Shown here: one piece after another, positions 1-42,854 of the stretch | Position numbering within the stretch: position 1 is the stretch's first letter | Layout of the letters: each line of letters starts with the position of its first letter | From: a virus | IMG/VR virus record: IMGVR_UViG_3300042691_018743 | Coordinates: 1-42,854 of that record | Length of the DNA stretch: 42,854 bases | Strand: one strand, 5' to 3' | The notes under the pieces: generated by a model | The model's input: the letters and a program-made list of their open reading frames with translations, nothing else | Database searches by the model: none | Told to the model about the DNA's origin: nothing | Position numbers and translations under genes: made by a program

Positions 1-11
1 TCGCGCGTCAC
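1..11. repeat. Left copy of 11-bp terminal direct repeat (possible cos end)
   Basis: The first 11 bases, TCGCGCGTCAC, are identical to the last 11 bases of the window. When joined, the junction reads through a GC-rich imperfect dyad with CGCGCG on both sides of TCACC. An 11-base overlap is in the range of lambda-type cohesive ends (lambda has 12) and the terminase here is of the lambda GpA type. It could equally be a trimming or assembly overlap, because the sequence alone does not show physical ends. Confidence 0.6.
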
Positions 12-46
12 CCGCGCGGCTGGGTTTCTGGAGGTACCTACAACAC

Positions 47-826
47 TCAAACCAAAAACATTAGCTCTGCGCCTTTGGATACATTATCTTTTGCCCACAA
101 TGGCCTTAGATTGCTCATGCACCAGCATTTGCGCCACTGCTCAAAATCACTAAGGTCAGATGCCGCTTTTGGGATAATGTGGTCAATGTGTATATCCCCT
201 TGATTGAATGCATCCCACGTCATTCCATCAACAAACTGTCGTTCAATATGCTGTCTTAGCTGAGCCGCTGTGTATCCAAGATTACGAAACGACGCCCTTG
301 AACCGGATTTCATTTTTATTGCCGCCCTTAAATCTGCGGATAGCTGGCGACATTGGTTTTTTATGCGACTGGCTGCAGCATAATCCATATCAAGTTTTTT
401 TCTTACATGATGCCTTTGCAATTCAGTAAGACCTGGCTTTTGCCATAACCAGCAAACAGCCACTCCAAGTTCAATGCGTTTTTTTGTTTTTTGAACAATT
501 GATCTAAGGCGCTGATTTTCTGCAAACTGCTGGTCGAGACTATAGCGCTTTGCAAATTTTTCTGCCGCACTTAAGCCCGGCCTTTCCCATAACCAGCAAA
601 CACCATCATGCCCGGTTACTCGTTTCTTTGGTAATTGCTTCGGCTTTTTTGTTTGCGCCTTAAATGCCTGATATTCGTCCCATGATGCAAAGCCTTTGGA
701 CAATGCTGATTTGTGACGCTTGGCTTCGCGTTCTTTGGCTAAGTCGCGTTTGTTTTGTTCGCCTTTAGCCTTGAGTCGCTCACGATAACGGCGAGTTCGC
801 AGAGTTGAGGATTTAAGAATATCCAT
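47..826 (-). CDS. HNH endonuclease at the genome end
   Basis: 259-residue nuclease. The HNH signature is near the C-terminus: HIDH at residues 213-216, then NLRPLW with N239 and a final N248, which matches the beta-beta-alpha metal finger of HNH nucleases that nick or cut DNA. The N-terminal 60 residues are very basic. The middle holds two copies of a CWLW-x-x-PGL element (residues 77-84 and 125-132), so this part seems duplicated. ATG 826 was chosen because AAAGGA lies six bases upstream; the open frame upstream of it lacks a ribosome site. It is the last gene before the window end, so on a circular map it faces the terminase operon across the putative cos region. HNH proteins that help cos cleavage (HK97 gp74) sit in such a place, but a free-standing homing endonuclease is an equally good reading. 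Confidence 0.8.
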   Translation of the reverse strand: MDILKSSTLRTRRYRERLKAKGEQNKRDLAKEREAKRHKSALSKGFASWDEYQAFKAQTKKPKQLPKKRVTGHDGVCWLWERPGLSAAEKFAKRYSLDQQFAENQRLRSIVQKTKKRIELGVAVCWLWQKPGLTELQRHHVRKKLDMDYAAASRIKNQCRQLSADLRAAIKMKSGSRASFRNLGYTAAQLRQHIERQFVDGMTWDAFNQGDIHIDHIIPKAASDLSDFEQWRKCWCMSNLRPLWAKDNVSKGAELMFLV

Positions 827-843
827 CGAAGTCCTTTCGATAG

Positions 844-860
844 CCCGAGAAAATATCGGG
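844..860 (-). other. Small hairpin in the HNH gene leader
   Basis: CCCGA (844-848) and TCGGG (856-860) can pair around a 7-base loop in the leader of the HNH transcript, about 20 bases upstream of the ATG. No T-run follows it, so it is not a typical terminator. Role unknown. Confidence 0.35.
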
Positions 861-913
861 AAGGCAGTGGACTTTGCTGCTTTTCGGATGGCCGTCCTAT
901 CCCGATGAATTGA

Positions 914-942
914 ATTATACACGATACCGCTTGAATACAGCC
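914..942 (-). promoter_or_regulatory. Predicted promoter for the HNH gene
   Basis: On the minus strand a perfect TATAAT lies at 919-914. Seventeen bases upstream is GGCTGT (942-937), a poor -35. It would give a leader of about 80 bases before the HNH ATG at 826. It is plausible because a terminator at 1243-1264 separates this gene from the primase operon. Confidence 0.4.
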
Positions 943-1040
943 CCGTGGCTGGGCTTTCGCGGTCGGGTTGGTGTCTGGATATGTCCGCGCATTTCAGCGC
1001 GCTGTAGCGCCCTGTTTCCACCAGGTCGGATTGGGCGGGA

Positions 1041-1224
1041 CAGTGCAACAGTGCATCCAGTGCATCAGGTCGCCTATATTACCCCCCACCCCCCCCTGAT
1101 ACCTCTACCTATACCCTTTCCCTATACCCCCCTTATTTATTACTACATACATACACTAGGTTTACCTTTAGGTATAAGTATATGATTCTAAAGGAAAAAA
1201 TCAGTGCATCAACCTCAGTGCAAC
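1041..1224. other. Origin-like region: CAGTGCATC-type iterons flanking an AT- and C-rich tract
   Basis: The 440-bp gap between the HNH gene and the primase-helicase gene carries five direct copies of CAGTGCA followed by TC or AC: 1041-1049, 1049-1057, 1058-1066, 1202-1210 and 1216-1224 (the first two share a base). Between the two clusters lies a pyrimidine-rich stretch, then an AT-rich stretch (about 1133-1200) with the small palindrome AGG-TTTA-CCT at 1158-1167. Iterons plus an easily melted segment beside a primase/helicase gene are the usual features of a phage replication origin. Origin function is inferred. Confidence 0.4.
1082..1132 (-). other. G-quadruplex-prone tract on the minus strand
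   Basis: The plus strand holds C-runs of 6, 8, 3, 3 and 6 at 1082-1087, 1089-1096, 1114-1116, 1120-1122 and 1127-1132. On the minus strand these are G-runs with loops of 4, 3, 17 and 1 bases, enough for at least one G-quadruplex. CCTATACCC is directly repeated at 1108-1116 and 1121-1129. The tract lies inside the origin-like region. Confidence 0.5.
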
Positions 1225-1242
1225 GTGCAACCTACATGCACT

Positions 1243-1264
1243 AAAAAGCCCGCTCGCGGCGGGC
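1243..1264 (-). terminator. Rho-independent terminator after the primase-helicase gene
   Basis: Read on the minus strand, a 6-bp GC stem (GCCCGC with GCGGGC, 5-base loop) is followed by five T residues. It starts 5 bases after the primase stop codon and would end the 5649-1269 transcription unit. Confidence 0.85.
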
Positions 1265-1268
1265 TTGG

Positions 1269-3524
1269 TCAAAAATACTGGGAAATTGGAGGCGGCACCA
1301 TGGCCTGCGATTTGCCGTTGCTTCGCCTATGTTGCCCTCCATTCAATTCCTGCACTATCTGCCCGGCTTGGGTCACATCCGATCTGGTGGGGCGGTCAAA
1401 GCCCAGCTCATTCATGATGTCGGTTGCAGTCATCCAGCGCCACATTGATTCATGCGCCTCCCAATCCAGCCGTGTTTGTAAGCGCTCACGTATGGGGTCT
1501 AGCACCTCATGCGTCTTATTATGATCATTGAGCATGGCCATCTCGACTGGCGATAAAAACCATGTCTCGCCCTTGAGGTACAGGGCTTCATAGACTTCAG
1601 CCCAGATTTGCTGCATATCTAGCGCATGATCGTGGTCGATGGATTTACACGATATTGTCCAGTAGCGGCGGTTGCCGGTCGGGTCATGCAGGAACTGCCT
1701 TGGGTTCACGCTGGCAAAAAATACCGTGCGCCTGGCGTATTCGCTCTCCAGTTTTGCATACGGCCTGCGCAGGCTGTCGCGGTCGCGGGTCAGGAATGAT
1801 TTGAGCTGGGCAATGTCGGATTTGCGGAACGTTGCATCCAGCTCGCCTAGCTCCACAATCCAGTTAGAAAGCACGGTTTTTACGCTGTCCTTGTCGTCTG
1901 GTCGCAGAGTCATTCCGTCGGCGATAACGCCCAGATCAGCCGGTGCGAGGGATTTGAACCACTTCGTCTTGCCCAAATATTGATCGCCCTGGAGTACCAG
2001 GACGCCATGCGCCGATACACCTGTAGGTCGGAATACAGCGGCGACTGCGCTGATCATCCAGCGCTGCATCATGGCAATCTTGAGCTCAAGGATGCGCTCG
2101 TCGCGAGTCTCACCATCGGCATGGATAGTGTTGTAAAAATCCCGAAGCCTGCTGGTGCCGTCCCATGGCTTGCCCTGAATCCAGACCGCAACCGGGTTGT
2201 ATTGGTTTTGGTCGCCTAAATAGCCGAGAAAGCCCTGCAACGAACCGACTGGAATTTGAAAGCGGTTGCAGGCGCTCTCGAACCACGCGAGCGAAGCGTT
2301 GGCCTTGTTATCGATGCTGAATGAGGCGTTCGGTATGAGTAATTCGAGGTCTTTGCGGATCACGTTGTAACGCACCACCACGCCCAACCTGCGGCGCGCT
2401 TCCTCGATGTTCTCGATTGTCGCAATAGGCTTGCCTTTGCCGTTGATGTCAGGGAATGGGCTGAACCAGTCAATGGCGGCGGGTGTTTTCGCCAGGCGTT
2501 CGGCTGGTACGTTGTCGTTCGCTGGCTGGGGTGACAAAAACTGTCGCACCGCGTCGATGCCCTCCTGATTGTGGAGGTCGTTGAAGTCGGTCGGCTTGCC
2601 GTCGAGGTTTTTGAAGTCCGGTATCGCCAAGGCGGCGCCAATCTCACGCGCTGCGCGTGTGGCATAGTGAACGCCTGGGTTCTCGATGGTGTTCGGCTTG
2701 TCCGGTGTGGGTAAAGTCCAGCGGTCGTTGTCGGCGGCGATGACGATCTTGGCGGTCGGAAATTTAGCGCGGATGCGCTCAGCGACTGGTGGCAGGTTGC
2801 CTGAATCGAACGCCACGATGACAGGGCAGCCGGTCGCTTCGTGAATACTGGCGCAGGTGGCATAGCCCTCGCCGATGTAGATAGTAGGCTGCTGGTCGCC
2901 ATCGGCTGGCTTGCCGATAGGGTAAAAACAGCCACGCTTTTTGCCACCGGGCAGAAAGTCCTTGTCGCGCCCCAAAGCAGGCTCACGTGCTGGCAGGATA
3001 GCTTGCAAACTGACGATTTTCCGCCCATCGCGCATAGGCACCAGCAATGCATTCTCAACGACTACCTCGCCCTTGGTAGTCATCTTGCGCCAGGTGGCGG
3101 TACGCAGTCCGTGCGACTGGATTCCCTTGCGGGTCAGGTACGGGTGAGTGATGCAGGGCTCGGCAGCTTCCCACATAATACCGGCCAGCTCGGCAGCGTC
3201 TTTGTGCAATTGGTCTTGCAATGCCCTGCGGTCTTCATCGTTCTTGCGCCTGCGCTGTTCGATGGCTTCGCGCTCGGCTGATGTGATGTCGGCAGGCGAC
3301 TTCGCGCACCACGTTGATTGAATGCTGCGCTTCCAGCATCCGAATTCACCAGCGGGAATGCCATCGGTGTAGAGAATGTACCAGCCGGTGAGTGCGCTTC
3401 GGCGGTCTTCATCTACGCTGAATCGCTGTATTTTTTGCGTGTCGTGTTTGATCTCGCCGGAAAAATTAAGACCAGCGTCCGCCATGGCGGCGCGGAATTG
3501 CTCAATGATGTCGTGGATATGCAT
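1269..3524 (-). CDS. Primase-helicase: Toprim plus virulence-associated E (VirE/VapE) ATPase
   Basis: 751 residues, with a primase-type and a helicase-type half. A Toprim domain is seen at about residues 210-330: GEG with E219, an FDSGN motif at 239-243 and the acidic DND at 265-267. A VirE-type P-loop ATPase follows: Walker A GDQYLGKT at 513-520, a Walker B-like strand at about 555-563, and a TGNRRYW arginine motif near residue 630. Proteins of this build prime and unwind DNA at phage or satellite origins. The start is preceded by GAGGGG at good spacing, and the gene begins 8 bases after the small gene at 3532-3780. It lies next to the iteron region at 1041-1224, which is probably its target. 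No N-terminal zinc-finger primase domain was recognised. Confidence 0.9.
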   Translation of the reverse strand: MHIHDIIEQFRAAMADAGLNFSGEIKHDTQKIQRFSVDEDRRSALTGWYILYTDGIPAGEFGCWKRSIQSTWCAKSPADITSAEREAIEQRRRKNDEDRRALQDQLHKDAAELAGIMWEAAEPCITHPYLTRKGIQSHGLRTATWRKMTTKGEVVVENALLVPMRDGRKIVSLQAILPAREPALGRDKDFLPGGKKRGCFYPIGKPADGDQQPTIYIGEGYATCASIHEATGCPVIVAFDSGNLPPVAERIRAKFPTAKIVIAADNDRWTLPTPDKPNTIENPGVHYATRAAREIGAALAIPDFKNLDGKPTDFNDLHNQEGIDAVRQFLSPQPANDNVPAERLAKTPAAIDWFSPFPDINGKGKPIATIENIEEARRRLGVVVRYNVIRKDLELLIPNASFSIDNKANASLAWFESACNRFQIPVGSLQGFLGYLGDQNQYNPVAVWIQGKPWDGTSRLRDFYNTIHADGETRDERILELKIAMMQRWMISAVAAVFRPTGVSAHGVLVLQGDQYLGKTKWFKSLAPADLGVIADGMTLRPDDKDSVKTVLSNWIVELGELDATFRKSDIAQLKSFLTRDRDSLRRPYAKLESEYARRTVFFASVNPRQFLHDPTGNRRYWTISCKSIDHDHALDMQQIWAEVYEALYLKGETWFLSPVEMAMLNDHNKTHEVLDPIRERLQTRLDWEAHESMWRWMTATDIMNELGFDRPTRSDVTQAGQIVQELNGGQHRRSNGKSQAMVPPPISQYF

Positions 3525-3531
3525 ACGCCCC

Positions 3532-3780
3532 TCACGACAGGACGCGGTGAATTGTCTTGTCGGGGTGTTCCCCGCAAAGCTCCCAGGCTACTGACCACGC
3601 AATAGATTGCGCCTCGGTGTTGCTGTGGTTCCATACCACCGTCAGCGTACCGTTGCGGTCATCGGTTGAATGCACTAGCGCGCGAAGTTGCGCCTCATCG
3701 AGGTGCAGGATTGAACAAGCAATCCTAAAGGCTTTTTCCAGGCGCTCGATGCGCCACTGCTCCCTAGCTTTAACGTCCAT
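3532..3780 (-). CDS. Small hypothetical protein upstream of the primase-helicase
   Basis: 82 residues, acidic to neutral, probably mostly helical, no recognised domain. ATG 3780 is chosen because GGAGGAG lies upstream at good spacing; the open frame extends eight codons further without such a site. It ends 7 bases before the primase-helicase ATG, so the two are probably translated together and it may be a replication accessory protein. That role rests only on position. Confidence 0.75.
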   Translation of the reverse strand: MDVKAREQWRIERLEKAFRIACSILHLDEAQLRALVHSTDDRNGTLTVVWNHSNTEAQSIAWSVAWELCGEHPDKTIHRVLS

Positions 3781-3804
3781 TTGTTTCTCCTCCAGGCACA
3801 GCAC

Positions 3805-3838
3805 AAAAAATCCCCGACCGCGCCTGGGTAGCCGGGGA
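3805..3838 (-). terminator. Possible internal terminator/attenuator before the primase genes
   Basis: On the minus strand, TCCCCG and CGGGGA pair around a 16-base loop and are followed by six T residues. It lies between the small HTH-like gene and the 82-residue gene, inside what otherwise looks like one operon. It may limit read-through into the primase-helicase, or be overridden by an antiterminator. Confidence 0.6.
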
Positions 3839-3850
3839 AATGATTATGAA

Positions 3851-4084
3851 TCAGGATTTGATGCGCAGCGCGTCCTTGAGCATCCCCAACTGCCTGGCTG
3901 GGATGTGCCGGTATGGGTCTTTGAGAAGCCAGCCGCGCACAGTTCCTTCGCGGATGTGCAGTATCTCAGCGATCCTGCGCATCCTGGCGATGTTGGTAGG
4001 CTCAGGCAGTCGGGCAAGGATTTGCCTGAGTTCGTCCTGTCGTTGTTTAGAATCATTCATCAAGTAATTATACGTTGTAATCAT
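3851..4084 (-). CDS. Small HTH-like DNA-binding protein
   Basis: 77 residues. Residues 31-55 read like a helix-turn-helix (IARMRRIAEILHIREGTVRGWL), as in small phage regulators. ATG 4084 overlaps the TGA of the methyltransferase gene as ATGA, a coupling pattern repeated across this genome; an internal Met at residue 9 (4060) is an alternative, and neither has a clear ribosome site. A possible terminator follows it at 3805-3838. It may regulate the replication genes, but no target is shown. Confidence 0.65.
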   Translation of the reverse strand: MITTYNYLMNDSKQRQDELRQILARLPEPTNIARMRRIAEILHIREGTVRGWLLKDPYRHIPARQLGMLKDALRIKS

Positions 4085-5649
4085 TGAGCTGTGGGGCTGT
4101 AATTATTTTGCGCTACTAAAATCACCACGGATACACTTGTTCCTTCGAATTCCTTATCGTAAGGACCGTGCCAAGTCAGATTCATGCCTGGCAGGTTGAG
4201 GCTTCGATTTTTGGCGCCCGATGGCAGGATCGCTACCAGTCGCCCACCAGGCTTGACCAAACCAGCGGCGCGTTCCAGGTGTGCCTGCCACCGGCCTTGA
4301 TCGAATGGCGGGTTCATCACGATACGGTCGAAGCGCTCGGCAAACTGGTGCGTCATAAAATCAGCTTCGATGCAGGTCTTGCCCTTGGCTTGAAGCACCT
4401 TGCAGTGCAGCTTGCTCAGCTCTACGCATACGGTGTGACCGGGAAGAATGTCAGCCAGGCCACCCTGGCCAGCGCTGGGCTCAAGCACGGTCTGCCCCTC
4501 GCCGATCTCGGCCAGCTCTACGGCGATCTTGGCCAGGCTTGGCGGGGTAGGGTAGTACTGATGCGATTTGTGGTCGGGTACGCAACCGCTGTTGATAATC
4601 TCATCGAGCACATCGGTAGGGTTGTAGTCGAAGTTGTAGTGGTAATCATCCCGAACACCGCCGATGCTTTCAATGACTTGGCGCGCCTGTTGCTCGACGT
4701 GCTTATCAACATCCGCCTGCCAGAATAACCATCTGTTGTTGTATTTGTTGCACTTGAATTCATACAGCCGGTTGACGACTGCAAACGGTAGAGGGCGCAT
4801 GATCGCGGCCACGGTCTTGGCCTTGCGCTCCGGGCGCTTCCTGAATTGGCTCGGGATAGCGAGCGGGTAAAGCTGGGCGAGTACACAATTCAGACGCCAT
4901 GCCATATCCGGGTGTACTTCCAGATGGGCGGTGCCTTTCTTGTACAAGCGCATCCGTAGCGCGCCACCGTCCACGCTTACCCATTGACCCCAGTGACGTT
5001 TCAGTGTGTCTATTAAGCTTGATGTTGCTGTCCACTTCGGCTCATCGCGCCCCATGAATTTGGCGATCACCGCGCGCAGGTCGTTAATGTATCCAGCGCG
5101 GCCATGGTTAGTGCTGTAGTAGCTGTTAAGCACGAAGCCGATGATCATCCGCTTACCGAAGCCTTCTGGGGCGTTGGTAACGTGCTCACCGGACAAATTG
5201 CGGAATATTCCATCAACACGCTCTGCAAAAAACTGGCTGCGCTTGCTTAGCAAGTCGGCGAGTGTTGCCCGGACGGTCTCGGCGGTAAATTCCGGGGCTT
5301 TATGTTCGCCGATGATCTTGTGCCACTCGTCACGGCGCGCCTGGGGCATGTAGTCCAGAACGTCGGTGAGTTGCAGCGCCTTGCTCCAGTAACCGGAATT
5401 GAGCGCTGCGACGGATCGCTCGGCGTTAAATAGCTCACTGACCGACGGAATGCTGTAGTGTCGGTCACGTACCTTGGCGGCTTCCAGAAAGTAGTGCATG
5501 GTCTCAGCGACTTCGCCCGTTACTGTCTCAGATAACGACAGGATCCGGGCTTTGGTGGCGTCGTATTGACTAATCAGTAAGTCTAGTACGCTAGTGGATA
5601 CTGGTGCAAAAAATGTGGATTCGTTGTCCACTAGATCGAATTGATTCAT
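4081..5649 (-). CDS. DUF4942-containing DNA adenine-type methyltransferase
   Basis: 522 residues. The N-terminal part (about 1-330) resembles the DUF4942 region found in phage and plasmid proteins. The C-terminal part is an S-adenosylmethionine-dependent DNA methyltransferase: YPTPPSLA at 366-373, motif I VLEPSAGQGG at 388-397, and catalytic motif IV NPPF at 446-449, which is typical of N6-adenine enzymes. It probably modifies phage DNA against host restriction; the target site is unknown. ATG 5649 has AAGGAT upstream. It is the first gene after the promoter at 5831-5858, and a GC hairpin lies just before the ribosome site. No matching restriction enzyme gene was recognised, so it is an orphan. 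Confidence 0.88.
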   Translation of the reverse strand: MNQFDLVDNESTFFAPVSTSVLDLLISQYDATKARILSLSETVTGEVAETMHYFLEAAKVRDRHYSIPSVSELFNAERSVAALNSGYWSKALQLTDVLDYMPQARRDEWHKIIGEHKAPEFTAETVRATLADLLSKRSQFFAERVDGIFRNLSGEHVTNAPEGFGKRMIIGFVLNSYYSTNHGRAGYINDLRAVIAKFMGRDEPKWTATSSLIDTLKRHWGQWVSVDGGALRMRLYKKGTAHLEVHPDMAWRLNCVLAQLYPLAIPSQFRKRPERKAKTVAAIMRPLPFAVVNRLYEFKCNKYNNRWLFWQADVDKHVEQQARQVIESIGGVRDDYHYNFDYNPTDVLDEIINSGCVPDHKSHQYYPTPPSLAKIAVELAEIGEGQTVLEPSAGQGGLADILPGHTVCVELSKLHCKVLQAKGKTCIEADFMTHQFAERFDRIVMNPPFDQGRWQAHLERAAGLVKPGGRLVAILPSGAKNRSLNLPGMNLTWHGPYDKEFEGTSVSVVILVAQNNYSPTAQ

Positions 5650-5665
5650 TTTTATCCTTGGTGGT

Positions 5666-5684
5666 GCCCCGGAACCGCCGGGGC
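5666..5684 (-). other. GC hairpin in the methyltransferase leader
   Basis: GCCCCGG and CCGGGGC form a perfect 7-bp stem with a 5-base loop about 17 bases upstream of the methyltransferase ATG, directly before its ribosome site. No T-run follows on the minus strand, so it could affect translation or mRNA stability rather than end transcription. Confidence 0.55.
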
Positions 5685-5816
5685 GGCGGTACAGCTCTCC
5701 TTGGTTGTTGCAGCCTATTTTGTCCCTTCTCTAATTTGCTGGCAGGCTCCAGAATGGACTAACCGGCCTGGTCTTGAACAGCACGGCGGCACATCGGCTG
5801 ATTGTGACGCTCCATA

Positions 5817-5858
5817 GTTACAACGTAAACAGTATAGCACATGCACAAAGCAGTGCAA
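5817..5858 (-). promoter_or_regulatory. Early promoter with adjoining operator-like dyad, for the methyltransferase/primase operon
   Basis: On the minus strand, TTGCAC (5858-5853) and TATACT (5836-5831) are 16 bases apart, a good sigma-70-type match. Directly downstream of the -10 is GTTTAC-GTT-GTAAC (5830-5817), a dyad similar to the one at 7760-7776. The rest of the 212-bp gap 5650-5861 holds only the leader and hairpin. Confidence 0.65.
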
Positions 5859-5861
5859 ATG

Positions 5862-6248
5862 CTACCAGTCTCCGCGTTGTACTCGCGCCACTAGGTCAAT
5901 AATGTCTTGGGAATTGCGCACGATCTGGTAAATCCCACCACGTTGCGTGACGGCGTGTTGCCAGCTTTTCTGCGCTTCGCTTTGCTGGCCGCGAGTGGTT
6001 TTGAATTCGGGCTGTACTGCAACGCCGATGGTCTTGCCCACCATGTCCGGGGTGATAGTGACGGCCACGATAGCGCCAGCGTCTGCCATACCTGGCTGGC
6101 CTACGCGGACTACCCGGCTGGGGTTATCGTAGGCGCGAAACATCCCCGCTTGCTGTCTCCAGATAAGAACATCCGGGCGAGCGCCGACCGCCAATAGTGA
6201 CGGATTTTGTACCTGGTTGGTTTCTTTATTCTGCGCCATGCCCGGCAT
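5862..6248 (-). CDS. VRR-NUC domain nuclease
   Basis: 128 residues, the size of phage single-domain VRR-NUC proteins, a branch of the PD-(D/E)xK nuclease superfamily thought to act on branched DNA. Visible signs are the Asp after GQPGMA (near residue 56), the EFK triad (about 82-84), and the following Q-x6-W and GG-x-Y pattern typical of the family. Two starts are possible: 6248, and 6239 (three residues shorter). Neither has a ribosome site, and a CCCGG/CCGGG hairpin places the first ATG in its loop. It ends just before the promoter at 5817-5858, at the 3' end of the small-gene operon. Confidence 0.85.
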   Translation of the reverse strand: MPGMAQNKETNQVQNPSLLAVGARPDVLIWRQQAGMFRAYDNPSRVVRVGQPGMADAGAIVAVTITPDMVGKTIGVAVQPEFKTTRGQQSEAQKSWQHAVTQRGGIYQIVRNSQDIIDLVARVQRGDW

Positions 6249-6300
6249 TCTAACCGGGCGGATTATTCTGCGCTAGAAGAACTCTTTAGCAATGATCTCA

Positions 6301-6462
6301 TCATCCTGGGTCGCGAAGTCGCTCAAGCTGCTCCCTGGTGAACTTCTGGCGGATGTAGCGCCGAAGATCATGCTCAGACATTACGTCATATTGCTGTGGT
6401 GTGGGGTATCCAATGACCAGCAATGCTTCGGCCATTTCCTGAGTCAATCCATCGGTTTCCAT
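6301..6462 (-). CDS. Small hypothetical protein
   Basis: 53 residues, charged, no recognised domain. ATG 6462 follows AGGTGAGG at good spacing; the open frame runs 21 codons further upstream, into the preceding gene, without a ribosome site. It lies 5 bases downstream of the stop of the 73-residue gene. Confidence 0.65.
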   Translation of the reverse strand: METDGLTQEMAEALLVIGYPTPQQYDVMSEHDLRRYIRQKFTREQLERLRDPG

Positions 6463-6467
6463 ATTCC

Positions 6468-6689
6468 TCACCTGTAAAGCCTGGCGCTTGCAACCCTGCC
6501 CAAAAGTTTCAGACCTAGATCGCAAGCTATATCCTCTGCGTCAAAGCCGTCGCAGCAAATCAACAAATTGACCGCAGCGCCGTCCATTTGATATTCAAAC
6601 GAGTATATATCGGATTGGGTAATTGACTGTCCTTGCCTGACGCACTTCACCGCGTTAGCGTAATCGAGGGCTTTTTCTAGTTCATACAT
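6468..6689 (-). CDS. Small hypothetical protein
   Basis: 73 residues, no recognised family. The sequence alternates charged and hydrophobic segments with a CC pair in the middle and could be a small alpha/beta domain. AAGGGG precedes the ATG at good spacing. It overlaps the end of the upstream gene by 13 bases, as part of a tightly packed early operon. Confidence 0.7.
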   Translation of the reverse strand: MYELEKALDYANAVKCVRQGQSITQSDIYSFEYQMDGAAVNLLICCDGFDAEDIACDLGLKLLGRVASARLYR

Positions 6690-6943
6690 TTGTTTCCCCT
6701 TGCGCGTATGGCAGCAGCGCAGTCTCTTGGACCGCTTGCTGAATCAGGTTTGTCATCCCATCGCCATGCGTGGTGCTTGTCATCACATACCTTCGCGCAC
6801 GCCTCCCGCTCGGCAGCGGCAACAAGGGCGGCGAAGCGTTCAAGCTCCTCCTGCGTAAGCGTCCAGAATCCGTTCTGCCATGCGTCTACTTTGTCGGGGT
6901 CGCACGCCTCCCTTGCCATGCGGATGATCTCGTCTTTGGTCAT
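6677..6943 (-). CDS. Small phage protein of a widespread type (unknown function)
   Basis: 88 residues. It begins with a helical segment (MTKDEIIRMAREAC), continues with an ERFAALVAAAEREACAKVC segment and ends with a CAAAIRARG element. This pattern is common in small early proteins of phages of Gram-negative bacteria, but no function is known to me. ATG 6943 follows GAAGGAG and overlaps the upstream gene's TGA as ATGA. Confidence 0.75.
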   Translation of the reverse strand: MTKDEIIRMAREACDPDKVDAWQNGFWTLTQEELERFAALVAAAEREACAKVCDDKHHAWRWDDKPDSASGPRDCAAAIRARGNKCMN

Positions 6944-7245
6944 TTCGGCTCCTTCACGTCGGGCAGCGGCGTCCAATATGCGCCCGGTGGGCAACGGTCG
7001 CCGTGATTCCAGAACAGCCAGCGATCTTCGTGCAGGAGCACTTTTTCCCATATCAAAACGCGGTCTCCCTGCTTGTGTTCGTTATGCGGCCGCAGAGTCG
7101 TCAGCCGCTCCAGTTCGTCCCACAGCCTCTCGACCTCGACATGCAACCGGCGCAGTTCGGCGGCGGATCGTTCAAAGCATTCAATTCTTGGCAGTTTGTA
7201 CTGCAAAATGTTGGCCAGCTTAATGGCTTCAGGTTTTTTGCTCAT
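6940..7245 (-). CDS. Hypothetical protein with helical N-terminus
   Basis: 101 residues. The first half is probably a coiled coil (ELRRLHVEVERLWDELERL); the second half carries tryptophans and an LIWEKVLLHEDRWLFW segment. No family recognised. Its ATG overlaps the TGA of the 36-residue membrane peptide gene (ATGA), so translation is probably coupled. Confidence 0.7.
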   Translation of the reverse strand: MSKKPEAIKLANILQYKLPRIECFERSAAELRRLHVEVERLWDELERLTTLRPHNEHKQGDRVLIWEKVLLHEDRWLFWNHGDRCPPGAYWTPLPDVKEPK

Positions 7246-7352
7246 AACACACTCGCCACAAAGAACAACGTAACAAACATCGCAGATGTATAACCTACAG
7301 CAATGCTGGCCATGACTACCTGAGTAGCGGCCTCGATAAATTCTTGGCTCAT
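7242..7352 (-). CDS. 36-residue predicted membrane peptide
   Basis: Encodes 36 residues with an amphipathic start (MSQEFIEAATQVV) and a hydrophobic stretch from about residue 12 to the end, ending in FFVASVL: one transmembrane segment. GAGGGG lies six bases before the ATG. Both ends overlap their neighbours as ATGA (7349-7352 and 7242-7245), which strongly supports it as a real, coupled gene. Function unknown; small early membrane peptides in phages often act on the host envelope or exclude other phages. Confidence 0.7.
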   Translation of the reverse strand: MSQEFIEAATQVVMASIAVGYTSAMFVTLFFVASVL

Positions 7353-7606
7353 ACTTTTCCCCTCGCTAGTTTCTCGTCTTCCTTTTGTATCAGTTCCCAG
7401 CGCAGGAATGTCAGTTGTGCTGAGATAATCTGCTTCTGGCGCACCAGGTCAGCAATAGTGCAGCTCAGTGCTTCGATGTCGGCGTCCAAGTCATCCGGCG
7501 CAAAGAATTCTTTGACGTTCGCAATGAAACGCCAGATTTTCGTCGATGGAAAATACACTTCTCTAAAGTCGCTTAAATCCGTCAAGTCTTTCAAAAAGGC
7601 TTTCAT
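7349..7606 (-). CDS. Hypothetical protein with coiled-coil C-terminal half
   Basis: 85 residues. Acidic middle (APDDLDADIE), then a long helix with a heptad-like pattern to the C-terminus. GGAG lies 8 bases before the ATG. It is coupled by ATGA overlaps to a membrane peptide gene on each side (7603-7698 upstream, 7242-7352 downstream), so the three may work together. No family recognised. Confidence 0.7.
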   Translation of the reverse strand: MKAFLKDLTDLSDFREVYFPSTKIWRFIANVKEFFAPDDLDADIEALSCTIADLVRQKQIISAQLTFLRWELIQKEDEKLARGKV

Positions 7607-7698
7607 GACAAAGTCTCCAAAAATAACAGGCAGGCAATAAAAAAGAACGCAATCAGTAATGTTAGCGCGACAAGTTTGTCGCCGAGTTCAGGTTTCAT
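7603..7698 (-). CDS. 31-residue predicted membrane peptide
   Basis: Encodes 31 residues: a short polar N-terminus (MKPELGDK), then one transmembrane segment rich in Leu, Ile and Phe. A perfect AAGGAG precedes the ATG by five bases, and the stop overlaps the next ATG as ATGA. It is the first gene after the promoter at 7746-7774. Function unknown. Confidence 0.7.
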   Translation of the reverse strand: MKPELGDKLVALTLLIAFFFIACLLFLETLS

Positions 7699-7745
7699 TA
7701 TTTCTCCTTGATCGATGCCGCCCTATTGCCGCATCCATGAATAGA

Positions 7746-7776
7746 ATAATACTCATATTTATTTACTTTGTAAATA
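7746..7776 (-). promoter_or_regulatory. Early promoter overlapped by a perfect operator-like dyad
   Basis: On the minus strand, TTTACA (7774-7769) and TATTAT (7751-7746) are 17 bases apart, a good sigma-70 promoter. A perfect 17-bp dyad TATTTAC-TTT-GTAAATA (7760-7776) overlaps the -35, so a repressor bound there would block it. It drives the small-gene operon from 7698 to 5862. Confidence 0.7.
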
Positions 7777-7796
7777 GTAAAAAACAGGGGTAGACC

Positions 7797-8033
7797 CTAG
7801 GAATTCTTAAAAACAACAGAAACGACTCGCGCAAGCTCCAAATAAGCGGCTTGGCCGCGCCTTTTCTGCGCTTCCACCATGTAGGTTCTTCTTTGCTCCA
7901 GTGTAGGCATGGCGGCGACTTGCCTGGCTTCACACTCAAGCCGCCAGTCTGGGCAGTAGCTGCACACTTTCCTGCCGTCGATCAGCGTCACCATGGGGTC
8001 GGTCTCGCACCGTTGACAGCCGAGGCAGGTCAT
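7797..8033 (-). CDS. Small four-cysteine protein, probable zinc-binding
   Basis: 78 residues. CLGCQRC near the start and CSYC at about residue 24 offer cysteine pairs that could hold a zinc ion; the C-terminal half is helical and basic. ATG 8033 is chosen because it overlaps the preceding stop as ATGA and has GGGGGTG upstream; a Met four codons earlier is the alternative. It is the last gene of the helicase operon, just before the promoter at 7746-7774. Function unknown. Confidence 0.7.
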   Translation of the reverse strand: MTCLGCQRCETDPMVTLIDGRKVCSYCPDWRLECEARQVAAMPTLEQRRTYMVEAQKRRGQAAYLELARVVSVVFKNS

Positions 8034-8200
8034 AAGCACCCCCATTGGCTCGCCATAGCCCAGACGTCACGCACATCGCCCTGATAGTGCAGGCCTGGTG
8101 CGTCTGTGGGCAGCAGGTCGCACGACATGGCATCATGCCCAGCCGCCAGAAACGCATCCCTGACGCGCCCGGAGTATTCACAAGCCACCAAGACCTTCAT
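8030..8200 (-). CDS. Truncated N-terminal remnant of a phage methyltransferase-like protein
   Basis: 56 residues. It opens with VLVACEYSGRVRDAF and continues with CDLLPTD and HYQGDVRDV, which I recognise as the N-terminal Rossmann-type part of phage proteins of about 200 residues related to cytosine methyltransferases. In those the text normally runs on to an HPPC motif; here it ends at VWAMASQWGCL. The reading frame is intact and joined to both neighbours by ATGA overlaps (8197-8200 and 8030-8033), so the short form is translated, not simply decayed. It lacks a catalytic motif and cannot methylate alone. Confidence 0.65.
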   Translation of the reverse strand: MKVLVACEYSGRVRDAFLAAGHDAMSCDLLPTDAPGLHYQGDVRDVWAMASQWGCL

Positions 8201-9669
8201 GCTCGCGCCCCATACTTCGCCTGACGCGCACGCAACACGTGGCGCGCCCAGGCTTCGGGCTGTTTCATCCCGCGCGAGCGGCCTACAGCGATCAGGTCAT
8301 CGAGTGTTTTCGCGCCGCTCTGCTCGGCGCGTTTCTGGCGGCGCAGTGCTTCTAGCTGATCGCCAGTGATCTCGATCAGGTTGCCTTCGGTGCTCTCCTC
8401 AACCACACGTTCCTTGACTGGATACACGTGATCGCAAGTCGGGCACCGTGGCGCCGGTAGGTGTACCGTGAAGCACTTCGGGCAGGTATGCACCCGATCT
8501 ACGCCAGGCTCGTTGTCGTTGGCTGCGCGGCGGCGGCGCTGCACACCATCGAGTGACCAGTCTCGGTCTTCATCTGGCAGGCCATGGCGCGCCACCGCGC
8601 CCACGTGATCGAGAATGATCGCGCACTCTTTTCCGGGGAATGTGCGCAGCGCTCTACCGACTTGCTGGAGATACAGACTCAGGCTCTCGGTAGGGCGCAG
8701 CAGGATAGCGACTTCAATCGCTGGCAGATCGAATCCTTCGCTCACGATGTCGCATGACGACAACACCAGCGTTTCGCCGGATTCGAACCGGGCAATGGTT
8801 TTCTCGCGTTCGGCTGCATCCATTTTCCCGTCGAGAAATTCAGACGCTACTCCAGCCTGGCGAAACTCGGCTGCAACGTGCTCGGCGTGGCTGACCGATA
8901 CGCAGAAAGCGACTGCTCGCTTGCCGGTCGCCAGGCGTTTGTAATGCGCCACAGCGTCACCCGTGATGGTCGGCTTATCGACGGCGACGGCCAGTTGATC
9001 CTTGGCGTAATCACCTGCCCTGGTGCGCACACCAGACAGGTCAAGCGCATTTGGCGGCGCAAATATCCGGTACGGCGACAGGAAGCCGCTATCGATTAGC
9101 TCGCGCATCGATGGACCCGTCACGATCTCATCGGCGAAGCCTCCGGCTCCCAGCCCCAAGCCTTTGCCGTCCAGGCGGCATGGGGTGGCTGTGACCGGTA
9201 GCAGCTTGGCCGCCGGGTAGGCGCTCACCACGCGACCCCACGTGCTGTCCATCGTCAGGTGGTGGGCTTCATCGACTACGATCAGGTCAGGCGGCGGCAG
9301 GTCGTCTAGGCGTTTGACTAAGGTCTGGACGCTGGCGACATAAACCCTCGCATTCCGGTGCGTGTAGGTTTTCCCGTGCGCCTTGAACTGGGCAACCTGC
9401 GCCTGCCTGACTACTGAACCGGGTGCGACGATCTGGTGCTGAGTACCGAATCTGGCCAGCGTAGCGGCGATCTGCTTCACCAGCTCGGCGCGATGCGCCA
9501 CCAGGTAAACGCACCTGCCCTTGGCAGCAGCGCCATGGGTGACGTAGCCGAATATCGTTGTTTTTCCGCCACCAGTTGGCAACACCAGCAATGGCGTTCT
9601 GCGCCCGGAAGCATAGGCAGCCCGAAGCTCATCGACGGCGGTCGATTGATATGGTCGTAGTTCGATCAT
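8197..9669 (-). CDS. Superfamily 2 DEAD/DEAH-type helicase (RadD/UvsW-like)
   Basis: 490 residues. Motif I PTGGGKT at 31-37, motif II DEAH at 133-136, motif III VTATP at 159-163 and motif VI QQVGRALR at 335-342 define a complete SF2 helicase core that uses ATP to move on DNA. A four-cysteine zinc ribbon follows (C396, C399, C409, C412), then a basic helical tail. The layout resembles RadD/UvsW-type helicases, which act in recombination and branch processing. The gene starts immediately after the DUF4406 stop and ends in an ATGA overlap with the truncated methyltransferase-like gene. Confidence 0.9.
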   Translation of the reverse strand: MIELRPYQSTAVDELRAAYASGRRTPLLVLPTGGGKTTIFGYVTHGAAAKGRCVYLVAHRAELVKQIAATLARFGTQHQIVAPGSVVRQAQVAQFKAHGKTYTHRNARVYVASVQTLVKRLDDLPPPDLIVVDEAHHLTMDSTWGRVVSAYPAAKLLPVTATPCRLDGKGLGLGAGGFADEIVTGPSMRELIDSGFLSPYRIFAPPNALDLSGVRTRAGDYAKDQLAVAVDKPTITGDAVAHYKRLATGKRAVAFCVSVSHAEHVAAEFRQAGVASEFLDGKMDAAEREKTIARFESGETLVLSSCDIVSEGFDLPAIEVAILLRPTESLSLYLQQVGRALRTFPGKECAIILDHVGAVARHGLPDEDRDWSLDGVQRRRRAANDNEPGVDRVHTCPKCFTVHLPAPRCPTCDHVYPVKERVVEESTEGNLIEITGDQLEALRRQKRAEQSGAKTLDDLIAVGRSRGMKQPEAWARHVLRARQAKYGARA

Positions 9670-9966
9670 TTATTCAGAGGCTTCATAGATCACGTCAAAG
9701 CCCAGCTCGACGGCGATCTTCCACTCCAGCATCGCACCGCGAGACTTTGACCAGCCGGGCAGCATCAGTATTGCGTCACACGTCAACAGCATCGCGATGT
9801 CACGGCGCATGTGATGCTCCCAAGGGGCATCTGCGCGAAGCCCGTTTTCGGTCGGGTCGGTGACGTTATAGCCCTGCGCCCGAAGTCGGGCGGCGGTGTC
9901 GTTGAATAGCGGCCAGTTATACGCTGGCAGACCGGACATAGGTCCAGCGATATAGACTCGTCTCAT
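9670..9966 (-). CDS. DUF4406 protein, nucleoside deoxyribosyltransferase-like fold
   Basis: 98 residues. The opening YIAGPMSG, the NWPLFNDTAARLRAQG helix and the later DAILMLPGW-x-SRGA-x-LE motif are typical of DUF4406, related to nucleoside 2-deoxyribosyltransferases, whose catalytic glutamate lies in the SRGA-x-LE segment. It may hydrolyse or exchange bases of nucleotides, but activity of this family is not established. Its ATG overlaps the preceding TAA by one base. Confidence 0.88.
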   Translation of the reverse strand: MRRVYIAGPMSGLPAYNWPLFNDTAARLRAQGYNVTDPTENGLRADAPWEHHMRRDIAMLLTCDAILMLPGWSKSRGAMLEWKIAVELGFDVIYEASE

Positions 9967-10118
9967 TATTTTCCTTCCAGTGCTTTGATAATGAATTGCC
10001 GAATGACTTGGCTGCGATCCACGCGCAGGCTCAACCGCTTCGACTGCTCAGCGGCAATGGCGTCAATCTTTTTGACAAGATCGGCAGGCATTCGCAGGGT
10101 GATGCTTCGGGTTGCCAT
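9966..10118 (-). CDS. Ribbon-helix-helix (Arc/CopG-type) regulator
   Basis: 50 residues. An ATRSITLRMP beta-strand is followed by two helices (DLVKKIDAIAAE and SQVIRQFIIKAL), the ribbon-helix-helix fold of small dimeric repressors. ATG 10118 follows AAAGGGA at good spacing. It is the first gene of the helicase operon and is divergent from the RecE-type exonuclease gene, so it probably binds the 10119-10235 intergenic region and controls both directions. The operator has not been identified. Confidence 0.8.
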   Translation of the reverse strand: MATRSITLRMPADLVKKIDAIAAEQSKRLSLRVDRSQVIRQFIIKALEGK

Positions 10119-10182
10119 GTAATCCCTTTCCACTTGATAATATAAGACAACGTGCAACAATGTACCACAACGGAAGCATTTG

Positions 10183-10191
10183 TGCTATATT
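10183..10191 (+). promoter_or_regulatory. Extended -10 promoter for the recombination operon
   Basis: TGC-TATATT at 10183-10191 is an extended -10 element. No good -35 is seen 17 bases upstream. It lies 44 bases before the exonuclease ATG in the 117-bp divergent region shared with the ribbon-helix-helix gene. Confidence 0.45.
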
Positions 10192-10235
10192 GTCAAAGCG
10201 CTGTACACCAGCGCGTCAACAAACCAAGGAGCTAT

Positions 10236-11078
10236 ATGATCAAGAACCTACCCAATGCCGAATACCACGACACCCCAGCAATTGGCAGTAGTGGCCTCAA
10301 GTTGTTGCAGCGGTCGCCGCTTCATTATTGGAGTGCTTACCGAGACCCGAACCGCATTCGGAAAGAACCCACGCCGTTGATGCGTATTGGCACGGCCTGG
10401 CATGCCGCTATCTTTGAGCCAGAAAAGTTTAAGGTTGACTACATCGAGCTGCCGGAGGGTCTCGACCGGCGCACCAAGGAAGGCAAATCGCTTTATGCCG
10501 AGATCGAGGCGTCAGGTCGTGAGCCTCTTGCTTCCAGCACTATGAGTCAGATCAAGTCAATGGCCGCAGCCGCTGCCGCACACCCGGTCAGTCGGGTTCT
10601 GTTCGAACAGTGTAAGGGCTATTCCGAGTCTTCAATGTTCTGGGTTGATGCTGAAACCGGCACCGCCTGCAAGATTCGGCCTGATTTTCACGTGCCCCCG
10701 TGCGCCAAGTTTCCTCACGGCTTGATCGTTGACGGCAAGTCAATTGACGACGCCAGCGCGGATTCATTCGGGCGCAACGCTTGGAATAGTGAGCATCATC
10801 TGCAAGGCGCTTTGTATGTTGACGGCTTTCAACGCTGCTACGGCACAGAACAGCCGCCAGCATTCATCTGGCTGGTGCAAGAGCGCGATGCTCCATACGC
10901 CACCGCGTACTACAGCGCAGCCAGCGACCTGATCGAATACGGTAGAAAGCAATACAAGCGACTTCTGGCTGTGGTTGCCGAATGCGAGCGCACTAGCGTA
11001 TGGCCTGGTTATCCGACCAGCATCACTTCGCTGGAGTTGCCTGCCTGGGCATCAAAAGTTGTGCAGGAGGCAGCATGA
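10236..11078 (+). CDS. RecE-type exonuclease (exonuclease VIII C-terminal domain, PD-(D/E)xK)
   Basis: 280 residues, equal to the nuclease part of RecE. The N-terminal YHDTPAIGSSGLKLLQRSPLHYW segment region is typical of the family (seen at residues 10-32). Active-site residues are D150 (KIRPDF), then D166 and K168 (VDGKS), and the downstream LQGALYVDG motif (189-197). It would resect double-stranded ends 5' to 3' to feed strand annealing. ATG 10236 follows CCAAGGAG; the open frame starts 28 codons earlier without a ribosome site. It leads an operon with a coiled-coil protein, a Sak4-like ATPase and SSB. Confidence 0.9.
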   Translation: MIKNLPNAEYHDTPAIGSSGLKLLQRSPLHYWSAYRDPNRIRKEPTPLMRIGTAWHAAIFEPEKFKVDYIELPEGLDRRTKEGKSLYAEIEASGREPLASSTMSQIKSMAAAAAAHPVSRVLFEQCKGYSESSMFWVDAETGTACKIRPDFHVPPCAKFPHGLIVDGKSIDDASADSFGRNAWNSEHHLQGALYVDGFQRCYGTEQPPAFIWLVQERDAPYATAYYSAASDLIEYGRKQYKRLLAVVAECERTSVWPGYPTSITSLELPAWASKVVQEAA

Positions 11079-11986
11079 ACCAAGAAACTGGATCGGAATT
11101 GATCGTCATCCAACAAGCTGACGCTCTGGCTGTCTATTCAACACCGAACGCTATAGACCCGTATCTTTCGCGCATAGCCGCCGAGGTTGCCGATTTTTCT
11201 GGAGACGCATCAACCGCAAAAGGTCGCGCCGAGATTCGGTCATTGGCCTACCGCGTCACCAGGTCAAAGACATATTTGGATGATCTTGGCAAACAGTTGG
11301 CAGCAGAGCTCAAAGAAATACCAAAGCGAATTGATGCCAGCAGGAAACAGGCGCGCGATTTTCTCGAGGAATTAGCCGAAAAGGTTCGTGCGCCTCTAAC
11401 CGAATGGGAAGCGGAACAAGAACGCATCGAGGCCGAAAAGAAAGCTGCCGAGGAAGCAGTTAAACTTGCCGAGCAAATTGAACGTGATTACGAAACAGCA
11501 CTCTTAGAAAATGAATTATTTGATAGACGTCGTGCCGAGGAACTGGCTCGCCAGGCTGAATTGGCAAAGGAACGTGAACGTATTGCACGTGAAGAAGGCG
11601 AACTTAAAGCCCGCGAGGAAGCCGAGCGCAAAATCGTAGAGGCGCGAATGGCCGAAGAACTGGCTGCGCGCGCAAAAGAAGACGCTGAGCGTCGTGCTAG
11701 AGAAGCAGAACAAATGGCAGAGCGCGAACGCCAGGCATCAGAAGAGCGCGCTCGCATCGCGGCAGAGCAGTCAGCGGCTCGCGAACGCCAGCGAATAGCT
11801 GACGAGCAGCGTCAGGTGGCAGAGGAACAGGCTCGCAGAGAAGCGAATATCAATCATCGCAAGTCGATTAATCGCCAGGCGCTGACCGACTTGATGCAGC
11901 ACGCTGAGCTAACCGAAGATCAGGGCAAAGCCCTAATTCTGGCGATTATTGCCGGGAAAATTTCATCAACCCACATTTCATACTGA
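11075..11986 (+). CDS. Coiled-coil protein of the recombination operon
   Basis: 303 residues. The N-terminal 110 residues are a mixed domain, and about 120-275 form an unusually long, highly charged Glu/Arg/Ala coiled coil. A short domain (NRQALTDLMQHAELTEDQ and after) ends it. Such proteins are often found between RecE-type exonucleases and annealing proteins in phages; the function is not known to me, but the position suggests a partner of the exonuclease. The ATG overlaps the exonuclease TGA as ATGA. Confidence 0.8.
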   Translation: MNQETGSELIVIQQADALAVYSTPNAIDPYLSRIAAEVADFSGDASTAKGRAEIRSLAYRVTRSKTYLDDLGKQLAAELKEIPKRIDASRKQARDFLEELAEKVRAPLTEWEAEQERIEAEKKAAEEAVKLAEQIERDYETALLENELFDRRRAEELARQAELAKERERIAREEGELKAREEAERKIVEARMAEELAARAKEDAERRAREAEQMAERERQASEERARIAAEQSAARERQRIADEQRQVAEEQARREANINHRKSINRQALTDLMQHAELTEDQGKALILAIIAGKISSTHISY

Positions 11987-11999
11987 CAAGGAACACAGC

Positions 12000-12269
12000 A
12001 TGATCATCATCCCAATACTTACGCCAATTCTAGCGGCCTCAACCGCAATTGCCTGCATTAACCCTGCCATTGGAACGATGCCCGTATTGTTGATTAAGTC
12101 AATAGTTGTGGCAGCGTTGTTTGGCCTGATCGCTGGAGCGTGGATCAACCGTCGCGACGGAATTGGACTTGCGGTCGCTGGTGCAGTTTTTGGCCTGCTT
12201 GCAGGGGTGATGACGGTAGTCATTGCCGCAATACTTGGCGCTGGCATCATATTTCTTTTTACAGCTTAG
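12000..12269 (+). CDS. Small membrane protein in the recombination operon
   Basis: 89 residues, almost entirely hydrophobic, with about three transmembrane segments (4-20, 28-48 and 54-85) and a short basic NRRDG loop. CAAGGAA precedes the ATG at good spacing. It ends 11 bases before the Sak4-like gene. Function unknown; its place among early genes suggests an accessory role such as superinfection exclusion rather than recombination. Confidence 0.75.
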   Translation: MIIIPILTPILAASTAIACINPAIGTMPVLLIKSIVVAALFGLIAGAWINRRDGIGLAVAGAVFGLLAGVMTVVIAAILGAGIIFLFTA

Positions 12270-12280
12270 GAGTTTTTAAC

Positions 12281-13246
12281 ATGACCTTTGAAATCCGCAC
12301 CGCAGAGCGCCAAGGCGCTCGATTACTAATTCAACTCTCTGGCGTTTCCGGTTCTGGCAAGACTTACACCGCCCTGCAGCTCGCGTATGGCCTGGCCGGT
12401 GGTGACGCCAGCAAGGTGATAGGTATCGACACCGAGAACCGTCGCATGTCACTCAATGCCGACATTCTGCCTGATGGCGCGAAGTTTCGCACGATTGATT
12501 TCTACGCGCCTTTCAGCCCTGAGCGCTACATCGCGGCGATTGATGCGGCTTGCAAGGCTGGCGCCGAAGTCATCGTGATTGATAGCGTCACCCATGAGTG
12601 GGAAAGCGAGGGGGGATGTGAGTGGATTGCGAACCAGGCACGCTTCCCAGACTGGAAACGCGCCAAGGCTGAACACAAGCGTTTCATGACGTTCATGCTG
12701 CAGTCGCCTGCGCACGTGATCGCCTGCACACGCGCCCGCGAGAAGGTGGATTTTTCCGACCCGAAGAATCCGCGCCCCCTGGGTATCCAGCCAATTCAGG
12801 AGAAGAACTTCTCATTCGAGGCCACCGTCAGCCTCATGATGCACGATCAAGGGCGCAAGCAGGACGTGCTGAAATGCCCAGCCGAATTGCATGACGTGCT
12901 CGGTCGTGGTGCTGGCTACGTCACATCAGATGATGGCGTATCGCTTCGGCGCTGGGTAGATGGCGGGAAAGCGATCAACCCGAATGTAGAACACTCCAGA
13001 GGGATGCTTCTTAATGCCGCAGAGGGTGGCGTCGATGCCCTACGCACAGCCTGGGAAGCTACACCTAAGACGATTCAGAAAGCCCTAGGCAAAGCGTTTA
13101 TCGAATCCGCCAAGGCCAGTGCGGCCAGCTTCGACAAGCTCAAGCAGGGCGCGCAGCAGCAAGCGCAAGACCCGGCACTGTCGGCACTCAATGCAGCAGC
13201 GGCAGCCACGCCGCCAGCGCAAGACAACACTGACGACGTTTTTTAA
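12281..13246 (+). CDS. Sak4-like RecA-fold ATPase (recombinase)
   Basis: 321 residues. Walker A GVSGSGKT at 21-28 and a Walker B strand VIVIDS ending at D101 define a RecA/Rad51-type core of the AAA_25/Sak4 kind. Phage Sak4 proteins help single-strand annealing together with SSB, and here an SSB gene follows directly and a RecE-type exonuclease leads the operon, which supports that role. The C-terminal third is Ala/Gln-rich and ends NTDDVF, an acidic tail. ATG 12281 has AGGAG upstream; the open frame extends 47 codons into the previous gene without a ribosome site. Confidence 0.85.
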   Translation: MTFEIRTAERQGARLLIQLSGVSGSGKTYTALQLAYGLAGGDASKVIGIDTENRRMSLNADILPDGAKFRTIDFYAPFSPERYIAAIDAACKAGAEVIVIDSVTHEWESEGGCEWIANQARFPDWKRAKAEHKRFMTFMLQSPAHVIACTRAREKVDFSDPKNPRPLGIQPIQEKNFSFEATVSLMMHDQGRKQDVLKCPAELHDVLGRGAGYVTSDDGVSLRRWVDGGKAINPNVEHSRGMLLNAAEGGVDALRTAWEATPKTIQKALGKAFIESAKASAASFDKLKQGAQQQAQDPALSALNAAAAATPPAQDNTDDVF

Positions 13247-13266
13247 CAACATTTTGAAGGGTAATC

Positions 13267-13563
13267 ATGGCTTCCAAGAAACTTTACGATCTCGCCGTCA
13301 AAACCGGCGAATATAAAGACCGCGCATCAGGTCAGACCAAAGGCCGCTGGCAGAATGTTGGCGCAGTGATGCAGTCTGATGACGGCAACAAATTCATCAT
13401 GCTGGCAAAGTGGTTTAATCCGGCTGGCGTTCCAGACCTGAGCGGGAAGGGTGGGGAATCTATCCTGGTGTCGATGTTCAAGCCGCAAGACCAGCAGCAA
13501 GCGGCTGCTCCAGCCGCCCCGGTGGCGAAACCACAAGCCGGTGACGACGACATACCGTTTTAA
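13267..13563 (+). CDS. ssb: Single-stranded DNA-binding protein (phage type)
   Basis: 98 residues. A short OB-like domain (about 1-72) with a GRWQNVGAVMQSDDG core is followed by an Ala/Pro/Gln linker and the acidic tip DDDIPF, the hallmark SSB C-terminus that binds partner proteins. It covers single strands for the Sak4-like recombinase encoded directly upstream and for replication. GAAGGG precedes the ATG. Confidence 0.85.
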   Translation: MASKKLYDLAVKTGEYKDRASGQTKGRWQNVGAVMQSDDGNKFIMLAKWFNPAGVPDLSGKGGESILVSMFKPQDQQQAAAPAAPVAKPQAGDDDIPF

Positions 13564-13581
13564 TCTGATGAAAATCTTACT

Positions 13582-13658
13582 GGCAGTTTTCAGGCAGTTA
13601 AAACCTTTACAGCTTGAAAACTGTTTGTGAAAGCACCAACCTGACCGGGCAGTTTAAC
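13582..13658 (+). repeat. Repeats and inverted repeat upstream of the small HTH gene
   Basis: GGCAGTT occurs three times (13582-13588, 13593-13599, 13648-13654), twice followed by a TTAAC-like extension. CAGTTTTCA (13584-13592) and TGAAAACTG (13615-13623) are a perfect 9-bp inverted repeat. The segment lies between the SSB stop and the GTG of the HTH gene and looks like an operator array, perhaps autoregulatory. Confidence 0.5.
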
Positions 13659-13673
13659 AACAGGGAGGCATAA

Positions 13674-13892
13674 GTGACTGCACCGGAGCTGTTAGACCTA
13701 CAGCGAAGGCTCGGATTGTCGGATAACAAGATGGCCGACGCTTTGGGTATCACAAGGCAAACCTGGAGAAATTGGCGGATTGGAAAACCGTGCCCAGAGT
13801 TCGCCCAGCGGGCGCTTCGATGGATGATCGAGCTACGCCGGTTGGAGCCAGCCAACGATAACCTTCCAGAAAATATCCGGGTCAGATTCTGA
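13674..13892 (+). CDS. Small helix-turn-helix regulator
   Basis: 72 residues. Residues 13-38 form a classic helix-turn-helix (LGLSDNKMADALGITRQTWRNWR pattern, seen in parts as DNKMADALG and TRQTWRNWR). The start is GTG at 13674, preceded by GGGAGG. No dimerisation or autocleavage domain is present, so it is not a full CI-type repressor. It closes the recombination operon before the terminator and is preceded by a repeat array that may be its operator. Confidence 0.8.
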   Translation: MTAPELLDLQRRLGLSDNKMADALGITRQTWRNWRIGKPCPEFAQRALRWMIELRRLEPANDNLPENIRVRF

Positions 13893-13903
13893 CGCTTCTC
13901 TCA

Positions 13904-13932
13904 GGCCGGTGTTGATAGCACCGGCCTTCTCA
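13904..13932 (+). terminator. Rho-independent terminator of the recombination operon
   Basis: GGCCGGTG (13904-13911) and CACCGGCC (13919-13926) form a perfect 8-bp stem with a 7-base loop, followed by TTCTCATTT. It starts 11 bases after the HTH stop. Confidence 0.85.
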
Positions 13933-13946
13933 TTTGTCCAATTATC

Positions 13947-14175
13947 GGTACAACTCGCGCCAGACTAAGGCGCGGAAAGTGCACAATAATCCGCTCTCGG
14001 TCGCCCCTATCCATCATGGGCGCTATGGCGAACCGCCACTGTCGATTAACTTGCTGGTGCTGCAAACGAATTTACCTCTCGATCTGCCTGCCCTGTGAGC
14101 CCATAAACAGCGCTTGTTGTACCGTTTTTCCGGCGCTGGTACAACAAGAGTTGTACCGGATTGGGGAGTTGTACC
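13947..14175 (+). promoter_or_regulatory. Five GTTGTACC octamers upstream of the integrase: operator or integrase arm sites
   Basis: The octamer occurs at 13947-13954 (inverted), 14116-14123, 14138-14145 (inverted), 14150-14157 and 14168-14175, the last one touching the integrase ATG. The middle pair forms a perfect 11-bp inverted repeat, CTTGTTGTACC (14113-14123) and its complement (14138-14148). The related palindrome GTTGTACAAC lies at the late promoter. The sites may bind a regulator or the integrase itself; attP could lie in this 283-bp gap, but its core cannot be told from one sequence. Confidence 0.6.
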
Positions 14176-15249
14176 ATGGCAAGCATCCAGCCCAGGCAGG
14201 GCAAAGACGGCACGGTCAGGTATCTGGCGCAGGTGGTCGTCAAGCGCGGTGGCATCATCGTCAGGCGCGAGAACAAGACATTCCCAGACGAGCGCCAAGC
14301 GCGGGCATGGGCTGCCAACCGCGAGGTGAACCGCGAAGCGGCAAGCGACGACCCGACACTGAGCGCCGTGATCGACACGTACCTGGGCGAATCACGCAAG
14401 GCCGTAGGGCGCACCAAGGCGCAGGTACTGGAAGCCATAAAGCGGCACCCCATCGGGTCGAAGCGATGCAGCCGAATCACCAGCGCGTCCGTGGTGTCAT
14501 TCGCTCAAGGCCTGCAAAGTGGGCGCACCCCGCAAACCGTGATGAATTATCTCAGCCACTTGGGCAGTGTGTTCGCTATCGCCCGGCCAGCATGGGGCTA
14601 CCCGCTAGACCCGGAAGCCGTCCAAGACGCGATGAAAGTTTGCAAGCGCTTGGGCTACATCAGCAAGAGCCAGAGCCGTGACCGGCGCCCTACCGTCGAT
14701 GAGCTGCACAAGATCGTGACGCATTTTGAGGAAGTGCGCAGGCGCAGGACTGGCAACAATCCGATGGATGACATCGTGCGATTCGCCGTTTTTAGCACCA
14801 GGCGGCAGGAAGAAATCACACTGCTACGATGGGACGATCTCGATGTGGAACACAGCCGGATTCTGGTGCGAGACATGAAGCACCCTGGCCAGAAAATCGG
14901 CAATGATCAATGGTGTGATCTCACGCCAGAGGCATTAACCGTGGCGCTTGCCCAGCCACGCCGTGGTGATCTTATCTTCCCGCACAACACAGACGCGATC
15001 AGCGCTGCGTTCACTCGCGCCTGCAAGCTGCTCGGCATCGAGGATTTGAGATTCCACGATCTGCGTCATGACGGCATATCGCGCTTGTTCGAAATGGGCT
15101 GGAACATTCCCCAAGTTGCCGTTGTCAGCGGACACCGTAGCTGGCAGTCGCTCAAGCGCTACACGCACATACGGCAACGTGGCGACAAATACGCGGGCTG
15201 GAAAAAAAGACCCCAGCGGGTTAGGCCGGGGTTAAGGGGTGATTGCTAA
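14176..15249 (+). CDS. int: Tyrosine recombinase integrase
   Basis: 357 residues. The N-terminal part resembles an arm-binding domain, and a SAM-like core-binding domain spans about 60-160. The catalytic domain has the full set: Arg in STRRQEE (209/210), K235, HDLR (H294 and R297), H320 in GHRS and the nucleophile Y329 in KRYTH. It would integrate and excise the phage, so the phage is temperate. ATG 14176 follows GGGGAG by seven bases. The gene is separated from the recombination operon by a terminator and preceded by GTTGTACC octamers, so it has its own control. No excisionase gene was recognised. Confidence 0.92.
   Translation: MASIQPRQGKDGTVRYLAQVVVKRGGIIVRRENKTFPDERQARAWAANREVNREAASDDPTLSAVIDTYLGESRKAVGRTKAQVLEAIKRHPIGSKRCSRITSASVVSFAQGLQSGRTPQTVMNYLSHLGSVFAIARPAWGYPLDPEAVQDAMKVCKRLGYISKSQSRDRRPTVDELHKIVTHFEEVRRRRTGNNPMDDIVRFAVFSTRRQEEITLLRWDDLDVEHSRILVRDMKHPGQKIGNDQWCDLTPEALTVALAQPRRGDLIFPHNTDAISAAFTRACKLLGIEDLRFHDLRHDGISRLFEMGWNIPQVAVVSGHRSWQSLKRYTHIRQRGDKYAGWKKRPQRVRPGLRGDC
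15202..15232 (-). terminator. Probable terminator of the late operon, inside the integrase 3' end
   Basis: On the minus strand, ACCCC (15232-15228) and GGGGT (15214-15210) flank a 13-base loop, and after C a run of seven T residues follows (15208-15202). It would stop late transcripts after the spanin genes and before they run antisense to the integrase gene. The stem is short, so the call is moderate. Confidence 0.55.
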
Positions 15250-15287
15250 CTGCAACCGCCAAGGAGACGATCAATCGAGATTCTACA

Positions 15288-15767
15288 CTATTTTGGCCAG
15301 GCTTCGGTCATGGTTCGCAAGTCGTTGACGTGCCGGTCACAACGTTCCGCCAGCATTTGATAGCGGGCTGAGCACTGCGCGAGTACGGCTGCAATGGCAG
15401 AGGCTCGCTCAGCTCGGGCATCGCTGGAAGCTGTGGCGAGTTGCTGACGTAGGGTATTGAGGTCGTTGCGCAGGCTGTCAGACTCAGACTGAGCGCCAGC
15501 AGCAGCGGCGCGCAGATCGTTCTCGCGTTTCTTGGCTTCATTTTGGGCTTTCGTGACGAAGGATTGAAGGGCGGCTGTCTTGTTGGCCGCTTCGGTATTG
15601 GCGACGGCAATGGCTGTGCGCATATCGGCAATCTGGCGTTCGGCGGTGAGCAGGTCAGACCGCGCCGATGCAAGTTTGACTGTCTGCCAGGCCGCGCCAG
15701 CGAGTGCGGCCACCAGCGCGGCCAGCAGCGCCCAGCGCGGTATCAGATTTATGAAGCCGACAATCAT
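15288..15767 (-). CDS. Rz: Inner-membrane spanin subunit, Rz-like
   Basis: 159 residues. One N-terminal transmembrane segment (about residues 11-26) is followed by a long periplasmic coiled coil rich in Ala, Arg and Asp, the build of Rz. It spans the periplasm with Rz1 to fuse inner and outer membrane in the last step of lysis. ATG 15767 overlaps the endolysin TGA as ATGA; an in-frame GTG two codons earlier is possible. Rz1 is encoded in another frame inside this gene. Confidence 0.85.
   Translation of the reverse strand: MIVGFINLIPRWALLAALVAALAGAAWQTVKLASARSDLLTAERQIADMRTAIAVANTEAANKTAALQSFVTKAQNEAKKRENDLRAAAAGAQSESDSLRNDLNTLRQQLATASSDARAERASAIAAVLAQCSARYQMLAERCDRHVNDLRTMTEAWPK
15308..15541 (-). 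CDS. Rz1: Outer-membrane spanin lipoprotein, Rz1-like, embedded in Rz
   Basis: 77 residues, read in another frame wholly inside Rz. A basic start and hydrophobic stretch lead to a lipobox LTAC at about residue 21-24, so the mature lipoprotein starts at the cysteine. The remainder is proline-rich (about ten Pro), as usual for Rz1. The open frame extends 44 codons upstream, but only ATG 15541 places a signal peptide at the N-terminus. Nested Rz/Rz1 pairs are well known in lambda-like phages. Confidence 0.85.
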   Translation of the reverse strand: MKPRNARTICAPLLLALSLSLTACATTSIPYVSNSPQLPAMPELSEPLPLQPYSRSAQPAIKCWRNVVTGTSTTCEP

Positions 15768-16351
15768 GCGCACGCGCCAATCGCTTGCGCGGTGACGAAT
15801 TTGCGCTCATCGAGGCCATTGGTGCCGCCATTGACGACCCGGGTAATTTTCTCAACATCCCCGATGTAATGGGCAGGCACGTTGATTGACCACCAAGCCA
15901 GACTGGCGCGCAGGGCAATGTCTGGTTTCAGCAACTGGTCTGGATCGGCCACCAGATCAAGGCCGATGGCCTTACCCACTGCATCGTAATTCGCCCGGCC
16001 AGTCACTTGAATCAGGCCGCGCCCACGATAGCGCCAGCCGTCACCGGGTTCGGTGTTTCCCATTCGTTTGGCGTAGACCAGGTTGGCCAGCTTTTCTGCG
16101 TTGCCAACATAAGGCAAAGCCGACGCAACCGTAGGGAACCTGCTCGGCCATACGGCGCGCAGCCGCTGCGGATCTCGATAATTAAGAGATTCCACCAGCC
16201 GTGTGAGATTGGCACTCTCGTGCAGCACCTGGCCGAGAAAGTAAGGTATTGCCCTAGGATGCAGGGCTAGATGCGCCATAAATACAGGCGCCCATTGCTG
16301 GGCTACGTCTGACTTGACGCCACATTTGGTGAGTATCGTGAGCCATTTCAT
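15764..16351 (-). CDS. Endolysin, glycoside hydrolase family 19 (chitinase-like)
   Basis: 195 residues. QVLHES with E45 (likely catalytic acid), the second Glu E54 before LNY, and the YRGRGLIQVTGRANY motif (about 108-122) are typical of GH19 phage lysozymes, which cut peptidoglycan between sugars. No clear signal peptide is present, so it would need a holin for export. It is coupled to Rz by an ATGA overlap. Two candidate holin genes lie upstream at 16974-17644. Confidence 0.9.
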   Translation of the reverse strand: MKWLTILTKCGVKSDVAQQWAPVFMAHLALHPRAIPYFLGQVLHESANLTRLVESLNYRDPQRLRAVWPSRFPTVASALPYVGNAEKLANLVYAKRMGNTEPGDGWRYRGRGLIQVTGRANYDAVGKAIGLDLVADPDQLLKPDIALRASLAWWSINVPAHYIGDVEKITRVVNGGTNGLDERKFVTAQAIGACA

Positions 16352-16396
16352 TCCTGTATTCTATGCTCAAAATTTAATTTAGGGTAGAGTAAACGA

Positions 16397-16990
16397 ATGA
16401 ACATTCAAAGCAACATCAAGCAAGCCGTGGCAAAGCTGCAAAGCATTACCGATGCAAAGCAATTACCGTTTGCCATTGCTCGGGCGCTGACCGTCACCGC
16501 GCGCGATGTCCAGGACGAGGTGCGCAACAATCTCACGCAGCGATTCACGCTTAGAAATAACTGGGTGCGCCAAGGGATTCAGATACAGCGCGCCACCAAG
16601 CAGAATCTGGAGTCGATTGTTTTCAGCCGCGATGCTTTCATGGGGCTGCACGAGCTTGGTGGCGCGAAAAGCCCGCTCGGCAATTACCTCGCCGTGCCCA
16701 CCAGTCTGGTCAGGCGAACCCCCAAGGACATGATTCGAAAAGCCGACCGTCCGAAGTCGCTCGGCGACAAGGTTGAGATCATCGAATTCAGGGGCAGGAA
16801 ATGGCTTGCACTCAAGCGAAGCAGAAAAGGCAGGAACAAGACCGAATTGCGCCTGATGTACCTGCTAGTACCGCGCGCAGATATTGAGCCCAGATTGAAG
16901 CTGAGAGACGACGGCCTGCGCGTCAGTCAGGCAGTGTTTGAGCGCAGGCTGCAAGAATCGCTAGAGCTTGCGCTCAGGACTGCTCGGTAG
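16397..16990 (+). CDS. Orphan plus-strand gene, phage minor-tail-like protein (tentative)
   Basis: 197 residues, basic. Residues 20-100 (LTVTARDVQDEV, then FMGLHELGG and LAVPTSL) recall HK97 gp10-like or minor tail proteins, but this is only a similarity in style. It lies on the strand opposite to the late operon, between the endolysin and a membrane protein gene, and its end overlaps that gene by 17 bases. Isolated, oppositely oriented genes in late operons are often morons expressed in the prophage. No clear promoter and only a weak ribosome site (AGGGTAGAG, some distance before the ATG) are seen. Function uncertain. Confidence 0.7.
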   Translation: MNIQSNIKQAVAKLQSITDAKQLPFAIARALTVTARDVQDEVRNNLTQRFTLRNNWVRQGIQIQRATKQNLESIVFSRDAFMGLHELGGAKSPLGNYLAVPTSLVRRTPKDMIRKADRPKSLGDKVEIIEFRGRKWLALKRSRKGRNKTELRLMYLLVPRADIEPRLKLRDDGLRVSQAVFERRLQESLELALRTAR

Positions 16991-17267
16991 TCCTGCAAAA
17001 ATCATTCGGGACACCGTTCCGCCATTGAACCGAAAATATCGACTGGCTGATGACGACTGTGGCCAGCAAAGCTGTGGTGTACCAGTTCGGCGTCCAGTAC
17101 CAGACAATCGGTGCAGCCATACCTAGGCAGGCAACTGCGCCCAGAGCGCAGATAGCCAGGCGCACGGATAGCTTCGTGGTTTCTTCGTTCGTGTGAACCG
17201 CTCGACAAAACACCGTATAAAACAAAGCCGCGCATAACATCTCATGAATTACGAGCGAAATAATCAT
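16974..17267 (-). CDS. Small membrane protein, possible holin or antiholin
   Basis: 97 residues with three predicted transmembrane segments (about 3-22, 33-55 and 62-78). Three membrane helices and a site just upstream of the endolysin fit a class I holin. It is coupled by ATGA to another membrane protein gene, so one could be holin and the other antiholin. Its 3' end overlaps the plus-strand orphan by 17 bases. Confidence 0.6.
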   Translation of the reverse strand: MIISLVIHEMLCAALFYTVFCRAVHTNEETTKLSVRLAICALGAVACLGMAAPIVWYWTPNWYTTALLATVVISQSIFSVQWRNGVPNDFCRTTEQS

Positions 17268-17644
17268 GTGCCCCCACCGATTCGTCTGATTGTGATCTTG
17301 ATAGCATCCAAGATTGCACTCATTACCGATCGCCAGCCGTTGCCTAGCGCACCAACAACAAACGCGAGTGGCGCAAGCAATTCAACCGCCGGGATATTAT
17401 AAAACCGCTCGATCAGCGCAGCCGCTGAGCCGACTAGGACAACAGCCATCAGCACACAGCGCAGCAACAGCCACGCGCCAGCAGCCCTACTTTCAGTCTT
17501 GATTGTAGCCGACAACGGCCACAAAGAACCGGCCAGCGCGGAAAATACGATCAGCGCGTACGGTCCCGCGAGAGGTCCCAATAGTGCAACGGCCAGCGCC
17601 GATATGCTGATGCTGGTCGTGGATGTAGGTTCGGCCATATTCAT
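17264..17644 (-). CDS. Membrane protein, probable holin
   Basis: 126 residues. Three to four hydrophobic segments (about 14-45, 57-78 and 88-107) and a basic C-terminus (KITIRRIGGG). The LGPLAGPYALIVFSALAGSLWPLS region is the kind found in putative holins of phages of proteobacteria. ATG 17644 overlaps the preceding TGA as ATGA and is preferred over a Met two codons later and a longer unsupported frame. It would open the inner membrane to the GH19 endolysin. Confidence 0.6.
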   Translation of the reverse strand: MNMAEPTSTTSISISALAVALLGPLAGPYALIVFSALAGSLWPLSATIKTESRAAGAWLLLRCVLMAVVLVGSAAALIERFYNIPAVELLAPLAFVVGALGNGWRSVMSAILDAIKITIRRIGGGT

Positions 17645-18090
17645 CGCTTCCAAAGTGTCCAGCGCAGCTCGATGCCAGCAGCATCGTAAGCGTTGCGATC
17701 TCTGCCTAGCACGCAACTGTGGTGCGTGTATTTGAAATTGACCTGGACATTCTGATACTGCCAGGCATTGACCCAGAAGCCCATGTTGCTGGTGCCTCTG
17801 TCGTCAATCGTATTGGCCGAGCACTGCGGGGATTGTTTGAATGTCTGGTCAAGGCCTACAAACACGCCAGCGTCTTTGAACCAGCGGCCTTGCGCGTGTG
17901 CCTGATTGAAAATGCTGAGAACCAGCGCAATGAGCAGAATGACTATCGGGGCAAGTATGATGCCTTTGAGAATACCTCTGCCCTCACTGGTTGAAAAGTA
18001 TTCGCGCCACTTCGAAGGTGGCAGGCGGTAGGCAATATAGCCAAGAACCACGGCGAGCAATAAACCAACGAAAACGGCGCTTTCTTTCAT
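17641..18090 (-). CDS. Two-pass membrane protein with C-terminal beta-rich domain, unknown function
   Basis: 149 residues. Transmembrane segments at about 5-22 and 43-64 (ending near an AHA motif, perhaps a signal cleavage site), then an 80-residue domain with alternating polar and aromatic residues and two cysteines, likely beta-rich and periplasmic. The gene is coupled by ATGA to neighbours on both sides, between the papain-like enzyme and the holin-like gene. It may belong to lysis or envelope interaction. Not recognised. Confidence 0.7.
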   Translation of the reverse strand: MKESAVFVGLLLAVVLGYIAYRLPPSKWREYFSTSEGRGILKGIILAPIVILLIALVLSIFNQAHAQGRWFKDAGVFVGLDQTFKQSPQCSANTIDDRGTSNMGFWVNAWQYQNVQVNFKYTHHSCVLGRDRNAYDAAGIELRWTLWKR

Positions 18091-18539
18091 AAATACCCTC
18101 GAATGAGTTCCTTTCTTCCGCCAATCGTTAACTCCAGATCGGCAGGGCTAGGCACCTGATGAAAATGCACCCCCCAGCCGTGTGCATTTAGGTCATTAGC
18201 AACCATCTCAGAACAGATGACGCCACCAGCATTGATGGTGCTCTTGCCCATAATATGAAACAATGGGCGCATTCCAAACAGCATGTAGTCCAGCACACCA
18301 TACCTGGAATCGTCCGTGTCTAGCTTCCAATCCAGATATTCGGCAGTGATTGGCACTGGCGTATCTATCAGCACAGTCTGCTTGTGTGCATAGGTTGACC
18401 ACAATCTACGGCGACGTATCAAATTCATGTCCCAGAAATGAACCTCATTCGTAAAACCAACGTGATAGCACGTTGACCCAGTGAATATCTTGGTCAGGGT
18501 GCTACTGGGTTGCTTGCCGTAGATGAAAGCCAATTTCAT
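18087..18539 (-). CDS. Permuted papain-like (NlpC/P60-related, YiiX-type) enzyme
   Basis: 150 residues. CYHVGF with H26 comes before GVICSEMV with C109, so the histidine precedes the cysteine as in permuted NlpC/P60 (YiiX/YebB-type) amidase or peptidase folds; the later PSPADLE motif also recurs in such proteins. It might cut peptide or acyl bonds, perhaps in cell wall or lipid. It follows the tail fibre assembly-type gene and precedes the lysis genes. It is coupled by ATGA overlaps to both neighbours. Confidence 0.75.
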
Positions 18540-18922
18540 AGGGTTGCTGCAAGTATGAACAAGTCGTCAAGTTCTTGAGAGGTCAGCCCGAGTGACGCGG
18601 CCAAGGCCTGTACAAGCGGTCTATTTCGCTCAACAGTGCTGGAAAATTCCCATTCAATTCGCACAGCTTCGCCCTGCGCGCCCGGCATTGAAGCGACTGC
18701 ATCATTGACCTGAGTAAGCAATTCTTGTTGCAATAACGCCAGCCGCGCTTGGCGCATCGTCACAGATACAGGAACAACTGGCGCCACAGGATCAGCCTGT
18801 TCTGGCGTATTGCCTTCGGCCAGCCAAGCGAGATACCGCTGGTAGTCGGTGTTGCGCTCGTCTTTCGGAATGGAAACCCCGTCAGAGCGCAGGACGTTTG
18901 TACCTTGAGTGAGTTTGTACAT
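18536..18922 (-). CDS. Tail fibre assembly-like protein
   Basis: 128 residues. The start [15 protein letters not shown] and the [18 protein letters not shown] motif are typical of small proteins encoded after phage tail fibres and thought to help fibre folding or assembly. ATG 18922 follows GCGGAG; the open frame extends 11 codons further without a site. It begins 2 bases after the tail fibre stop. Confidence 0.8.
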
Positions 18923-18924
18923 AA

Positions 18925-20412
18925 TCACAACTCCGCAGAAGCGTCGATGAACCAAGCCGATGCCGGGGTTACCAAATTCGCTGCGCCGCCCGCAACACCA
19001 CCATGCGCCGTTGCGGTATTTAGTTCATTGGAGATTGTGTCTTCTGTGTTTCCGCCCCACCCAGAAGTTGAAGTCGAAACCGATACACTGGATGCAGCCC
19101 CGCGAATAAAGAAGTTGGTGATTGTTGACGAACTGCATGAAGGCAACGCACGCATTGTCACCGGGGTCTTTATCAACGGTTGGCATCGGGTTGTTGACTC
19201 GCAATTTCCGATTGCGATGAAGCGAGAAGTTGACCCGGATAACCTCCAGTAATACCGCTGACACAGCGCCAGTTCAGCGCCGATAAGCCGATGCTCAAAC
19301 GGGGTGGCGGTGCTGCCGAGTTCCAACTGCACGCCAGTGATGGCGAAGATGTTGGTGTTGCTGTCGAGGCAGTTGACCTGATTGGCGGTAGCGTAGAAAG
19401 CGCCGGTCTGCCATGCTCCTGCGGTGGTCTGGTAGGTCGTGCCAGCGGCCAGCGCCCACGCCACAATTAGCCCGCGCCCCGTCGTCCAATTCCAAGTACC
19501 AGCGGTAATCAGACCGCCAGAAACCGTGATGGTCTTGAACTCCCAAGTGTTCGCCGCGTTGATGGTGTATTCGGCAACGTAAGTGCGATTCGGGCCGTCG
19601 TTGAGAAGTGAAATGCAGTGCGTTCCCGTCTTGCTTGACCGCACCCAGAACGAAAGAGTGAATGTTCGGCCAATCAGGTCGCGGACGTTGAACCCCTCAA
19701 TAGATTGCAACATACCCGCAAAATCGCCAGCCGCGATGCTGGTATCGGCAGTGGTAATCGCCACGCGCAGGCTGTTCTGAAACTCGTTGCTGCTTGGCAC
19801 ATCGGATTGCTGAGAGATTGTCGCGGCAGCCGAAGAAAGGTTTCCCCAATAAAAGCGGTCCAACGTATATGCACCATTCGCCGGAGACACAAAACTCGTC
19901 CCCCGCTGCGCGAAGTCCATCTTGCCGTTGATGATCTTATTTTTTAGCCCAGAAGAAGACCTTGGCGGTAATTCTTCAATCCAAGCCTGCGATGCCGATA
20001 GCAGCGTCACCCGGCTTCGATGGTTGCCCGGAATATCCCCCACGCCGATGTTGACGTAAGTACCATCAGCCGCTTGGCGCACCAGCGTAGGCGGCGAAGC
20101 CACGCCACTAATCTGGAGTGTCGGGTTCGCACCACTGGCGGTATGGAATGTCACCCAGAACGTCTGACCCGCTGCGTAAGACGCAATCGCTGTTGCCGGG
20201 GCGAGCGTGTACGCCGTGCTGGTGCCTGCGGTCGTGGCGCTGTTGGCAGTCTGAGCGAGTACGTTCGCAGGGGTTGCCCACACGGAAGGTATCTGTGCAT
20301 CAGGCGTGCCGCCAATGACACCGCGAAGCTGCTGCAGATCGTTCGCGATCTTGCTGATGTCAGCCGCTGGCGTTGTTGTTGCCGGGTTGATTGTCGAGGA
20401 TTGCCAGGCCAT
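18925..20412 (-). CDS. Tail fibre / receptor-binding protein
   Basis: 495 residues, Ser/Thr/Ala-rich. The N-terminal 150 residues form a likely attachment domain with ALAP-type repeats. From about 160 ([18 protein letters not shown]) runs a beta-rich carbohydrate-binding-like module seen in many phage tail fibres, including the [19 protein letters not shown] motif at about 365-385. The C-terminal 110 residues are the probable variable receptor-contact part. It follows the gpJ-like gene directly (2 bases), as expected for the tail tip. Confidence 0.85.
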
Positions 20413-20414
20413 TC

Positions 20415-23400
20415 TTAGAACCTTTCTCCGTAACCGAACACGTCCACATCGACGGTTCCGGCTTTGGCGCTGCCAGCGCCGTCAAATACATTAATTGTTA
20501 CTTGTGAATTGCTTTTTCCAGTGACTGTAAATCTGTCGCCGCTAGTTGCTGATTGTAATGTGACCTGAACAGTCTCAACACCGACAAAAGTCGGTGAAAA
20601 TGTCAATGTCGCACCAGCAATGGGAATTGAGACATTACCGAAATGCAGTACACGGTCTGGCACATCAATGCGCACGATCAGGCTGGTCAGGTACGGGATG
20701 ATCACAAGGTCATCAGTGGATAGCGTGGCGCGAATGCGGACGTACCGGAACGTGTAAGCTCCCGGCGTGAACTGCTGCCACGCGCTCCAAGTGACGTTAT
20801 CGTTGCTGGTGCTGATCTCGAATGATGCCGAAATGCCGCTGATTCTGCCCTGCCAAGACCATTCCGGTGCTGAGTAGTAGCTCCACGGTTCGGTGTAATC
20901 ATTCCACACACCCACCTGCTGAATAGTCTGGACTATGTTTTCCAGATACACGGTCGAGGTGGCAACGAAGCCAATATCAATCGGCTGTGTCGTATAGGTG
21001 CCTGAGCTGACTGGATCGAGGAACATCCATGCATTCGTGTAACTGTTCCACGGCTGTGTGTAGGCACTCCAAGGCTGTGTGCCGTTGATGACGACACCGC
21101 TGGAATTTGCATAGGCGTTATTGGTCGTGCCGTTCCAGCCGTTTGTCGTCTCATCCGAAGCAAGAACGACGTTGATGCCGCTAATGTCTGGCACACTGAC
21201 AAGCGTCTCTACCGCGCTAAAGTTGCCGGATGTGTCCACGGCCTTGACCATGAAAGAACCGCCGCGCGGTGCAGACCATGAAAAGGCATTGCTCGATGTC
21301 GAGCCGATGGGGATGCCGGTATTCCAACTCAGACCTTGGCGCAGCTCGTAGTGGTCGAAATCCACATCCCCAACAGGCCGCCAGGTAAAATTAAGAATAG
21401 TGCCGTTCCTGGCCACCACGAAATTCTGGACATTCTCAGGGGGTGATGTCTTGCCCACTACTTGATAGTTGGCGGTAGCAGCATTGGTGCTTCGCTTGCC
21501 AAGCACATTGATTGCCGTCACACGAACCGTGTACAGCCCCTCGGTAACATCCACATCGACGCTGGGGGAGGCGGTGACAATCTCAGGTTCGGAATTGCCG
21601 TCCTGGCGCTGCAAAACCACTGCATACGATGTGGCCGTGACTACCGGACTCCAGGATACGGACATGCGCACCCGTACCCCGGAACTCGAGCGGTACAGGT
21701 TATCGGCGACGGTCAGGTTTTCCGGGCTTGCCGGGGTTTCAGTCAGAATGCTGATGCTTCGCTGTTCCAGCGCAAAGCCGTTCTCAATGGCTCCGTACTT
21801 GCTGGGCTCATGCGCCAGCGCAGTGACTTCGAACTCGTTGCGCTCGTTCTCGACAACGGCGATCACCCGGAACGTCTGCGGATTCACCGCCGTGCTGGTC
21901 AGCATCCAGATGCTGCTCACGGCTGGGGCTTCCGTCAAAACATGCGACAAATTCAACGTGCTCAGGGTGCCGCCAGAGTGCGACACAGTTGTTTCCATGA
22001 CGGTGCCATCAGCCTTGAGTGCCGACAGCGTGTATGACTGCCCGGCCACCAGTGTGACCGGCGAGTCGATCTGCACCGAGCTGGTGGTGGCTGATACGAT
22101 CCGGCCACCGTACCGGATACCGGCGCGCGCCGGATCGGCGACTTTGATGATCTGGCCGGGGCGGCAGATCATGCCTTCAATTCCTGCTTTGAATGTAACG
22201 GTCTCGGTTTCCAGCCGTTCGCTGAATAGCAGCCAGCGCCCAGCCCTGTGGGCTTGTCCGCGACTGGTGCAGCCTATTGCCGCGATATTGGTAGTGACGA
22301 CTCCATAACGGGCGATGCCTTCCGCATCCTCGACGTATTCGACTTTTTGGCGGTACATATCGGCTGGATCATTCCAGGCCACCAGTGCAACCGTATGCCG
22401 TGCCTTCGCTGAGCTGCCAGAATACGTGAATACGCCATCAATGACGTTGGCGGCTGTGTACAGATAGGCCGCCGTTGCTGGCGAATCTTGCACGGCTGTA
22501 ATGCTGCCAGACGACCAGAAGGCCATGCCCCTGAATATCGAGGCCATGTCCTGAATGACCTGGTACGCTTCCTGCTGGCTTTGCAGGTACAGATTGCAGG
22601 TAAACCGTGGTTCCTGGCTGCCAAACCCGTTAGGCACCATCTGGTCACAGTACCGGCCAATGGCGTAAAGCGCCCACTTATCAACCTGGGCGGTGTTGAT
22701 GAATGCGCCCAAGCCGTAGCGCTCGGTCGTCAGTAGATCATACAGGCACCAAGCCGGATTATCCGTCCAGGCTGTTTTGAATGTGCCGTTCCAGCTTCCA
22801 GTGTATGCGCGAGTCAGCGGGTTGTAATTGACCGGAACCCTGACTTTCAGGCCGCGAATGTCGTAGGCGCGACGCGGGATACTGTTGAACTGGCTGGCAT
22901 CGCATTGCAACCCGATAAGTGCGCTATTCGGATAGCGCATTTTGGTATCAATGACCTCGGTGGCCACATCCCAGAATGTCTTGTTTTGTAGTGTCTGGCT
23001 GGTGCTGTCATCGGTCAGGCGCACCACGCGCACATCCCACGGACCTGTACCGCTAACCGGAATGGTGTAGGTGCGCTGGTATCGGCTGGTAGTTTTGCCG
23101 CTGATCGTGTCAAAATTGACCAGACTGACCGCTTCCGCCGAAGTCATCAGCACGGAACCGGTACCCGCTGCACTGGTGACGATAGCGCGTAGCTCGATGT
23201 TTTGTTGCGTAGATAGCGATGGCGTCTCGTAGGTGACTGTAGTCGAATAATTGAATGCGTCATTTGCCCAAGCGCCGCCCTCGACCTTCTCGGATATGGT
23301 CGTCCAGGCACCGCCATTCAGTCGATATTCAGCCCTGACGGTAGGCCAAACATACCTAAGCGTCAGATTGTTGTCGTTGTTGGGATCGTTAAAATACTCC

Positions 23401-23981
23401 AATGCACACGTTACAGTTACAGATGCGCGCAGCTTGAACGCTGTTGCTGATGCCGTGTTGCCGGAAACGGAAGCCGCAACTGTTTGCTGGCTAAGCGTTT
23501 GACTAACAAAGCCGCCACCATTGCTCTGCAAATCAATTCTGATCGATACCGATGTGCCTGATGTGTCGCCATTGCTTGGGTTTTGGTACACCAAGCCGGG
23601 AAAGCCGAGCGTAACCCGGACATAGTTGATGTTCGGATTCGTGAACTGGCGCGTCACCGATGTGTTCTTGAGCACCTCCACACCCACCGATGTGGTATTT
23701 TCAACGGCTGAGAAGCCCGGAATGTACCCTTGGCTCTGTGTGCCGCTTCGTGTTGACCAGGTAGCGCCAGTGAAGTTGTAGCTGCCGTCTCTGTTTTGGA
23801 GTGGCGTATCGTCCAGGTAGATCGACTTTGCGCCATCAACCAGACCCTCGATCTCGCCCTCGCTGACCAGATCGAGAACCTTGGCGAATGCCTTGCTTCG
23901 CAGGCTGTCCGATGCTTCCTGAGCGATGCGACCGCTTCCACCGCCTCCCTTGCCGCCACCGCCTGAACCTATGATGCTCAT
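20415..23981 (-). CDS. J: Host specificity / tail tip protein, lambda gpJ-like
   Basis: 1188 residues. The glycine-rich start (GSGGGGKGGGGSG) and SLRSKAFAKVLDLVSEGEIEGL segment are characteristic of gpJ-type central tail hub proteins. The middle contains the baseplate-hub domains, and about 790-990 has fibronectin type III-like segments. The C-terminal 200 residues are beta-rich and rich in Trp and Asn, probably the host-contact end. ATG 23981 overlaps the gpI-like TGA as ATGA; the frame extends further without a start that fits. Confidence 0.93.
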   Translation of the reverse strand: MSIIGSGGGGKGGGGSGRIAQEASDSLRSKAFAKVLDLVSEGEIEGLVDGAKSIYLDDTPLQNRDGSYNFTGATWSTRSGTQSQGYIPGFSAVENTTSVGVEVLKNTSVTRQFTNPNINYVRVTLGFPGLVYQNPSNGDTSGTSVSIRIDLQSNGGGFVSQTLSQQTVAASVSGNTASATAFKLRASVTVTCALEYFNDPNNDNNLTLRYVWPTVRAEYRLNGGAWTTISEKVEGGAWANDAFNYSTTVTYETPSLSTQQNIELRAIVTSAAGTGSVLMTSAEAVSLVNFDTISGKTTSRYQRTYTIPVSGTGPWDVRVVRLTDDSTSQTLQNKTFWDVATEVIDTKMRYPNSALIGLQCDASQFNSIPRRAYDIRGLKVRVPVNYNPLTRAYTGSWNGTFKTAWTDNPAWCLYDLLTTERYGLGAFINTAQVDKWALYAIGRYCDQMVPNGFGSQEPRFTCNLYLQSQQEAYQVIQDMASIFRGMAFWSSGSITAVQDSPATAAYLYTAANVIDGVFTYSGSSAKARHTVALVAWNDPADMYRQKVEYVEDAEGIARYGVVTTNIAAIGCTSRGQAHRAGRWLLFSERLETETVTFKAGIEGMICRPGQIIKVADPARAGIRYGGRIVSATTSSVQIDSPVTLVAGQSYTLSALKADGTVMETTVSHSGGTLSTLNLSHVLTEAPAVSSIWMLTSTAVNPQTFRVIAVVENERNEFEVTALAHEPSKYGAIENGFALEQRSISILTETPASPENLTVADNLYRSSSGVRVRMSVSWSPVVTATSYAVVLQRQDGNSEPEIVTASPSVDVDVTEGLYTVRVTAINVLGKRSTNAATANYQVVGKTSPPENVQNFVVARNGTILNFTWRPVGDVDFDHYELRQGLSWNTGIPIGSTSSNAFSWSAPRGGSFMVKAVDTSGNFSAVETLVSVPDISGINVVLASDETTNGWNGTTNNAYANSSGVVINGTQPWSAYTQPWNSYTNAWMFLDPVSSGTYTTQPIDIGFVATSTVYLENIVQTIQQVGVWNDYTEPWSYYSAPEWSWQGRISGISASFEISTSNDNVTWSAWQQFTPGAYTFRYVRIRATLSTDDLVIIPYLTSLIVRIDVPDRVLHFGNVSIPIAGATLTFSPTFVGVETVQVTLQSATSGDRFTVTGKSNSQVTINVFDGAGSAKAGTVDVDVFGYGERF

Positions 23982-24580
23982 ACCGGTATATCCTGAGTCG
24001 TAATTCCGGCGCTGATAACGGCGCTGCCTACGATCAGGCGGCCATAGCAAATGGGCACCGGCTGGCCTTGAGCGGTAGTGTTCACAGCGCCATTGAACAC
24101 ATAACTCGGCTGGTTTTCCGGTTTTTCGCCAGGCTCGCTGACCTTGGGCGCTGGACTGAGCATTTGCGCAATGCCGCCCAGCGCTAGTGATATGCCGATG
24201 CTACCGATGACCGATCCGACCGTGGCGGTTCCGAATAGTCCTATTCCAGCAATACTGGCAGGCAGGAATACAGCCGCTGCGATCAGGGCAATACCGAGCA
24301 GCAATTGACCCAGACCCCTACCGCCAGACCCGGCAACGGCTGGCGCAATGCGGATAATCTCTCTCGATCCGCTTGGGTTATGTATCTCTTCCGCGCCAGA
24401 TAACCGGCCTGTTCCAGACCAGACCTTGTAAGCGGCTGAGCCCTGAGCAAATTCCCGCTCAAAATCCTTGTAGTTCGCCATTAAGGCGCGCAGGGCTTCG
24501 CCGACTGTTTCCACGGCCAGGTGATGAACCCGCCCGAAGCGCTCGCCCAGTTTGCCGTACAGTCTAATCTCTCGCAGCAT
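23978..24580 (-). CDS. I: Tail assembly protein, lambda gpI-like
   Basis: 200 residues. The N-terminal 85 residues (REIRLYGKLGERFG with a ubiquitin-like pattern) and a following long hydrophobic Gly/Ala/Ile segment (about 85-150) match gpI, which acts in tail tip assembly between gpK and gpJ. ATG 24580 is chosen from the family-typical MLREIRLYG start and overlaps the gpK-like gene by 17 bases. Confidence 0.88.
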   Translation of the reverse strand: MLREIRLYGKLGERFGRVHHLAVETVGEALRALMANYKDFEREFAQGSAAYKVWSGTGRLSGAEEIHNPSGSREIIRIAPAVAGSGGRGLGQLLLGIALIAAAVFLPASIAGIGLFGTATVGSVIGSIGISLALGGIAQMLSPAPKVSEPGEKPENQPSYVFNGAVNTTAQGQPVPICYGRLIVGSAVISAGITTQDIPV

Positions 24581-25259
24581 ATCGCAGCACCATCGCAGTG
24601 TTCTTCCTGTAATACTCGCCATATACATCTTTGCTCGATAATCTGCCGTGTATATGATGCAAAATCATATCGCCTTCGAGCCAGATCGCGGCATGGTTCG
24701 GCACTGGAGATGCTATCTGCATCAGCAAAGCATCACCGTGACGTGGTGATTCTACCTGCACGAATCCGACTTTGGCGAAGTTGTCGATGTATAAATTCTC
24801 ACCACACAGCCACCAGTTATCATTTCGCTCAAATTCCGGCAGGTGTATGCGAAACATTTCAACATAGGCGTCTTTGACCAGTGAATAGCAATCGAGAACC
24901 CCATGCTGCCATTGGCGGCCTACCAGTGGGGCTCGGTATCCGGTGGGCGTAAATCGGCACCAGTTGTTTGATGGGGTGGCGTAGATGTACCAGGCCAAGC
25001 CGGTTTTTTCGCATGACACCAGGTCAGCTTCACTCGGCTCTGCCCCGATGCCGCAATGGCTGTGCCAGACTGCGACAATCTCGCCAGCGTCTTCGGCTGC
25101 CGCGTAGTCGTCGGGCTTGAGCACAAAGTGGTCATCGCCGATGGCTAGATTCTGGCAAGGCCAGAACCGTTCACGGCCTTTGATGATGACAATCAGGCCG
25201 CAAGCCTCTCGCGGGTATTCGCTTTTTGCATAGGCTTCGGCTTCTTGCTTCCAGTCCAT
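24564..25259 (-). CDS. K: Tail assembly peptidase, lambda gpK-like (JAMM plus NlpC/P60)
   Basis: 231 residues with two enzymatic domains. The N-terminal JAMM/MPN metalloprotease has E18, HSHC (H66 and H68), S76 and D79. The C-terminal NlpC/P60 domain has C124 (VLDCYSL) and H189 (PNHAAIW). Both sets are complete, so it can both process tail proteins and cut peptidoglycan during entry. The gpL-like gene stops 6 bases upstream of its start. Confidence 0.92.
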   Translation of the reverse strand: MDWKQEAEAYAKSEYPREACGLIVIIKGRERFWPCQNLAIGDDHFVLKPDDYAAAEDAGEIVAVWHSHCGIGAEPSEADLVSCEKTGLAWYIYATPSNNWCRFTPTGYRAPLVGRQWQHGVLDCYSLVKDAYVEMFRIHLPEFERNDNWWLCGENLYIDNFAKVGFVQVESPRHGDALLMQIASPVPNHAAIWLEGDMILHHIHGRLSSKDVYGEYYRKNTAMVLRYAARD

Positions 25260-25265
25260 GCCAGG

Positions 25266-25961
25266 CTACCTGACCAGACCGGCTGCCGGGAACGAGCCAA
25301 ACGGCAATTCGGCGTACTGCCCGAAGCGTGCCTTGCAACTACTCAGACGCTTGCCGCACACGTCCTGAGACAGACTCGATACTGATTGGTCGTTGATGTT
25401 GAAATATGCTGAGCCAGTGTATCCACACTCACCGCCGCGATACCGCCACTGGCACACATTCTGCACAATGAAACGGCGCGGCAGTCTTACGCCAGACAAA
25501 TCGAATGCAGCGGCCAGCTCAAATTCTATGAGCAGCTTGTTCTCGGTCGATTTTCTGTCAATGAAATAAACATCATCGGGCATTGCAGCGCTGGGGTCGG
25601 CTGTCGGATTCGTTGCTCCTGGGAAGTTGACTGCATCGAGGTATTTGAGCAGCGTCCGCTTGCGCGTCAGCTTGCAACCGACCAAATCCTGATAACTCCG
25701 CACCAGTGCGCCAAGCAAGCTAGTGACATTTGCTACGCGCAGTGTCGGCCTTGGTAATTGCCCCTTGCCGTTAAATTCGAAGCCGGATGCCTCAATCGGG
25801 AAAGCGTTATAAGTGTTGCCTTGCCAGACTACATTGGCGCCCAAGGCGTTCTTGCCGTTGTGGAATCGCAACAGATCGCCGCCAACCGTGGTGCAGTCCA
25901 ATACAAACAGCTCGACAATGCTATTCGGCTGGAGTTGCTGGAGGTCTTGCTGAATAGGCAT
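25266..25961 (-). CDS. L: Minor tail protein L, lambda gpL-like
   Basis: 231 residues. Four late cysteines (QNVC, GGEC, DVC, SSC; about residues 168-210) are spaced as in lambda gpL, which binds an iron-sulfur cluster. It forms part of the tail tip complex. Gene order M-L-K-I-J is exactly that of lambda. The ATG overlaps the stop of the gpM-like gene by one base. Confidence 0.9.
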   Translation of the reverse strand: MPIQQDLQQLQPNSIVELFVLDCTTVGGDLLRFHNGKNALGANVVWQGNTYNAFPIEASGFEFNGKGQLPRPTLRVANVTSLLGALVRSYQDLVGCKLTRKRTLLKYLDAVNFPGATNPTADPSAAMPDDVYFIDRKSTENKLLIEFELAAAFDLSGVRLPRRFIVQNVCQWRYRGGECGYTGSAYFNINDQSVSSLSQDVCGKRLSSCKARFGQYAELPFGSFPAAGLVR

Positions 25962-26293
25962 TATTCAAATACCTCATCGAAAATCGCAGTCAGGTTGTTG
26001 ATGCCGAACCGCACTACCTGATGCTGCCATTCCGAGCACACCCACTTGCCAGTCGCGCCGTAGGGTGGCACCCAATCAAACGATGAAATGCCGTTTTGCG
26101 TCTCAAGAAACGAGATAATTGGCGCGATCTCTGCGTCAGTCCTGCTATTGAATGAGAGTGACCACTTACGGTTTCTGATGTTGATGCCGTCGCCTACGCG
26201 CTGGCTGTAGCCGTCGCCAAACTTCGATTCAAGCACTCTAGGCTTGACCGATAATGATGCGCCGTTGTCGGCGATGTAGGTAAACGTCGGCAT
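25961..26293 (-). CDS. M: Minor tail protein M, lambda gpM-like
   Basis: 110 residues. FGDGYSQRVGDGIN (about 25-38) and the late FDWVPPYG element are typical of gpM, a small tail tip component. It begins 4 bases after the tape measure stop. Confidence 0.9.
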   Translation of the reverse strand: MPTFTYIADNGASLSVKPRVLESKFGDGYSQRVGDGINIRNRKWSLSFNSRTDAEIAPIISFLETQNGISSFDWVPPYGATGKWVCSEWQHQVVRFGINNLTAIFDEVFE

Positions 26294-26296
26294 AGA

Positions 26297-28465
26297 TTAT
26301 ACTGCTGCGAGCAGACCCCCTGGGCGTTTCTGATTGATAATTTCTTGGCGCACAGCCGCGCCAATCACTGCGCCCAGCTTGCCGAAGGTGCCCTGATCGT
26401 TGCTATCCGTCTGGCCTGTCTGGGCGTTGACAACCACGTTTACGTTGACTGGTGCGCCACCGGAGCCACCGTTCATCGTAACCGGTATCGAGCGCCCGTC
26501 AGGCAATGGAACGTAAGCCTCGGGCATGCGGCCTTCGCCGAACAGCGCAAGCTGTGGGCTGTTGGCAATGCCGCCAGAACTGTAGGCTTTGAGCGGCATG
26601 GAACCGCTGCTGGTCATCACGCCACCGTTGGCGAATCCCAAAAAGCCTTTGATGGTGTTGAACATGGTGCCGGAACTGCCACCGAAACCGCCTTTGATCG
26701 ACTCGAATAGCGGTTTCATGACCTGCATCTGGATAATCAGCCGCGCCAGGTCTTTGAGGACACTGGTAATCAGGTCTTTGAAACCGGCTTTGCCACCAAA
26801 AACGAAATCAACAAATGTATTGGTGGCTTCCTCGCCGAACCGACGAATAGCAGACTCCAGCTCTGAGAAGGTGTCTTTGCCGGTCTCTTTCAGCCTGCCC
26901 AATTCATCAATCTTCTCGCGCACTTTGTTCTCAGCACTTGCTGCCTGCTCTGAGCTGAGTAAGCCACGATCTTCCAGATCCCGGATTTCCCAAAGTTCGC
27001 GGCGATACCTTTCGACCGGATCAATCAGGTCTATCCATTTCTGGCGCGTAGCATCGAGCCTACGCTCACGGGCTTCGGCGTCTGACGCTTCCTGCCTGGC
27101 GGTTCTTTCTTGCAAGGCGGTGGCTTCTTTTTCCTTGTCGTAAACGGTTTTTTTCTGGTCAAGTTCCTTCGCCAGTCGTACTAGCTCATCCCGCTGCTGC
27201 GTTGATAGCTCTTTGTAGCGCCCAAGCTGGATCATTTTCAGCAATTCTTCGGCTGCGCTCAGGTCGCCTACCTTGGCGATCTGCTCTTCGTAACTGGTCT
27301 TGAGCCGATCAAATTCACTGATTGTCTTGCGGCGTTCCTCGCCTGCCTTTTTCTCGGCCTCGATGGCTTTCTGGTTTTCGGCTGCGCGTCTGGATGTGAT
27401 CGACACCGAGCGGTTTTCCAGGCGTATAACCTCGTTAAGGTTGTCGATCTGGTCTTTCAGGTTCTGGATTGTCTTGGTGTAGAATGAATTGCGTAGGTGG
27501 TCTTGCGGGTTTCGCTTCGCGCGCTCAGCGGATGCTTCGACACGCGCCAGTTCTTCCTGGAGCGCTGCCATTTTCTGCTGTGGCGTTTCATCGCGCCCCA
27601 GACCCATCATCGAGTTCCAAGCGCTGGAAGCGGCTACTTTTACTTTGTTCCAAGCGGTTTCAATGTAACCGAGCTGAACCGTGCGCTGCTGCAAGGCTGC
27701 ATCGAGCATCCTGGCAGCTTCGGCCATAGCCATTTCTTTCTGGCCTTGATCTTCTAGGCTTCGCAGGTAACGGTACTGCGCAGCATCGAGGAAGTTGTAG
27801 CTCTTGTTAGCTTCGGCTGCCCAATTCGCCACGCCCTTGGACATGCCGCTGAAAACTTTCAGGACATCTTCGGCAGACTGACCTGAAAGTTTCTGGAGCC
27901 GCGCCATGGCATTCGTCACGGCATCAATGGATTGTGGTCCGAACTGCCCCGAGCCTACGGCGCCCATCATAAGTTCTTTGGCCGCACCTATGGTCGAACC
28001 GCTCGCTGCTTGAATGCGTTTTGATGCGCTCTCGAATTGATCGGCAGTAATCCCGGCATAGTTGCCGGTCAGGGCTATAGCGCGCTGCAATGCTACGCTC
28101 TCTTGGCTGCCCTGATAGGCCGCAAACGCGAACGTGCCTACTGCCGCCGCCAGGCCACCGAAAGCAACAGCCGCGGGCGTTATCAGCGAACCGATACCGC
28201 GTAGGGCGTTACCGACACCGCCGAATTGGTCTTTGATCTGACCGCCCTGCTGCAACAGGATCATGAAAGGCGACTGGCCGCCAGCAAGCTGCGTGGCTAT
28301 GTCGGTGAACTGCGCTGGCAACGAGCGCATGGCCGACTTGATCTGCCCGGCGCTGACATCGCCGTACTTGCCGACATTCTGGAGGGAGGTATTTAGCCGG
28401 TCGAGCTGCGCCTGCCCATCGACCGAAGCGCTGATCTTGAAGGCTGCGCCGACATTAAGCGCCAT
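26297..28465 (-). CDS. H: Tape measure protein, lambda gpH-like
   Basis: 722 residues. The N-terminal part (about 1-220) has Ala/Gly-rich membrane-like segments and the AQFTDIATQLAGGQSPFMILLQQGGQI motif region of tape measure proteins (residues 50-77). A long charged coiled coil follows (about 290-570), and the C-terminal 150 residues carry Gly-rich and PLPDGRSIPV elements. Its length sets the tail length; 722 residues suggest a moderate siphovirus tail. It overlaps the frameshifted gpGT end by 11 bases. GAGGGG precedes the ATG. Confidence 0.93.
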   Translation of the reverse strand: MALNVGAAFKISASVDGQAQLDRLNTSLQNVGKYGDVSAGQIKSAMRSLPAQFTDIATQLAGGQSPFMILLQQGGQIKDQFGGVGNALRGIGSLITPAAVAFGGLAAAVGTFAFAAYQGSQESVALQRAIALTGNYAGITADQFESASKRIQAASGSTIGAAKELMMGAVGSGQFGPQSIDAVTNAMARLQKLSGQSAEDVLKVFSGMSKGVANWAAEANKSYNFLDAAQYRYLRSLEDQGQKEMAMAEAARMLDAALQQRTVQLGYIETAWNKVKVAASSAWNSMMGLGRDETPQQKMAALQEELARVEASAERAKRNPQDHLRNSFYTKTIQNLKDQIDNLNEVIRLENRSVSITSRRAAENQKAIEAEKKAGEERRKTISEFDRLKTSYEEQIAKVGDLSAAEELLKMIQLGRYKELSTQQRDELVRLAKELDQKKTVYDKEKEATALQERTARQEASDAEARERRLDATRQKWIDLIDPVERYRRELWEIRDLEDRGLLSSEQAASAENKVREKIDELGRLKETGKDTFSELESAIRRFGEEATNTFVDFVFGGKAGFKDLITSVLKDLARLIIQMQVMKPLFESIKGGFGGSSGTMFNTIKGFLGFANGGVMTSSGSMPLKAYSSGGIANSPQLALFGEGRMPEAYVPLPDGRSIPVTMNGGSGGAPVNVNVVVNAQTGQTDSNDQGTFGKLGAVIGAAVRQEIINQKRPGGLLAAV

Positions 28466-29140
28466 TCTCGCGCCCCTCTGCCATTACCCGTAGTGCTGCG
28501 GTTTCCATCGCCTGCAAGTCGTCAAACCAGCCTTTGGGCAGTGTCATGCCAAGCATGGCAATTGCTGCCTGTACGCCAGCGTAGTCCAAGCCGGTGATGC
28601 CGTTGACGCCTGACCGCCACTGCGTCTGAATGCGCATGAACAGGTTGAGCATTTCCACGTTATCCGGCCAGACTTCAAACATTTCCGCATCCTCGACTGC
28701 TTGTATAAATTCAGGCGGCGGTGCCCCCAGTGTTGCAAAATCCTGCTCTAGTTCTGATGTGCTGCCGCTGCGGAACAGGTGCGCAACAGCGTCCGTCAGT
28801 TTTTTCTTCGCGCTACCTCTCCGGTTGCTTCCTTGTAGGCATTCAGGATCGCAATTCCGGCTGTAGGTATGTCCAACACCATCTTGAGCGCGGACTCGCT
28901 AAACGGTATCTCGCCGTTGTCATCAACGACGCCAGACCAGCCCTTGACCAGATCGCGGAAGGCGTCAAATTCTGTCAGCTCGCCGGTTGCGATCTTCGCC
29001 ACCATCAGCTCGACATCGCTGGTGCTCTTGCGAGCAAACTCGACATCGAACGTGTGCGAGTCATGACGGCCACCATCGACCGGAATCATGATCTTGACAG
29101 GCCACCGGAAGGTGGCCGACTGGGCAATTTTTAGCGCCAT
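28455..29140 (-). CDS. GT: Tail assembly chaperone gpGT fusion made by -1 ribosomal frameshift
   Basis: Extended product of the gpG gene. Ribosomes slipping back one base at A-AAA-AAC (28805-28799) read on from LTDAVAHLF through the DFATLG and FEVWPDN elements to the stop at 28455, adding about 114 residues. The added part is the T domain (DUF1799-like), with QWRSG, GLDY and LQAMETAALRV. In lambda, gpG and gpGT are needed in a fixed ratio to load the tape measure. The T frame has no good start of its own near the gpG stop, which supports frameshifting. Confidence 0.85.
28796..29140 (-). CDS. G: Tail assembly chaperone gpG
   Basis: 114 residues, the unshifted product. The ATFRWPVKIMIPVDGG start and the DAFRDLVKGWSGVVDDNG element are characteristic of gpG-type chaperones of long-tailed phages. 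The reading frame ends RRKN-stop exactly at the slippery heptamer. It lies between the tail tube gene and the tape measure gene, the fixed place for this chaperone. Confidence 0.88.
   Translation of the reverse strand: MALKIAQSATFRWPVKIMIPVDGGRHDSHTFDVEFARKSTSDVELMVAKIATGELTEFDAFRDLVKGWSGVVDDNGEIPFSESALKMVLDIPTAGIAILNAYKEATGEVARRKN
28799..28805 (-). promoter_or_regulatory. Slippery heptamer for programmed -1 frameshift
   Basis: AAAAAAC on the minus strand, in frame as A-AAA-AAC directly followed by TGA in the gpG frame (28798-28796). It is a canonical X-XXY-YYZ heptamer. The -1 frame then stays open to 28455. Confidence 0.88.
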
Positions 29141-29150
29141 CGAATGTTCC

Positions 29151-30317
29151 TTAGTAAACGGCTATCGCCAGCTCGTCGTTGCCGACTGTGCTAGGCACGA
29201 ATTGCAGACCCATCTGCAACATCTGGATACCGTCCTGCTCATTATAGGCGGGTTTCGTGAGCTGTACACGCGGCGAGCTTAAAACTACGCGCTGCCCGGA
29301 TGTTGCGGCGCCGTGGATAATCTGCATGGCGCCGAGCGTTGCATTCTGGGCGAGCGTCCACCAGTTGCGGAACGCGACGGTCTCGGCTTCGATGGTGACC
29401 TGGCCTTGTGGCTCGCGGTCTGTGACCAGCACGGACTCTGCGCCGTTCACCAGCGTCCGGTGAACAGTGCTTACCTGAGCATCAATCGACAGCTCGGACA
29501 GCACTGCGGCTGTGCCGTGCAAGCGAAATGCCGTGGTATTCGTGTTCGTTACCGGCGCTGGCGTCTGGAATGCGGTATAGGTCGGCGAAGGCGCCGCTGT
29601 GTCGGTCACGGCGTTGTAAATGCCGGTGAAGCTAAATTTCAGGACTGGAATCTGCTTGACCGTCATGGTGGCCTGAACACTGCCACGGCAGCCGGTCAAG
29701 CGGTGCAATACGCCATCGACGTTGAAATAAATCGTGACGGATTCGAAGCTGCCGCTAACCGGGCGATACACGGCGTTCGGGTCGATGCTGTACTGGCTCG
29801 TTGCGTCCGGGTTGGTTGTCCAAGAGGTTGCAACGGTGGCGGTACGAGTTGAGCCAGCATAACCGATAATAATGCCAGTCTGGCCGCTACCGGTGCCTGT
29901 AGTGATACGCACGGGCATACCGTTGTAAAAACCATCGACCGATGATGCGCCAGTGGCCAGCACGATAGTGGTAGAAGTGCTGCCAGCCTGTGCGGTGCCA
30001 ACGACAGCGGCAGCGGTAAGCGTCTGCGAGAATGCGCAGGCGCGCATCAATACACCCCAGCCCGGCGCTTGGCCTGCCGTGGCTACGCCAGCGATCTCGA
30101 CTTCGAAATCAACCATGGCTCGAATGCCAGCGGGTAGCTGCTCAGATCGCCCGATGTAGGGTCTCACCAGGTCACGATCTATGAGATCAGCTTCCTGTGG
30201 CGTGACGCTCATATTGCGCACCAGGATAGCGTCTGCCGCGCCGGTAGGAGTCGGGTCGGTGCCGTAGGTGGTTTCAATTTTTGCGAGCAATACTCGCTTG
30301 CGTGCTAACAATGGCAT
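29151..30317 (-). CDS. Major tail tube protein
   Basis: 388 residues. The ARKRVLLAKIETTYGTDPTP start is the usual beginning of siphovirus tail tube proteins, followed by VDFEVEIAG and, near the end, FEA-type beta strands. About residues 107-175 look like an inserted Gly/Thr-rich beta domain (IVLATGASSVDGFYNGMPV), probably displayed on the tube surface. TAAGGAG precedes the ATG. It lies between the tail terminator genes and gpG. Confidence 0.9.
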   Translation of the reverse strand: MPLLARKRVLLAKIETTYGTDPTPTGAADAILVRNMSVTPQEADLIDRDLVRPYIGRSEQLPAGIRAMVDFEVEIAGVATAGQAPGWGVLMRACAFSQTLTAAAVVGTAQAGSTSTTIVLATGASSVDGFYNGMPVRITTGTGSGQTGIIIGYAGSTRTATVATSWTTNPDATSQYSIDPNAVYRPVSGSFESVTIYFNVDGVLHRLTGCRGSVQATMTVKQIPVLKFSFTGIYNAVTDTAAPSPTYTAFQTPAPVTNTNTTAFRLHGTAAVLSELSIDAQVSTVHRTLVNGAESVLVTDREPQGQVTIEAETVAFRNWWTLAQNATLGAMQIIHGAATSGQRVVLSSPRVQLTKPAYNEQDGIQMLQMGLQFVPSTVGNDELAIAVY

Positions 30318-30320
30318 TTC

Positions 30321-30485
30321 TTACTCCTTATCGGCCTGAGTGGCCTCGCTGTCTGAATTAACCGGCTCGGGTGCCGTTTCGCGGGGCGCGTCTTCGGTGC
30401 GCTCCAAGAGTTTCAGCGTTCCCGTCTTTGGGTCTGCGATATAACTACCGCCCTGACCCATTTTTTGATCTGCAATAGTCGTCAT
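30321..30485 (-). CDS. Small acidic protein between tail terminator and tail tube genes
   Basis: 54 residues, acidic C-terminal half rich in Glu, Asp and Pro, no recognised family. ATG 30485 overlaps the previous TGA as ATGA; the open frame extends further upstream without a better site. It ends 4 bases before the tail tube gene. Possibly a minor tail accessory protein. Confidence 0.65.
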   Translation of the reverse strand: MTTIADQKMGQGGSYIADPKTGTLKLLERTEDAPRETAPEPVNSDSEATQADKE

Positions 30486-30901
30486 GATGCTAAGTTCCCG
30501 CGTTGATGCCTGTACCAGACAATATAGCGCATCGTCAGCCATCCAGCCGTCAGATCGCCTTCGTCAAAATCCCAAGTGGCCGCACCTTCTTCAATATCTA
30601 AGGCAAGCCCATCAAGTGTAGGCGAAGACATGATCTTGCTGTGAACTGACTCCGCTGTGGTATCGGCCAGTTGATCTGGTATTGCGCCACGGGTGTAAAC
30701 ACCAATTGACACCGTGAGCTTCTTTTCGGTAAAGCCAACAATGTCGGTCTGTGGTTCGTCGGATTCAGGCCGGATCACTAGGGCAGGCGCTTCGTCGCGC
30801 TCCAGTGCGTCTTCACGGCTTCGGAATATCCGAGTGCCTACGCCAGTCGTTCCCGCCAAGGCGGTAACAATGGTCGAAACTATTTGCTCGCGCTTGCTCA
30901 T
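30482..30901 (-). CDS. U: Tail terminator, lambda gpU-like
   Basis: 139 residues. The helical start (REQIVSTIVTAL), the RIFRSREDALERDEAPALVIRP segment around residues 23-44 and the WLTMRYIVWYR end are typical of tail terminator proteins, which cap the tail tube and join it to the head. Its place between the head-tail adaptor and the tail tube supports this. Start codon overlaps the upstream stop as ATGA. Confidence 0.82.
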   Translation of the reverse strand: MSKREQIVSTIVTALAGTTGVGTRIFRSREDALERDEAPALVIRPESDEPQTDIVGFTEKKLTVSIGVYTRGAIPDQLADTTAESVHSKIMSSPTLDGLALDIEEGAATWDFDEGDLTAGWLTMRYIVWYRHQRGNLAS

Positions 30902-31182
30902 GACTTGGACAGCGATAGCGATTTAATGACACCGTCATCGAGTAGCTTGACCTCGCGAACGGTGTATGTAGTCGAAGCAATTACAACACTGTCACCGCGC
31001 TTGATGCCCGGAAACTGCGCCGAAGGTAACATCGCTTCATATTCGATGGATTGGGCACGCCCACCGAGAACATCCTCGGTAGGCGTATCCAGTATGACGT
31101 TTGCCGTGAACGCTCCCCACGTTGCCTGGCTGGCAAACTCACCAGCATTGAAGAACGTCGCGAGCGACTCGGCGAACGGCAT
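30898..31182 (-). CDS. FII: Head-tail joining protein, lambda gpFII-like
   Basis: 94 residues. The ATWGAFTANVILDTP segment, the MLPSAQFPGIKRGDSVVI element and the late YTVREV strand match the small beta-rich head-tail adaptors of the gpFII type. It bridges the head connector and tail terminator. It lies 3 bases after the stop of the 53-residue gene. Confidence 0.85.
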   Translation of the reverse strand: MPFAESLATFFNAGEFASQATWGAFTANVILDTPTEDVLGGRAQSIEYEAMLPSAQFPGIKRGDSVVIASTTYTVREVKLLDDGVIKSLSLSKS

Positions 31183-31185
31183 GGA

Positions 31186-31347
31186 TCATTCCTCCGTAGA
31201 AGCCTTTGCCTTGGCCTTGTCCTGCTTGGCTTCGGCTGCACCGGACTCGATAAGAGTCTCGGCTACTTCTGTTGGAAGATCGACCTCGACACCAACCTTC
31301 AAGAGTTTGGCATCGTGCTCGACTTGAGAAGTGATTACGATTTTCAT
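31186..31347 (-). CDS. Small charged protein between capsid and head-tail joining genes
   Basis: 53 residues. Short beta-rich start (KIVITSQVEHDAKLLKVG), then VDLPTEVAETLIESGAAE, and a Lys/Ala tail. AAGGGGG precedes the ATG at good spacing. The VDLP-x4-ETLI-x-SG element resembles small proteins found after the capsid gene in several phages, thought to be head or connector accessories. Confidence in the gene is good, in the function low. Confidence 0.75.
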   Translation of the reverse strand: MKIVITSQVEHDAKLLKVGVEVDLPTEVAETLIESGAAEAKQDKAKAKASTEE

Positions 31348-31362
31348 GATTCCCCCTTTCAA

Positions 31363-32316
31363 TTAGGCCACCGCGTTCTGGATGAAGTACCCAGCGCTGG
31401 AACCAGCAATAACCGGGGCTTCCGAGCGAGTAACCGGGAAGAACCAAGTTTTGTGGCTGCGGTCATAGTACGGCTCTTCCACCAACGGATAGCCACCTAG
31501 GTTATACGTGTAACCGAAGGTGGGTGCTCCCATGTTGGCTAGCGTATCGCTCTCGGTGTAGGCCAGAATGGCATGCTTGCCCCAGACATCAGATAGCACA
31601 CCGGCATCAGTCGCCTGGACACCATCAGCAACGATAACCTGGCTGACACCAAAGAACTCAGCCAGAATGGCAGCGGTGGCTACTTCACGGTTTGCGTACT
31701 TGATGTAGTCACGAATCTGCGGATGCTGGCGCAGGCGAGCAAATACGACAGGGCCAAGAACCATGACGTTCGGGCGTTTGCCGATGCTGGAGCGAATCTG
31801 CTCTTTAGCAGTCTCGACAACAGCGGCTGGGCTAGAGGTGCCGGAATAATCCGACCACTGCGCAGTACCGGACAGCGTGGTACGGTTGGCGGCGGGATAG
31901 TTCGCCAGCGTGGTAGCCAGGACGGCCTGAGCAATTTCCAGGCGCAAATTCATGATGCCGATGGTCTTTCTTAGCGTCATGGTTGCCATGTCGATGCTGA
32001 ATCCGTTGGCATTGGCCTCGGCTTCCTGCATGGTCTCGATGGGCAAAGAACCTTCAAGCGAATAATCGACTAGACCATAAGTGCTGCTGCTATAGCCGAC
32101 CTGTACTCGCTTGGTGGCACCACCAGGGGCACGGATCAAGCCAGAATACTGCATGAAGTCTTCACGACCGAAGTTGATGATGTTACCAGCGCGCTGGCCA
32201 ACATTCACAACCGGGAAAAGAACAGAACCGACCAAGGTATTCTGACTGATACCCTGAGCGACCGAGGTGAGCACAGGATTGATTACCCGCGCCTGAGCTA
32301 GAGTGAGTTGAGGCAT
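31363..32316 (-). CDS. Major capsid protein
   Basis: 317 residues. The PVVNVGQRAGNIINFGREDF segment (about 36-55), a VVFARLRQHPQIRDYIKYA element and the AYTESD segment are typical of HK97-fold capsid proteins of this phage group. AGGAG precedes the ATG. It follows the decoration-like protein and the protease/scaffold gene in the usual order. No clear pro-domain is seen, in keeping with a separate scaffold. Confidence 0.9.
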   Translation of the reverse strand: MPQLTLAQARVINPVLTSVAQGISQNTLVGSVLFPVVNVGQRAGNIINFGREDFMQYSGLIRAPGGATKRVQVGYSSSTYGLVDYSLEGSLPIETMQEAEANANGFSIDMATMTLRKTIGIMNLRLEIAQAVLATTLANYPAANRTTLSGTAQWSDYSGTSSPAAVVETAKEQIRSSIGKRPNVMVLGPVVFARLRQHPQIRDYIKYANREVATAAILAEFFGVSQVIVADGVQATDAGVLSDVWGKHAILAYTESDTLANMGAPTFGYTYNLGGYPLVEEPYYDRSHKTWFFPVTRSEAPVIAGSSAGYFIQNAVA

Positions 32317-32331
32317 GTTTTGCTCCTAAAA

Positions 32332-32670
32332 TTAGTTCGGGATAATCAAAAATTCGATCTGGTCACCGGCGGCACCTGCGGCAGTCAGCGCACGGCCAAC
32401 AATTGCACCGGCAGAGCGGGTGATGTACTGGCCGCTGGCATTGGTTTCCAGCAATGCACCGGCAGTAATAGCTGCACCGGCTTCGCCGATGGCCGTGCCC
32501 AGCGCAACAACAGGAACAGCATCGCCAGAGGCCGCGCCATTCATGGCTGGACCGATGGAGTTAGCTGCTGCTGCTGGCACTGCGCCCGCTGCGTTCACTG
32601 CTCGAAACTGAGTAATAGCGGCAGATGCCGTAATGCTCAGGACTAGGGTATTGGTACTCGAAGCTGCCAT
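32332..32670 (-). CDS. Capsid decoration (cement) protein, DUF2190/gpD-like
   Basis: 112 residues, rich in Ala, Gly, Thr and Ser. Repeated short strands (FRAVNAAG, GTAIGEAGAAITAGALLETN, GRALTAAGAAGDQIEFLI) fit the small beta-tulip cement proteins that bind the expanded capsid surface. AAAGGAG precedes the ATG. Located between the protease/scaffold gene and the major capsid gene, as gpD is in lambda. Confidence 0.85.
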   Translation of the reverse strand: MAASSTNTLVLSITASAAITQFRAVNAAGAVPAAAANSIGPAMNGAASGDAVPVVALGTAIGEAGAAITAGALLETNASGQYITRSAGAIVGRALTAAGAAGDQIEFLIIPN

Positions 32671-32672
32671 GA

Positions 32673-33116
32673 TTAGGCTCCTTTCTGAACGGCTTTAACG
32701 GCGTCCAGGTAGGACGTGCCGGGATGGTTAGACTGATAATTTCTTGCGGCTGCATCGAGTGCCGCTGAATCGACACCAGGTCCGATCATGCCGTTCTTGC
32801 CGACATTGCTCACGGGCTGGTCTTCGGATTCGGGCGCCGCTGCATGAGCAACGGGCGCGGGTGCGTCGTTGGCTCGGGTTGCGGCAAATGAGGCCAGGCG
32901 CGTTTTTTCGGCGGCCAGTACCTGCACGGCGGCTTCGGGCGCAGTAGTGCGACCGTCAAACGCCAGTGCGTCGATCAACTTCTCATGCCCAGGCATGGCC
33001 TGTTCGCGGACTGCCTGGATGCGGGCGCGCTCGGCGTCAGCTCCCTCGGCACGAATCAGCGCATAGGCCTCCGGGTTCTCTGCTGCGAAACTTGCAGCAA
33101 GCTCTTGAGGGTTCAT
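32673..33116 (-). CDS. Scaffold protein from an internal start, lambda Nu3-like
   Basis: 147 residues, identical to residues 325-471 of the protease. AAAGGA lies six bases before an in-frame ATG at 33116, so the scaffold can be made separately. The sequence is helical and Ala/Glu-rich with a Pro-rich linker, as expected for a scaffold. Lambda gene C and Nu3 are nested in just this way. Confidence 0.6.
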   Translation of the reverse strand: MNPQELAASFAAENPEAYALIRAEGADAERARIQAVREQAMPGHEKLIDALAFDGRTTAPEAAVQVLAAEKTRLASFAATRANDAPAPVAHAAAPESEDQPVSNVGKNGMIGPGVDSAALDAAARNYQSNHPGTSYLDAVKAVQKGA

Positions 33117-34088
33117 TGCGTTTCCTTTCGGGGTGGTTTTTGATACGACAAGCGGCACCGGCTCATCACTAATTGCCGGGCTGGTGTCATCATCAGCAAC
33201 ACCGGCTGATTCAGGTACACCTCCCAGCGCGAATACTGCCTTGCGGCGATTCGCGTATTTAATCGGGTCAGACGCCATGCGTTCGACCATCGTTTCAACG
33301 GTTGCAAAACCATCAGCTAAGCCAGCATCAATTGCCTGTTGGCCGATGAAGATGCGGCCATCGGCCATGCGCTCCAGAACCTGATCTGGTTTCACGCGGC
33401 GATTGGTGGCGACTGCATCGACAAAGGCCGAATAAATCTGATCGACTTGGCCTTGCAGGTAGGCGCGGCCTTCCTTGCTCAGCGGTTCGTTGTCGGTTGC
33501 CATGCGTTTGTATTTGCCAGCCGTGATCTCGGTGGTGACCGACTTGTCTCTCGGCTGATAATTGTGCGTAGCGACTACGCCAATCGAACCCATGTAATCA
33601 GTCTCGCCAGACAGGTACACGGCGTTTGCAGCGCTTCCAGTCCAGTACCCGGCTGATGCCATCATGCCGGTGCTTACGCTCACGGTAGGCTTCTCGCTGG
33701 ATAGGGCGCGTATCTCTGAGGCCATGGCCGGAATGCCAAAGACCGAACCGCCAGGTGTGTCGAAGTCGAGGACGACAGACTTCACGCGCGGGTCAGCGCG
33801 CATGCTCGCAAGTTGCTGCGTCATCAACTGTGCTGATGCGCCGCCAGATACGCGAGTGAACATATTGGCTTTGTTGGAAATGACGCCAGAAATGGGTAGG
33901 ACGGCAACACCACCATCGCGCACCTCGTATTCTTGCTGATCGTTGGCTAGTGGTCGACCTAGTCGCGCCTCGATGGCCGCAATGTCTATTTTTTCGCCGC
34001 GCAAATGCGTCGAATAGATCGCCTGAATTTCAAGCAGTCGATCTGGAAGTATCGCCCAAGGCGCGGTGAGAAAGTCAACAAGTGTCAT
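32673..34088 (-). CDS. C: Capsid maturation protease (S49 family) fused to scaffold, lambda gpC-like
   Basis: 471 residues. The N-terminal 260 residues are an SppA-type serine protease: DFDTPGGSV (108-116), catalytic S145 in MMASAGYW and a likely general-base Lys in the GKYKRM segment (K192 or K194). About 290-325 is a linker, and the remainder is the scaffold part. It cuts head proteins during maturation. It follows the portal region in the lambda order. The ribosome site before ATG 34088 is weak. Confidence 0.9.
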   Translation of the reverse strand: MTLVDFLTAPWAILPDRLLEIQAIYSTHLRGEKIDIAAIEARLGRPLANDQQEYEVRDGGVAVLPISGVISNKANMFTRVSGGASAQLMTQQLASMRADPRVKSVVLDFDTPGGSVFGIPAMASEIRALSSEKPTVSVSTGMMASAGYWTGSAANAVYLSGETDYMGSIGVVATHNYQPRDKSVTTEITAGKYKRMATDNEPLSKEGRAYLQGQVDQIYSAFVDAVATNRRVKPDQVLERMADGRIFIGQQAIDAGLADGFATVETMVERMASDPIKYANRRKAVFALGGVPESAGVADDDTSPAISDEPVPLVVSKTTPKGNAMNPQELAASFAAENPEAYALIRAEGADAERARIQAVREQAMPGHEKLIDALAFDGRTTAPEAAVQVLAAEKTRLASFAATRANDAPAPVAHAAAPESEDQPVSNVGKNGMIGPGVDSAALDAAARNYQSNHPGTSYLDAVKAVQKGA

Positions 34089-34124
34089 GCGCCGATTCTA
34101 CTTCACGGCGCTGTATCAAAGATC

Positions 34125-34343
34125 TCAGGCGGTGAGACTATTCGCAGCGAGCGCGCACAGTATCAGCGCCAGTGCTTCATCTTCGTCCTGCTTTCGTGTG
34201 CGGCCAGGCGTGGCTGCACGGGCACCGAAGCGTCGCATGTAGTCTGACAGACTGACCTCGGCGTCGGGTCCGCCGCCGGTTCTCACGTTGCCACCGCCGC
34301 CAGCTTTTGCGGGCTCGGTAGTTGGACCCGGGTCCGGCGGCAC
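34125..34343 (-). CDS. Small hypothetical protein between portal and protease genes
   Basis: 72 residues if started at GTG 34343. Pro/Gly-rich N-terminal half, then an SLSDYMRRFGARAATPGRTR element and a helical, hydrophobic end. The C-terminal half looks like real protein, but there is no ATG and no ribosome site, and the upstream frame is closed by a TGA. It fills the otherwise empty 297-bp gap between the portal and protease genes. It could be a degraded or shifted small head gene. Confidence 0.45.
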   Translation of the reverse strand: MPPDPGPTTEPAKAGGGGNVRTGGGPDAEVSLSDYMRRFGARAATPGRTRKQDEDEALALILCALAANSLTA

Positions 34344-34385
34344 ATAGCCGCCATCCAGCAGTCAGCGAAGCAGGAGCAGCATGTA

Positions 34386-35990
34386 TTACTCGGACGCAGG
34401 TTCCGGCGGTTGCTCGGTAGGTTTCGCTTCCGGCATCATCGGCGCGGCTGCACCAGGCAATGGCATGGTCACAGGCGCAACCAGGCCGCCCTCGATGCGC
34501 GCTTCTTTTTCCTCAACCTGCTGGCGATGTTTCGTTTCCCAGTCGCCGCCATCGTAGGCAACGATTTCCTCGGCTAACGTGGTCAGGCCAATATCCATGC
34601 GCTCGCGCGCTGCTCTGGCTTCCTTCTCTGGGTCTATCGAGCCTGGACCATCGCCGTTCCACTTCGCGCAAGACCATGCCTTGCGGATCATCGGGTCGGC
34701 AAAAAAGCCAGGCGCTGCCACCAAGCCGGTCGCAACAGCATCGGCCAGCCATTCTTCATAGACAGGCTGGCATAGCTTGGTAGCAAGCCACTCACGGCGA
34801 ACGCGGAACGTGCGCCAGGCATCAAGCAAGGCCGCTCGAGCTGCGCTGTAGCTGCTCTGGAAATGCTTGGTCAGGACTTCGTATGGGATATTCAAGCCGA
34901 CACCGATCTGGCGCATGACTGCGCTCACGAACGGGTCGAAATTCGGATTCGGCCTATTCTGCACCGGGTTTTCGATGCTCTCGCCCGGCAGTAGGTTCAC
35001 TACCGCCCCGCTCTTGATTGTGCCGTCCCAGCGCTTTGCTGAGTCGATCATCGCTTGCTGAGATGTGTCATCGAATACGTCTGTGAACGTTTCGGGATCC
35101 ATTTTCGCAAATAGCGCGAACACGGCGCTATTCACTGCTGCATCGACTTCGGCATCGCTGTAGCGCGATAGCTGCTTGAGCTGCTCGATGATGGGCGCCA
35201 GCTCTGGCACACCACGGGTCTGGCCTGGGCGCAGTTTGCGCATCAGGTGCAGCACGTTTCTGCGGCCACTGCTGCCGTACATGGCAACGCGCTGCCACTT
35301 CATTTTATTCGTCGGAATGCCCCGGCCTGGGTGACGGTCGGCGATGTGAACGGCAACGGGCTGGCCGCTTTCGTTCTTCTCGATACCGGCAGTCATCTGT
35401 TCGGTATCACCCGTTGAATTCGGGTTGCAGACGCGGTCTGCTTCGATGACCTGTAACGCCAGCCTGAACGGCCAATTTTGGCGATTTACACCGGCCAGAA
35501 CGACAAAGCTGTCGCCAGACTCAAGGCGGCTGCGAAATGCCAGGTCTTGGAGCTCGTAGAAATTCTGATGATTGAAGGCATCAGCAAACTCGGACTCCGC
35601 CCACATGGTGAACAGGCGCTCGGTGCTGCTCTGCCATTCACTGGCCTGATCGTCTTCCATGCCAAGGCGCTCGGCATCTATCCTGGATTGCAGCGACAGG
35701 CCGGAACCCACGACATGCGTGACTTGCGTCTCAATCGCTCCGGCTGCAATAGGCGAGTTGCGCACCAGATCACGGCTGCGCGCCCTGAGTTCTTTTAGAT
35801 CGCGTATCGTGTCCCAGTCACTGTCGCCAGTACCAGGCTGCCAATACGTCATGCGCTCATGGTATCCAGCGCCTGAGTATCCGCCAGTAAGCGCCATCGC
35901 TGTGCGAGCCTGGTGGCGTTTTAATGCCCATTGCGGGGAAATTTGAGCGATAGCTCGATCAATAATGCTCTGCTTTAGCTGTTTTTTCAT
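34386..35990 (-). CDS. B: Portal protein, lambda gpB family
   Basis: 534 residues. The LVRNSPIAAGAIETQVTHVVGSGL segment region (about 78-100), the GDSFVVL and FRLALQVIEADRV elements and the SYSAARAALLDAWR helix (about 405-420) are typical of lambda-type portals, which form the dodecameric ring for DNA entry and exit. ATG 35990 is one base after the TAA of the gpW-like gene; a TTG seven codons upstream is less likely. The C-terminal end is Pro/Met-rich. Confidence 0.92.
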   Translation of the reverse strand: MKKQLKQSIIDRAIAQISPQWALKRHQARTAMALTGGYSGAGYHERMTYWQPGTGDSDWDTIRDLKELRARSRDLVRNSPIAAGAIETQVTHVVGSGLSLQSRIDAERLGMEDDQASEWQSSTERLFTMWAESEFADAFNHQNFYELQDLAFRSRLESGDSFVVLAGVNRQNWPFRLALQVIEADRVCNPNSTGDTEQMTAGIEKNESGQPVAVHIADRHPGRGIPTNKMKWQRVAMYGSSGRRNVLHLMRKLRPGQTRGVPELAPIIEQLKQLSRYSDAEVDAAVNSAVFALFAKMDPETFTDVFDDTSQQAMIDSAKRWDGTIKSGAVVNLLPGESIENPVQNRPNPNFDPFVSAVMRQIGVGLNIPYEVLTKHFQSSYSAARAALLDAWRTFRVRREWLATKLCQPVYEEWLADAVATGLVAAPGFFADPMIRKAWSCAKWNGDGPGSIDPEKEARAARERMDIGLTTLAEEIVAYDGGDWETKHRQQVEEKEARIEGGLVAPVTMPLPGAAAPMMPEAKPTEQPPEPASE

Positions 35991-35991
35991 G

Positions 35992-36219
35992 TTACCAGCC
36001 CGGTCGTGCAACGATTGCGCGTCGGCTACCGCTTGCTCGCGCTGTTAGCGCTTCCACGCGCCGGTTCCACAGTTCTATACCGGCCTGAATCTGCGCCAGG
36101 TCAGCGCGTTGCAGCACGCGGCCTGCTATTTCGTACTTTTGACCGGTCAAAACAGCGGTTTCTGCCGCCAGATAGGCGTCGAGCTGCGTTTGGGCTTGAG
36201 CGAGTGTTATTCCGGGCAT
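35992..36219 (-). CDS. W: Head-tail connector, gpW-like (DUF6148)
   Basis: 75 residues. LAQAQTQLDAYLAAE, VLTGQKYEIAGR and RADLAQIQAGIELW are the standard elements of the small gpW/DUF6148 connector encoded just before the portal. It helps close the packaged head and join the tail. The stop is one base before the portal ATG, so translation is probably coupled. Confidence 0.88.
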   Translation of the reverse strand: MPGITLAQAQTQLDAYLAAETAVLTGQKYEIAGRVLQRADLAQIQAGIELWNRRVEALTARASGSRRAIVARPGW

Positions 36220-36248
36220 GATTGTCAGATTCTAGTCTTTGTTGAGTC

Positions 36249-36527
36249 TCAGGGCGTCTCGCTCTGCGACTTTTTGGGCTTCAAATAGCGGTAAATTGTT
36301 GCCCTGCTCACGCCAGATTCGGCTGCGATCACGGCAACAGGCTTGCGGTTGCGTAATTCTGCGTTGATGCGCTCCAGTGTGAGCGCTGGCCTAGGGAAAA
36401 TTCGTGCCGTTTCCCCGGAAAACCGCTCTCGGAGCGCCTTTTCGAACCTCTGCGCCTGATCGCTGCCGATTCCAGCGACCTCTTTCGCCAGGCAGGCAAA
36501 CTCTTGAGCATAATCCCTGCGACTCAT
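36249..36527 (-). CDS. Small DNA-binding protein with resolvase-type HTH, next to terminase
   Basis: 92 residues. The C-terminal part (PVAVIAAESGVSRATIYRYL) is a helix-turn-helix as found at the ends of Hin-type recombinases, but no catalytic domain is present. ATG 36527 overlaps the TerL TGA as ATGA and has GGAGG upstream; a longer frame lies inside TerL. It may bind phage DNA in packaging or control the late genes. Confidence 0.75.
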   Translation of the reverse strand: MSRRDYAQEFACLAKEVAGIGSDQAQRFEKALRERFSGETARIFPRPALTLERINAELRNRKPVAVIAAESGVSRATIYRYLKPKKSQSETP

Positions 36528-38446
36528 CCGCGCCTCCAACCGTTGAGTGAGATTTTGCCCGGTGCAGCCGGAATTTCTGGTGCGGCGGGCGCTTCCAGCG
36601 CAGTATTCTGTACTATTTCTGCCTTTTTTTCCAGCCTTGCCGACATTTGCTGCCAGAAACTCGAGCGATTGTGTCTCGAATAGCAATAATGCAGTGCCGA
36701 ATAGGCGTAAACCAGGGTATCCAATGCCTCGTTGCGGTCGCTGTCCTTCTTCGTCCAGAACCGCTTCGGCATTCCATTGACAAATTTTGTCGCTTGTTTT
36801 TCAGACGTGAGCTGATCGAAATACTCTTCCGGCAAGCCGATCGGGAAATGAAACACCCCGGCGCCAGTTTCCTCGGGGCGTTTCAGCCTGCCGTAGATGG
36901 TGGATTTGATGCTATCCACGCCAATCGGGTAGAGATTCGCCCCGTTCTTGATTTTCTGGCCACGAATGTTGATGTCCTGCTTCGTCGGCGCGCCTATCGG
37001 CGGCCTACTGCCCGACATACCCTTCCCAGCCAAAATATGGCGGTTTCTATGCTGGCGCGTGAAACTATAGACCTCGTTGGTCTTGTTACCGTCGCCTGAG
37101 TCCACCACGGCTGCATATACGTGCATATCCGCGCCCGATGCGTGGCGTATCGGTGTGTTGATGACATCGAGCACTTGTTGCCATATCTCAAACCGTGACG
37201 GGTCGCCGTAAATCACGGCGTAGTTCACAATCCAGGCTTCTTCGGCGACACCCCAAGCAACGGTCTGGATCTCGATGCGGTTTTCCTGAACGTCCACGCC
37301 AGCGGTTAGCACCAGACCACCAGCCGGTGCGGTCAACAGGTCAAACGGTTCAGCGCGCTTCGATAGGCTGTCCGCGTCCAGTTTTGCGCTGTAGGCTTCC
37401 TCCCAGGTCTCGGCCAGCACGTTGTTGACGAACGCTTGGAGCTTTTTCGGGCTGCCTTGAGCTTCTACCCACTGGCGCGCGATCTTTGCCCACGACTTCC
37501 AGCCTACCGGCGAGTACAGGGCGCTGATGTGATAGCCACGCCTTGCTGTGTCTGCCTTTTCTGCGCAAGTGGGCACCCACTCCCCACCGTTGAGCATGTC
37601 GGTCTTGTGCCGTTCCTCGATCACCCCGCCACATTCCGGGCATGCCATGTACACCTTGCGGAACTGGTGCCTGCCTTCGTCGTCTTTCGGTATGACAAAG
37701 TTCTTCCATTGCAATACGTGCATGTGCGAGCAGTGCGGACACGGCACGTGATAGCGCCGCTGGTCGGTTTTGAGGTATTCGGCTTCAATCCGGCATATAT
37801 CCTTCACTCCGGGTGTGCTGGTCTTGAATATCTTGCGCTTCCGCCCGAACGTATTCGTCCGTTCCTCTGCCAGCCCTAGCGGGTCGCCTTCGCCGTCCAC
37901 ATCGAGCGGCCAGTTGCTGATCTCGTCGGCGAACAAATACCGAATCGGCATCGAGCGCAGGCCAGCGGCTGAGTTCGCCCCGCCCATGAGCAGGATCCCG
38001 CCAGGAAATTCCTTTTCCAGCATGTTGTTGCCGCCATCGCGGCTGCGATTCTGGGGAACCCTGTCCCGCAGACTGGGCGTCTCCAGAATCATCGGGCTGA
38101 TACGCTGCTTGGAATAGCGTTTGGCGTTGTCCACGGTCGGCTGCACAAGCAGCATGGGACCTGGTGCCTCATCGATGACGTAGCCTACCCAGTTATTCCC
38201 AGATTCGGACTTTCCGGTCTGGGCTGCTGCCATCAGCACGACTTCTTCGATGGGGCTGCTTGTGCTCAAGCAGTCCATCGGCTCGCGCATGTAAGGCGTT
38301 CTAGCGCTTCGGTACTTGCCCGGCTCTGCCGCCCCCTTGCTGGGTAGCATGCGCTTGTCGTCCGCCCACTGTGTCACCGTGCGCCGGGTGGGCACGTTGA
38401 ACACCTCGAAAAACCCACGGATTAACGGGTTCCTGGTGTCAAGCAT
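36524..38446 (-). CDS. Terminase large subunit, GpA family
   Basis: 640 residues. Walker A AAAQTGKS at 73-80, Walker B RYLFADEIS near 169-177, and a GpA-type C-terminal nuclease with an AGVDVQ aspartate near residue 380. A CPHC and CPEC pair in the middle suggests a zinc site. It drives DNA into the head and cuts at cos in lambda-like phages. It overlaps TerS by 8 bases. Confidence 0.93.
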   Translation of the reverse strand: MLDTRNPLIRGFFEVFNVPTRRTVTQWADDKRMLPSKGAAEPGKYRSARTPYMREPMDCLSTSSPIEEVVLMAAAQTGKSESGNNWVGYVIDEAPGPMLLVQPTVDNAKRYSKQRISPMILETPSLRDRVPQNRSRDGGNNMLEKEFPGGILLMGGANSAAGLRSMPIRYLFADEISNWPLDVDGEGDPLGLAEERTNTFGRKRKIFKTSTPGVKDICRIEAEYLKTDQRRYHVPCPHCSHMHVLQWKNFVIPKDDEGRHQFRKVYMACPECGGVIEERHKTDMLNGGEWVPTCAEKADTARRGYHISALYSPVGWKSWAKIARQWVEAQGSPKKLQAFVNNVLAETWEEAYSAKLDADSLSKRAEPFDLLTAPAGGLVLTAGVDVQENRIEIQTVAWGVAEEAWIVNYAVIYGDPSRFEIWQQVLDVINTPIRHASGADMHVYAAVVDSGDGNKTNEVYSFTRQHRNRHILAGKGMSGSRPPIGAPTKQDINIRGQKIKNGANLYPIGVDSIKSTIYGRLKRPEETGAGVFHFPIGLPEEYFDQLTSEKQATKFVNGMPKRFWTKKDSDRNEALDTLVYAYSALHYCYSRHNRSSFWQQMSARLEKKAEIVQNTALEAPAAPEIPAAPGKISLNGWRRG

Positions 38447-39008
38447 ACGTCTTCCGTAATTCTTGCACCGCCCGGTCTATTTCTTCGAGCAGCAGCCGGT
38501 GGATGTCGTGCGGCTCACTCATTCCGGCCAGTTCGTCACTGATCCTGTCCGGGATGTTGTACATCGAGCTGATAATCACCGATGCTAACTGCCTGCCCTG
38601 CTTTTCGACATCCGTTGCCGGAACCAGTTCGCCTTGGGCTTCTTTCAGTTTGACGTTATCAAGCTGGAGTTTCACCAGCTCACGCGCGCGCTGAATCTCG
38701 GCCAGCGGCATGCCCGACCGGGGCGACGGCGAGTCGTCTGGCTGCTTGAGCTGGGTGCGATTTTCTGGAGCCGCCGGTGGCCTGCCGTCTTCTCGCGGCC
38801 TACCTCCAGCAATGTTGTGCGGGCGTTTCTGCGGGTGCAGCGCGTTGGTTACCCAGGCCTCTGCCTGAGTATCGTAATCAATGCCACTGATGCGCCCTGT
38901 TTTGGGATCTTTGTCGGCATAAATTCTGCCGTTTTGAACTCCTTTTTGTACCGCCGTTAGGCTTACGCCCACACGACGAGCAAATTCGCGCAGTGTGACA
39001 ATTTCCAT
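38439..39008 (-). CDS. Terminase small subunit (Nu1-like)
   Basis: 189 residues. The N-terminal winged-helix-like segment (REFARRVGVSLTAVQKGVQNG, in parts as LREFARRVGVS and AVQKGVQ) fits DNA recognition at cos; a long helix at about 108-130 fits oligomerisation. The C-terminal 60 residues are likely the contact with TerL. It is preceded by ParB-like, homing nuclease, PAPS-reductase-like and cupin genes, an unusual insertion upstream of terminase. Confidence 0.85.
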   Translation of the reverse strand: MEIVTLREFARRVGVSLTAVQKGVQNGRIYADKDPKTGRISGIDYDTQAEAWVTNALHPQKRPHNIAGGRPREDGRPPAAPENRTQLKQPDDSPSPRSGMPLAEIQRARELVKLQLDNVKLKEAQGELVPATDVEKQGRQLASVIISSMYNIPDRISDELAGMSEPHDIHRLLLEEIDRAVQELRKTYA

Positions 39009-39009
39009 A

Positions 39010-39552
39010 TCATCCTTCGCGGCCTGGCACCCACGCCCTGCCGAAACCCGATGTGCGCGCCGAACCGCGCACCGTCATGCCGGAACGATCTAACAGTCGC
39101 TCCAGCTCTTCATCTTCCATACCCAGCCTGCGGCATATCTCGGCGTTATTCATTCCGGCCTTGACCATGCCGCGCACGATCTCAGCCATTTTCAGGACAG
39201 CGTGCGTACCCCTGGCGCGGTTGTGCCGTATCGTGCTCATCATCCGATGCACCGGGTCGGCCTGAATCGTCACAACCGGCACCATGCCGCCAGTCATGGC
39301 GCGGATGGCAGGCGTAGCGCTGACCGTCCATCGGTGAAACCCGTCCACGATGGTGTTGTCGGGCAGCACGCAAATCGGTTGAGTCCACCCGTCCTCCAGT
39401 ATCGAAAGCTTGAGCAAATCAAGTTCAGGCGGGGCGACTGAGTTCGGATTCCAATGGTTCGCCTTCAGCTTGGCGCGCGGCACCCATCGAACGCTCGATA
39501 CGGGCTGCGCTGCTGGTCCTTCGCTTCGCCGGGACTGGTTTCTGCTCGACAT
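39010..39552 (-). CDS. ParB/Srx-fold protein next to terminase
   Basis: 180 residues. LKLSILEDGWTQPI and DNTIVDGFHRW (GFHR at 71-74) give the ParB/sulfiredoxin nucleotide-binding core. The C-terminal 60 residues hold a helix-turn-helix-like element (NNAEICRRLGMEDEELERLLDRSG). It may bind CTP or ATP or act as a nuclease. ATG 39552 lies inside the upstream HNH gene, with AAGGAG 12 bases before it, so the two reading frames overlap by 128 bases. One base separates its stop from TerS. Confidence 0.85.
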   Translation of the reverse strand: MSSRNQSRRSEGPAAQPVSSVRWVPRAKLKANHWNPNSVAPPELDLLKLSILEDGWTQPICVLPDNTIVDGFHRWTVSATPAIRAMTGGMVPVVTIQADPVHRMMSTIRHNRARGTHAVLKMAEIVRGMVKAGMNNAEICRRLGMEDEELERLLDRSGMTVRGSARTSGFGRAWVPGREG

Positions 39553-40057
39553 GCTTCCAGGTTTCTCCTTGAATTGCCTGCTTCGCCGTTACCTTGTGAA
39601 CGCCGTACAGCCTTGCAATCTTGACGATCTGCATTCCGCTCGCGGCCAGCTTTCGCATTTCAGAGACAGCCGACTCATCCAGCTTTGCCGCGTGGTGGTC
39701 GCTGCCATACTCGAAATCCCAGTTGCTATGCTTGGCGCGGTCATCAGCGTTCTCTTTTGCTGTTCCCCATCGAAGGTTGCTTGGCACGTTGTTGAGCCTG
39801 TTGCCATCTGAGTGGCAAGCCTGAAGCTCCGGCGAAGCTGGAAGGCCATGGAAAGCCATGCAGACAAGCCGGTGGATGCCGACGTGGTAGTAACTGCCGC
39901 CAGAAAACAGGCTGACCACAAGGTATCCATGGCGCGAAAGCTTTGGCGTGAGAACTTTTCCAACCATGTAGTTGCGCTTTTGGTTGCGCCATCGCCGGAC
40001 CTGTCCATCATTTGATACCTCGTAATCCTCGTACCCTGGCACCTGCTTCCAGTTCAT
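39425..40057 (-). CDS. NUMOD4-HNH homing endonuclease
   Basis: 210 residues. NUMOD4 at the start (WKQVPGYEDYEVSNDGQVR, residues 3-21), then an HNH_3-type domain (IHRLVCMAFHG, CHSDGNRLNN, NLRWGT; about 61-100) and a helix-turn-helix (about 140-162). This is the usual build of free-standing phage homing endonucleases. The last 42 residues overlap the ParB-like gene in another frame. It lies between the PAPS-reductase-like gene and this ParB gene and looks like an insertion. Confidence 0.88.
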   Translation of the reverse strand: MNWKQVPGYEDYEVSNDGQVRRWRNQKRNYMVGKVLTPKLSRHGYLVVSLFSGGSYYHVGIHRLVCMAFHGLPASPELQACHSDGNRLNNVPSNLRWGTAKENADDRAKHSNWDFEYGSDHHAAKLDESAVSEMRKLAASGMQIVKIARLYGVHKVTAKQAIQGETWKHVEQKPVPAKRRTSSAARIERSMGAARQAEGEPLESELSRPA

Positions 40058-40102
40058 TGCACACTCCGGTGATTGATCTATTTACAATCATATCACCTTT
40101 AC

Positions 40103-41272
40103 TTACTTAATCTCGGCCAGCGCCTGCTCCAGGGTGATGCCCAGCTTCTTGCGGGTCAGATCGCCTTTGATCTGCATATTTCCGCTGCGCCTGCCTTTCA
40201 GGTCGCCCCTGATCGCCAGGGTGCAGAAAAACTGCCAGCTCGCCCCACTAACCGGGTCGGCTTCCTCGGCGGGGATGTCTCTGCCCAGCGTTTTGCGGTT
40301 GTGCAGGTCAATCAGTTCGGCAACGTTGGCGCGGATTTCGCCCTGCTCGGTTTTCGGCCAGAGCGCCACCAGATCGTCGAACCACGTCCGCCATGTCTTG
40401 CCTTCCGGTAATTCGATGGTTCCGTACCCGTACAGCTCGGTCTTGGCGTACCGCGCAGCGGTTGCAGCTCCAGGCACGCGCGCGATCATCTTGTGCCAGA
40501 GATGCGGCCAGCACTGCGCGTACTGATGCAGACCTCCGAGCGGTTCTTCCCCGTAGGGTGGGCACACGCGCTGGGCGCTGTGCGACACGCCAGCTTTGTC
40601 GAACACGTCATAGGTTCGGTTGTAGTCCCAACCGAACAGCTTGGGCGCCAGCCAGACATCCTCGGTCGTCCAGTCGTAGATCGGGCTGGCCGCGCAGTTG
40701 TGCCCCTTCCTCGGCGATGTAATCCAGTTATCCTCGATCTTCATCGACACCATGCGCAGCCGTCGCAGGCTTTCCTGCGCCCGGATACCGCGAACATCCG
40801 CCACCATGCCGTGCTCAGCCCCGTACACAAGGGGTGCGCAGTCAGGCATCGTCATTCCCAGGCTGAAACCGGGCAGCTTCGTGATCGCGGTCTTCGGCAG
40901 TTCGCGCACCCAGATGCCACGCTCTGCCGGGTTCCACGGATACCAGTACGGCGATTTGCGGCTGCATGCGTTCCTGTGCTGCACCGGGATGCAGTACCAC
41001 CGGAAGCGAATATCTGGGCGCGCCGCTACCCGGTGCAGGTATTCAACCGTTTCCGGGTGAATTGCTTCCTCATCGAACGTGTACACGTCGAGCGGTAGCC
41101 GTCCGCGCTCACTGGCAACCATCAGCGCCAGGTTGAGGCATACGGTGGAATCCTTGCCGCCTGAAAACGACACGCACACCTTGTCGAAGCGGTCGAACAG
41201 CAGATTCATGCGCTCAAGCGCTTTGTCGAACACGTTGGACTTGAGAATCTTGCGGCGGAATAGCTTGGCCAT
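40103..41272 (-). CDS. PAPS-reductase-like protein, DUF3440/IbrA type
   Basis: 389 residues. PP-loop SGGKDS at 37-42, GIRAQES at 162-168 and PIYDWTTEDVW at 197-207 define the adenine nucleotide alpha-hydrolase fold of PAPS reductases; the long C-terminal part fits the DUF3440/IbrA group. These proteins activate substrates with ATP or transfer sulfur; IbrA pairs with a ParB-like IbrB, and a ParB-like gene lies two genes upstream here. A DNA-modification role (as in DndC-type phosphorothioation) is only inferred. Confidence 0.88.
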   Translation of the reverse strand: MAKLFRRKILKSNVFDKALERMNLLFDRFDKVCVSFSGGKDSTVCLNLALMVASERGRLPLDVYTFDEEAIHPETVEYLHRVAARPDIRFRWYCIPVQHRNACSRKSPYWYPWNPAERGIWVRELPKTAITKLPGFSLGMTMPDCAPLVYGAEHGMVADVRGIRAQESLRRLRMVSMKIEDNWITSPRKGHNCAASPIYDWTTEDVWLAPKLFGWDYNRTYDVFDKAGVSHSAQRVCPPYGEEPLGGLHQYAQCWPHLWHKMIARVPGAATAARYAKTELYGYGTIELPEGKTWRTWFDDLVALWPKTEQGEIRANVAELIDLHNRKTLGRDIPAEEADPVSGASWQFFCTLAIRGDLKGRRSGNMQIKGDLTRKKLGITLEQALAEIK

Positions 41273-41967
41273 CAGCGCGTCCTGATCGTTTCGATTTCGG
41301 ATGCCCGGACACCATCCACAAACGTCCTGCCAATCATCGGGTGGTTTTCGTCGGTCGGTCCGACATCGCTATCCGGGTGCCACGCTACGATGTGAAGATG
41401 CTTGTCCGTTGTCCTGAATCGGTGCGGTGCATGCTCCGGGATGCGCCAGAGCACTCCGGGCGCGAGTTCCGATACGCCAGCGGGTGTGACGCACTGCCCC
41501 CTGCCACGGTAAACCACACCGATGCGGTCGCTCGGGTGCGTGTGCATGGTCTGCTCGACACCAGGCGGGATGTGCAGGTGATTCAGGCAGGCTTCACCCT
41601 TGCGCCACGGTGGTATGAGTACGCTGTCAGTGCAGCCGTTGATGTACTTTAGCCGTCCATACGGCTCGACTGATCCACCGATCATGAACGGGAAGTCGGC
41701 CTCGGGCTGGTAGATCAGCATCACCTTGCCGCCCGGGTTGGTCAGCTCACCCGTTCCAGCATTGATGACGAAGTAAGACCCGCTGCCGATGCTGTGCATC
41801 CTGCCGTATTGGCGCAGGGTGGCGTTCTCGCCGTCCAGCACAAAGCCGAACACCGCGCCATTTTTGAAGTCGGCAAGCAAATCCCATGACGGGTTGAGCG
41901 CGGCCACGACGCAGGCGTGCGGGGCGTGGAATACGATGCCGCCAGTCCAAGGGAAGGTCTCAAGCAT
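41272..41967 (-). CDS. Cupin-domain protein (possible bicupin)
   Basis: 231 residues. The C-terminal domain has cupin motif 1 MHTHPSDR (H142, H144) and motif 2 PEHAPHRF (177-184, H182), which can bind a metal. The N-terminal half has a similar GSGSYFVINAG strand pattern and may be a second, degenerate cupin. Cupins include dioxygenases, isomerases and binding proteins, so the reaction is open. ATG 41967 is chosen because AGAGGA is 7 bases upstream; a Met two codons earlier is too close. It overlaps the ParB-like gene by 8 bases and the next gene by 1. Confidence 0.75.
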   Translation of the reverse strand: MLETFPWTGGIVFHAPHACVVAALNPSWDLLADFKNGAVFGFVLDGENATLRQYGRMHSIGSGSYFVINAGTGELTNPGGKVMLIYQPEADFPFMIGGSVEPYGRLKYINGCTDSVLIPPWRKGEACLNHLHIPPGVEQTMHTHPSDRIGVVYRGRGQCVTPAGVSELAPGVLWRIPEHAPHRFRTTDKHLHIVAWHPDSDVGPTDENHPMIGRTFVDGVRASEIETIRTR

Positions 41968-42631
41968 CGGCATATCCTCTGGCGATGACGAGCAGGGCAT
42001 CAGCGGTGGTTTCTAGTCCGTGCTTCTGCTTGGCCTTGGCAATGGCATCGAACAGCACCTGGCGAGCATCCACGGTCATCAGGACATTGAACGGCACCAT
42101 GTCCGGTGCCTGGTAGGTGTCCGTGTCATTGCCAGGCACCTCCTGGGTATCCGGTTCGTCGTCCGGCAGGTCGGTCTCTGGCTCGGGTTCTGGTGCCGGT
42201 CGCGGTGGTTCTGAGATTCGGTCAAGTTCGGCGCGTGCCTGCATTTCCAGGGCATCGAATTCCGACTGGCTGAATCCGGTCATGGTCACGGAACCGAGTC
42301 CGGCCATGATCTCATTGAGTTCGTCCGCCAGCTTGTCTTCATCCCAGCCGCTAAACTCGGCGGTCTTGTTGTCGGCTACCCGTAGCGCGCGCACCTGGTC
42401 GGGTGTTAGCTCCTTGGCTACATGCACCGGCGCTTTCTTGAGCTTGAGCAGCTGAGCGGCAGCAAAGCGACCATGGCCTGCGATGATTACGCCCTCCGCG
42501 TCCACCACGATAGGCTGACGCCAGCCAAAGGCTTTGATGCTTTCCGCTACTTTCTCGGCGGCATTCCTCAGCACGCGCGGATTGTTGGGATAGGGGCGAA
42601 TCTTTGTAAGCGGCCAGTCTTCGATGAGCAT
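41960..42631 (-). CDS. ParB/Srx-fold protein at the head of the late operon
   Basis: 223 residues. The ParB core is clear: KIRPYPNNPRV, FGWRQPIVVD and GVIIAGHGRFAAAQ (GHGR at 52-55). A Pro/Glu/Asp-rich linker (about 138-170) joins a small C-terminal domain (DARQVLFDAIAKAKQKHG). Relatives are often fused to or beside DNA methyltransferases; here a cupin gene follows instead. It is the first gene after the late promoter. No strong ribosome site is seen (GGAG 12 bases before the ATG). Confidence 0.88.
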   Translation of the reverse strand: MLIEDWPLTKIRPYPNNPRVLRNAAEKVAESIKAFGWRQPIVVDAEGVIIAGHGRFAAAQLLKLKKAPVHVAKELTPDQVRALRVADNKTAEFSGWDEDKLADELNEIMAGLGSVTMTGFSQSEFDALEMQARAELDRISEPPRPAPEPEPETDLPDDEPDTQEVPGNDTDTYQAPDMVPFNVLMTVDARQVLFDAIAKAKQKHGLETTADALLVIARGYADA

Positions 42632-42649
42632 AAGGGCTTCGGCTCCAGT

Positions 42650-42666
42650 GACAACTCAAGGTTGTC
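42650..42666 (-). other. Perfect 6-bp dyad near the late transcription start
   Basis: GACAAC (42650-42655) and GTTGTC (42661-42666) form a perfect inverted repeat with a 5-base gap, just downstream of the predicted -10 at 42674-42669. It can be an operator or a hairpin at the mRNA 5' end. Its half-site resembles the GTTGTAC motif nearby. Confidence 0.45.
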
Positions 42667-42668
42667 GC

Positions 42669-42698
42669 ATTGTATGCTGGTTTATTACGTTGTACAAC
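42669..42698 (-). promoter_or_regulatory. Predicted late promoter with GTTGTACAAC palindrome at the -35
   Basis: On the minus strand, TTGTAC (42697-42692) and TACAAT (42674-42669) are 17 bases apart. The -10 is good and the -35 weak, as expected for a promoter needing activation. The palindrome GTTGTACAAC (42689-42698) covers the -35 and shares its core with the octamers before the integrase gene. Confidence 0.5.
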
Positions 42699-42700
42699 TT

Positions 42701-42838
42701 GGCAATCTGTTGTCGTTTTCTGGCAACGATTTGCCTATATTCCAGATAGGAATATTGAAAGCGTTCTATATTCCAAAAACTGGTTATAGTCTGCTCCTAT
42801 CAAAAACAGACTTTCGATAGCTGCCACTAGTTTTTGAT
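42701..42838. repeat. Inverted and direct repeats in the end region (possible terminase-binding sites)
   Basis: GGCAATCTGTTG (42701-42712) is an imperfect inverted repeat of CAACGATTTGCC (42724-42735). CTATATTCCA is directly repeated at 42735-42744 and 42766-42775 (31 bases apart), with a third inverted partial copy GGAATAT at 42749-42755. ATCAAAAAC (42799-42807) and GTTTTTGAT (42830-42838) are a perfect 9-bp inverted repeat. The 223-bp region has no gene. Such arrays near cos are typical of terminase-binding sites. Confidence 0.45.
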
Positions 42839-42843
42839 CGGGG

Positions 42844-42854
42844 TCGCGCGTCAC
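42844..42854. repeat. Right copy of 11-bp terminal direct repeat
   Basis: TCGCGCGTCAC, identical to positions 1-11. See the left copy for the reading as a possible cohesive end. Confidence 0.6.

Follow-up and report, generated by a model that had tools for sequence, protein, structure and literature searches.

A ParB1, bicupin, IbrA, and IbrB gene cassette upstream of terminase in uncultivated phages, and its possible role in DNA modification

A ParB-fold protein (ParB1), a bicupin, IbrA, and IbrB are encoded by four closely packed, overlapping genes that constitute a single cassette, fixed directly upstream of the terminase genes in uncultivated phages with three terminase families. The arrangement is not a matter of chance, because it recurs in 70 viral contigs other than the 42,854-nucleotide stretch analyzed here (the whole of IMG/VR record IMGVR_UViG_3300042691_018743 as presented; hereafter, the window). 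As the leading explanation, to which we assign a rough probability of 0.4, the cassette may act as the late phase begins, modifying the replicated DNA of the phage itself or nucleotide precursors for it. The literature searched, which was mostly open access, yielded no paper combining ParB, PAPS reductase, cupin, and phage, and the papers mentioned IbrA/IbrB merely within annotation lists.

RESULTS

Layout of the cassette

All five proteins that the first-pass annotation had placed ahead of terminase were confirmed on the minus strand at 39010-42631, and their domains were verified with HMMs. The features are as follows.

42631-41960, minus strand: ParB1, 223 aa; ParB N-domain (GHGR box), acidic linker, and conserved C-terminal helical domain
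41967-41272, minus strand: bicupin, 231 aa; degenerate N-terminal cupin, C-terminal cupin with invariant H142xH144...R148...H182
41272-40103, minus strand: IbrA-like PP-loop ATP-pyrophosphatase (PAPS_reduct and DUF3440), 389 aa; SGGKDS loop retained
40057-39425, minus strand: NUMOD4-HNH free-standing homing-type endonuclease (PF07463; PF13392, HNH_3)
39552-39010, minus strand: IbrB-like ParB, 180 aa; DGFHR box, RHNRARGTH box, and HTH-like helices
39008-38439, minus strand: TerS (context), directly downstream of IbrB; phrog_57, E 4e-23
38446-36524, minus strand: TerL of the GpA type (context); PF05876, E 7e-95, and PF20454, E 4e-93

ParB1 and the cupin overlap by 8 bp, the conserved cupin start being the ATG at 41967, not the longer-ORF start at 42000. 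The cupin and IbrA genes overlap by 1 bp, 45 bp separate IbrA from the HNH gene, the 3' end of the latter overlaps ibrB by 128 bp, and a single base pair lies between IbrB and TerS. The HNH gene is an insertion between ibrA and ibrB, not a cassette member: it is missing from relatives L002, L007, and L008, in which IbrA and IbrB overlap. Its NUMOD4 and HNH_3 domains and the lack of the insertion in relatives identify it as a homing-type endonuclease; the junction alignment holds a short misaligned island, and the insertion end points are only approximate. A late promoter had also been proposed ahead of ParB1, but a consensus scan lent it no support: the region contained just two matches, both weak (9 of 12 positions), where 1.2 would be expected. 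No Rfam families or tRNA were found. A DNA methyltransferase (phrog_6263) is also encoded in the genome; the phage may thus be protected already by a different modification, an observation that runs counter to DNA modification by the cassette.

Recurrence across uncultivated phages

Our locus survey, seeded with the cupin alone, comprised 81 viral loci. All four genes were present in 70 of them and IbrA in 76; in four of the five loci lacking IbrA, the contig breaks off at the cupin. The usual order was ParB1-cupin-(PAPSR2)-IbrA-IbrB, with median gaps of -4, -1, and -4 bp, mostly reflecting overlaps of 1-4 bases. TerL followed directly downstream in 67/72 loci, at a median of 522 bp, and the TerL genes fell into three families; mapping these onto the cupin tree required 6 changes of label, against a possible minimum of 2. 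Pairwise dN/dS against the nearest relative ranged from 0.06 to 0.21 in the four genes. A second PP-loop protein (PAPSR2) and a class II glutamine amidotransferase were optional, and the amidotransferase adjoined PAPSR2 directly in every cupin-seeded locus carrying it (8/8). Gene order, overlaps, co-occurrence, and purifying selection thus strongly support the earlier suggestion of a joint system. The same annotation had reasoned that independent occurrence of the genes without ParB would undermine that suggestion, and here the outcome was divided: the cupin does occur without ParB or IbrA in bacterial chromosomes, and IbrA/IbrB often occur without this cupin, but in viruses IbrA accompanies the cupin almost without exception.

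IbrA is a PP-loop enzyme

IbrA matched PF11922 at 51.9 bits (cut-off, 25), PF01507 at 43.9 (cut-off, 22.5), and phrog_2302 at E 5e-84. Its model (pLDDT 91) has a fold nearest to the FAD synthase PAPS domain and to APS/PAPS reductases, and SGGKDS or SAGKDS is retained in nearly all of 242 aligned copies. The previous identification of an IbrA/IbrB pair proved correct (phrog_2302 with phrog_2159), the DUF3440 and PAPS_reduct protein having an adjoining IbrB-type ParB that overlaps ibrA in relatives. The score against the CysH equivalog was far below its cut-off (NCBIfam NF002537; 21.5 versus 154 bits). The catalytic cysteine of PAPS reductase sits in the C-terminal part of the protein; in that part of IbrA, no cysteine is conserved except the weakly kept Cys350 (24/43). 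IbrA is therefore unlikely to be a sulfate reductase. Its conserved cysteines are at positions 94, 103, 237, and 254, none of them present in all sequences; all four co-occur in 42/76 yet have been lost independently, and a four-cysteine Fe-S site is accordingly not claimed. Other candidate identities also failed, namely the DndC equivalog (TIGR03183; 14.9 versus 290.4 bits) and QueC, for which IbrA had no PF06508 match up to E 0.1 and a QueC-like phrog match at just E 0.012. A PDB sequence search gave only weak matches for the cupin, IbrA, and IbrB.

The two ParB-fold proteins

ParB1 matched PF02195 (E 4e-7), phrog_620 (E 2e-47), and the N-terminal part of ParB-methyltransferases (phrog_498, E 1e-42), with N17, G52, and D87-N88 invariant across 20 relatives. 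IbrB matched phrog_2159 (E 1.7e-65), Pfam ParB_N alone being below threshold, and its invariant residues are D70-G71-x-H73-R74, N111-R112, and H117. Both proteins retain the box I/box II residue positions of ParB. Sulfiredoxin identity was rejected, as the catalytic cysteine of the GCHR box is missing and the IbrB box reads DGFHR; no cysteine column exceeded 30% in the IbrB or ParB1 alignments. Neither does a ParABS system fit, since no ParA partner was found: one ParA-like Pfam model (PF13614) had no match in the genome, with 14/14 controls positive.

The bicupin

The cupin matched PF07883 over residues 131-192 only and had no PHROG match. Its AlphaFold model (pLDDT 94) was placed by Foldseek closest to DUF861/ureidoglycine-aminohydrolase-type bicupins (TM 0.60-0.67), with BacB and AerE among other hits. 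The histidines of the H142xH144...R148...H182 set, which is invariant across 58 relatives, are of the metal-ligand type. By sequence, the protein is not an S-ureidoglycine aminohydrolase, as no such Pfam or NCBIfam match (DUF861) was obtained and the likeness is in fold only; nor is it an ectoine synthase, matching PF07883 alone, while PF06339 scored 17.6 against a cut-off of 27 in relative L005. Long ORFs that suggest cupin fusions, such as one of 588 aa in L085, have the appearance of reading frames extended upstream through GC-rich DNA and are not taken as real fusions. No cultured model phage turned up for the bicupin version when 50,697 records of cultured phages were searched by tblastn with four divergent bicupins. 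In bacterial chromosomes, members of the same bicupin family adjoin asparagine-synthetase-like genes in 7 loci, NRPS genes on 2 contigs of one MAG, and a methyltransferase gene in 1 case, neighbors that point to small-molecule chemistry and away from DNA modification. Unlike the window, the loci with asparagine-synthetase-like genes (Myxococcales, Verrucomicrobia, and Planctomycetes) lack ParB and IbrA and mostly include a zinc-ribbon membrane protein.

Comparison with known systems

The E. coli ibrAB genes (YbdN/YbdM in K-12) belong to the same families as the window's pair, in the same order and overlapping; however, the E. coli and Streptococcus phage versions examined lack both the cupin and ParB1. 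Kamiyu (Pipefishvirus) and Shrooms (Laroyevirus) carry ParB1, IbrA, and IbrB just before terminase, as the window does, but no bicupin was detected in them. Gaiavirus, with IbrA and an ectoine-synthase-like cupin/ParB fusion, and Pseudoalteromonas phage XCL1123 do combine IbrA/IbrB with a cupin, although theirs is a single-barrel protein from a different family (PF06339), either joined to IbrB or encoded next to it, and ParB1 is absent. Across the Gaia-type loci (n=80), this cupin was fused to IbrB in 66 and encoded separately in about 12; since the two cupin families are unrelated, a cupin has joined IbrA/IbrB at least twice. When the three TerL families were sought, a terminase was detected near only 1 of 53 testable Gaia-type cassettes, an observation at odds with DNA modification.

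Two DNA modification systems offer parallels. Dpd (DpdA, DpdB, and Gat-QueC) likewise has a ParB-like ATPase, DpdB, serving dPreQ0 insertion into DNA (PMC12839542), together with a PP-loop enzyme and a class II amidotransferase, Gat-QueC making dG+ in phage DNA (PMC6884629). The window genome differs in that IbrA is not QueC, TGT/DpdA is lacking, and a cupin stands in their place; Dpd membership was rejected because PF01702 had no match in the genome (14/14 controls positive), although a divergent DpdA could escape this model. Dnd/Ssp also combines a PAPS-reductase-like PP-loop enzyme (DndC) with a protein assigned to the ParB-like superfamily (DndB; PMC11662687), but the DndC score of IbrA is below cut-off, its four semi-conserved cysteines are not kept together, and Pfam, NCBIfam, and PADLOC found no DndD/DndE among the five cassette proteins. 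The IbrA/IbrB pair is thus already known; what is new is the bicupin partner, the fixed pre-terminase position, the optional PP-loop and glutamine amidotransferase genes, and the second, unrelated cupin with IbrB in another large phage group.

DISCUSSION

If the cassette modifies DNA, the ParB folds of ParB1 and IbrB would serve for binding of NTP and DNA and for presentation of the target, while IbrA would adenylate the substrate with ATP, a PP-loop reaction distinct from sulfate reduction. The activated group could then be processed without reduction by the metal bicupin (through hydrolysis, isomerization, or cyclization), much as ureidoglycine aminohydrolase and ectoine synthase act. In some phages, the extra PP-loop protein and class II glutamine amidotransferase may supply ammonia, like a split asparagine synthetase or Gat-QueC, and packaging of the modified DNA would follow. 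Marking of DNA before packaging would be consistent with the terminase-upstream position, the ParB-like partners, and the Dpd/Dnd precedents. Tentatively, and with considerable doubt, we suggest an undescribed class of phage DNA hypermodification in which a PP-loop adenylating enzyme and a cupin would build a non-canonical base under the guidance of ParB-fold NTPases before packaging, the cupin being exchangeable between the bicupin and the ectoine-synthase-like type and a glutamine amidotransferase being optional; this class would be common in uncultivated phages, its bicupin form missing from culture collections.

An unlikely alternative, which nevertheless deserves attention, is small-molecule auxiliary metabolism of an amino-acid-like or nucleotide-like metabolite (e.g., an amide or a cyclic amidine), with the ParB-fold proteins acting as SerK/SbnI-like kinases, not as DNA binders. 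The bacterial bicupin neighborhoods and the UGlyAH-type fold favor it, as does a weak match of the IbrB profile to free serine kinase (E about 0.7), but that profile fits ParB/Noc structures far better than SerK, IbrB has HTH-like helices, and a metabolic gene would not be expected to stay beside terminase whatever the type of that enzyme. We consider it decidedly unlikely that the four proteins turn on late phage or host genes as transcriptional coactivators, in the manner reported for ibrAB and the prophage eib genes. Phage records do annotate the pair as coactivators of prophage gene expression, a label that sits uneasily with DNA modification, and the cassette heads the late operon and its IbrB carries HTH-like helices; yet co-activation leaves the conserved PP-loop active site, the invariant cupin histidines, and the optional amidotransferase unexplained, and a sigma-like gene already lies upstream in several relatives (13 loci).

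A packaging accessory, in which the ParB-fold pair would act as CTP clamps aiding end choice or processing by terminase under regulation by IbrA and the cupin, draws on TerS/TerL adjacency in 67/72 loci, but it is improbable given that three terminase families share the cassette and that most IbrA/IbrB/cupin cassettes of the Gaia type have no terminase close by. More improbable still is anti-defense, superinfection exclusion, or a toxin-antitoxin function acting on the host: Listeria DUF3440/ParB genes have been listed by association as a putative toxin-antitoxin pair (PMC7020466), but PADLOC matched only a weak PP-loop similarity, the ParB-MTase N-terminus, and the homing nuclease, and the cassette heads structural genes instead of lying in a moron region. 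That IbrA is a true PAPS reductase of assimilatory sulfur metabolism, the sulfate-reduction reading that phage papers give to PAPS-reductase-like annotations (PMC10434257, PMC9144972) and to which the Pfam PAPS_reduct match would lend itself, is scarcely credible in view of the NCBIfam score, the cysteine pattern, and a cassette with no other sulfur gene.

At least 70 sampled uncultivated phages with differing packaging machines carry this cassette. The two independent cupin recruitments argue that the cupin step belongs to the core chemistry in many such systems. IbrA/IbrB genes are common in phages and occur also on the E. coli K-12 chromosome; the cassette gives them constant partners (the cupin, ParB1, and sometimes a split amidotransferase) and a constant terminase-side place, and what IbrA/IbrB does thereby becomes experimentally testable.

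Cassette locus

Our analysis showed that the cassette is a real module of four genes, conserved, under selection, mobile and linked to the terminase operon. Its genes encode ParB1, a bicupin, the PP-loop protein IbrA and the ParB-like protein IbrB, and they are arranged in the window, an entire IMG/VR virus record of 42,854 bp, with the terminase subunits (TerS, TerL) as follows.

42631-41960, minus: ParB1, first in transcription order
ATG at 41967 to 41272, minus: bicupin, second
41272-40103, minus: IbrA-type PP-loop protein, third
40057-39425, minus: NUMOD4-HNH nuclease, between ibrA and ibrB
39552-39010, minus: IbrB-type ParB, 3' of the HNH gene
39008-38439, minus: TerS (phrog_57)
38446-36524, minus: GpA-type TerL, after TerS
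47-1048, minus: endonuclease-VII-like ORF, left end of the record

Neighbouring cassette genes touch or overlap everywhere but around the HNH gene, and these coordinates bear out the tight packing ahead of TerS described in the first-pass annotation. Its view of the homing nuclease as inserted also held: the HNH gene is missing from the closest relatives (L002, L007, L008), and because ibrA there runs directly into ibrB, we regard the nuclease as an insertion outside the system. L007 carries, 5' of ParB1, a 333-aa ORF resembling the endonuclease-VII-like ORF; since genes of both window ends neighbour each other in this locus, the ends (47-1048 and 42632-42854) probably meet just upstream of ParB1, so the record probably represents a complete, circularly permuted genome opened just 5' of that gene. 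In addition to the cassette, the phage carries a methylation gene of its own, an early-region DUF4942 DNA methyltransferase (4081-5649, minus; phrog_6263, E 2e-185). The 1024-aa TerL of L002 (3791-6865) contains an intein-like in-frame insertion of ~380 aa, absent from the window TerL.

Conservation and linkage

A five-cupin alignment, seeded with the cupin alone, retrieved 340 IMG/VR relatives; among 81 viral loci (the best 80 of these plus an earlier scan), HMMs for the other genes placed all four together in 70 and IbrA in 76, which answers the call for a co-occurrence and gene-order check. The proposed test of whether cupin and IbrA genes occur apart came out mixed: viral cupins almost always come with IbrA, IbrA/IbrB often lacks this cupin, and bacteria have bicupins without ParB or IbrA. 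In four of the five IbrA-less loci, a contig end falls at the cupin; the only intact exception, L015 (789-2188), keeps ParB1 and bicupin followed directly by TerS, without IbrA/IbrB, and represents either the result of a natural deletion or a simpler version. The commonest order was ParB1-cupin-(PAPSR2)-IbrA-IbrB, PAPSR2 being a second, small PAPSR-like PP-loop protein found in ~20 loci, and the minority order was (ParB1)-IbrA-IbrB-cupin-(PAPSR2-GATase), with a class II glutamine amidotransferase. Median spacings, with ORF starts set mechanically, were -4 (ParB1/cupin), -1 (cupin/IbrA) and -4 bp (IbrA/IbrB). The reverse search with IbrA as seed added 75 loci, some of which share contigs with the cupin set: 49 had the bicupin, nine had ParB1-IbrA-IbrB without it, and nine had IbrA-IbrB alone. 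Pairwise dN/dS between the window and L007 was 0.12 for ParB1 (dS saturated), 0.17 for the cupin, 0.06 for IbrA and 0.21 for IbrB.

Of the 72 cupin loci that could be tested, 67 had TerL downstream, at a median distance of 522 bp; it belonged to three families (Terminase_3 type, 36; GpA type, 21; PF03354 type, 13). Terminase labels required six changes on the cupin tree, several forks of which are weak, against a minimum of two; therefore, the cassette appears to have repeatedly joined different terminases in the same place. Nine viral loci have a 165-aa protein between IbrA and IbrB (L077:7835-8329 and eight similar) that matched nothing in Pfam or PHROG. IbrB precedes IbrA in some cultured phages (L101, Microcystis phage Mwe-JY13; L104; L105), so the pair order varies outside the cassette.

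Protein features and cupin partners

Among solved structures, the bicupin model (pLDDT 94) was nearest to DUF861/ureidoglycine-aminohydrolase-like bicupins (1sfn, 1sef, 1rc6), oxalate decarboxylase, BacB and AerE. H142, H144 and H182 of its C-terminal barrel were kept in 58/58, R148 invariably occupies the usual motif-1 glutamate position, and R105, Y108 and H197 are also invariant. The IbrA model (pLDDT 91) most resembled the FAD-synthase PAPS domain, APS/PAPS reductases and the ATP sulfurylase CysD. Because its SGGKDS ATP loop is retained, the CysH equivalog score is not reached and no conserved C-terminal catalytic Cys was found in the alignment, IbrA is better read as a putative adenylating ATP-pyrophosphatase than as a reductase. 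Both IbrB and ParB1 retain the ParB box I/box II positions and lack the sulfiredoxin cysteine; the IbrB profile, which includes HTH-like helices, matched ParB/Noc structures at E about 5e-6.

IbrA of Mycobacterium phage Gaia is followed by a gene deposited as 'ectoine synthase/ParB', which matched PF06339 (E 1e-32) and ParB in Pfam. Among 80 viral loci retrieved with Gaia IbrA, this ectoine-synthase-like cupin was fused to IbrB in 66 and separate in about 12; it is also separate in Pseudoalteromonas phage XCL1123. The window bicupin did not match PF06339, so two distinct cupin families partner IbrA/IbrB. This non-orthologous replacement, together with the gene fusion, is good evidence that the cupin belongs to IbrA/IbrB function.

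The IbrA/IbrB pair is already known (YbdN/YbdM in E. coli K-12; PMC9068703), and the deposited genomes of Kamiyu (Pipefishvirus) and Shrooms (Laroyevirus) already show ParB-IbrA-IbrB-terminase. The literature searched contained no bicupin version, account of its constancy, optional amidotransferase or two-cupin pattern, which we consider new here; at tblastn sensitivity, no bicupin was found in 50,697 cultured-phage records.

Possible function

We tentatively favor DNA modification (probability about 0.4). The DNA-modification literature offers precedents for each type of cassette part except the cupin: the ParB-like ATPase DpdB works with the dPreQ0 inserter (PMC12839542), DndB is placed in the ParB-like superfamily (PMC11662687), and an amidotransferase-PP-loop fusion yields dG+ in phage DNA (PMC6884629). 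The amidotransferase (GATase_6/7) directly adjoined the PAPSR2 gene in all eight cupin-seeded loci bearing it, and 11 of 12 amidotransferase-bearing loci across all sets had a small PP-loop gene. Chromosomal bicupins without ParB/IbrA adjoin an asparagine-synthetase-like protein, with amidotransferase and PP-loop domains on a single chain, in seven loci (L088, L089, L092, L093, L094, L097, L098) from Myxococcales, Verrucomicrobia and Planctomycetes, most with a zinc-ribbon membrane protein. This recurring combination of amidotransferase and PP-loop chemistry is our strongest hint of the type of reaction. Other bicupin relatives lie next to NRPS genes (two contigs, one Ramlibacter MAG) or a methyltransferase (Paraburkholderia); these bacterial surroundings point to small molecules and against DNA modification. 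Small-molecule metabolism, second in our ranking, seems fairly unlikely. Transcriptional co-activation seems less probable again, a packaging accessory improbable, and an anti-host or anti-phage function slightly more so. Sulfate reduction is very unlikely, given the IbrA features that argue against a reductase. If the cassette modifies DNA, ParB1 and IbrB would engage DNA in an NTP-dependent manner, IbrA would adenylate, the cupin would perform a metal-dependent step, amidation could optionally follow, and the resulting modified DNA would then be packaged.
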